Shown: positions 1-30,759 of the stretch, in pieces
How the letters are laid out: every line of letters starts with the position of its first letter
Position numbering within the stretch: the first letter of the stretch is position 1
DNA from: a virus
Length of the DNA stretch: 30,759 nt
Virus record (IMG/VR): IMGVR_UViG_3300025120_000312
Location: 1-30,759 of that record
Reading direction: 5' to 3' (one strand)
Program-made: the position numbers and the translations under genes
The notes under the pieces: generated by a model
Database searches by the model: none
What the model saw: the letters and a program-made list of their open reading frames with translations, nothing else
Told to the model about the DNA's origin: nothing

Positions 1-814
1 CATTGTTATACCAGCTTGTAACGTTATCTCCTGCGATAGTGCAGACATCAGCTGCTCTGGTTATATTACTTGTACCATTGTTTGGGATAAAACTAGAAGC
101 TTTCGCTCCTATTTCCATCTGTCCACCCCAGGCATAGATAAAAGTATTTGCTGGTGCTCCCGCTGGAAAGTTGCCGATAACAATCGGCTCGTCGTTTGCA
201 TCCCAATCAAACCTCCAAATCTGTCTATAACCAAAATTGATTGAGTTCCAATTTCTGTATCCAATCCGCCACCAACCGTTTGCAAGTTGTTCGCAGATAT
301 ATTTTTCAGGGTTTACGTCCGTAATGATGTTATTTCCATGTCTCTCTTCGACCCTAGGAGTTGGCCCACTTAGATCAAAGAAAAAATAATAAATGCCTCC
401 AGTAACTGTCCTAAAAGCAAAGCGAGACCAGCTAGCAGTATTTACGAACACTGTTATCCAAGCTTGGTAGGTGCCGGATGGTGCTGTTAGATTATTTCTC
501 TTAAGCCTTAAATACTCGCCTTTTCTAACACTATCAGTCCCGCCTGTAGGAGGTTTAACATCTGTTGATTCTGCTCCGTAGTCCCATCCGGCATCTGAAC
601 CAGTCGTATTTGCTTTCACAAAATTTACTCTAGACTCTTCAATCAACAACCCCTCTTGTTCAAACCTAGCTTGATGCTCGTCGGCAGTCTTAATAACACC
701 ATCCTCAACATAAGTGGCTGAGGATGCTCTACTAAACGCGATCCTTGGATCAAGCTGTTTACTCTTTTGAAAATCCAGCGTAAGACTAGGCCGGACTGTT
801 GGATAATTACTCAT
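1..814 (-). CDS. Tail fibre/spike protein with carbohydrate-binding-type fold (3' end outside window)
   Basis: Reading leftwards from the ATG at 814, the frame stays open to the window edge (271 codons), so the C-terminus is missing. The N-terminus has the pattern LDF-x-KSKQLDPRIAFSRAS followed by ATYVEDGVIKTA and a GLLIEESRVNF segment. I recognise this arrangement from many phage tail or head spike proteins, where it precedes a jelly-roll-like domain; the later Trp-rich part (GWDYG, YQAWITVFVNT, NGWWRIGYRNW) fits such a sugar-binding sandwich. Its ATG would overlap the stop codon of the upstream fibre gene (TGATG at 816-812) if that gene lacked its 89-bp duplication, which suggests translational coupling. 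Probably a virion surface protein contacting the host envelope; the exact receptor is unknown. Confidence 0.75.
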   Translation of the reverse strand, partial: MSNYPTVRPSLTLDFQKSKQLDPRIAFSRASSATYVEDGVIKTADEHQARFEQEGLLIEESRVNFVKANTTGSDAGWDYGAESTDVKPPTGGTDSVRKGEYLRLKRNNLTAPSGTYQAWITVFVNTASWSRFAFRTVTGGIYYFFFDLSGPTPRVEERHGNNIITDVNPEKYICEQLANGWWRIGYRNWNSINFGYRQIWRFDWDANDEPIVIGNFPAGAPANTFIYAWGGQMEIGAKASSFIPNNGTSNITRAADVCTIAGDNVTSWYNN

Positions 815-860
815 CAGCTTAACGTCAGTGTTGTTGAACGGATGGTGCCGTCTAAGCCCT

Positions 861-2807
861 TCATGACAATCTGAATAGACGTGTCAGAGACATACCTGAA
901 CTGGATGTCACCACCTGTCTGCGGAGCTGAATAGAAACTACCAGTAGGGAAGTAACAATCTGAATAGACGTGTCAGAGACATACCTGAACTGGATGTCAC
1001 CACCTGTCTGCGGAGCTGAATAGAAACTACCAGTAGGGAAGTAAGGACGTAAAGTACCGACTTCATCAACAAAAGCCTGTTTACCTAAGTATTGATTAAT
1101 AGGTATATCTTCAGGCGCTGTCCCGATATCACCGCCAACTAAATTACCCCAGCTAGTGCCGTCATAACCCTCAAACTTATCGCTGTCGTCATTAAACCTG
1201 ACCATACCTTTAGCAGCAGTGCCAGGACGTTGAGCGACAGTACCGACTGGAACTACAATTGATCCAGTACCTGAAAAACTGACACCAGTGTCTGTCGTCT
1301 CAAGTTTGGTTGAATTGTTATATTTTAATTTAACATCACCGTCTGGATTAAAACTTGCAGCAGTCTTTGTACCATCACCGCTGAAGAAAAAATAGCTACC
1401 AACATTCTTGAATTTAAGATCGCCGTTGTTGTTTTCTATTCGACCATCATCTGGGTCATGAAAAATAACAAAATCATCACCCGTTCCAAACCGAAGCTTT
1501 TTATCATCTGGTATATCAATATTACCATTGATATTTACATTACCAGTACCTGTAATATCATTAGAATTAAGATCTAAGTCACCACCAAGTTGCGGGGTAG
1601 CCTCGTTCACAAGGTTCGCGACAACACCTGTAAGAGCTGCGCCACTGCCAGAAAAGGAAGCAGCAGTCACCGCGCCTGTAGCGTTTACATCGTTACTGAA
1701 TTGGCCATTAACCGCGTTTACATCATCAGTAAACGTACCTTCGACGGCACTGATATTTCCATTAAAAACAGCCGTACCATCGCCGCTAATTTTTGACGTG
1801 ATAGTCGTGCCTTGATAGCCTCTCCACACGTCACTGTTGTTGCCTGACGCTCTTTGAGCAGCGACTAAACCGTTAGTGAAAACTTTTGCGCCGGATACTG
1901 TTGCAGAAGAAGCGTTGTAAGCCCCAATAGTTACATCGCTTGCAAAGCTAGCTGACCCAAATGTTGCAGCGCCGCTAGACGAAACGTTTAGATTTACAAA
2001 ATCTGCGGTCCCGTTTGAATTTAGTGCAATGTTTCCACCGCCAATCTCTACATCATCACTAGAAGTTGAAGGAGCTACAACCCCACCTGTTTTGCTCCAT
2101 ATTGCTGGGTTTGCATTAGCCGCTCCTGATGGGATGTAATCCCAATCGGTGCCGTTGTAAGCGACCAAATCACCAGCAGTTACAGCAGTTCCAGTCGCAG
2201 GACTTGGGTTCCATACTGCGTTGCTTGTTCCTGTGCCGTTGTTATAGAACGTGTCGCCAGCTGAGACCCCAGTAGGTTTTGCTGCACTTGTCGTTAAATT
2301 GACTGTGCCTTTGTACGCGGTAGCGGATGCAGTGGCCTTGACCTGACCTGTAGTGACATCAAACTCCAGTCCTGAACCTAGAGCGATGGCGATCTTGCCA
2401 CTGAGAAATTTCAGGCCTTTGTAAGTATCAACATCTGCATCTAAAGTAATAATCCCCAATCCAGTGGAGGGGGAGCAGTTAATACCATTACCACCTAGGA
2501 CTTGATCAACAGTGCTGCTGCCAGGACCGCTGCCGCCTGCTGCTACGACCTGCCAACCAGTGCCATCGTAAACAAACAACTTGCCTGTAGATGGCTGAAA
2601 CCATAATGCTTGCTTGCTTGGGCTTCCAGGTGCTGCATCGTTAATCTTGACGCCACCAAGGTGTTGGATATTACCAGCGGAATCTTTGCACGACAGGAAC
2701 GCGCCTGCTTGGTTGTAGTTGAGGCTGATTTCGCCGTTTGTGAGCTGTTGCGGAAGAGCGTGCTTGTCCTCAATGTTTGAGTTTTTGTGTATTAGTTGAA
2801 CTGCCAT
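861..2807 (-). CDS. Tail fibre protein, C-terminus altered by an 89-bp duplication
   Basis: 648 codons as read. The first ~45 residues (HALPQQLTNGEISLNYN...) match the LP-x-L-x-x-GEIALN-type opening common in phage tail fibres, followed by a segment with FVYDGTGWQVV and long Ala/Gly/Ser/Asn-rich repeats typical of trimeric fibre shafts (VNAVNGQFSNDVNATGAVTAASF). A second short YDGTSWGNL motif sits near the C-terminus. The last ~25 residues are probably not native: a perfect 89-bp tandem repeat (not a multiple of three) throws translation into another frame that stops at 861. Removing one copy restores an end reading IQIVMKGLDGTIRSTTLTLS with a TGA at 816-814, overlapping the next start codon. 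The protein is likely a structural fibre at the tail tip; the receptor is unknown. Confidence 0.75.
   Translation of the reverse strand: MAVQLIHKNSNIEDKHALPQQLTNGEISLNYNQAGAFLSCKDSAGNIQHLGGVKINDAAPGSPSKQALWFQPSTGKLFVYDGTGWQVVAAGGSGPGSSTVDQVLGGNGINCSPSTGLGIITLDADVDTYKGLKFLSGKIAIALGSGLEFDVTTGQVKATASATAYKGTVNLTTSAAKPTGVSAGDTFYNNGTGTSNAVWNPSPATGTAVTAGDLVAYNGTDWDYIPSGAANANPAIWSKTGGVVAPSTSSDDVEIGGGNIALNSNGTADFVNLNVSSSGAATFGSASFASDVTIGAYNASSATVSGAKVFTNGLVAAQRASGNNSDVWRGYQGTTITSKISGDGTAVFNGNISAVEGTFTDDVNAVNGQFSNDVNATGAVTAASFSGSGAALTGVVANLVNEATPQLGGDLDLNSNDITGTGNVNINGNIDIPDDKKLRFGTGDDFVIFHDPDDGRIENNNGDLKFKNVGSYFFFSGDGTKTAASFNPDGDVKLKYNNSTKLETTDTGVSFSGTGSIVVPVGTVAQRPGTAAKGMVRFNDDSDKFEGYDGTSWGNLVGGDIGTAPEDIPINQYLGKQAFVDEVGTLRPYFPTGSFYSAPQTGGDIQFRYVSDTSIQIVTSLLVVSIQLRRQVVTSSSGMSLTRLFRLS
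867..1044. repeat. Perfect 89-bp tandem duplication inside the tail fibre gene
   Basis: Positions 867-955 and 956-1044 are identical base for base; the match can be slid by one base (866/955). The unit encodes the fibre's C-terminal residues from about YFPTGSFYS to DTSIQIV. Because 89 is not divisible by three, it changes the reading frame. The absence of any divergence means either a very recent slippage event or an assembly error. Confidence 0.97.
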
Positions 2808-2856
2808 GACTATCCAGTCGTTGGGACGCCGGTATTCACCGATGTCCCTATTCTAG

Positions 2857-5800
2857 TCAAGCAGTATTCCTTGCACTATTGGTTGAGTTGTAAACAAAGG
2901 AGTTTTTGAGGTTTTCAGCTGTTAGCAACAGCCCCGTAATGCCTGGGTCTTTTTCTAGCTCTCCCAGTATGGACAGGAAGCCAGATTCCAATGGTGCGGT
3001 TGCATTGTCTTGCGTAACATCGCAGCAACATCCATTCTTTAAAACTACGGGTACAACTGTCGCAAGACTGGTGGCATTTATGCTGTAAGTTGACGAAGCA
3101 GTAGCACCGCTAGCAATTTTCTCTGCCCTAAATGCCTTGCCTTGATAGTTTTGATTGTGTGCGAAGTTAATACCAATTAGCTCTGATAGATCCCAATTGT
3201 CATTACTGAAATCGTATTTAAGTTGAGGAACAATCCGACCGCCACACTGCACGCCGCCTCTTTTCCCTAGATCCAGTAGTGACAGTTTTGGAGAAATTGC
3301 TGTACCGTTTACAAACCTCAACCCCCCTTGCGTGCCTGTTGATATTAAGTCAACAATTAAATTGCAACCGTGCCCTGTTAGGCCAGAGTCGGCGCTGTTG
3401 CTGCCAGTAAGGTTGATTGTAACATTTGCTGATGATGTGCTGACAACATTGTTGGTTAAATAAAATGTGTTGCTGTCGGTGTTATAAAACTGAAATATTA
3501 TGTCGCCGCCATAAGGACAAGTAGCGGCGCAACAGTAATCTCCTACATTGCTCCAATTAACTACTGTATCTCTGCCACCAACGCCATAGCCGCCGTTGAA
3601 CGTTGCGACAACAGTGCTTTGATTGTTGTTATCCAGCTCTAATGTTAGATCAGCAAAAACTGCACCAGCTGAAAAAGCTTCAACCGAACTGTATTGAGGG
3701 ATTCTCGCGCAGGCATTTGCCGTCGTCCCCCATTTCATGCGAACGGTTGGAGAAGTAGCCCCTCTCGCTCCAACAACATCAAATCGTGTGAATCCATTCA
3801 CCAGCTGAATCGGACCCTGCTCAATCACTCCCAGGTCATCGTGAACGCTGATAACAATTGTGCTACCTGTAGGCAAAAATAACTGTGATGCTTTTTCTAC
3901 TGCTTCCGTTAATGACGTAAATATAGTGTCATGGAAAGCGTTGCCGCTTGCGCTCCACTCAAGAGAACTATTCGTTTCTTGGCCGTAGGGAATTGAATTG
4001 TTTCCTGTTAATGGAGTGCCTGAAGCAGAGCAAACATGCAACAGTGCATAAGGGACGCCGCTAGGCAGGGACTGAACCAGTCTTTGTGAATTTTGCCAAT
4101 AAGCCAACCCCTCAGGTGTTACTACGTTGGGGTTGTTGTCAATGTCAGCATTACTAGAGGCAATTGTTGGATTGACAAGGCTAGACAACCCAGCGAGCTT
4201 TGTGAAGCCAAAATCATTTGTATTAGAAGCGCCTCTAACCAAAAGACCCTTGACGGTCAAACTGTTTGTGACCTCTAGGTCAGCAAAGACCGTTGGGAAA
4301 TCTATTTCAATATCGGGCGAGCCAACATCAGCGACTCCAATAGTTTTTCCTGTTGTTAAATCTTCTAGTCCTCTTGGCGTTACCCTAAAGCCTTCTTCTG
4401 TAAAGCCTGAGACATACACCTTCCCTCCACCTGAATTAGTAAAGAAGTAAGTGAACTTGTTTGCCTCAGACAGATCGCCTTGGTACTGAGGCAATGCTTT
4501 TGAATACGAACCGTATCCCGCCCATTCATAAGCATGTGAGAACAGTCTGATATTAGTAGGACGCCTGTATTCAACAACCCAAGAGTTAGAGGTTACATTA
4601 TTATCCCTAGCTGCATCTGTTTGAGGAGAAAGCAAGGTCGTGATTGCGCCACTTGCCAGTCCCAGGTTGGAAAGAAAATAATATAGGCCAAGGTAGTCAA
4701 CGCCTGATTCTATTTGTGCTAAATAAATAGCGTCACTTGCTGAATTGCCTAAAGTCGTACTTGACTCTGCTTGGGCAGTGTCTTTGTCAAAAATGACGAT
4801 AGGCTGGGCATTCGTGTAATAGCCTTCTGGTCCAAAATCTTCTTGCATGTGAACATAGGCTTCCTGCCAGTTGCTTGCGTTCCATGCGCCGTAATTGTCA
4901 CGAGTCGCGAACCAATGCTTGTTTTCGCGGGTAACAATGTCGGACTTTCGGTAGTAAACACTTGAACTAAAAGCAACATCGTTTGTTGGTCGCTTGGAGT
5001 ACCGCAGCTCTGTTTGTATTGAATTTGAATATGTGCTGCTGGGTTGAGACGCTGCAACAGCTTGTACGCTAGCTGTCCAATCAGTACCGCCTTCTTGTTG
5101 AATCACGTAATCCGTGATAGGCACCCTTGTGCTGGAACTAGATGGCGTTGAAACAATTGAGTACCGACGCTCTTCTGGTGTTCTTGTATCCAAAAGTCTT
5201 CTTACATAAATGCGCTTGCCAGCAATTGGCGGAAACTTGTTTAGCTCGTCTGCAATGCTTCCGGGGACTACATTTGCTGTTGAGTTGTCAGTTGTGACAC
5301 CAGCCTTGACTACCAGTTCATCTGGATCGCTGTTGTTCCATGGGACTGCGGCTAGCTGTGCCCGGTAGTCAGGACCGCCCGGATTCTCCACCCACAAGTA
5401 ATCGTTTTCTTTTAACGAGTATTGGCTGCTGTCTAAGATCGCGGGTTGCGTGTTGTTTGACCGCGCAGCTGTCAAGGCGCTGGTAATCGTTAAAGTTGTC
5501 GCAGTGTCAGATTGGGTACTGCTCAATACACCAAGAAAGATCTTTTGTATATTTCCTTCCTTTAAAAATGGGTCTAAAGACCTGCGAACATAGTCAACTG
5601 AGAATGGGCCATCATTAGGTGAAGAACTTGACTGAAATCCTTCAGCCAATGCAGCAACTCCACCGAAATTAGAGTTGCTATTTGTTACGGTAATCTGGGA
5701 ACCCGACTCGGCTGAAAAATGAATAGCTTGTCCAATTGCAAACACACTTACAAGCTGAACAACCGCTTCATTGATTGTTCTTACGTGGACTGAATACCTG

Positions 5801-6951
5801 CCAGGTTTGAATCTAATGTTGTCAGGGATAGTGTTAATTAGATCTGCGTAATCCGTAACGCTTACCCACGTTCCACCGGAATATTTCTGCCAGCAGGTTA
5901 GATCTTTTTGAAGAGATACAGATGTATATTGGGCGACAACAAATGAACGGAAGGAGCCCGATACAGCCGAACCATCGGCCAAGAGGCCACACATCCCAAG
6001 TTCGGATCGCAAACTTACATTGTAGACATACGGCGAAGCAGATGCTGTTGTGTCAACCGCTTCGGTAGGAACAGTAGGCTGCGGCCCCACAATCAAATAT
6101 TCGCTTGTTCTACTAACAGCGAAGGCTGGGTTAATTCCTCCTGTTGCTCCAGATCCATCAAATGCTGTTCTAATTTTTGCATAAAACTCGTCGAGTTGCA
6201 CCTTGCTGCAAAACTGGAATCCATCAAGCAAATGGTGGCTTGTAGTCGCCCCCAGCTTGTCCATAAATGTGAATCCATAGGCGTAGCAGCCTCCGGTAAC
6301 CCGAAAAATTGCCTTTCTGTTTGACAGATCGGCTGCTTCGTCTGCCGCCGCTGGAACGAAATCTGGGCGAACAATCGTTTTTCTAAGATCCAGGCTGACA
6401 ATGCTGCACCCGCGAGGCAAAGGAATGCCACCATCTGTTGGGTTAAACGCTTGCAGCTCTGCATTTGTAGGATCCTTGCCGTCTAGCCATTCCGTAACTG
6501 TGGAGCCAGAGCCGTTCAAAACTGTATGAACTCCAGACGCAATGACGATGGTTATTAAGTCGCCGCAGACAGAACCAAGAGTCAAATAATCGCGGCTAGT
6601 AATAATCCCTGCTTCGATTACAGCCCGTGACACCGATTTGAAAGGACGGCTGGCCGTATATCCACACTCAAGACGCTGTAAAGATATGCGCTTCATCTTT
6701 TGCTCGTAGCTGCCGTCATCAGCAGTCGAGTAATCACCAGACACAAACCGGTCGCTGCCAATATTGCTGTCTACATAGAGCACATACGGGCTATTCAGTG
6801 GATCGTTGACAATGCCCGCACCAACCTGAGCCTTGCCACCCAGCTGCCGTATTGAGTCAGTTAAGGCATCAATCTGATTTCTAAAGTCGCCTTGACTTGT
6901 GTCGATGTGCCCTACAGATCCAGCTTGGCCAGCGCGGATTATCTGAGTCAC
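2857..6951 (-). CDS. Very large virion structural protein, probable tail fibre (1364 aa)
   Basis: The start is a GTG 10 nt after the upstream stop; no strong Shine-Dalgarno is visible. The N-terminal ~200 residues (YVLYVDSNIGSDRF, SRPFKSVSRAVIEAG, IPLPRGCSIVSLDLRKT) resemble the N-terminal part of large structural proteins in marine cyanophages, where a YVDSxxGSD...PFKS motif introduces a beta-helix-like body. The rest is Ser/Thr/Asn-rich with few charged clusters, as expected for an elongated beta-structured virion protein, and includes TTLTITSALTAAR and YGVGGRDTVVNWSNVGD. The C-terminus has an unusual CCCDV cluster and ends with a short helical segment (GFLSILGELEKDPGITGLLL). It sits between the tube-like proteins and the fibre gene, consistent with a side or tip fibre. 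Function is inferred from position and composition. Confidence 0.7.
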   Translation of the reverse strand: MTQIIRAGQAGSVGHIDTSQGDFRNQIDALTDSIRQLGGKAQVGAGIVNDPLNSPYVLYVDSNIGSDRFVSGDYSTADDGSYEQKMKRISLQRLECGYTASRPFKSVSRAVIEAGIITSRDYLTLGSVCGDLITIVIASGVHTVLNGSGSTVTEWLDGKDPTNAELQAFNPTDGGIPLPRGCSIVSLDLRKTIVRPDFVPAAADEAADLSNRKAIFRVTGGCYAYGFTFMDKLGATTSHHLLDGFQFCSKVQLDEFYAKIRTAFDGSGATGGINPAFAVSRTSEYLIVGPQPTVPTEAVDTTASASPYVYNVSLRSELGMCGLLADGSAVSGSFRSFVVAQYTSVSLQKDLTCWQKYSGGTWVSVTDYADLINTIPDNIRFKPGRYSVHVRTINEAVVQLVSVFAIGQAIHFSAESGSQITVTNSNSNFGGVAALAEGFQSSSSPNDGPFSVDYVRRSLDPFLKEGNIQKIFLGVLSSTQSDTATTLTITSALTAARSNNTQPAILDSSQYSLKENDYLWVENPGGPDYRAQLAAVPWNNSDPDELVVKAGVTTDNSTANVVPGSIADELNKFPPIAGKRIYVRRLLDTRTPEERRYSIVSTPSSSSTRVPITDYVIQQEGGTDWTASVQAVAASQPSSTYSNSIQTELRYSKRPTNDVAFSSSVYYRKSDIVTRENKHWFATRDNYGAWNASNWQEAYVHMQEDFGPEGYYTNAQPIVIFDKDTAQAESSTTLGNSASDAIYLAQIESGVDYLGLYYFLSNLGLASGAITTLLSPQTDAARDNNVTSNSWVVEYRRPTNIRLFSHAYEWAGYGSYSKALPQYQGDLSEANKFTYFFTNSGGGKVYVSGFTEEGFRVTPRGLEDLTTGKTIGVADVGSPDIEIDFPTVFADLEVTNSLTVKGLLVRGASNTNDFGFTKLAGLSSLVNPTIASSNADIDNNPNVVTPEGLAYWQNSQRLVQSLPSGVPYALLHVCSASGTPLTGNNSIPYGQETNSSLEWSASGNAFHDTIFTSLTEAVEKASQLFLPTGSTIVISVHDDLGVIEQGPIQLVNGFTRFDVVGARGATSPTVRMKWGTTANACARIPQYSSVEAFSAGAVFADLTLELDNNNQSTVVATFNGGYGVGGRDTVVNWSNVGDYCCAATCPYGGDIIFQFYNTDSNTFYLTNNVVSTSSANVTINLTGSNSADSGLTGHGCNLIVDLISTGTQGGLRFVNGTAISPKLSLLDLGKRGGVQCGGRIVPQLKYDFSNDNWDLSELIGINFAHNQNYQGKAFRAEKIASGATASSTYSINATSLATVVPVVLKNGCCCDVTQDNATAPLESGFLSILGELEKDPGITGLLLTAENLKNSFVYNSTNSARNTA

Positions 6952-6961
6952 GTTTCTAAAT

Positions 6962-8104
6962 TCAGGATGATACCAATAGTTTAATGTCTTCTGTCGTTAC
7001 GAATTGCACTGTGCCTGCCACGACTTCTGTTGGACGTAGATTTACCGCGCTTGCAGTGACCAAAATATTAGCCTCGTAGTACAAATTCCCTTGTATAGAG
7101 CCATTAGTATTGCCACAATTTCCCCCTCGGGCAACCATCCAAAACTGTGCGGTAGCTTCGCATCCTTTTTCAGTCATCATTAGGAGTTGCAACAACGCCA
7201 GTCCGTTATCTTCGTTGTCCTCGTAGCATTTCCGGTCAATCAGAAACTCAGCAGAACCACCTCCTGTGACCAACGATTTAACTGCGTTGCCAAATTTTTC
7301 AGACACGCTCGTTGTTTCTACGCTGGGCGCGTTTAACTCAAGCGACCATTGAGCCAGGTCACAAAGTTGTTGCCAAAATGGCGCTGGTTCTCTCCCTACA
7401 TCTCTGGGTAAAATATTTGCGTTGTCGTATGCAAAAGTTTCGTTGTTTAAATTCCCCTGTGGCGTTTGGTAAGCGGGAGCGTCTGCACAGATACTGATTA
7501 ACGTCACGGTGTCTTGTGCATCGCTGAAGCGGTACTCACCAAGCGAGCTGATACAGCGCCAAACTGCGTTTGCGTAGTCAAAGGATCCGTAAGGTGCGAC
7601 TGCAATAGTTCCAGCGACTGAAAATAAACTGACTCGGTTGTGAAGAGACCCGGCAAGAGCTGCACACCGATCAAGGTAGAAACTTAAATAACCGAGAGCA
7701 TCAACATGAATGTAGAAATCTTCAGGAATACAGGGAGGGATAACGTCTCCACCAGACACGTCGCTTTCTCGTGCATAGAACTGCGAATTATCCCCTAGAT
7801 CGCCATCAGGGTAGGCTTCTGCGGCAGTTTTATAGAACTTGTCAGCATTACTGGTTATGTGCGATCTATTTGGGCCTACAAACCATTTGCTTCTTGAATA
7901 GCTTGCGTAACCACTAACCTTCGCCGGAAACGGTCCAGTGGATGTCGGCAAGCAATTAACACTGACACGATCTCCATTCCAATAACCAGGGTCAGAAGCT
8001 GTATAAATATCGTTCGCGGCATCCAACGCCGAATCTGAGATTATGAACGGCTCTGGGGCTGCTCGTTTTAGCAGCAGTTTTCCGCCTACACCTAAAACAG
8101 CCAT
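6962..8104 (-). CDS. Tail protein with a C-terminal tail-tube-like domain (380 aa)
   Basis: The ATG overlaps the upstream stop (TAATG at 8106-8102), so translation is probably coupled. Residues 1-~230 are unfamiliar and contain several Cys (VNCLPT, DRCAAL, WRCISS, ISICADA). From about residue 240 the protein aligns by eye with the 131-residue tube-like protein just upstream: AQWSLELNAPSVETTSVSEK against EWSLSVSKDALEDTSIGSYD, then GSAEFLID against GSATILYD, a LLQLLMM helix against LLNSIF, and a final ANILVTASAVNLRPTEVVAG strand pair. I therefore infer a tail-tube fold fused to a novel N-terminal domain. It could cap or decorate the distal tube, or form a tube-like adaptor for the fibres encoded downstream. 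No catalytic motif was seen. Confidence 0.6.
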   Translation of the reverse strand: MAVLGVGGKLLLKRAAPEPFIISDSALDAANDIYTASDPGYWNGDRVSVNCLPTSTGPFPAKVSGYASYSRSKWFVGPNRSHITSNADKFYKTAAEAYPDGDLGDNSQFYARESDVSGGDVIPPCIPEDFYIHVDALGYLSFYLDRCAALAGSLHNRVSLFSVAGTIAVAPYGSFDYANAVWRCISSLGEYRFSDAQDTVTLISICADAPAYQTPQGNLNNETFAYDNANILPRDVGREPAPFWQQLCDLAQWSLELNAPSVETTSVSEKFGNAVKSLVTGGGSAEFLIDRKCYEDNEDNGLALLQLLMMTEKGCEATAQFWMVARGGNCGNTNGSIQGNLYYEANILVTASAVNLRPTEVVAGTVQFVTTEDIKLLVSS

Positions 8105-8499
8105 TACAAATTACCGTTAGGTTTTCCGTTCACTTGAAAGCTCACAGATACGGCTTGGACTGCACCAACTGAAACGCTTGGGCTGATACTAGTCACGAAG
8201 GCGTCACAATCAATACTTGTTCCATCCTGACGGCGAAGCACGAAATCTATAGAGCTATTTGGTTGATCGTTGTCGAAAATAGAGTTGAGCAAAGCCGCTG
8301 CCGTCCGGTTGCTTGGGTCATACAAAATAGTCGCAGATCCGGTTGTGCCCCTTAACCCTTCGACGTATGTCCTGTCATAGCTGCCAATTGATGTATCCTC
8401 TAAAGCATCTTTTGAAACGCTAAGACTCCACTCTCGGCACTTACCCACAGCAGTGCCGTTAAATCTCAGCTGCCCATCGCTTCCTGTTAAAACTCCCAT
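8104..8499 (-). CDS. Tail-tube-fold protein (131 aa)
   Basis: Compact protein with the usual plan of phage tail tube proteins: an N-terminal strand pair (GQLRFNGTAVGKCREWSLSV), a loop with DTSIGSYDRTYVEGLRG, a GSATILYDPS strand, a short helix TAAALLNSIF, and C-terminal strands SVSVGAVQAVSVSFQVNG. It is only about half the length of the other tube candidate at 16789-17598 and sits far downstream of the tape measure, among tip and fibre genes. That position argues for a distal tube or tip ring rather than the main tube. Start and stop overlap both neighbours by the same TAATG arrangement. The fold is fairly sure, the exact role less so. Confidence 0.65.
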   Translation of the reverse strand: MGVLTGSDGQLRFNGTAVGKCREWSLSVSKDALEDTSIGSYDRTYVEGLRGTTGSATILYDPSNRTAAALLNSIFDNDQPNSSIDFVLRRQDGTSIDCDAFVTSISPSVSVGAVQAVSVSFQVNGKPNGNL

Positions 8500-8873
8500 T
8501 AGCTGTCCAGTGTTGCCACCAATGATGCTTCTATTCTAGATCTACCTGGAAATACAGATTGAACACTAGGGACTTGTGCCCACCTCCAATTGAGATAATT
8601 CGGGATCTGGTCTTCTGGCCCGTTCATTCCTTCAAACAATGTCGCTGGTAATGTCAAAACTTTTGCCCCGCCTAAGCTGTCGTGCCAGCTCTGCAATACC
8701 GCTTCAGTATTCGTGTCATCAAGTAAAAACTCTAGATCTAGGGTTGCATTTGATGCCTTACTGCCATACAGCCGTGTTGTTCCCGCGCCGCTAATACTGT
8801 CAAAACGCTTGGTGGGATATTCGCCTGGGGTAAAACTGCGCCGTGTCGGACTTACTGCTGGAAAATTAATCAT
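8499..8873 (-). CDS. gpM-like minor tail protein (124 aa)
   Basis: The layout recalls lambda gpM and related distal tail proteins: an N-terminal PTRRSFTPGEYPTKRFDSISG segment (gpM has a similar basic, glycine-containing opening), a central helix with TEAVLQSWHDSLGGAKVLTLP, then W-R-W-AQVPSV and a final strand pair ending RIEASLVATLDS. The length is close to gpM (about 110 aa). The gene overlaps the stop of the gpJ-like gene by 4 nt (ATGA at 8873-8870). In lambda, M lies between H and L, upstream of J; here it follows J, so the order is rearranged. Likely a tail-tip component linking tube to tip. The similarity is by pattern only. Confidence 0.5.
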   Translation of the reverse strand: MINFPAVSPTRRSFTPGEYPTKRFDSISGAGTTRLYGSKASNATLDLEFLLDDTNTEAVLQSWHDSLGGAKVLTLPATLFEGMNGPEDQIPNYLNWRWAQVPSVQSVFPGRSRIEASLVATLDS

Positions 8874-11800
8874 GGCTGCGTCCCCTCGATTAAGAAATTG
8901 CTGTCGCCAAATTCGGCCACCATTTGCGAATAACCACTGTCAGCAGTTGGATAGTAAGTCGCTACGACCTCTATGTTACCGTCTTCGTCAAATGACAGCG
9001 ATTGAGTTTTATAGCTCTGAACATTGCTGATTGAATTTTTTAAACAGAACACGGCAGACTTTTGAGTGCATTTGCCGTTGGTGATTGTTAGCGGTATCTC
9101 TTGAATTACATTGCCTTCCCCATTCCACAGGAGTACATCGTAAGTACCGTCTGCAATTTCGGGCCATGACGTTACTGTCCCATCATCAGCAATAGCGCCG
9201 TTTTGTGGCTGGTTGTAGCTGATGGTTTCTATACCTAGCTTGAATACAGAGCCAATATCCAAGGCAGCCTCTGTTGGCGTGGTTTTAAAAGTCACGCTGT
9301 GCGTCACAAGTCGCCGCGTCAAACATTCCCACTTGGCGCGATCTATAGCATGACGCTGGCTGGTGCAGTAATCACTTAAATCAATCTTTTCCAGCGGAGC
9401 ATCTTCAGGTGTATCAATTTCCCTGACGGTTACTTCCCGCGAAACCGGGAAAAGCCCCTTGCTGACAGTGCCGCTTGTTTCTCGCTCTTCACGCCAAACA
9501 ACCGAAATCCGTGGCGGTATCCGGTCTTGATCGTCAGAGAATGACAGAGAGAAAGAATCATCGAGAATATTGCCACTCGTAAACAACTGCGTAATCGGCT
9601 CAGGAGCGTCGAAGCTAGCTACAGGCTCCAGCGCAAACTTGCCATTGCGAATTACAAGGTCAAGTAAATAATTCGCAGCTGTCTGCGCTCCCCATGACCT
9701 GATATTGATCTTGTCACTGACCGCGCCATCAAAGAAATATCGGCGGTTGTAAGTAAATGCGGACGCAGCGGCAAAACTAGCCTGATCAACTTGAGCAGAA
9801 CTTAAAACCTGCCCGGTCCCGTACCTATCATTTGTCAACAGGTCAAGCAGCACTTCGGGGAAACTTGACGTGTCATTAATACCACTGTTTACATAAACGC
9901 TAAATTGATTCAATGTTTTAATCTCTTTACTACTGCGAATATTCATGCCAACAATCGCCAAGTCTTCGTAATTTGGCTCACTTGCGTTGGCGGTAATAGT
10001 GTTAATATGAACAACCGAATGCTCTGGCTGATTAGTGCTAGCGGTAATGCCGTCATAAATAAAACTTTCTGCCAAACGTGCGTAAGCGTCTCCGTAAAAA
10101 TTGCCATCATCAAAGCCAGTTCCTAGATCTTTCTTTGCTACAGCAGAAACATCAATTGAAAATACTTGGCTAATAGGAACTGCTGCAACTGGAGGTGTGG
10201 CTGTCGGATCGCCTTGCTGAACAAGACCTGGAACACTGTTTGGGTCACGGATTTGTAAGGTGTCGCCAACCTGAAACAAGCTGCCGCTATCAGTGAGCGT
10301 AAAACTTGAAATGCTGCCCCCAGTTGGATCAGGTATTTGTGCCGGTGGAGGTGAAGGGTTTGTGACATCAGGAACTGTCACCACAATCGTGGCTTGTGCG
10401 TTTCGACCAGAACCAGTCGTCGCGTCCAGAATTACGTTGTACGTTCCAGCCTGGTAACCTTTGCCGACGGTCATTCCCGCTGTGTTCACACTAGAAATCT
10501 TCGTCTCTAGTGGCGAAAGGCTTTGAATCGCAAATGTGCTTTGGCTACGTGCTACTTGCTCGCCGGTATATCTGACAGTGACGCTGCCACTCGTCACAGT
10601 CCGAAGACTGCCTAAATGTGGATCTAATACCTCAAGATCGCCCGTTGCAATATCGTTTCTTACTTCCCAGCCACTTACTGGTGTCATGCGGATCTCCCAG
10701 CGACGAACGTCAGGAAACTCAAAACGTAAATAGTTATACACTGCAACGCCTGTCGTGCTTCGTACTCCAAACAGCTGGGTCAGGTCGGTATATGCGTCAT
10801 TAGATCCTGCAATGCGATAACTCACTCGGAAAAATGAATAGCGCGTTTCAAAAGTGCTGTATTGGCCGCTGGTGAAATTAGTTAGGTTTGCATCACCAAT
10901 GTCTTTGCCGTTGTCTTTGTCGCAAGCGTCATAATCAATCCGCTCATAACCTCTCGCGTCTTTGAAATTGCACAGCCCTGAGATGCTGATTTGCAGACTG
11001 CTTCGTATTCCAACTTCTACAATTCGCCCTTGCCGTTCAGTTGAAAAAATTGCTTCCGCTGCCTGCATAAGGTGGCTACCTTGAGTTGCATTAACACCAC
11101 CAAACGCCTGTACCGTTGAGTCAGACCACAGGTTCGCTTGCCCAGCTCGAATGACCTCAAAAGTTGCTGTGGTTGTCACCCCGTTTCCAACGGGCTCATT
11201 GTCCGCGTCTGACACAAAAACGTCAGCTGATCGAGATTTGCAAATTGCTAATGCGCTACCAATTCGGTACAAGTCGCCATAGTTAATCTGTTCGTCATTG
11301 GATCGTTGACGAGAAGCGACGGCTTGGCCTACGTCGCCACAACTGACTTCGCCGTCATCACCATAAGTAAACAATCGCTCAACATCCGTGCTTTTATAAA
11401 TCACTACTTCTACGTCACTGCCTACCGCCAACGTTTGCAATCCTTCTGTTCCTGTGGTGATAGCTCCAGCCCGACCAGGAAACTTGTAGTCCTGCTTTTG
11501 GCGTTCAGCTACTTGCTGATCATCAGTAGCGCAATTTAATTCACCGTCAGCCCTAGTTTCAGCTTTTCTGGCTGTACGAAATACCGGGTTGACCCTGTAT
11601 AGGAAGTTATTCCCGATAAACCCATAAAGGCCAAACGTCGTCTGGTTGCTTGGGGTGGAAACGTAGCAGAAATCTGTTTTCCAATCGTTGTTTACACCAC
11701 GAACCTGAAACACATCACCGCCGCCATCATTTTCGGCATTACCTGTATCGTTTGCAGCGAGTTGGCCAGCAATACGATCAGAAGACTTAAGACGCCCACC

Positions 11801-12400
11801 ATCGGGGCTTGAGTAAATTGTTATACGTCCAAAATCACTGTTAAGGTCGTATCCGTTAATAAGGTTGTTGCCAATTGCAAACTGTTCGGCGTCTAGGTTT
11901 GTGATACTGGCCTCACCTATCAAGAACACTGCTCTTAATAATTGACCACCACCGATGCTGTAAATTTGCGACCAAATCAAATTGGTATTAACCCGAATCC
12001 CTCCATAAGCAATTCCACTAATAAATTGCCTTTTTGCATAAACAAGCGGCACAACAGAGCCCAGCTCAACCACGTTCTGAACAGAATCAAAACCGCTTTT
12101 TGGTGTGAAGCGTGATCCATTGACTAGGTTCTGTCCCTGAACTGTATTGACATCTAGGTTTTGCGCTTCTGGTGCCTTTGGCTTTGGAGCCAACAATGTC
12201 GCTAGGTAAGTCAGGGCAATGCCAATGACTAACTGAATTAAAAATGTTCCAATAAATGCTGTTGGCTCCCCAGGTCGCAACTTTGAATGCAGAATCGCTT
12301 GCCGCATAAAAAAGCGGTAATCCTTTTCGCTCATCCCCGTGAGCTGCATGATCTGTCGATCCTGCGGCAGTAAAGCAATTTGGCGATTTGGAGTCAGCAT
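8870..12400 (-). CDS. J: gpJ-like tail tip / host-specificity protein (1176 aa)
   Basis: Length is comparable to lambda gpJ (1132 aa). Residues 48-70 form one strongly hydrophobic helix (FIGTFLIQLVIGIALTYLA) after a basic N-terminus; similar segments occur in gpI-like proteins, so this may be a gpI-J fusion. It is followed by LAPKPKAPEAQ and a central VVPLVYAKRQFISG motif typical of tip proteins of this group. Around residues 640-700 there is a beta-sandwich-like stretch (AGTYNVILDATTGSGRNAQ) before a Pro-rich hinge. The region near residues 1000-1050 (KIDLSDYCTSQRHAIDRAK, then VTFKTTPTEAALDIGSVFKL) is the clearest gpJ signature, the tip hub domain. The gene overlaps the upstream and downstream genes by a few bases. 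It probably forms the tail tip and directs DNA entry. Confidence 0.85.
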   Translation of the reverse strand: MLTPNRQIALLPQDRQIMQLTGMSEKDYRFFMRQAILHSKLRPGEPTAFIGTFLIQLVIGIALTYLATLLAPKPKAPEAQNLDVNTVQGQNLVNGSRFTPKSGFDSVQNVVELGSVVPLVYAKRQFISGIAYGGIRVNTNLIWSQIYSIGGGQLLRAVFLIGEASITNLDAEQFAIGNNLINGYDLNSDFGRITIYSSPDGGRLKSSDRIAGQLAANDTGNAENDGGGDVFQVRGVNNDWKTDFCYVSTPSNQTTFGLYGFIGNNFLYRVNPVFRTARKAETRADGELNCATDDQQVAERQKQDYKFPGRAGAITTGTEGLQTLAVGSDVEVVIYKSTDVERLFTYGDDGEVSCGDVGQAVASRQRSNDEQINYGDLYRIGSALAICKSRSADVFVSDADNEPVGNGVTTTATFEVIRAGQANLWSDSTVQAFGGVNATQGSHLMQAAEAIFSTERQGRIVEVGIRSSLQISISGLCNFKDARGYERIDYDACDKDNGKDIGDANLTNFTSGQYSTFETRYSFFRVSYRIAGSNDAYTDLTQLFGVRSTTGVAVYNYLRFEFPDVRRWEIRMTPVSGWEVRNDIATGDLEVLDPHLGSLRTVTSGSVTVRYTGEQVARSQSTFAIQSLSPLETKISSVNTAGMTVGKGYQAGTYNVILDATTGSGRNAQATIVVTVPDVTNPSPPPAQIPDPTGGSISSFTLTDSGSLFQVGDTLQIRDPNSVPGLVQQGDPTATPPVAAVPISQVFSIDVSAVAKKDLGTGFDDGNFYGDAYARLAESFIYDGITASTNQPEHSVVHINTITANASEPNYEDLAIVGMNIRSSKEIKTLNQFSVYVNSGINDTSSFPEVLLDLLTNDRYGTGQVLSSAQVDQASFAAASAFTYNRRYFFDGAVSDKINIRSWGAQTAANYLLDLVIRNGKFALEPVASFDAPEPITQLFTSGNILDDSFSLSFSDDQDRIPPRISVVWREERETSGTVSKGLFPVSREVTVREIDTPEDAPLEKIDLSDYCTSQRHAIDRAKWECLTRRLVTHSVTFKTTPTEAALDIGSVFKLGIETISYNQPQNGAIADDGTVTSWPEIADGTYDVLLWNGEGNVIQEIPLTITNGKCTQKSAVFCLKNSISNVQSYKTQSLSFDEDGNIEVVATYYPTADSGYSQMVAEFGDSNFLIEGTQP

Positions 12401-12870
12401 TATTGGAGGTTTATATTGCCTGTAGAGGGAAGACTCCCGACAAGAGCTTGTGTCAACAGTCTGCGTGGTGCGTTTTGACTTACAGCATCTAATGGACTGC
12501 CAAGCCGAACAGATAGGCGGCTTGAGTCATGTTCTAGACCTGTAACTGCATACACTTCTTCTCCGTAAGTGTTCCCTTCATCCAACGTATCAGGGTCAAG
12601 CCATACCGTGCGTATTTGAATTAACCATCGCTTTTGGGCTGCTTGCTGAAAAACTAATAGGTCAAGCTGATTTACAGCAAAGACAAGGCTTGCACTGATG
12701 TTTCCAGCTTGCAAGTCAACCGTTCCACCGCTAAACCCGAATGCACCAAAGATGTAACTTTCGCCATTATAAGTTCTTGTTTCGCCGTGATGAAAATTCT
12801 GGAATCCATATCCGGCTGAAGCGCCAGCGTGATCCAGCAGCTTTATGTAGGTTCCAATTGCAATAGTCAT
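12400..12870 (-). CDS. Minor tail protein in the gpL position (156 aa)
   Basis: Encoded between the tape measure and the gpJ-like protein, with short overlaps on both sides (ATGA-type at 12870-12867 and TAATG near 12400), hence part of one translationally coupled tail-tip operon. The sequence starts as a beta domain (AIGTYIKLLDHAGASAGYGF, FGAFGFSGGTVDLQAGNISA) and ends with WLDPDTLDEGNTYGEEVYAV, SRLSVRLGSPLDAVSQNAPR and LVGSLPSTGNINL. I have an impression of similar RLSSPLDAV-PRR patterns in minor tail proteins of siphophages, which occupy the slot of lambda L. No cysteine cluster like the iron-sulphur site of lambda gpL is visible. The role in tip assembly is inferred from position. Confidence 0.55.
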   Translation of the reverse strand: MTIAIGTYIKLLDHAGASAGYGFQNFHHGETRTYNGESYIFGAFGFSGGTVDLQAGNISASLVFAVNQLDLLVFQQAAQKRWLIQIRTVWLDPDTLDEGNTYGEEVYAVTGLEHDSSRLSVRLGSPLDAVSQNAPRRLLTQALVGSLPSTGNINLQ

Positions 12871-15800
12871 CTGATTCCCACCTGTGCGCGAGTGGCAGGA
12901 CGGTTGCGAAGATCACTCAGAACTTTTGCTTGTGCATCGCGAGCTGTCGATTTCATGCCCTGCGAAAACTGCTCGACGGTGACATATTCAACGTTATTGA
13001 TAACAGTAGTTTCAGCCCTGACATCAATTGGATTGCTATTAATGGAAGCGATACGCTCACGTTCCATCACTCTTTCTTTAGTGTAAGACGTTGAGATTCC
13101 AATAGATTCAGCATTTTCAGCAAAAGCGTCATTAGAGCTATTTTTTGCGCCGCCCATAGCGTTTCGTGCGGCCCCAAAGGCATCCTCATTAGAAATTACT
13201 GTGCCTGCGGTATCTGGCACAAATAGTTCTGGCCCACGCTCACCGATAATTGAAGGTTTATTCAATGGAGGTCTCCCCCCGTCAGCAAAATTCAATAAGT
13301 CGCCAATGCCTGCATTCAAACCCTTGAATGCAAAGCTAATAAATAAATTAGCAAGTTGGCCAGTAATGTCACTAAGAATATCTCCCCAGCTTTTAGTCCC
13401 GTCAATTAAACCTTTAATTCCGTTTTGAAGGCTATTGGTGATAATGTCAACGGATCCTTTTAGCAGCTGCTGTGTAGTCGTAAGCTCTTCATTTAATTTT
13501 TTATCAGTTTTGGCAGCCTCAGCAAAGAAGCCAGGGAAATCACTTGCTGATTCCACTAATGCTTTTCTGTCTTTTTGTTGTTTTCTTAATTCCGCAAGCT
13601 TGATCAAATCTTCTTGCTCTGGGACTGAGAGTGTAGTTAGGGCCAGAATCTCTTTTTTTTGGTCTATGAAGTCAAAACCGTTTTGTAATCTCTGCTTGTC
13701 CAGCTTGCTTAGTTCCGTACCATCATCTTTCAGTTGTGAATTTAATTGAATTTGCCTCGTTAAAGTTTCTGCGATTTTCCTTGCGGATTTTTGCTGTTGA
13801 GCTGCTAGTTTTTCTTGTTCTTTTTTCTTTTTATCTAACTTGTTTTGAGCTTTTGTTTTTGTTGCTTTTTTTGTTTCGTCATTGCCTACAACATCCCCAA
13901 TATCAAATTGCTCATCTTTGGGCGTGTCCGGTGTCGTTACTGATTTTGTATTATTTTTTTTGGTTCCTGGCACAGGGATTCCAGTGCCTTTAAAAGCTTT
14001 TTTCGCTGCTTCAACCGCTCGGTTCAAGCCTGCCATCAGGTCTATGTTAAAAGCTTTCTTAAAGAAATCATTTAATCCTCCTAGTACCTGTTTTGCTACC
14101 CGTGCAATTTTATTCATCAATGATGACCAAACACCACTGATCCAGGTAGCTGCATCCCCAAAGGCTTTCATCATCCCATTGGTTGTCTGGTTCGTTATAT
14201 CGCCAATCGATTGAGTGCCTTCATTAACATTGCCTGTTAATGCGTTCCAGATATTAGAAACTACATTTTTAGCGTTACTGAAAAAGTTTTTAATGTCCTC
14301 TAAGGTTTCAGCACCTTTCTGTTTGATTATGTCCCATCCAAAGTTAAGGATCTTTACAAGTATGTTCCATCCATCGCTGAGGAACTTTGTAAATCCAACC
14401 CACTGTTTACCGACAACTCTGAAAAACTCCTTCCATCCCTTGATGTAGTTATCAATCATCACCCCGGCAAATGCGCCGATAGCTTTGATTATCTTTATCG
14501 TTTCCCCGCCCCAATATTTAAACTCATTGCCTATTGCGTTAACTAACTCTTTGAATGGTTCAAATTTGTTGTATAGCAGGACAGCACCCGCAATCAATGC
14601 AACAACAGCTAATACCGCTAACTGGATTGGCCCGATGATTACACTCCATGCTGCACCGAGAAGGGTTGTAGCCGCAGCCCATAACGTTGTTGCACCAGTA
14701 GCAGCAAGGATGGCTAACTTCATTGCGCCAATAGCAGCAGCTGCCAGACCAAGCCCAACGCCTGCCGCAACAATTAATCCCAGACCAATCACTACATTTT
14801 TGATTGGCCCCGGCAACTGTAGGAATGCAGCCAGCATGTTATTGATTGGAACAAGAATTGCCCCAATTGCTGGCTTTAGTTGCTCGAAAACCGCAACGCC
14901 TACATCTTTTCTCAGGTTCTCATTTCTTGTGCTGAGTGTTGAATAAGCACTCGCTAGATTTTTTACAGCTTTTTCAGCCACACCAGAGGCTTCGGCTTGG
15001 TTCCCTACTAGCTCTTTGAATTTCTCAAAGTTGTTCAGCAGTGGTCCTAATGCCTTGAATGCTTCTGATCCGAATAGCTTGATTTTGTCTTGACTGCTTG
15101 TAACTTTTTGCAGTTTTTCTAGTGTTCCAACTAGCCCATCAGCTTTAATAGTTGCTGCGTTGACGGTTATTTTGTATTTGTCTAGAATTGTTTCACCTTC
15201 TTTAGTAGGAGCGGCCAGTTTGTTTAATGCTGAATTTAAGCCTGATGTTGCAACTTCGGCATTCTGGCCTTGAAGCGTGATCCCTGCAATCGCTGCATTG
15301 ACTTCCGCAAAACCAACCCCCAATGTTGCAGCGGTAGGAATAACTTTGCCTAATGCGGCGCCGTATTCATTGATTGTCAGTTTGCCATCATTCTGCGTTT
15401 GCACCAACTGATCGGTCAGTAAAGCGGCTTTATCTGCTTCCAATCCGTAGGCGTTAATCACTGTTGTCAGCGCATCCACAGCCGTTGTCTGGTCAGTAAA
15501 TCCTGCGGTTGTTAATGCAACTGATGATTCCAATACTTTTTCAATGTTTTCCGCGCCCGATACGCCAGCAGATAACAATTGATAACTTGCAGCCGTTGCT
15601 TCAATCCTGTTTGTCAGGCCCCCAGAAGCTTCACTGACTTTTTGGATTGACGCTTGTACGTCGTTGAATCCTGCTGCACCCGTCAGCGTTTTTACTGAGC
15701 CTTCAGCTGCTGAAAACTCTTTGCCTAGTTCTAAAACATCCCCCGTGATTCTTTTGAGCACTGCCCCAGCGCCAAGCACGGCAATCGCACCAGTCAGCCC

Positions 15801-16112
15801 TTGAACCGCTGTTGTCCCTCCTTTGAGATTCGCCTCAAACTTGGTTATCTCTCTTGATACTGCTTTGAATTTCGCTGAAGACTTATCAAGCCCGGTCTGT
15901 ATTCCTTTTAGTTTGTTTATGTATTCCGTTTGTGCGCTGATCGTGTTCTTGATCGTTGCGCTTTCGTCCTTTAATTCTTTCTCAAATTTCTCTAGCTCTC
16001 TAGTTGTAGCTGCTACTTCCTTGTCTACTTTTTTGAAATTGCCAGTAAGGCTTTTCAGCGACTGAAGCGCTTGCTGCACTTGCAGCGTAAGACTGACTGA
16101 ATACTGGCTCAT
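12867..16112 (-). CDS. Tail tape measure protein (1081 aa)
   Basis: Sets tail length and is carried inside the tube. Residues ~10-90 are coiled coil (KKVDKEVAATTRELEKFEKE...). Residues ~110-330 match the conserved N-terminal domain of phage tail tape measure proteins (LGKEFSAAEGSVKTLTGAAG, TVINAYGLEADKAALLTDQL, GITLQGQNAEVATSGLNSAL). Residues ~434-512 are strongly hydrophobic, with several possible membrane segments (NVVIGLGLIVAAGVGLGLAA, LAVLAVVALIAGAVLLY), suited to forming a channel during DNA entry. A Lys-rich coiled coil follows at ~735-790, and the C-terminal GGRPPLNKPSIIGERGPELF segment is common in this family. The gene starts 9 nt after the stop of the frameshifted chaperone product. 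At roughly 1.5 angstrom per residue a tail near 160 nm would be expected; that is inference. Confidence 0.95.
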   Translation of the reverse strand: MSQYSVSLTLQVQQALQSLKSLTGNFKKVDKEVAATTRELEKFEKELKDESATIKNTISAQTEYINKLKGIQTGLDKSSAKFKAVSREITKFEANLKGGTTAVQGLTGAIAVLGAGAVLKRITGDVLELGKEFSAAEGSVKTLTGAAGFNDVQASIQKVSEASGGLTNRIEATAASYQLLSAGVSGAENIEKVLESSVALTTAGFTDQTTAVDALTTVINAYGLEADKAALLTDQLVQTQNDGKLTINEYGAALGKVIPTAATLGVGFAEVNAAIAGITLQGQNAEVATSGLNSALNKLAAPTKEGETILDKYKITVNAATIKADGLVGTLEKLQKVTSSQDKIKLFGSEAFKALGPLLNNFEKFKELVGNQAEASGVAEKAVKNLASAYSTLSTRNENLRKDVGVAVFEQLKPAIGAILVPINNMLAAFLQLPGPIKNVVIGLGLIVAAGVGLGLAAAAIGAMKLAILAATGATTLWAAATTLLGAAWSVIIGPIQLAVLAVVALIAGAVLLYNKFEPFKELVNAIGNEFKYWGGETIKIIKAIGAFAGVMIDNYIKGWKEFFRVVGKQWVGFTKFLSDGWNILVKILNFGWDIIKQKGAETLEDIKNFFSNAKNVVSNIWNALTGNVNEGTQSIGDITNQTTNGMMKAFGDAATWISGVWSSLMNKIARVAKQVLGGLNDFFKKAFNIDLMAGLNRAVEAAKKAFKGTGIPVPGTKKNNTKSVTTPDTPKDEQFDIGDVVGNDETKKATKTKAQNKLDKKKKEQEKLAAQQQKSARKIAETLTRQIQLNSQLKDDGTELSKLDKQRLQNGFDFIDQKKEILALTTLSVPEQEDLIKLAELRKQQKDRKALVESASDFPGFFAEAAKTDKKLNEELTTTQQLLKGSVDIITNSLQNGIKGLIDGTKSWGDILSDITGQLANLFISFAFKGLNAGIGDLLNFADGGRPPLNKPSIIGERGPELFVPDTAGTVISNEDAFGAARNAMGGAKNSSNDAFAENAESIGISTSYTKERVMERERIASINSNPIDVRAETTVINNVEYVTVEQFSQGMKSTARDAQAKVLSDLRNRPATRAQVGIR

Positions 16113-16121
16113 GTGTCTAGG

Positions 16122-16684
16122 TTACCGACGCCGTTTCTTTGCTTTTTCCATGGCGGCATCTTCCTCCTCTTTCCTTAAGGTATAAAATGCAGACCAGATA
16201 GCTAGTTCTTGTGGAGTTAATCTTTCTTGGATTTCTCCCAGTGTGTAGCCTAATTTTTCAGCTACTAATAATTGAAGCGTTAGCTCCCCGTCTTTCTTGA
16301 GTTGTTCGACGATTTTTTTTGAGATAGGTCTACCTCTACTTCTGTTTCTACGCCGTCTTCATTAACTTCAGTAATTGTCTCTCTAAACACCTCCACTACA
16401 AGTTTGCTCATCAACGTTTCTGGGAAGCAGTTTTTAAGCTCAGCAAAATCAGCCAGTATAAATCTTTTGTTACCTGCTTCATCTTCTGCTTTTATGATCA
16501 GGACGTTTAAGGCAACACTGATTGGATCTTCTGAGTTTTTGCCTGCTAAACGTGTTGCGCGTTCACGTTGTGCAAGCGTAAGCGGTGTCATCCACCACAC
16601 AAATTCCTGTCCATTATCCAGCTCAATAGATCGTCGTGTCCGCTTCATTGAAACGGCATTCTTCAGCTCTTGTAAACCGTTCAT
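16122..16684 (-). CDS. Tail assembly chaperone gpGT, made by -1 frameshifting (187 aa)
   Basis: The G frame (16280-16684) contains the run C-AAAAAAAA-T. A -1 slip there continues into a frame with no start of its own, reading IVEQLKKDGELTLQLLVAEK and then LGYTLGEIQERLTPQELAIW-SAFYTLRKEEEDAAMEKAKK-RRR, and stopping at 16124-16122. The T-like part (ELAIWSAFYTLRKEEEDAAM plus a basic tail) is the usual signature of the lambda gpT analogue. I count 124 residues before the slip and 63 after. As in lambda and many other long-tailed phages, the longer product is thought to load the tape measure and recruit the major tail protein while being absent from the virion. The tape measure gene follows 9 nt later. 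Confidence 0.85.
16280..16684 (-). CDS. Tail assembly chaperone gpG analogue (134 aa)
   Basis: The unshifted product. It begins MNGLQELKNAVSMKRTRRSI, has WWMTPLTLAQRERATRLA, and ends in an acidic stretch EVNEDGVETEVEVDL before a polar tail SQKKSSNNSRKTGS. It lies between the major tail protein and the tape measure, the standard slot for G. An AAAGGA Shine-Dalgarno lies about 11 nt before the ATG. A terminator stands immediately upstream (16727-16756), so expression needs either readthrough from the major tail protein unit or its own promoter; a candidate with TTGACG and CTAGCTAG is listed separately. The G:GT ratio would be set by slippage on the A8 run. Confidence 0.88.
   Translation of the reverse strand: MNGLQELKNAVSMKRTRRSIELDNGQEFVWWMTPLTLAQRERATRLAGKNSEDPISVALNVLIIKAEDEAGNKRFILADFAELKNCFPETLMSKLVVEVFRETITEVNEDGVETEVEVDLSQKKSSNNSRKTGS
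16313..16321 (-). other. Programmed -1 ribosomal frameshift site (A8 run)
   Basis: On the minus strand the codons are CAA-AAA-AAA-TCG. This contains the heptamer A-AAA-AAA, which fits the X-XXY-YYZ slippery pattern and allows both tRNAs to re-pair one base back. The shifted frame is open for 63 codons and encodes a typical T domain, which is strong evidence that the shift is used. I saw no strong stem-loop just downstream. Confidence 0.85.
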
Positions 16685-16699
16685 CCAGAATTATCCTTT

Positions 16700-16723
16700 C
16701 ATCCAATGCTAGCTAGCCGTCAA
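16700..16723 (-). promoter_or_regulatory. Possible promoter for the tail assembly genes (CTAGCTAG-type)
   Basis: On the minus strand, TTGACG (16723-16718) is followed after one base by CTAGCTAG (16716-16709) and then, with the same 4-nt gap after CTAGCTA as in the early promoters, TGGATG (16705-16700). The -35 is better than in the early copies but the -10 is poor (TGGATG instead of TGGTAT). It lies between the terminator of the major tail protein unit and the G gene. It may be a weak or decayed copy of the module. Confidence 0.35.
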
Positions 16724-16726
16724 CCC

Positions 16727-16756
16727 AAAAAAAAGAGCTTGGTCTCACCCAAGCTC
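16727..16756 (-). terminator. Rho-independent terminator behind the major tail protein gene
   Basis: On the minus strand, GAGCTTGG and CCAAGCTC pair perfectly over 8 bp around a 6-nt loop (16756-16735), followed by eight T residues (16734-16727). It stands 33 nt after the major tail protein stop. It probably limits readthrough into the chaperone and tape measure genes, giving the high tube-to-tape-measure ratio a tail needs. A CTAGCTAG copy lies just upstream (16778-16785). Confidence 0.92.
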
Positions 16757-16788
16757 ACTTCACTCCCTTTGCTTACTCTAGCTAGCCC

Positions 16789-17598
16789 TTAAGTCAATGC
16801 CGTATAGAACATGTGACTTGGTGCTCCTGCTAGTGAGAAGCTAATCGTTGCTGTCAACGCATCAGCCGTACTGGCATTAACGCTGAAACCGTTCAAGACA
16901 ACAGGAGCTTGAACAAACATTGATGCAGCGTCATCAGCCCCAGGGTTGCTTGGATCATCAACATAATTCAGATAGAGCTTTACTTCCGCCCCGTTCTGAT
17001 CTGCAAGAAGCGTTGAATAAATCAACCTATTTGCTGTTGATGTCTGATCAGGAGTAAACAGCACTGTCATGCTGCCCGTTCCTTCTGCCGGGCCTGGAAT
17101 CGTTTCTTTGAAGTTCGCAAACTTTGATGCCGCTCCCTCTGTGCAAGGAATCGTGGTTACATCGATGGATTCCCTGGAGAAATCAATGTCCCACTCGACG
17201 ACAGAACAGACAACATCAAAATCCGCGTAAGAGATATTGATGTGTGTGCCAGTTGTGTTTGCAGATCCGGTGCCCCCTCTTACGGTTACCGAAATCGCTG
17301 CACCTCCTTTCGTTGTTGCGAGCTTCAGGATTGCAGTGCCTGAACCGCCCCCTACAACGTAATAGGTGGTCCCAAAAACATAGGCTGTGCCTGCTGCATT
17401 TTCTGCCAGTGTTGAGCCGCCGACATCCGTAAACTTGACAGCATCACCGATCTGAAAATCATTGTTCCCCGGAACTACGATTGAATCGCCAAGAGGGAAA
17501 TCCTCAAAATCTTTTAAGCAAAAAGTGGAGCCGGGTGGCTTGAACATCACTCTGCCGCTGTTTCCACTCAGCGCAGAGTTATTGCATTGGATTGGCAC
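16789..17598 (-). CDS. Major tail (tube) protein (269 aa)
   Basis: The start is GTG at 17598, chosen because AAGGGG lies about 8 nt upstream and no upstream ATG is open. The fold signature is clear: VVEWDIDFSRESIDVTTIPC, then GTGSMTVLFTPDQT, a LIYSTLLAD helix, VKLYLNYVDD, and final strands VLNGFSVNASTADALTATIS. Residues ~30-115 (FPLGDSIVVP..., YYVVGGGSGTAILKLAT) look like an extra beta domain inserted near the N-terminus, possibly exposed on the tube surface. It sits between the tail terminator and the chaperone pair, as in other siphophages, and has its own strong terminator. The 127-nt gap upstream shows no CTAGCTAG module and only a weak promoter-like sequence (TTTACA, 17 bp, GAATAC). Confidence 0.85.
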   Translation of the reverse strand: MPIQCNNSALSGNSGRVMFKPPGSTFCLKDFEDFPLGDSIVVPGNNDFQIGDAVKFTDVGGSTLAENAAGTAYVFGTTYYVVGGGSGTAILKLATTKGGAAISVTVRGGTGSANTTGTHINISYADFDVVCSVVEWDIDFSRESIDVTTIPCTEGAASKFANFKETIPGPAEGTGSMTVLFTPDQTSTANRLIYSTLLADQNGAEVKLYLNYVDDPSNPGADDAASMFVQAPVVLNGFSVNASTADALTATISFSLAGAPSHMFYTALT

Positions 17599-17725
17599 TT
17601 GGAAACCCCTTGGGGCTAAAGATCAGTTTTCGCAATCCCGTTAGAGCGGCACAGGATAACTAGACAGACGCCGTCCGTATTCTCTCAATTCTATTTGGCT
17701 GTAAAGTTTTTAAGCCTGGTGGCAC

Positions 17726-18319
17726 CTATACAAACCGGCTTCCGCTGGAATATGCAGTCAATGTTGCGGTGAGATTATGGGTCGCGAAATCTGTACTTGT
17801 TTCAGTGCCTGCTGACCGAGGCCCACTTGGCTCCGTTATTCGATAACACGGGCGATTTGTTCCGCTAATTAGGTCGGGAAGCTTGGCCCATACGGGAATA
17901 ATGTCTCGCACCCTTGTCATCAACTCAAGCCCTTTCTTTGTTCCCTGGTTTGACGGTGTGTAAGCAAAGAAAGTCAAGACTCCTTCAACCTCTGCGTTGC
18001 TTCCCTGTGTGTCGCTACAAGGAATCGTGTTGTTTGTAGTCGCTCCCCAGCTAATTATTACGCGCACGGCTCCACCTTCTGGGATCGTCTGCATCACGTT
18101 TTCAAACAAGACAGGGCAGGCGACCCCTAATTCAATCCAAGCCGAGGGATCAAAGACTGCTGCTAGCTGTTCGGCGGGGTTGATGTAGACCTTCTTATCT
18201 TTAGCAACTGCCGTGTACGGTTCATAGTTCAGACCAGCATCAAAAGATGGCGGGTTGAATAGACGATTGATCTGAGTTTCAATGTCCGCTCTGATTGCAT
18301 TTGGTGAGAAGGTAGTCAT
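17726..18319 (-). CDS. Tail terminator (tail completion) protein, gpU-like position (197 aa)
   Basis: The N-terminus AIRADIETQINRLFNPP is the helical opening typical of tail terminator proteins, followed by alternating strands (AVRVIISWGATTNN, EVEGVLTFFAYTPSNQGTKK) and a helix GLELMTRVRDIIPVW, ending in ATHNLTATLTAYSS. This alpha-beta plan, and the slot between a gp10/Z-like neck protein and the major tail protein, fit the ring that stops tube polymerisation and joins the tail to the head. The ATG overlaps the upstream stop. The sequence is not close enough to a family I know to name it with certainty. Confidence 0.65.
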   Translation of the reverse strand: MTTFSPNAIRADIETQINRLFNPPSFDAGLNYEPYTAVAKDKKVYINPAEQLAAVFDPSAWIELGVACPVLFENVMQTIPEGGAVRVIISWGATTNNTIPCSDTQGSNAEVEGVLTFFAYTPSNQGTKKGLELMTRVRDIIPVWAKLPDLISGTNRPCYRITEPSGPRSAGTETSTDFATHNLTATLTAYSSGSRFV

Positions 18320-18750
18320 TACAAATCAATGTTTTTGTTTAGTGCTTCATCTAAATACTTTCCATTCTCCCAGCGTTGGCCGATTCTTTTATACCAATCT
18401 AAGCTGACCTTTTTTGACCAGCCTTCCTCGCAAAGACGTTCTGCATACGGAAGATTATTGATCACGATGTGATTTGCCAATCCATCCACGGAATCAGCCC
18501 TTAATTCAGCTGGCGCGGGAACTTTTGAACCCTTTTGGACTTCAGGTGCGACTCTGTCCGTTGTTGGGAGACCACTTCTTGATTGAGCGTGAAACCACGA
18601 AGCTCGAAATCGTCCTGAATCAACAGGACTTCCATCTTTCAAATCAGTGTCTAACTGAGCGACTGATTCTTGAATGCTAAGTTCCAGAGCATTTTCCAGA
18701 CCTTCTGGAATTGCTTTAAACGCCTCGCTCAATCCTTTGAACATTGTCAT
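18319..18750 (-). CDS. HK97 gp10-like / gpZ-like head-tail neck protein (143 aa)
   Basis: The hallmark is DGSPVDSGRFRASWFHA at residues ~38-54 (the family consensus is a TPVDTGRLRASW-like motif), followed by VINNLPYAERLCEEGWS, the usual NNxPYAxxLExGxS block, and a C-terminal helix SLDWYKRIGQRWENGKYLDE. The N-terminal ~35 residues form an amphipathic helix. In lambda (gpZ) and HK97 (gp10) such proteins act at the neck or tail completion step. Start and stop codons overlap both neighbours, placing it in the connector operon. The family call is fairly sure. Confidence 0.8.
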   Translation of the reverse strand: MTMFKGLSEAFKAIPEGLENALELSIQESVAQLDTDLKDGSPVDSGRFRASWFHAQSRSGLPTTDRVAPEVQKGSKVPAPAELRADSVDGLANHIVINNLPYAERLCEEGWSKKVSLDWYKRIGQRWENGKYLDEALNKNIDL

Positions 18751-19160
18751 TAGGGTTGCACCATCCGTTGGCTCGCTCCAGTCTCAATACAGTCAAGTGT
18801 CAATAATGCGCCGGTTGTATATCCAAATGCTTCGCCCGGTGCATAGATTCTTACTGTTGCTTGGTTGGTCCCTGAGCTTTCAGCTTTTTGTACTGTAATG
18901 TTTTCTGGGTAAATTTTTACTGAAATTACTTTCTGGTTTGCGCTTGAGTTCGTACTCTCTCCAGTTGCTGGATCGTAGGCATCTGAAGAGCGCAAATAAA
19001 AAGCTGCTGTTGTCCCAAACAAATTAAGAATCTCTGTTGGCAAAGGCATTAAAGCTTCTCGCAAAATGCCTTCACCTGTATCAGCTATTAGGTTGGATAA
19101 AATCTGCACTGATCGGCCTTGAAAGGTGATCCGCTCAACGTTGTCTATTGATATTGTCAT
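18750..19160 (-). CDS. Probable head-closure / head-tail joining protein (136 aa)
   Basis: Mostly beta: VERITFQGRSVQILSNLIAD, a helix GILREALMPLPTEILNLFGT, TAAFYLRSSDAYDPATGEST, VISVKIYPENITVQ, ATVRIYAPGEAFGYTTGALL. The sequence alone does not name it. Its size, its beta-rich look and its slot between a DnaT-like connector and a gp10/Z-like protein are those of a head-closure (stopper) protein such as lambda gpFII or SPP1 gp16. It overlaps the upstream gene by 4 nt (ATGA at 19160-19157). The function is inferred from gene order. Confidence 0.5.
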   Translation of the reverse strand: MTISIDNVERITFQGRSVQILSNLIADTGEGILREALMPLPTEILNLFGTTAAFYLRSSDAYDPATGESTNSSANQKVISVKIYPENITVQKAESSGTNQATVRIYAPGEAFGYTTGALLTLDCIETGASQRMVQP

Positions 19161-20161
19161 TCACTCCACCCCCGTGAATATCTGGGGTAAACCTTGCCTT
19201 CTTGGATCCTGTATCTCCCAGGGATTTGCCATGGCAATCTTCCTCCTGCTCTAGCGACGCTTTGCCTTGTGACAAACGATTGGCCTAGACCGCTATTTCC
19301 TGCGTTGCTTTGCAGCCACTGAGAAAGCATTGACTGGACATAACTTGGTAGAGCATCCCAGCCCCATTTGTCTCCTGAAGATTCGCCGTCTTTCAGTTGA
19401 ACATTAATAGGGCCAAGAGTTACAGAGGAGAATGGTTCCAAGGCCGTAACGGCACCCCCTCCACCGCTTCCTGCGGCTCCGCTGTTTGATCCTGACCCTC
19501 CACCTCCTCCGATCGAGCCGATTGATCCTTCTCCTGCTGCCAAGGACGCGGCCAGGTAGCTCGTCGCTGATTTGACATGAAAGGGAATCGCGGAGCAAGT
19601 AGCCATTTCGCAAGTGCAATCAGAGACATTGCGCGGCCATGAAAGAGACTGTTTACAGCTACACTTTGTGCCTTTCCAATCAAGCGGAGTAATCACTGAA
19701 CTGGCAAGGTTCAGCGACCGTTTCTTGTCGTTATTGCTCAGGCCAGACCAGCCAACCAATCCTGACGATTGCAGGTTGGTTTGCAGGATCATCTCTGCTT
19801 CTTCCAAACACACGTAAGAGGTTGCCTGAACACCGCCTAACGTGCAATCAAAGAAAGGAACGCTGGTTGTTACAGGCCCTAGAACAGCTGTTGTAAAGGT
19901 GATCGTTTCTGGTGATCCAGCTGAATCTGTAAACGCATTTACGAACCGGAAACTAAGCCCATCATCAGCTGAAGTAATAGCTACAGGTGAAACGGTTGCT
20001 TGCTCCGTCCAGGTAACCCCATCAGATGATTCTTGAATCGAAAAAACGGTTTGGATATATGGCGCAACGCCACCACTGACCACACCTGCTGTGGCTACTA
20101 GATCAGCGCCAAGCTGTGCTGCCCCTGTAAGTGTTGGTGCTGTGTCAAACGTCAGCGTCAT
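19157..20161 (-). CDS. Head-tail connector, DnaT-like fold, with N-terminal Ig-like domain (334 aa)
   Basis: Residues 1-~97 are an Ig-like beta domain (TAPTLTGAAQLGADLVATAG, TVFSIQESSDGVTWTEQATV). Residues ~105-205 match the head-tail connector family annotated as DnaT-like: TSYVCLEEAEMILQ, GLSNNDKKRSLNLASSVITP, LDWKGTKCSCKQSLSWPRNV, where a tyrosine near the start, an ID/LDWKG block and QxLxWPR are usual. A Cys-rich insertion (CSCKQ, CTCEMATCS) and a Gly/Ser linker (~212-235) precede a C-terminal region rich in Arg and Trp. The adaptor would sit under the portal ring. The Ig domain could be displayed outside the neck. The N-terminal 17 bases overlap the small basic protein gene. Confidence 0.7.
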   Translation of the reverse strand: MTLTFDTAPTLTGAAQLGADLVATAGVVSGGVAPYIQTVFSIQESSDGVTWTEQATVSPVAITSADDGLSFRFVNAFTDSAGSPETITFTTAVLGPVTTSVPFFDCTLGGVQATSYVCLEEAEMILQTNLQSSGLVGWSGLSNNDKKRSLNLASSVITPLDWKGTKCSCKQSLSWPRNVSDCTCEMATCSAIPFHVKSATSYLAASLAAGEGSIGSIGGGGGSGSNSGAAGSGGGGAVTALEPFSSVTLGPINVQLKDGESSGDKWGWDALPSYVQSMLSQWLQSNAGNSGLGQSFVTRQSVARAGGRLPWQIPGRYRIQEGKVYPRYSRGWSE

Positions 20162-20348
20162 TGCTTACCTCTTTGGGTGAGTTTGTTTCAGCTTTTGGCT
20201 GAGATTTCAACGTTTTTGATTTGCGTGATTTAGACGGAACTGTGGGCGCTGGTTCTGAATTGCGAAGCTCACACTTCGGTTCTTGGATCACTGGCTTTGG
20301 ATCCAATTTTGGGTTTTTGTAATCTTCGCTAAATGCAAAAAGACCCAT
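20145..20348 (-). CDS. Small Lys/Pro-rich protein of unknown function (67 aa)
   Basis: After a short hydrophobic start (MGLFAFSEDY) the chain is low-complexity and basic, rich in Lys, Pro and Ser (KLDPKPVIQEPK, SKSRKSKTLKSQPKAE), so probably disordered. It overlaps the start of the connector gene by 17 nt on the same strand, which suggests translational coupling. No clear Shine-Dalgarno. I do not recognise the family; a DNA-contacting or assembly role in the head is possible but unproven. Low-complexity composition makes even its coding status less sure than that of its neighbours. Confidence 0.45.
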   Translation of the reverse strand: MGLFAFSEDYKNPKLDPKPVIQEPKCELRNSEPAPTVPSKSRKSKTLKSQPKAETNSPKEVSNDADV

Positions 20349-20408
20349 TGACTTAGCCGCTGTTAGCTTGATTTTATCGGGTTTAAAATGAATGGGTCAG
20401 ATCAAGCG

Positions 20409-20603
20409 TTAGGCCATCGCGTATTTTCTCGCTGTTGTTGGTGATTTGACGCCGATGATCGCGGCAATTGCTTTGAATGTGTGGCCGGATTTTCTGAGTC
20501 GTTGGGCTCTCTGTTGCTTGGACTCTGTAAGCCAGAGGAGCACCATCACAGGAATGGTAAGTAGAGCCAAGACCGTGGCCACCAAGCAGGTGATTGAAGT
20601 CAT
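20409..20603 (-). CDS. Small membrane-anchored helix-turn-helix candidate (64 aa)
   Basis: The frame is open from 20672, but a promoter-like module occupies 20688-20660, so I place the start at the internal ATG (20603). From there residues ~3-26 are one hydrophobic segment (TSITCLVATVLALLTIPVMV), followed by ESKQQRAQRLRKSGHTFKAI and AAIIGVKSPTTARKYAMA. The second half looks like a helix-turn-helix: helix 1 QQRAQRLRKSG, helix 2 TFKAIAAIIG, turn VKS, recognition helix PTTARKYA. A membrane anchor joined to a DNA-binding motif in 64 residues is unusual. It lies in the head operon between the capsid and connector genes but seems to have its own promoter. Function unknown. Confidence 0.6.
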   Translation of the reverse strand: MTSITCLVATVLALLTIPVMVLLWLTESKQQRAQRLRKSGHTFKAIAAIIGVKSPTTARKYAMA

Positions 20604-20659
20604 TGGTTTGAAAGATTTTTTGGGGATCCCCGCAGCGGTGTGCGGCTGATCACTCTGCA

Positions 20660-20688
20660 ATCTTACCACCAATAGCTAAAAATGGCAA
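20660..20688 (-). promoter_or_regulatory. Minus-strand promoter related to the early module
   Basis: On the minus strand, TTGCCA (20688-20683), a 17-bp spacer containing TAGCTA and ending TGG, then TAAGAT (20665-20660). The -35, the spacer length, TAGCTA and the TGG before the -10 all agree with the early plus-strand modules. A weak AGCCGCAC sits exactly 21 nt after the first T of TGGTAA, where the early copies have AACCACCAC. It would serve the HTH candidate and the connector genes. Confidence 0.6.
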
Positions 20689-20691
20689 CGC

Positions 20692-20937
20692 TCAACGCTT
20701 GGAGCGTGTCCTTCCGCTGTGAGATTGTCGCATTCGCTCAACCCGATACTCACCAAAAACATGCAACCACCACAGCTCTCGGTCTTCTCCAGAACAAGCC
20801 TCTTTTGCTGATTCAGGCTGGCCAAAGTTTTCCACATATTGATCTTTCAGCTTTTTTAGATGTGCTGGATCATCCCCTTGCATCTCTTCCATTCGTTCCA
20901 ATAAATACTTGGTCAGCCCAATGGTGCGCTGGCTCAT
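20692..20937 (-). CDS. Small charged protein of unknown function (81 aa)
   Basis: The ATG overlaps the stop of the 58-codon gene upstream (ATGA at 20937-20934). The product is helical and charged: an N-terminal helix TIGLTKYLLERMEEMQGDD, AHLKKLKDQYVENFGQ, then DRELWWLHVFGEYRVERM and a basic tail RQSHSGRTRSKR. No family recognised. It lies directly behind the capsid gene and its attenuating terminator, so it could be a minor head or assembly protein. Coding status is supported by the tight overlap with its neighbour. Confidence 0.6.
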   Translation of the reverse strand: MSQRTIGLTKYLLERMEEMQGDDPAHLKKLKDQYVENFGQPESAKEACSGEDRELWWLHVFGEYRVERMRQSHSGRTRSKR

Positions 20938-21110
20938 TGAGCGTCTTCCCAGGCTTTTAGGTTCGGTATCTCACCGCTATAAATCCGTCTGAGCCGTGCT
21001 TCAGCGTCTGCTGTGAGGTGCATCGAGCTGACATTCATGCACTTTGCGTCAACACAAACTTTGATCGTGTCGTCACTATTTGTGGTCATCGTGACTTGTC
21101 GGTCAGCCAT
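20934..21110 (-). CDS. Small protein of unknown function (58 aa)
   Basis: The ATG at 21110 gives MADRQVTMTTNSDDTIKVCV, DAKCMNVSSMHLTADAEARL and RRIYSGEIPNLKAWEDAQ, with the stop overlapping the next start. The T-tract of the terminator behind the capsid gene ends directly at this start codon, and no Shine-Dalgarno is visible. Translation would therefore be low and depend on terminator readthrough. The family is not recognised. It is too short for many gene finders. Confidence 0.55.
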   Translation of the reverse strand: MADRQVTMTTNSDDTIKVCVDAKCMNVSSMHLTADAEARLRRIYSGEIPNLKAWEDAQ

Positions 21111-21133
21111 AACAAAAGGGGGCCTTAGCCCCC
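21111..21133 (-). terminator. Terminator behind the major capsid protein gene
   Basis: On the minus strand GGGGGC-TAAG-GCCCCC (21133-21118) is a perfect 6-bp GC stem with a tetraloop, followed by TTTTGTT. It lies 29 nt after the capsid stop and runs into the start codon of the next gene. It is likely an attenuator that lets capsid protein be made in excess. A GCTAGCTAGC palindrome (21138-21147) sits just in front of it. Confidence 0.85.
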
Positions 21134-21162
21134 ATACGCTAGCTAGCTAATGGCTAGATGAA

Positions 21163-22173
21163 TCACAAAATGCCGCGAAGCGCAGTCATCTTGATATTTC
21201 GTGGGTCAACGAAAACATTGCTCCAGTTGCCTACGGTCTCGAACTCAGAATTGGTTGGGCTGTTGCCAGCAGCAGTGCCAGTCCAGCTGAGACCCACTGG
21301 GTGAAGCAGGTATTCCTTGCGGTTTACCAAGACTTCGATGCCTTTAAGGATGTCCCGGTCGGTTTCGACGGGAGTCTTAGGGGCAATCTCCGAATACACC
21401 ATTGCTCCAGGTGCAAAGAGGTAGACGGTGTGAACATCAGCGCCGCCAGTGCCACCGCCGATAAGGTCGCCGCTTGGTGCCAGACCGTCATCAACGACAA
21501 CGGGACGGCCAAGGTAGGTGCCAAATTCTGCGCGTTCAGCAGAAATGCGGGTGTCAATCTGAGAAGCACCAACAGGACTTCCACCGGGAACGATCAAATC
21601 TTTTTTGATCAAGGCGTAATACGTGGTGGAATCCATCGCGACAGCGGACAGATCCTGACCTGAATCGCCAAGTTTCGCGATAGCGTCGATCATGGTCTCA
21701 CCATTGATCACACCAGAACCGCCGCCTGTCAGGTGGGTAGAAGCAAGCGCTCCCCCGCCAGCAACAGGACCAAACAAACCTTTCAGAATGCTGATCAACA
21801 CGGTTTGTGTATCGCGGACCCAGTATTCGCCAGTGCGAATTGCAATGGCTTGCATTGGGTCGTCACCGGCAAGTTCAGCTGCCAGATCAGAAGACTGCCA
21901 TGCACGACCGCGAAGATTGCGGACACCTACTTGAGTATTACCGCCAAGATTCGTAGCGGAAAGACCTGTCACGTCAGACAGGATTTCGGATCCTCCTGAG
22001 AGATCGCTGAAATGAGGAATTGAGATGGTACGGCCACCTTTCGCAAACTCTGCGCTAATTGCAGCGTTCTGAGCGATGATGCCGGATCTGAAAAAGCCTG
22101 ATTTTGACTGGTTTAGTTCCTGCTGATAAGCAAGAAAAAGTTCAGGGATGAATGGAACGTTTGCAAGAAGCAT
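21163..22173 (-). CDS. Major capsid protein, HK97 fold (336 aa)
   Basis: The N-terminal helix PELFLAYQQELNQSKSGFFR-SGII resembles the opening of the gp13-like major capsid family. It continues with GGRTISIPHFSDLSG, the axial-domain-like stretch DSGQDLSAVAMDSTTYYALI, YLGRPVVVDDGLAPSGD (the conserved GxPVVVxDxL turn of these capsid proteins), VHTVYLFAPGAMVYSEIAPK and VLVNRKEYLLHPVGLSW. The length is usual for HK97-fold capsids without a protease-cleaved delta domain; the scaffold is a separate upstream gene. A strong terminator follows, in keeping with the hundreds of copies needed per head. A weak AAGAG lies before the ATG. Confidence 0.92.
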   Translation of the reverse strand: MLLANVPFIPELFLAYQQELNQSKSGFFRSGIIAQNAAISAEFAKGGRTISIPHFSDLSGGSEILSDVTGLSATNLGGNTQVGVRNLRGRAWQSSDLAAELAGDDPMQAIAIRTGEYWVRDTQTVLISILKGLFGPVAGGGALASTHLTGGGSGVINGETMIDAIAKLGDSGQDLSAVAMDSTTYYALIKKDLIVPGGSPVGASQIDTRISAERAEFGTYLGRPVVVDDGLAPSGDLIGGGTGGADVHTVYLFAPGAMVYSEIAPKTPVETDRDILKGIEVLVNRKEYLLHPVGLSWTGTAAGNSPTNSEFETVGNWSNVFVDPRNIKMTALRGIL

Positions 22174-22199
22174 CGCTCTTAAAAGTAGTGTGACGGGGT

Positions 22200-22240
22200 G
22201 GAACGCCGTTCCGATTTGTTTTTGGTAACGACGCCGTCGT
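22200..22240. repeat. Pair of short inverted repeats in the capsid leader
   Basis: GGAACGCCGTTCC (22200-22212) and ACGACGCCGTCGT (22228-22240) are each palindromic around a single central base and share the core ACGCCGT. Their centres are 28 nt apart. They lie in the 108-nt gap between the scaffold stop and the capsid start. They could be operator half-sites or RNA hairpins controlling capsid translation. Confidence 0.55.
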
Positions 22241-22281
22241 GCCCATGGTTTGCTCTTGAAAAAGTTTACCGTTTAAAAGTT

Positions 22282-23133
22282 TCACTTGATCATTAGTGCA
22301 AATTTTGCATCGAGTTTCCCCACAGATCTTGCTTCACCCACTAACCGGCGAGCTTTGTCTGGATTTTTTTGATAAATGATTGCTGCTTGGGTCACATTTA
22401 ATTGATCAGTGCGGAAAGGATTTACGCCAGAACCCTGCCCTCCAGAACTTGTTCTTGCCCCTGTGCCTGCTCCGGTAACTCCCGTTGCTTGGAACATGTA
22501 AGAAAAGCTGTCGTCATCGCGGAATGCGTTGACAACATCAGCCAAAGGCTTTGGATCGTAATCAGGTCCACCAACAACAGATCCTTCATCTGTTAGGTCA
22601 ACTTTGTATTTTGAGTCAAGCGCCATCAAGCGAAAAGCGTGGCTTGGATTTGCAGCACCGGCTTTTTGCAGAGCATCGACGACGACTCTTTCGATCCGAT
22701 CCGACCTGTTTTTAGCAATTGCCTGTGATTTTTCTTCTTCCGCAATGCGGTTTTGCTCTTGCAGTTTCTCCATTGCTTTTTTAAGCCGCTTCATCTCTGC
22801 TTCCATCAACGGATCAGGACCGGGCGCGGTTTTCACCGGATCTTGATCATCAGTGGATGAAGTTTCGCCAGAAGCCTCACTATTGATATTCAAGAGCTTT
22901 TCAGCGAGCAACGATTCTGCCTCCTCATCTTCATGGCTAATGCCAACGGCGTTCAGAAGCTTATTGATGCGCTTCAATCGCTTGGTTTCGTCAAGGGCTT
23001 CTGTCCGTTTGCTTTCAAGCTTTGAAACGCTGTTGCTAAGCCGTGAGTTTTCTTCTTTCAGTTTTGCAATCACTGATTGCACTTCGCCCGGATCGATCTC
23101 ATCTAGCGCCGCCTTGCTGGGATCGTCACTCAT
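22282..23133 (-). CDS. Capsid scaffolding protein (283 aa)
   Basis: Residues ~15-75 are a strong coiled coil (EVQSVIAKLKEENSRLSNSV), followed by a second at ~105-145 (EAEMKRLKKAMEKLQEQNRI), an acidic linker between them, and a Gly/Ser-rich region before the C-terminal helices (VTQAAIIYQKNPDKARRLVG) with basic residues at the very end. This acidic, coiled-coil, all-helical layout and the position immediately before the major capsid gene are those of phage scaffolds. It is the first gene of the leftward block. No protease domain is fused to it. The ATG is preceded by no obvious Shine-Dalgarno. Confidence 0.85.
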   Translation of the reverse strand: MSDDPSKAALDEIDPGEVQSVIAKLKEENSRLSNSVSKLESKRTEALDETKRLKRINKLLNAVGISHEDEEAESLLAEKLLNINSEASGETSSTDDQDPVKTAPGPDPLMEAEMKRLKKAMEKLQEQNRIAEEEKSQAIAKNRSDRIERVVVDALQKAGAANPSHAFRLMALDSKYKVDLTDEGSVVGGPDYDPKPLADVVNAFRDDDSFSYMFQATGVTGAGTGARTSSGGQGSGVNPFRTDQLNVTQAAIIYQKNPDKARRLVGEARSVGKLDAKFALMIK

Positions 23134-23151
23134 TTGAATTTCAGTGTTTAG

Positions 23152-23178
23152 TTAATACCAATATTAACTAGGGCGCAA
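23152..23178 (-). promoter_or_regulatory. Candidate minus-strand promoter for the scaffold-capsid genes
   Basis: On the minus strand CTAGTTA is followed after 4 nt by TGGTATTAA, the same CTAGxTA-N4-TGGTAT arrangement as the early promoters. A TTGCGC lies upstream but with a 15-bp spacer to TATTAA. The AACCACCAC leader element is missing. It is divergent from the plus-strand promoter at 23182-23210. Confidence 0.45.
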
Positions 23179-23181
23179 GTG

Positions 23182-23210
23182 TGCAATGGCTAGCTAGTTT
23201 ATGGTATGGT
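23182..23210 (+). promoter_or_regulatory. Early promoter module, degenerate copy 1
   Basis: CTAGCTAG (23190-23197) lies in the spacer, and TGGTATGGT gives an extended -10 (TATGGT, 23205-23210). The -35 is poor (TGCAAT at 17 bp). The leader GCCGACGCCACTCC is a decayed form of the CAACCACCAC element found in the better copies. It drives the 79-codon gene at 23234. Confidence 0.55.
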
Positions 23211-23233
23211 CAGTTAGCCGACGCCACTCCCCA

Positions 23234-23473
23234 ATGACACCCGCAAACGCCCCTATTGATTTCCTGTCTTCCTGGTTTGAGCCAACCTCCATCACAAGCC
23301 CTGAAGCTGACCCCAAAGAGACTGTTTACCTCCATTGGGTTTGCGATGACGGGACTGACGATTATTTCCGAGCTGACTCCACGAACGATCAACAGTCGCT
23401 AGTCCAAGCCATTGAGGAAGCTTTGGCTTCTGACCAGCACTACACAATCACTCGTGAGGTTGAGCTTTGCTGA
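23234..23473 (+). CDS. Small acidic protein of unknown function (79 aa)
   Basis: An upstream ATG at 23201 lies inside the promoter -10 region, so I chose the ATG at 23234, which follows the leader element as in the other cassettes. The product (FLSSWFEPTSITSPEADPKE, TVYLHWVCDDGTDDYFRADS, QSLVQAIEEALASDQHYTIT) is acidic, with a beta-alpha-beta look. No family recognised. First gene of the rightward early block. Confidence 0.6.
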   Translation: MTPANAPIDFLSSWFEPTSITSPEADPKETVYLHWVCDDGTDDYFRADSTNDQQSLVQAIEEALASDQHYTITREVELC

Positions 23474-23480
23474 TTAACCA

Positions 23481-23509
23481 TTGCTAGCTAGCTTTTTTTT
23501 CAGTATTAC
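23481..23509 (+). promoter_or_regulatory. Possible promoter with CTAGCTAG, variant copy
   Basis: TTGCTA (23481-23486), a 17-bp spacer starting within GCTAGC and containing eight T residues, then TATTAC (23504-23509). CTAGCTAG overlaps the -35 here (23484-23491) instead of lying mid-spacer, and TGGTAT and the ACCACC leader are absent. It lies directly before the winged-helix gene. Confidence 0.4.
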
Positions 23510-23515
23510 TCAGTC

Positions 23516-23857
23516 ATGGACCTTCTCTCCGAACTTCCACTTTTTAACCACCCAACGGCCCCTTATGTACGTGGTAGCGAAACCTCGCGGGAAGCAGCCG
23601 ATTCAATCAAGCCACACGCAAACACGCTTTGCCGCAAAATTTTGGATTCGATCGTTCTTTCGACTTCTGGCCTTACTTGTGATGAAGCCGAGCGTCACCT
23701 TCAACTCAGTCACCAAACATGCTCGGCCCGATTCCGAGACCTGAGTAGCTGTCAGCCCCCCTTGATCAGGAAGGCTTTTAATCCTGATGGCACCTTGCTT
23801 AAGCGTCCTACAAGGTCAGGACGGAAAGCCCAAGTTTTTATAGCAAGCCTTCAATAG
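23516..23857 (+). CDS. Winged-helix/HTH DNA-binding candidate (113 aa)
   Basis: GSETSREAADSIKPHANTLC is a motif I associate with small phage winged-helix proteins (TSxxAAxSI...TLR...), followed by RKILDSIVLSTSGLTCDEAE, the helix-turn-helix candidate RHLQLSHQTCSARFRDLSSC, and a wing-like basic end KAFNPDGTLLKRPTRSGRKA. Such proteins are common near phage early control regions. It could be the regulator that binds the repeated modules, but nothing in the sequence proves that. The next gene starts 2 nt after its stop. Confidence 0.65.
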   Translation: MDLLSELPLFNHPTAPYVRGSETSREAADSIKPHANTLCRKILDSIVLSTSGLTCDEAERHLQLSHQTCSARFRDLSSCQPPLIRKAFNPDGTLLKRPTRSGRKAQVFIASLQ

Positions 23858-23859
23858 CA

Positions 23860-24117
23860 ATGTCGATTTCGCTGTCGCCCGAAGACCGAGAATTTTTGGA
23901 GTATTGCTACGCCGAGTGGTCAAAAGAAACAGGCCACGGCATCACCAGCAAAACAGCGTTGAAAGCTTTATCAGACCAGACTCTGATCGGCCTGATCGAC
24001 CACGAAATACCAACGGCGATTCAGCTATGTAGAGACGGCGGTTTCGCGGTGATCTGCAAAATAATTGAACGTACCGGCGACCCATACGCAGAAGTGCCGG
24101 TTTTGAGCCTCCTGTAA
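23860..24117 (+). CDS. Small protein of unknown function (85 aa)
   Basis: Begins two bases after the stop of the winged-helix gene, so probably co-translated. Helical: SPEDREFLEYCYAEWSKETG, SKTALKALSDQTLIGLIDHE, TAIQLCRDGGFAVICKIIER. Acidic overall. No family recognised. No terminator before the next promoter module. Confidence 0.6.
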   Translation: MSISLSPEDREFLEYCYAEWSKETGHGITSKTALKALSDQTLIGLIDHEIPTAIQLCRDGGFAVICKIIERTGDPYAEVPVLSLL

Positions 24118-24126
24118 TTTGCCTGG

Positions 24127-24179
24127 TTGTCATTGCTAGCTAGCAGTGGTATGTTTATTTAGTCACCAACCACCACACG
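24127..24179 (+). promoter_or_regulatory. Early promoter-leader module, copy 2
   Basis: TTGTCA, 17-bp spacer with CTAGCTAG (24136-24143), TGG before TATGTT (24150-24155), AACCACCAC exactly 21 nt after the first T of TGGTAT, then ATG 3 nt later. Drives the ArdA-like operon. Confidence 0.8.
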
Positions 24180-24746
24180 ATGACAGCAATTCTTTCTAAG
24201 CCTCAAGCAATTCACAGCCGCGCCAGATTTGGCGATCACTCTGTCTTTGTTGAGTGTGTAGCCACCCAAAACAGTGGAGGGATGCACGGCTTCTGGGTAG
24301 ACCTTGAGCTGATCAATACGACCGATGACTGGGAAGCAGTAACCAAGTTTCTGTTTTCCACGTCTAATCAGCCAAACGCTGAGGAATACAAGATCACTGA
24401 TCACCAGATTCCACAGTTTGTTTCCCTTACTGATATTTGCACGATGATTTGGTTCGTCCAGATCAGCTCTTCGATTGACAGTAAACAACGTGACGTTTAT
24501 TGGGCTTATTGCACCCATACCAACAATGTCGCTAGCGCCAGTGAATTTGAGGCTGCTTTCCAAGGCGTCTACAACGATGAAGCTGATTTCTGCTACGAGC
24601 AAGCCAAAAATTCTGGCTCAAATGATGGACGATATTCGGACTACATAGATTGGGAACGTGTCTGGAAAGGTGAGTTCAATTGCAACGGTTATTGGGCTGA
24701 GGATGTTTTTGGTGGAGTTGCTATCTTCGTAGGAGTAGGCAAATGA
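24180..24746 (+). CDS. ArdA-like antirestriction protein (188 aa)
   Basis: ArdA proteins mimic DNA and block type I restriction-modification enzymes in the cytoplasm. The length is close to the family's usual ~165-190 residues. The N-terminus has GGMHGFWVDLELINTTDDWE (family pattern: YNxGxxxGxWxDL), then EYKITDHQIPQF, and the later EFEAAFQGVYNDEADFCYEQ-AKNSG and YIDWERVWKGEFNCNGYWAE resemble the F-x-x-AYxG...DYA...YIDxExxxRDL end of ArdA. The protein is rich in Asp and Glu, as a DNA mimic must be. It is the first gene of a five-gene coupled operon under a module promoter, suited to early expression before host restriction acts. Confidence 0.7.
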   Translation: MTAILSKPQAIHSRARFGDHSVFVECVATQNSGGMHGFWVDLELINTTDDWEAVTKFLFSTSNQPNAEEYKITDHQIPQFVSLTDICTMIWFVQISSSIDSKQRDVYWAYCTHTNNVASASEFEAAFQGVYNDEADFCYEQAKNSGSNDGRYSDYIDWERVWKGEFNCNGYWAEDVFGGVAIFVGVGK

Positions 24747-24874
24747 TCAAATTATTATTCATTGCCGTTTGCATCATCACTTGCTGCTTAGGGAACGAAT
24801 TTCCCAGTGCTACTTATTCCAATGTTGATGCCCCATATCGTCACCGAATTGACCTTGCGGAAAAACTCCGATGA
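24743..24874 (+). CDS. Tiny exported or membrane protein (43 aa)
   Basis: The ATG overlaps the ArdA-like stop (ATGA) and its own stop overlaps the next start (ATGA at 24871-24874). Residues 2-16 are hydrophobic (IKLLFIAVCIITCCLG), resembling a signal peptide with a possible lipobox-like IITC, followed by a short polar part (NEFPSATYSNVDAPYRHRID). It may be a small lipoprotein or membrane peptide; some phages use such products for superinfection exclusion, but no specific match is claimed. Confidence 0.6.
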   Translation: MIKLLFIAVCIITCCLGNEFPSATYSNVDAPYRHRIDLAEKLR

Positions 24875-25530
24875 GGGAACAGCTTCGGGATCTTGAGGGC
24901 CAGCTTGTCTATGTACTAGGCAGGCCCACCGGAGCTAAGACCAGCGGGGAGAACCGCGACGTTTGCATCAAGAATGCAACTGTTGTCCCTTGGGACGCTG
25001 ATGCCGCAATCGTTGACTCGGAAGGCATCAAGTGCGACCACCTATGGATTCGAGCCCATAGCCAGACTCGCACTTCGATGTATCAAAACTCGATTGTCGT
25101 TAGTCGCGTTGGTTTTTATACCCGAAAAGATGGATCGTTAGACATTGGCTGTCAAAGCATTGCGCGTCTTTACAACGCTGATATTTCGCTATCTCGTTTG
25201 AATAGCGCCATGCGTCAACGTATATCGCAGCAGGAAGCGCTGACTCGATCTGCTGGGATTTTGCTTGAAATAGATTACATTCTTAAATCTCACGGCAAAA
25301 TGTTTGAAGGTAACCCCGTATATGCCTATAGCGAATATCTGTCTATCACCGACATAAAAAAGCAAGTCGAGCAATTTCAAAAAACCGTCAACTTGCTTCA
25401 AGCTCGGATCTTTCTTGACAGCGTTCCTAAAGCTTCTAAACCAGAACCTGGATCTGCTCTGTTTTTGGACAGGAAACCTGTTTATTTAAGTCCATTTGCC
25501 TCATCTGTTGATCGCCTTCTTGAGGGTTAA
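24871..25530 (+). CDS. Unknown protein (219 aa) in the ArdA-like operon
   Basis: Starts in an ATGA overlap. The N-terminal half looks like a small beta barrel (GQLVYVLGRPTGAKTSGENR, VCIKNATVVPWDADAAIVDS, IKCDHLWIRAHSQTR). The second half is helical, with a long amphipathic helix (ISQQEALTRSAGILLEIDYI, DIKKQVEQFQKTVNLLQARI). No catalytic motif seen and no family recognised. Its tight coupling to the antirestriction and zinc-ribbon genes suggests an early host-interaction role. Confidence 0.65.
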   Translation: MREQLRDLEGQLVYVLGRPTGAKTSGENRDVCIKNATVVPWDADAAIVDSEGIKCDHLWIRAHSQTRTSMYQNSIVVSRVGFYTRKDGSLDIGCQSIARLYNADISLSRLNSAMRQRISQQEALTRSAGILLEIDYILKSHGKMFEGNPVYAYSEYLSITDIKKQVEQFQKTVNLLQARIFLDSVPKASKPEPGSALFLDRKPVYLSPFASSVDRLLEG

Positions 25531-25722
25531 ATGTCCAGACAGAATCCGACTAAGCCCATTACTGAGGTTGAATGGTTGCTAGTGCAAAACAACGCAAAAA
25601 CGCGAGCATTTGCAGCGATAGAAAGCGGCGATGATAAGAGACTTACAGCTCTTGAACGTGCTTACTATGTTAAGTTTCTAAATCTTGCTTCCCCACCCGG
25701 TCACCTTAAAACAAATGCGTAA
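25531..25722 (+). CDS. Small protein of unknown function (63 aa)
   Basis: The ATG follows the upstream TAA with no gap. Helical and basic: TEVEWLLVQNNAKTRAFAAI, ESGDDKRLTALERAYYVKFL. It overlaps the start of the zinc-ribbon gene. No family recognised. Confidence 0.55.
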   Translation: MSRQNPTKPITEVEWLLVQNNAKTRAFAAIESGDDKRLTALERAYYVKFLNLASPPGHLKTNA

Positions 25723-25960
25723 GCGTTCAGCACAAAGAGATTTTATTACCTGCCCTAAGTGCGGCAGCAATAACGTCCAATGTGTTTTGACAGTGCCAGT
25801 GTTGAATGACCCTGATTTCAACGTTGCGCGTCGGCGTCACTGCAAAAAATGCCGTCATCGTTGGTATTCAGCTCAGAAGCCAGAACAGCTTTGCCACGTT
25901 CAGTATTTAACGCATTTAGACGGGACGCAATCAGTTTCCGTAGTTCCTCTTACTAGCTAG
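25715..25960 (+). CDS. NrdR-like zinc-ribbon protein (81 aa)
   Basis: I use the ATG at 25715, which overlaps the upstream stop, instead of an earlier one at 25685. Four cysteines form a zinc ribbon: CPKC at residues 13-16 and CKKC at 43-46. The spacing and the surrounding ITCPKCGSNNVQ ... RRRHCKKCRHRWYS match the N-terminal zinc ribbon of NrdR, the repressor of ribonucleotide reductase genes, but the ATP-cone domain is absent, so it is not a full NrdR. Phages often carry such short ribbons, which may bind DNA or RNA polymerase. Its stop codon TAG (25958-25960) lies within the CTAGCTAG of the next promoter. Confidence 0.7.
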   Translation: MRKRSAQRDFITCPKCGSNNVQCVLTVPVLNDPDFNVARRRHCKKCRHRWYSAQKPEQLCHVQYLTHLDGTQSVSVVPLTS

Positions 25961-25996
25961 CTGTGGTAGTATCTAGGGAGATGCAACCACCACGTC
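25944..25996 (+). promoter_or_regulatory. Early promoter-leader module, copy 3
   Basis: Weak -35 (TTCCTC), 17-bp spacer with CTAGCTAG (25953-25960), TGG then TAGTAT (25967-25972), and AACCACCAC at the invariant 21-nt distance. ATG follows 3 nt later. It overlaps the end of the zinc-ribbon gene. Confidence 0.75.
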
Positions 25997-26308
25997 ATGC
26001 ACAGCCAACTTCGCCCCTCCCTAAACGCCACCCGGACGCCAGACGAGAAAGCAGCGTTTAAAGCTGCCAATCTGACCGCCGCTAGGCGAACCGTATTCAT
26101 TCCAAGAGTTCGCACTCCTGAGACCATGCCTGCGCCCAAGGGCAAAACATTCACCATTGCTTGGCAAACCAGCTTGGGTTGCTTTGGCTGGTCAAAGTTC
26201 GTTGGCTGTCGCGATATGGAAGAAGCCGTTGAGTGCTTCAACGCCTCCCGTCGCAATGGTGGGAACGTTCCCTTCGACGCCTGCATTGACGTGATCAAAC
26301 CTGCCTGA
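25997..26308 (+). CDS. Unknown protein (103 aa)
   Basis: First gene of a cassette, its ATG placed right after the conserved leader. The N-terminal third is basic (MHSQLRPSLNATRTPDEKAA, NLTAARRTVFIPRVRTPE) and the rest is a compact domain (GKTFTIAWQTSLGCFGWSKF, DMEEAVECFNASRRNGGNVP). No family recognised. The next gene starts 9 nt after its stop. Confidence 0.6.
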   Translation: MHSQLRPSLNATRTPDEKAAFKAANLTAARRTVFIPRVRTPETMPAPKGKTFTIAWQTSLGCFGWSKFVGCRDMEEAVECFNASRRNGGNVPFDACIDVIKPA

Positions 26309-26317
26309 GAAGAAAAG

Positions 26318-26608
26318 ATGAACGTCAACAAAATGGACAAGCTTCTGGCAATGACTGCCAGCAGTCAGGTAGAGGAAGCGCGAACAGCAGCTTTTCTGTT
26401 GTGCAAAATGCTTCGCGAGCAAGACGCTGATCTGAGCCGCCTTGTCTCGCAACCTTCAGCGCAGCGCGGAATGACAAGCTATGACGCTTATGTCAGATCA
26501 GTAAGAAAAGCCGCGCAAGAAGAACGCAATTCACAGCGCACAAAAAAAGGTGCGACTGATCCCGCCAGGGTCAAGAGTGAATGGACCGCATGGGCGAAAT
26601 CTTGGTAG
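26318..26608 (+). CDS. DUF2786-like small protein (96 aa)
   Basis: The N-terminal pattern KMDKLLAMTASSQVEEARTA-AFLLCKMLREQD recalls DUF2786 (a KIxxLLaLA...NEAxxAxxkAqxLM stretch), a small helical domain of unknown function found in phages and bacteria. The C-terminal half is basic and probably disordered, ending SEWTAWAKSW. An AGAAAAG sequence just before the ATG may serve as ribosome binding site, unlike the first genes of cassettes. The similarity is weak. Confidence 0.55.
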   Translation: MNVNKMDKLLAMTASSQVEEARTAAFLLCKMLREQDADLSRLVSQPSAQRGMTSYDAYVRSVRKAAQEERNSQRTKKGATDPARVKSEWTAWAKSW

Positions 26609-26611
26609 TTG

Positions 26612-26668
26612 TTGCCATTGCTAGCTAAAGGTGGTATTGTATGCAGGTAGTCAGCCACCACCCTCGAC
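26612..26668 (+). promoter_or_regulatory. Early promoter-leader module, copy 4
   Basis: TTGCCA, 17-bp spacer with CTAGCTA (26621-26627), TGG then TATTGT (26635-26640), AGGTAG, AGCCACCAC at 21 nt, and ATG 7 nt later. One of the best matches to the consensus. Confidence 0.85.
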
Positions 26669-26878
26669 ATGCGCCCAGAGTTCGCCACCCCCCAAGACTT
26701 CGCCACCTGGGAAGCCAGAGCCAAAGCAATGAGCGCCGCCGAACTGCTCTTCACCGTCAAGGACTGCCAAGAAGCCGAAGCCGCGATGCGTGGCCATAAC
26801 CCCGTCAAAGAGGGCTTCTATAGCGATCAGGCCAGCACTTTCGGTATGGAGCTGACACGCCGCCGCCGGAGCGCTTGA
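26669..26878 (+). CDS. Small conserved-type phage protein (69 aa)
   Basis: The pattern AMSAAELLFTVKDCQEAEAA-M, then NPVKEGFYSDQASTFGMELT-RRR, is one I recognise loosely from small phage proteins with a MsxxELxxxixDCxEAxxAM...GYYxDExxxxxxEL-R consensus. All helical. No function known. The next gene starts one base after its stop, so the two are probably co-translated. Confidence 0.65.
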   Translation: MRPEFATPQDFATWEARAKAMSAAELLFTVKDCQEAEAAMRGHNPVKEGFYSDQASTFGMELTRRRRSA

Positions 26879-26879
26879 G

Positions 26880-27182
26880 ATGACAGTCAGCACTTTCCCC
26901 AGTCGCTGGGGCCTTTACAACGTCACCCGCGCCGTTATCGCTTGCGACCCTGAGATCAGCGCCGAAGGAACGACCACCCAAAAAGTCCTGATCTTTGAAA
27001 CTACAGATCAAACCGAAACTGTCAGCATCTGCGGCAAGACTCTGTTTCTGATGCAAGACGGCCACACTTTTCAGTCGAGTTACGACGGCCAACGCCGCAC
27101 TTCGCTGAAGCCATGCGCTCGCAGGCAATATTCCAGAGCTTTGGCTGAGGGATACAAAGCTTCCATGGAGTTGATCTATTAA
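26880..27182 (+). CDS. Unknown protein (100 aa)
   Basis: Starts immediately after the preceding stop (TGAG-ATG). The N-terminal part is beta-rich (GLYNVTRAVIACDPEISAEG, KVLIFETTDQTETVSICGKT) and the C-terminus basic and helical (RRTSLKPCARRQYSRALAEG). No family recognised. The next module promoter follows 8 nt after its stop. Confidence 0.6.
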   Translation: MTVSTFPSRWGLYNVTRAVIACDPEISAEGTTTQKVLIFETTDQTETVSICGKTLFLMQDGHTFQSSYDGQRRTSLKPCARRQYSRALAEGYKASMELIY

Positions 27183-27190
27183 CCCTCTTG

Positions 27191-27243
27191 TTGCCATCTC
27201 TAGCTAGACATGGTATTATTTACAGGTAGCCAACCACCACACC
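27191..27243 (+). promoter_or_regulatory. Early promoter-leader module, copy 5
   Basis: TTGCCA, 17-bp spacer with CTAGCTAG (27200-27207), TGG then TATTAT (27214-27219, the best -10 of the set), AGGTAG, AACCACCAC at 21 nt, ATG 3 nt later. Confidence 0.88.
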
Positions 27244-27576
27244 ATGAACAACACCAACACCACCACGATTCAACAACTCACACGCGGTCAAGGCGCTCAA
27301 TCCCTTTTTGCCCTGACCGGCGCAAAGATCGGTTTCGACGACAGCCGGAACATGATCCGCTTGACCTTCTCCAAGCAGGTTGGCAAAGCCGGAGCCAAGT
27401 TCAAAACACTTGAGATTCAGTACAACTCCGCTACTGATCTTTACGACATTCACGCTTTCAAGCTGAACGGCAAGACCTATGCGATTGAGACCAAGACACA
27501 GCTAGACGGCATTTATTGCGATCAGCTTCAGGAGATCTGCCAGAACATCACCGGCCTGTACTTCACACTCCGCTGA
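27244..27576 (+). CDS. Small conserved-type phage protein (110 aa)
   Basis: Begins with a Thr/Asn-rich stretch (NNTNTTTIQQLTRGQGAQSL), then alternating strands (AKIGFDDSRNMIRLTFSKQV, FKTLEIQYNSATDLYDIHAF, LNGKTYAIETKTQLDGIYCD) and a final helix QLQEICQNITGLYFTL. I recognise this LTFxF...IxLNxxDxYDVxF...xDxLxEIFxxxTGL plan from small phage proteins of unknown function. A TTCG hairpin follows the stop. Confidence 0.65.
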   Translation: MNNTNTTTIQQLTRGQGAQSLFALTGAKIGFDDSRNMIRLTFSKQVGKAGAKFKTLEIQYNSATDLYDIHAFKLNGKTYAIETKTQLDGIYCDQLQEICQNITGLYFTLR

Positions 27577-27582
27577 TCTAAC

Positions 27583-27596
27583 GCCCCTTCGGGGGC
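27583..27596 (+). terminator. TTCG hairpin, possible weak terminator
   Basis: GCCCC-TTCG-GGGGC-type stem-loop (5-bp GC stem, stable TTCG loop) just after the stop of the 110-codon gene. There is no following T-tract, so it may act as an mRNA-stabilising end or partial terminator; two more genes follow without a promoter module. Confidence 0.5.
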
Positions 27597-27616
27597 ATCA
27601 ACCCCACAGAAAAACA

Positions 27617-27796
27617 ATGGCTATTTCATCGCCTGGTCAAGCCTTCACGAACGTTCGCTTAGGCATTGACGACCTTTCCCTGCTGATCGATGCAGTGGAA
27701 GGAACAACTGACCACGACACAACAGCTCCAGAAATTGAGCACCGCCGTCTTCTTCTCAACCGACTGGTTGACAAGTTCTGCCTTCTCGACCATTGA
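27617..27796 (+). CDS. Small protein of unknown function (59 aa)
   Basis: ATG at 27617 following AAAAACA; the product reads MAISSPGQAFTNVRLGIDDL, SLLIDAVEGTTDHDTTAPEI and EHRRLLLNRLVDKFCLLDH. It is acidic with two helices, the second leucine-rich. No family recognised. It lies between the 110- and 123-codon genes on the same strand and fills an otherwise empty 250-nt gap, which supports coding. Confidence 0.5.
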   Translation: MAISSPGQAFTNVRLGIDDLSLLIDAVEGTTDHDTTAPEIEHRRLLLNRLVDKFCLLDH

Positions 27797-27826
27797 TCAC
27801 CTGAAAATCTTTTACCTTCCACTCCA

Positions 27827-28198
27827 ATGTCACTCTCTATTGATACTGAAAAACTTGTAGCTGTTTACGCTTTTGGCGAATGGCACAAGATCCAGCCTGG
27901 CTCTGTTGATATTGATGAATTTGAGCTGATGCACTACATGGATTCGCCAAAAGTAAGAGCGGAGTGTGCGGAAAACAAAGACACCAACAGAGGAGACACT
28001 ATTGAGTTCTTTGCAATGGGTGCCCTTTACCGCGCATCTGAACCTGAGCCTGATTACTCATGGATGAATGAAGGCAGTGGAGAACGAATGCAAACCATGA
28101 GGAACCCATCAGGTGCTGATGGATTTTGTTTTATCACCCCACAAGGAACCCGAAAAGCGTTTTCGCTGATGGAGTGCAAAGGTTTTGAGTATCTGTAA
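27827..28198 (+). CDS. Unknown acidic protein (123 aa)
   Basis: Mixed alpha-beta: IDTEKLVAVYAFGEWHKIQP, SVDIDEFELMHYMDSPKVRA, GDTIEFFAMGALYRASEPEP, GFCFITPQGTRKAFSLMECK. Acidic in its first half. No family recognised. Last gene of the cassette driven from 27191; no hairpin terminator seen before the next module. Confidence 0.6.
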   Translation: MSLSIDTEKLVAVYAFGEWHKIQPGSVDIDEFELMHYMDSPKVRAECAENKDTNRGDTIEFFAMGALYRASEPEPDYSWMNEGSGERMQTMRNPSGADGFCFITPQGTRKAFSLMECKGFEYL

Positions 28199-28214
28199 AA
28201 ATAAACCCGACTTG

Positions 28215-28270
28215 CTGCCATCTCTAGCTAAGTGTGGTACTATCAACAGGTACGCAACCACCACAGCGCA
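28215..28270 (+). promoter_or_regulatory. Early promoter-leader module, copy 6
   Basis: CTGCCA, 17-bp spacer with CTAGCTA (28224-28230), TGG then TACTAT (28238-28243), AGGTAC, AACCACCAC at 21 nt, ATG 6 nt later. Confidence 0.83.
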
Positions 28271-28513
28271 ATGTCTAACCAAACCGCAGCTTTCACACCC
28301 GGCAACGTCTACATGATGCGCTGGGCTGGTGACGCCGACGCTCGCACCGCCACCCGCGTGGTCAAGCGCACCGCCAAATTCGTGACCCTATGGGTCGAGG
28401 GTTTCGGCGTCAAACGTTGCGCTATTCGCGCCAACGACCAAGGCGAGTTCGCGCTTCCCTTGGGTACTGCGTACCTGGCCCCAGTTGTCCGCGCCTGCCG
28501 TCTGGCGGCCTGA
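28271..28513 (+). CDS. Small basic SH3-like candidate protein (80 aa)
   Basis: A longer frame opens at 28232, inside the promoter, so the ATG at 28271 after the leader is preferred. The sequence FTPGNVYMMRWAGDADARTA, RVVKRTAKFVTLWVEGFGVK-RCAIR and a C-terminal LAPVVRACRLAA match a small phage and plasmid protein type I remember by its RTAKFVTL core, probably a small beta barrel. Basic overall. Function unknown. Confidence 0.65.
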   Translation: MSNQTAAFTPGNVYMMRWAGDADARTATRVVKRTAKFVTLWVEGFGVKRCAIRANDQGEFALPLGTAYLAPVVRACRLAA

Positions 28514-28550
28514 TCGTCTTTCGCATGTGATTTCGCCACCCACCAAGCAA

Positions 28551-28718
28551 ATGAACTACTGGACCCCCGAACGCTGCAAAACCATTCCCACTTTGGTGCT
28601 TATGGACAACTCCCTTCAATTTTCTGCTCAAGCAATCGTTTCCAAAAATCCAAGCATCGTCAGACGCAACACGGAAATAGTCGAAATGATCCAAGCAGAA
28701 CTTCGCGCTCGCGCCTGA
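28551..28718 (+). CDS. Small protein of unknown function (55 aa)
   Basis: I use the ATG at 28551, since the preceding gene ends at 28513. The product MNYWTPERCKTIPTLVLMDN, SLQFSAQAIVSKNPSIVRRN, TEIVEMIQAELRARA is mostly helical. The same reading frame stays open after the TGA at 28716-28718 for 68 more codons, so this may be the first part of a longer, interrupted gene. No family recognised. Confidence 0.45.
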   Translation: MNYWTPERCKTIPTLVLMDNSLQFSAQAIVSKNPSIVRRNTEIVEMIQAELRARA

Positions 28719-28925
28719 TCACTCGAAAGCCTGAGCCTGCTTCAGCGCTCAGTCCTTGAGGACTGCTTCAGCGGTTCCACTGTCTGCGGACAGGTTGCTC
28801 ACCTATTTGATAACCCTGACCCGAAAAAACGCCTGGTGTACGCCAACGCTAAACGCTCAATCCATACCATCGCCCGAAAGTTTAGGGAGGTAGGTCTGCA
28901 CGTTTCTTTCATCCCTGACTTCTGA
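28719..28925 (+). other. In-frame open stretch behind a TGA, no clear start (possible gene remnant or readthrough part)
   Basis: The frame continues from the TGA at 28716-28718 to a TGA at 28923-28925, with plausible protein sequence in the second half (QVAHLFDNPDPKKRLVYANA, KRSIHTIARKFREVGLHVSF). There is no ATG; in-frame CTG codons occur at 28731 and 28737 and a GTG at 28836. It could be the C-terminal part of the preceding gene split by a stop codon, a gene with a rare start, or chance. Two hairpins at its start are listed separately. Confidence 0.35.
28750..28793 (+). other. Pair of small stable hairpins (possible structured RNA)
   Basis: CAGTCC-TTGA-GGACTG (28750-28765) and CTGTC-TGCG-GACAG (28780-28793) are perfect stems of 6 and 5 bp; the second has a UNCG-type loop closed by C-G. 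A direct repeat CTGCTTCAGCG flanks the first hairpin. No T-tract follows. Confidence 0.45.
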
Positions 28926-28932
28926 TCAGCCT

Positions 28933-28950
28933 GGCCCTTCGGGGCCTTTA
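28933..28950 (+). terminator. Terminator, TTCG loop
   Basis: GGCCC-TTCG-GGGCC followed by TTTAT, eight bases behind the stop at 28925 and two bases before the next promoter module. It ends the cassette started at 28215. Confidence 0.75.
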
Positions 28951-28952
28951 TG

Positions 28953-29008
28953 TTGCCTTCTCTAGCTAGTAGTGGTATTGTTTGGAGGTAGTCAACCACC
29001 ACCACCGC
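28953..29008 (+). promoter_or_regulatory. Early promoter-leader module, copy 7
   Basis: TTGCCT, 17-bp spacer with CTAGCTAG (28962-28969), TGG then TATTGT (28976-28981), AGGTAG, AACCACCAC at 21 nt, ATG 6 nt later. Confidence 0.87.
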
Positions 29009-29179
29009 ATGACCGCCTATCAGTTCGCCGCTCTCGCCGCCATCAAGGGCCACGGTGCTCAGCCCACGACCGAACTCGTTGAGCGCGTCCTTTGGACACT
29101 CGATGTGATGGTCAAAGCGGGATACAAGCTCGAAGCTGCCGCCCACGCAGCAGCAGAAACTCACCTTCTTGCTTACTGA
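29009..29179 (+). CDS. Small helical protein of unknown function (56 aa)
   Basis: ATG at 29009, after the leader; an earlier ATG at 28982 lies in the leader itself and is rejected. The product MTAYQFAALAAIKGHGAQPT, TELVERVLWTLDVMVKAGYK, LEAAAHAAAETHLLAY is Ala-rich and helical. The next gene starts two bases after the stop in a TGATCATG arrangement. No family recognised. Confidence 0.6.
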   Translation: MTAYQFAALAAIKGHGAQPTTELVERVLWTLDVMVKAGYKLEAAAHAAAETHLLAY

Positions 29180-29181
29180 TC

Positions 29182-30063
29182 ATGGCCTTCCAAGACATTG
29201 CCCACGCCATAACCGCCTTCACAACTCCCGCCGATCTTGCCGACGCCCTAACTGATCGGATCCGCAACAGCCTTCTCAACCGCGCCTTCTACGCGGCTAA
29301 AGAAGCTCAGGAAGCGATCGGGGGGTTGAGAAGAAAGACACACCGCCGCATCACCAACAACCCTCTGCTTGTCATCAGGACCAGCGACCACAGCAACTAC
29401 TTCAACGGGACCATCTGGGCTGTGGACATCAACTTCCGCACCATCGACCAAATCCTTACCGCCACCGTCAAGAACGCCACTGACCTTCTGGAAGATCGCG
29501 TTACTCGGAACATCGGTGAGGGCGAGACCCTTACTGAGATTCGCCTTGGGCTGGGCAAGGAGAACCTGATCGAGGGAATCGTCACTGGCGTGAACGCCAA
29601 AGGAGAGGGCTTCACCATCGACGTCCACATGCTCTGGAACTACCGCTACGGGGAGAACAGCGCCAACGGTGTACTGACCATTTACCCACAATTCAGAGGC
29701 ACCCGCCAAGGAGCCCCGATGGACGGGAAAGCTCAGCAATCCACCGCGACAGCAGCCAAGGAATCCGCCAAGGCAGAGCGCCTGGCCGCCAAAGCTGCAC
29801 GACGCGCCGAGCAACGGGCAAAGTTTGCCAAGGCCCCCGAAAGGCTGGCTCGCCAGTGCGAAAAAAGCCTGAAGGTCTGGACCGGTCGCTCCGGCAGACC
29901 TGATCACCCCACCGCGCCAGAGTGGGCATTTATACGTGACGCTGCACGATCCCTGACCACTGATCAGCTGGACGAGATGTTTAGCGACGGCTTACGAACC
30001 AGTGGGGACATTGAGTCGCGCCTTGAGCGGGAATACCTGACACTGAAAAAGGCAGTCGCCTGA
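29182..30063 (+). CDS. Unknown protein, largest of the early block (293 aa)
   Basis: ATG at 29182 chosen because it follows the preceding stop by two bases; a frame-compatible ATG at 29092 would overlap that gene deeply. Residues ~1-60 are helical (DIAHAITAFTTPADLADALT), ~60-175 mixed strands (THRRITNNPLLVIRTSDHSN, FNGTIWAVDINFRTIDQILT, EGFTIDVHMLWNYRYGENSA), ~195-235 a very Ala/Lys/Arg-rich helix (AKAERLAAKAARRAEQRAKF), and ~240-293 a helical end (APEWAFIRDAARSLTTDQLD). The basic helix could bind nucleic acid. No catalytic motif seen. A terminator follows directly. Confidence 0.7.
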   Translation: MAFQDIAHAITAFTTPADLADALTDRIRNSLLNRAFYAAKEAQEAIGGLRRKTHRRITNNPLLVIRTSDHSNYFNGTIWAVDINFRTIDQILTATVKNATDLLEDRVTRNIGEGETLTEIRLGLGKENLIEGIVTGVNAKGEGFTIDVHMLWNYRYGENSANGVLTIYPQFRGTRQGAPMDGKAQQSTATAAKESAKAERLAAKAARRAEQRAKFAKAPERLARQCEKSLKVWTGRSGRPDHPTAPEWAFIRDAARSLTTDQLDEMFSDGLRTSGDIESRLEREYLTLKKAVA

Positions 30064-30073
30064 AAACAGACCC

Positions 30074-30092
30074 GCCCCTTCGAGGGGCTTTT
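30074..30092 (+). terminator. Terminator, GCCCC-TTCGA-GGGGC
   Basis: Perfect 5-bp GC stem with a TTCGA loop followed by TTTT, 10 nt after the stop of the 293-codon gene. Confidence 0.82.
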
Positions 30093-30097
30093 AATGT

Positions 30098-30149
30098 CTA
30101 CCGTTGCTAGCTAAACGTGGTATAGTATGCAGGACCGCAACCACCACCC
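30098..30149 (+). promoter_or_regulatory. Early promoter-leader module, copy 8
   Basis: CTACCG, 17-bp spacer with CTAGCTA (30107-30113), TGG then TATAGT (30121-30126), AGG, AACCACCAC at 21 nt, ATG 2 nt later. Confidence 0.83.
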
Positions 30150-30419
30150 ATGACCACTTTCATCAACGACATTCAAATTGACAAATCAACCGAAGCCAAA
30201 GGTTGGTACGACCTCACCACCGCTAAAGGCAAACACATTCAGGTTGTTTTCTGGTACGGCAAAGTTCTGGTAAAGGCCATCAACGCTTCCGCTAAATGTG
30301 CCGCTTACCCTGGCGCTTCTATGGGCAGATCTTTTGCAGACCTCCCCGAAGCTGTTGAGGCATTCAAAAACAAGGACACCAAGCAAGCTCTTCGCGCTCT
30401 CCTTTCACACCTGATCTGA
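30150..30419 (+). CDS. Small protein of unknown function (89 aa)
   Basis: Single-gene cassette. An N-terminal beta region (MTTFINDIQIDKSTEAKGWY, LTTAKGKHIQVVFWYGKVLV) is followed by a helical end (DLPEAVEAFKNKDTKQALRA). Basic. No family recognised. Flanked by a module promoter and a terminator, so it can be expressed on its own. Confidence 0.65.
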   Translation: MTTFINDIQIDKSTEAKGWYDLTTAKGKHIQVVFWYGKVLVKAINASAKCAAYPGASMGRSFADLPEAVEAFKNKDTKQALRALLSHLI

Positions 30420-30426
30420 ACTGTTT

Positions 30427-30445
30427 AAGCCCTTCTTGGGCTTTT
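30427..30445 (+). terminator. Terminator, AAGCCC-TTCTT-GGGCTT
   Basis: Six-base-pair stem with a 5-nt loop and a short T-run (TTTT overlapping the stem end), 8 nt after the preceding stop. Confidence 0.78.
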
Positions 30446-30452
30446 CATCCTT

Positions 30453-30701
30453 ATGCCTCTTACTAGCCCCCCTTCGCCTGCTCATTACACACAAGACGAA
30501 AACATAGAGTGCATTGACGCAATTCAAGCTTCGCTATCACCTATTGAGTTTCGAGGTTTTCTTCGGGGCAACGTCAAGAAATATCTATGGCGCTACCCCA
30601 TGAAAGAAGGACTTAAAGATCTTCTCAAAGCTCATTGGTATCTCAACCGTTTGATTGACGAAATTCAAACAGCTGAAAACATTCAAGACAAGCTGCACTG
30701 A
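30453..30701 (+). CDS. DUF3310 family protein (82 aa)
   Basis: The family pattern is clear: AHYTQDENIECIDAIQASLS (HY-x-x-x-x-IExIDxI), FRGFLRGNVKKYLWRYPMKE (FLxGNxxKYLxRYxxK) and GLKDLLKAHWYLNRLIDEI (DLxKAxWYLxxLI). DUF3310 proteins are short helical phage proteins, sometimes labelled SaV-like or as nucleotide-kinase-like, with no firmly established role for this form. It starts 8 nt after the terminator and has no module of its own, so its promoter is unclear. The next gene begins two bases after the stop. Confidence 0.85.
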   Translation: MPLTSPPSPAHYTQDENIECIDAIQASLSPIEFRGFLRGNVKKYLWRYPMKEGLKDLLKAHWYLNRLIDEIQTAENIQDKLH

Positions 30702-30703
30702 TC

Positions 30704-30759
30704 ATGCCTGATAACCCACAAACTTCGTTTGGGCTCACACCTCAAAGTGACCCTAAAAC
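30704..30759 (+). CDS. Start of a further early gene (cut by the window edge)
   Basis: ATG two bases behind the DUF3310 stop (TGATCATG, the same junction as at 29177-29184). Only 18 codons are visible (MPDNPQTSFGLTPQSDPK), polar and probably disordered. No identification possible. Confidence 0.45.
   Translation, partial: MPDNPQTSFGLTPQSDPK

Follow-up and report, generated by a model that had tools for sequence, protein, structure and literature searches.

A palindromic element over extended -10 promoters in uncultivated, probably temperate siphophages of picocyanobacteria: candidate dispersed repressor operators

In Bacillus phage SPbeta, the element SPBRE is bound by the master repressor MrpR, and it was identified by its sequence decades ahead of this protein (PMC10516654). 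In Cluster A mycobacteriophages (L5, for example), a monomer reads the stoperators, which are asymmetric 13-bp sites lying in line with transcription (PMC6550527, PMC9283540). Among picocyanobacteria, lysogeny is described as rare, and isolates of Synechococcus or Prochlorococcus have yielded no inducible prophages (PMC6157547). In this study, we analysed a viral DNA stretch of 30,759 nucleotides (IMG/VR record IMGVR_UViG_3300025120_000312; hereafter the window), in which many copies of one motif lie at the promoters of a single phage genome, above chance. No published account of this element was found in the open library searched, where the matches were unrelated.

By analogy, the element is best read as resembling SPBRE or the stoperators, that is, as dispersed repressor operators. 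Like SPBRE, it is short and conserved and lies at phage promoters and in intergenic regions; one phage-encoded repressor acts on such sites in SPbeta and is a candidate here. SPbeta integrates by a serine recombinase, and relatives of the window encode a large serine recombinase. However, SPBRE, compared here by description, is a distinct 15-bp motif of a Bacillus phage, and MrpR has a tyrosine-recombinase fold. As with the stoperators, the sites are numerous and dispersed, at promoters and perhaps elsewhere, and their motifs change from relative to relative in step with the divergence of the phages. Bare cores at junctions of late genes (16709/16778 and 21139), known here from their sequence, are candidates for such sites away from promoters. 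In contrast to the asymmetric stoperators, the element is palindromic. In phage P1, the C1 operators are asymmetric 17-bp sites, and the likeness lies in the many promoter operators of one phage genome under one repressor, which is a candidate in our case. We know of no sequence relation between the C1 operators and the element.

Promoter modules and leaders in the window

The original prediction described seven near-identical promoter-leader modules, and all seven are present, each on the plus strand. Module 1 (24127..24155, TTGTCA-17-TATGTT) is followed by a leader (24156-24179) and by gene 24180-24746, which is ArdA-like (Pfam PF07275, E 9e-10). Module 2 (25944..25972, TTCCTC-17-TAGTAT) precedes a leader and an uncharacterised gene (25997-26308), module 3 (26612..26640, TTGCCA-17-TATTGT) a leader and gene 26669-26878, and module 4 (27191..27219, TTGCCA-17-TATTAT) gene 27244-27576 (phrog_9437). 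Modules 5 (28215..28243, CTGCCA-17-TACTAT) and 6 (28953..28981, TTGCCT-17-TATTGT) lead to gene starts at 28271 and 29009, and module 7 (30098..30126, CTACCG-17-TATAGT) to gene 30150-30419. Terminator-like hairpins stand immediately 5' of module 6 (28933-28946) and module 7 (30074-30088).

Both hexamers are variable among the modules. The distance between them is exactly 17 bp in all seven, as had been claimed, and TGG precedes every -10, which supports the proposed fit to host sigma-70; a strict sigma-70 consensus scan was passed by three of the seven modules and by a further copy at 20688. AGGTAG, said to occur in each module as such or as a variant, was itself found in only 3/7. The CTAGCTARNNNTGGTANNNT pattern matched seven times on the plus strand of the window and never on the minus strand, and its reversed control gave no match. 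CTAGCTAR occurs 22 times in the window, where dinucleotide shuffles lead one to expect 1.0 (at most 5 in any shuffle).

CCACCAC was present in every module, 2-7 nt 5' of the ATG. It belongs to an A/C-rich leader, which directly precedes the ATG at 24164..24179 (plus strand) in module 1 and has equivalents at 25987, 26655, 27234, 28258, 28996 and 30141 in the six others. This leader is a separate element, since it is also found before operon-internal genes that have no promoter. The transcripts would carry short leaders without a Shine-Dalgarno sequence, ending in ACCACCAC-AUG.

A minus-strand copy running from 20688 to 20660, two degenerate copies and three bare cores had been overlooked. The minus-strand copy (20660..20688, TTGCCA-17-TAAGAT) overlaps the 5' end of ORF 20409-20672, which is HTH-like and has a homologue in the related contig G003. 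One degenerate copy (23182..23210, plus strand; core 23190-23197) has a base added before TGG and a -10 of TATGGT, and stands before an ORF that starts at about 23234. The other (23475..23500, plus strand) reads ACCATTGCTAGCTAGC..., lacks the right arm and precedes gene 23516-23857, which has a weak HTH match. Bare CTAGCTAG cores, to which no strand was assigned, lie at 16709..16716 (surrounding template match 12/14) and 16778..16785, on opposite sides of a hairpin at one late-gene junction. The same junction has cores at 1875 and 1806, respectively, in contig G001 and a single core at 14373 in G003. The third, a bare CTAGCTAGCTAA at 21139..21150 (likewise without strand), adjoins a terminator-like hairpin (21133-21118, minus strand), and the major head protein gene lies upstream of both. 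In a window that is 93.7% coding by our own gene list, 12 of 13 CTAGCTAR cores are intergenic, in part because the core holds two TAG triplets.

A palindrome over the promoter and its conservation in relatives

A palindromic regulator site had been predicted between the two promoter boxes. A palindrome is there, but it is longer than CTAGCTAG and its arms overlap both boxes. The palindrome, T(A/G)CCA-N3-CTAGCTAG-N3-TGG(T/C)A, covers about 22-26 bp of the promoter, with the "-35" (TRCCA) and the beginning of the extended -10 (TGGTA) as its outer arms. A weight matrix built from the seven copies, as the original prediction had suggested, also matched most copies when read on the opposite strand, so that the unit is symmetric. 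Its information is highest at the dyad (TAGCTA) and, one helical turn outward, at CCA/TGG.

Module 4 fits a symmetric template at 14/14. Sites matching this template at 13/14 or better numbered five in the window and one, eight, five and three in the relatives G001, G002, G003 and G004, although some symmetry counts relied on this template being itself symmetric, and the arm-pairing table is biased by site selection for the same reason. In that table, no covariation of the arms within sites was seen beyond one position. Arm covariation was thus rejected, and the symmetry is one of the consensus. Four copies in G003 have the -10 moved 2 or 3 bp downstream while the palindrome stays intact, so that palindrome and promoter are separable. 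The 17-bp rule, without exception in the window, is broken in this relative.

The module had been taken as belonging to one phage. Five more contigs carry it, all uncultivated and from the siphophage lineage of the window. Neck and tail genes are common to the window, G001 and G003, and the terminase with nearby genes to G002, G003 and G004; for L126, the shared gene is the terminase. Genes behind the modules were said to differ completely, which holds within the window, but orthologous small-gene cassettes in the relatives retain the element at protein identities of 37-49%. The same element stands before the G002 orthologue of gene 26669-26878 (49% identity), before the G003 orthologue of gene 30150-30419 (37%) and before a G003 gene similar to that starting at 29009. 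In both G001 and G003 it is also found upstream of the sigma-factor gene and in a divergent XRE/p94 region, and a variant form lies upstream of the HTH-RHH genes of G002, G003 and G004. The elements, their symmetry and separability, their distribution in one lineage and their conservation at orthologous genes were all observed directly, and they support the proposal of a phage-wide regulon with exchangeable cassettes.

A large serine recombinase (integrase) is encoded in G001 and G003, outside the fragment represented by the window, and suggests a temperate life. The carriers are probably temperate phages, and their hosts are probably picocyanobacteria of oceans and lakes. The signature identifies this uncultivated lineage and would mark co-regulated accessory genes with a likely anti-defence role. 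The element may serve as a search tool, and the small uncharacterised genes behind it are candidates for host takeover or counter-defence.

A candidate repressor system and competing explanations

We consider it probable that the modules are dispersed operators of a phage-encoded dimeric repressor over strong extended -10 promoters. Such a DNA-binding protein would sit on each promoter and recognise the palindrome, with outer arms TRCCA/TGGYA and core CTAGCTAG, from the -35 to the -10. Because the palindrome spans both boxes, binding would exclude RNA polymerase and shut all of the carrying genes together. The genes shut off in this way would be those of the small accessory cassettes (among them the ArdA-like anti-restriction gene), of the phage sigma factor, of a nuclease and of the candidate regulators. 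At the cores in late-gene junctions, the same protein would probably keep late transcription silent or act as a roadblock to it. The promoters would fire together on infection, when no regulator is present, or on induction, when it is inactivated. What we infer is that the protein is dimeric, that it represses rather than activates, that the genes are early and that the system has a role in lysogeny.

It is unlikely that the modules are instead late or middle promoters of a phage RpoD-like sigma factor, with the arms as sigma-specific -35 and -10 signals. G001 and G003 encode such a factor (phrog_351, E 6e-75; all sigma-70 regions in Pfam), and the element lies upstream of the sigma gene itself. 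However, a sigma factor reads an asymmetric signal, whereas this unit is symmetric, and the -10 moves relative to the palindrome in G003. The isolate siphophages S-CBS1, S-CBS2, S-CBS3, S-LBS1, KBS-S-2A, MED4-117 and MED4-184 are distantly related through tail, terminase or accessory genes, and most of them encode RpoD-like sigma factors. Unlike the carriers, these seven contain no site at 13/14 or better (50 of 72 kb were scanned for S-CBS2), even though related factors are present in S-CBS1, S-CBS3, S-LBS1, S-CBS2 and KBS-S-2A. A general promoter class of cyanophage isolates was likewise rejected on the lack of high-scoring sites in them. Nor was there a site at this threshold in 706 kb of terminase relatives.

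We regard as improbable that the palindrome is the site of an early activator that switches on all cassettes together. Palindromes are targets of dimeric activators as well, and such a regulon would follow the same logic, but the site spans the -35 to the -10 of promoters that have an extended -10 and the optimal spacing of 17 bp. Most activators attach 5' of the -35. MerR-type activators, one of the options first proposed, are unlikely: they need over-long spacers of 19-20 bp, and the spacer here has 17 bp in 7/7.

There is even less reason to take the modules chiefly as recombination joints for cassette swapping, with regulation secondary. Small exchangeable genes are indeed framed by modules and terminator-like hairpins, and orthologous genes in different phages stand behind diverged copies. 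However, the pattern is short, spacing-exact at promoter positions and kept at orthologous cassettes, and bare cores also lie between conserved, unswapped late genes. Least probable of all is an ordinary host-type promoter without a dedicated regulator, alike through strong consensus and shared descent, since the hexamers fit sigma-70 but most information resides in the CTAGCTAG core and arms, high-scoring sites are missing from the isolate cyanophages, and the proposed host scan gave the promoter pattern at chance level (3 matches vs 5 control matches in 300 picocyanobacterial genomes of the Cyanobiaceae), on which a host promoter type was rejected.

The promoter-plus-CCACCAC pattern gave 19 single matches in unrelated taxa among 84,980 bacterial genomes, about chance by our own estimate. 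For the palindrome pattern alone, matches in IMG/VR outside the carriers were single sites per contig; we took them as chance or coding matches because they were single and identical stretches recurred across contigs. L054 and L055 were rejected as carriers on the ground that their matches are chance ones. No prophage with the element was found in the sampled host genomes; a terminase relative occurs in two of the 400 Cyanobiaceae genomes, and neither of these has a site at fewer than two mismatches.

Candidate regulators

The dimeric repressor that we favour has two candidates, both encoded outside the window, which is a fragment. Slightly preferred is a protein of 111-114 aa, encoded at 39290-39628 in G003, that combines an HTH with what may be a ribbon-helix-helix half. 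The other candidate, an XRE-like protein of 241-245 aa, is encoded at 51739-52470 in G003 and divergently from a small gene without a leader. Homologues of the candidates occur among G001, G002 and G004. Family matches of both are sub-threshold or absent. Their predicted structures are weak (mean pLDDT 55 and 66) and a fold search with them gave no significant match; the structures are too poor to decide between the proteins. With these two candidates, picocyanobacterial lysogeny would become open to experiment.

Possible, if rather doubtful, is a more specific proposal, in which the master repressor would be a new class, a small HTH plus ribbon-helix-helix protein on a nested palindrome, silencing a temperate lineage. 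Its ribbon half would recognise the CTAGCTAG dyad, and the TGG arms, a turn further out, would be left to the HTH halves. Bound at early promoters and late-gene junctions, this protein would keep a picocyanobacterial phage lineage silent. If true, it would give a genetic handle on cyanobacterial lysogeny, for which isolates have given almost no prophages.

A Cro-like role was considered for the leaderless gene of 90-94 aa next to the XRE-like one and rejected, since it has no HTH match. The XRE-like protein has homologues in hosts, encoded beside a fatty-acid desaturase gene, and inspection by eye showed no form of the element upstream of them.

Palindrome and promoter

All seven predicted promoter-leader modules were confirmed at 24127, 25944, 26612, 27191, 28215, 28953 and 30098. 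The pattern CTAGCTARNNNTGGTANNNT matches the plus strand of the window seven times and the minus strand never, and its reversed control has no match in the window. The 17-bp spacer and a CCACCAC 2-7 nt upstream of the ATG are present in all seven modules and TGG precedes the -10 as proposed, but AGGTAG, predicted with variants, is exact in only three. The predicted boxes, TTGCCA (-35) and TGGTAT (extended -10), do exist but are the two outer arms of a palindrome with CTAGCTAG as its dyad.

The element is a palindrome with the consensus T(A/G)CCA-N3-CTAGCTAG-N3-TGG(T/C)A. A weight matrix built from the seven copies and iterated over five phage contigs matches both strands at the same place for most copies. 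Information peaks over TAGCTA, with 1.35-1.9 bits per position, and again over CCA/TGG, roughly one helical turn further out. CTAGCTAR occurs 22 times on both strands of the window, against 1.0 expected from dinucleotide shuffles. At least 13 of the 14 symmetric positions are matched at five sites in the window and, among the other carrier contigs, at one in G001, eight in G002, five in G003, three in G004 and none in L126, which has two sites at 12/14 or better; shuffled genomes gave a mean of at most 0.03, and no such site (13/14 or better) was found in 706 kb of terminase relatives or in seven isolate cyanophages. Because the arms do not covary within sites beyond one position, it is the consensus that is symmetric.

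The palindrome can be separated from the promoter. A good -10 is present at 27 sites and lies at the canonical place in 22; in G003 it is displaced downstream by 3 bp at three sites (TATGAT/TATACT) and by 2 bp at one (TATACT), with the palindrome intact. Since the -10 moves while the palindrome stays, this argues for the site of a bound protein, rather than a sigma-factor signal, as the probable nature of the palindrome. A fifth shifted entry in G003 (49644, TAAAAA) was rejected as the non-promoter strand of another site.

Distribution and host

The regulon had been proposed as phage-wide; the element was found, but across a lineage rather than in one phage. Pattern scans of IMG/VR yielded further carriers, all uncultivated and probably incomplete contigs. 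Whole-record searches allowing three mismatches gave 8 sites against 1 for the control pattern in G001, 22 against 1 in G002, 30 against 0 in G003 and 9 against 0 in G004; L054/L055 (G006/G007) were rejected as carriers with site numbers at or near background. All-against-all protein comparison showed neck and tail genes common to the window, G001 and G003 (with about 96% identity between the window and G001 for the neck and major tail proteins) and terminase and nuclease genes common to G002, G003 and G004. These sequence comparisons show that the carriers form one lineage. L126 (55% identity) was added by searching with the terminase; its element-bearing cassettes are located between the terminase and portal genes, on the opposite strand. 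At the matrix threshold applied, the remaining 76 terminase relatives (34-50% identity; 706 kb in all) lacked the element, which is thus, as far as sampled, confined to one clade.

On its minus strand the window, a 30.8-kb IMG/VR contig of a siphophage, encodes the major head protein, scaffold, neck, tail tube, tape measure and tail fibre; its plus-strand small genes begin at about 23.2 kb. DNA search of the region matched no named phage. The host is probably a picocyanobacterium: at the protein level, siphophages of picocyanobacteria are the nearest named relatives, with MED4-117/MED4-184 matching a cassette gene and S-CBS1, S-CBS3 and S-LBS1 a tail gene. KBS-S-2A tops the relatives of the G004 terminase. 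The element as a host feature was rejected: the exact promoter pattern stayed at control level across 300 Cyanobiaceae genomes (3 matches against 5 for the reversed control), and 84,980 genomes gave 19 single matches dispersed among unrelated taxa.

Operators and candidate regulators

The dyad spans -35 to -10, the classical repressor position. On this sequence evidence, the most economical reading is that the copies are dispersed operators, bound over -35 to -10 by a phage-encoded dimeric repressor; here we infer repression, timing and the identity of the regulator. Lambda-type dimers usually tolerate variation at the operator centre, and the dyad here is conserved, so on structural reasoning a ribbon-helix-helix dimer would suit better. 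Two bare CTAGCTAG cores, at 16709 and 16778, lie on either side of a terminator-like hairpin where the major tail protein gene adjoins the next tail gene (window 16685-16788); G001 has the same pair (1806 and 1875), G003 has one core at this junction, and another at 21139 adjoins a terminator in the window. Such cores at late-gene junctions are reminiscent of stoperators. The two systems closest in logic are SPBRE of SPbeta, a different motif bound by MrpR, a repressor with a recombinase fold (PMC10516654), and the Cluster A stoperators (PMC6550527), which are asymmetric whereas the present element is palindromic. No published description of the element was found in the open literature, most subscription journals being outside coverage.

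The window has no regulator genes of its own. G001 and G003 encode a large serine integrase and an RpoD-like sigma factor (E 6e-75) with the element directly upstream (35624 in G001; 44981, minus strand, in G003). G001, G002 and G003 encode a 241-245 aa protein with, by our reading, an XRE-like N-terminal pattern, and the element lies between its gene and a divergent small gene; the start codon of the latter falls about 6 nt after the -10 in G001 and G003, which predicts a leaderless mRNA. A 111-114 aa protein of G002, G003 and G004 has a predicted N-terminal three-helix HTH (block pLDDT >80, residues 11-50) and a possible C-terminal ribbon-helix-helix (sub-threshold RHH_1 match, E 0.0055), with variant elements at its promoter in all three. 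IMG/VR searches with either protein recovered only element-carrying contigs. The XRE-like family (~245 aa) is chromosomal in 203 of 400 sampled Cyanobiaceae genomes by profile search, which again indicates a picocyanobacterial host. Its phage members had no Pfam match, and neither host nor phage members had a meaningful NCBIfam match. At several loci the host genes (L120 1399-2133, minus strand; similar loci L109-L123) adjoin a fatty-acid desaturase gene.

Cassettes and leaders

The element is conserved at orthologous cassettes: it lies just upstream of window gene 30150 and of its homologue in G003 (37% identity), of 26669 and its counterpart in G002 (49%), and of a G003 gene resembling 29009, a pair recognised by eye. 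Modules 28953 and 30098 each follow a terminator-like hairpin, and some cassettes are thus units of terminator, operator-promoter, leader and gene; these two hairpins are the only ones cited from a scan near shuffle background overall (15 found, mean 12.2). One cassette gene encodes an ArdA-like product (PF07275, E 9e-10). Small-gene cassettes on the opposite strand form an accessory-gene hotspot inside the structural region (L126 2400-4100; window 24127-30419, including the ArdA-like gene). At 30453-30701 lies an ORF for a stand-alone 82-aa protein that matches phage 'nucleotide kinase' families (phrog_236, E 2e-25) in their C-terminal domain.

The leader constitutes a second element, independent of the palindrome. 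With gene starts called by ourselves and transcription predicted to start 7 nt after the -10, window leaders are 17-22 nt long, weakly structured or unstructured and devoid of a Shine-Dalgarno sequence, and end in ACCACCAC-N2-7-AUG, one copy having GCCACCAC instead. On the plus strand of G003, CCACCAC occurs 25 times within 21 nt of an ORF start (ORFs of 40 aa or more), in several cases (24692, 29251, 40742 and 43153) without an operator in the preceding 60 nt. Its most likely role is that of a translation-initiation leader in these phages. A 5' hairpin precedes the C/A-rich tract in G002 and L126 and in part of the G003 and G004 copies; in G002 (L084/L009) and L126 the operator-promoter is followed by a stable 5' hairpin (e.g. 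GGGAGGCGAGAGGCCTCCC), CTTACC or CAACC, and the start codon. CCACCAC recurs before starts in G003 (L010, L086) and in the window leaders, promoterless internal genes included, in place of a Shine-Dalgarno sequence.
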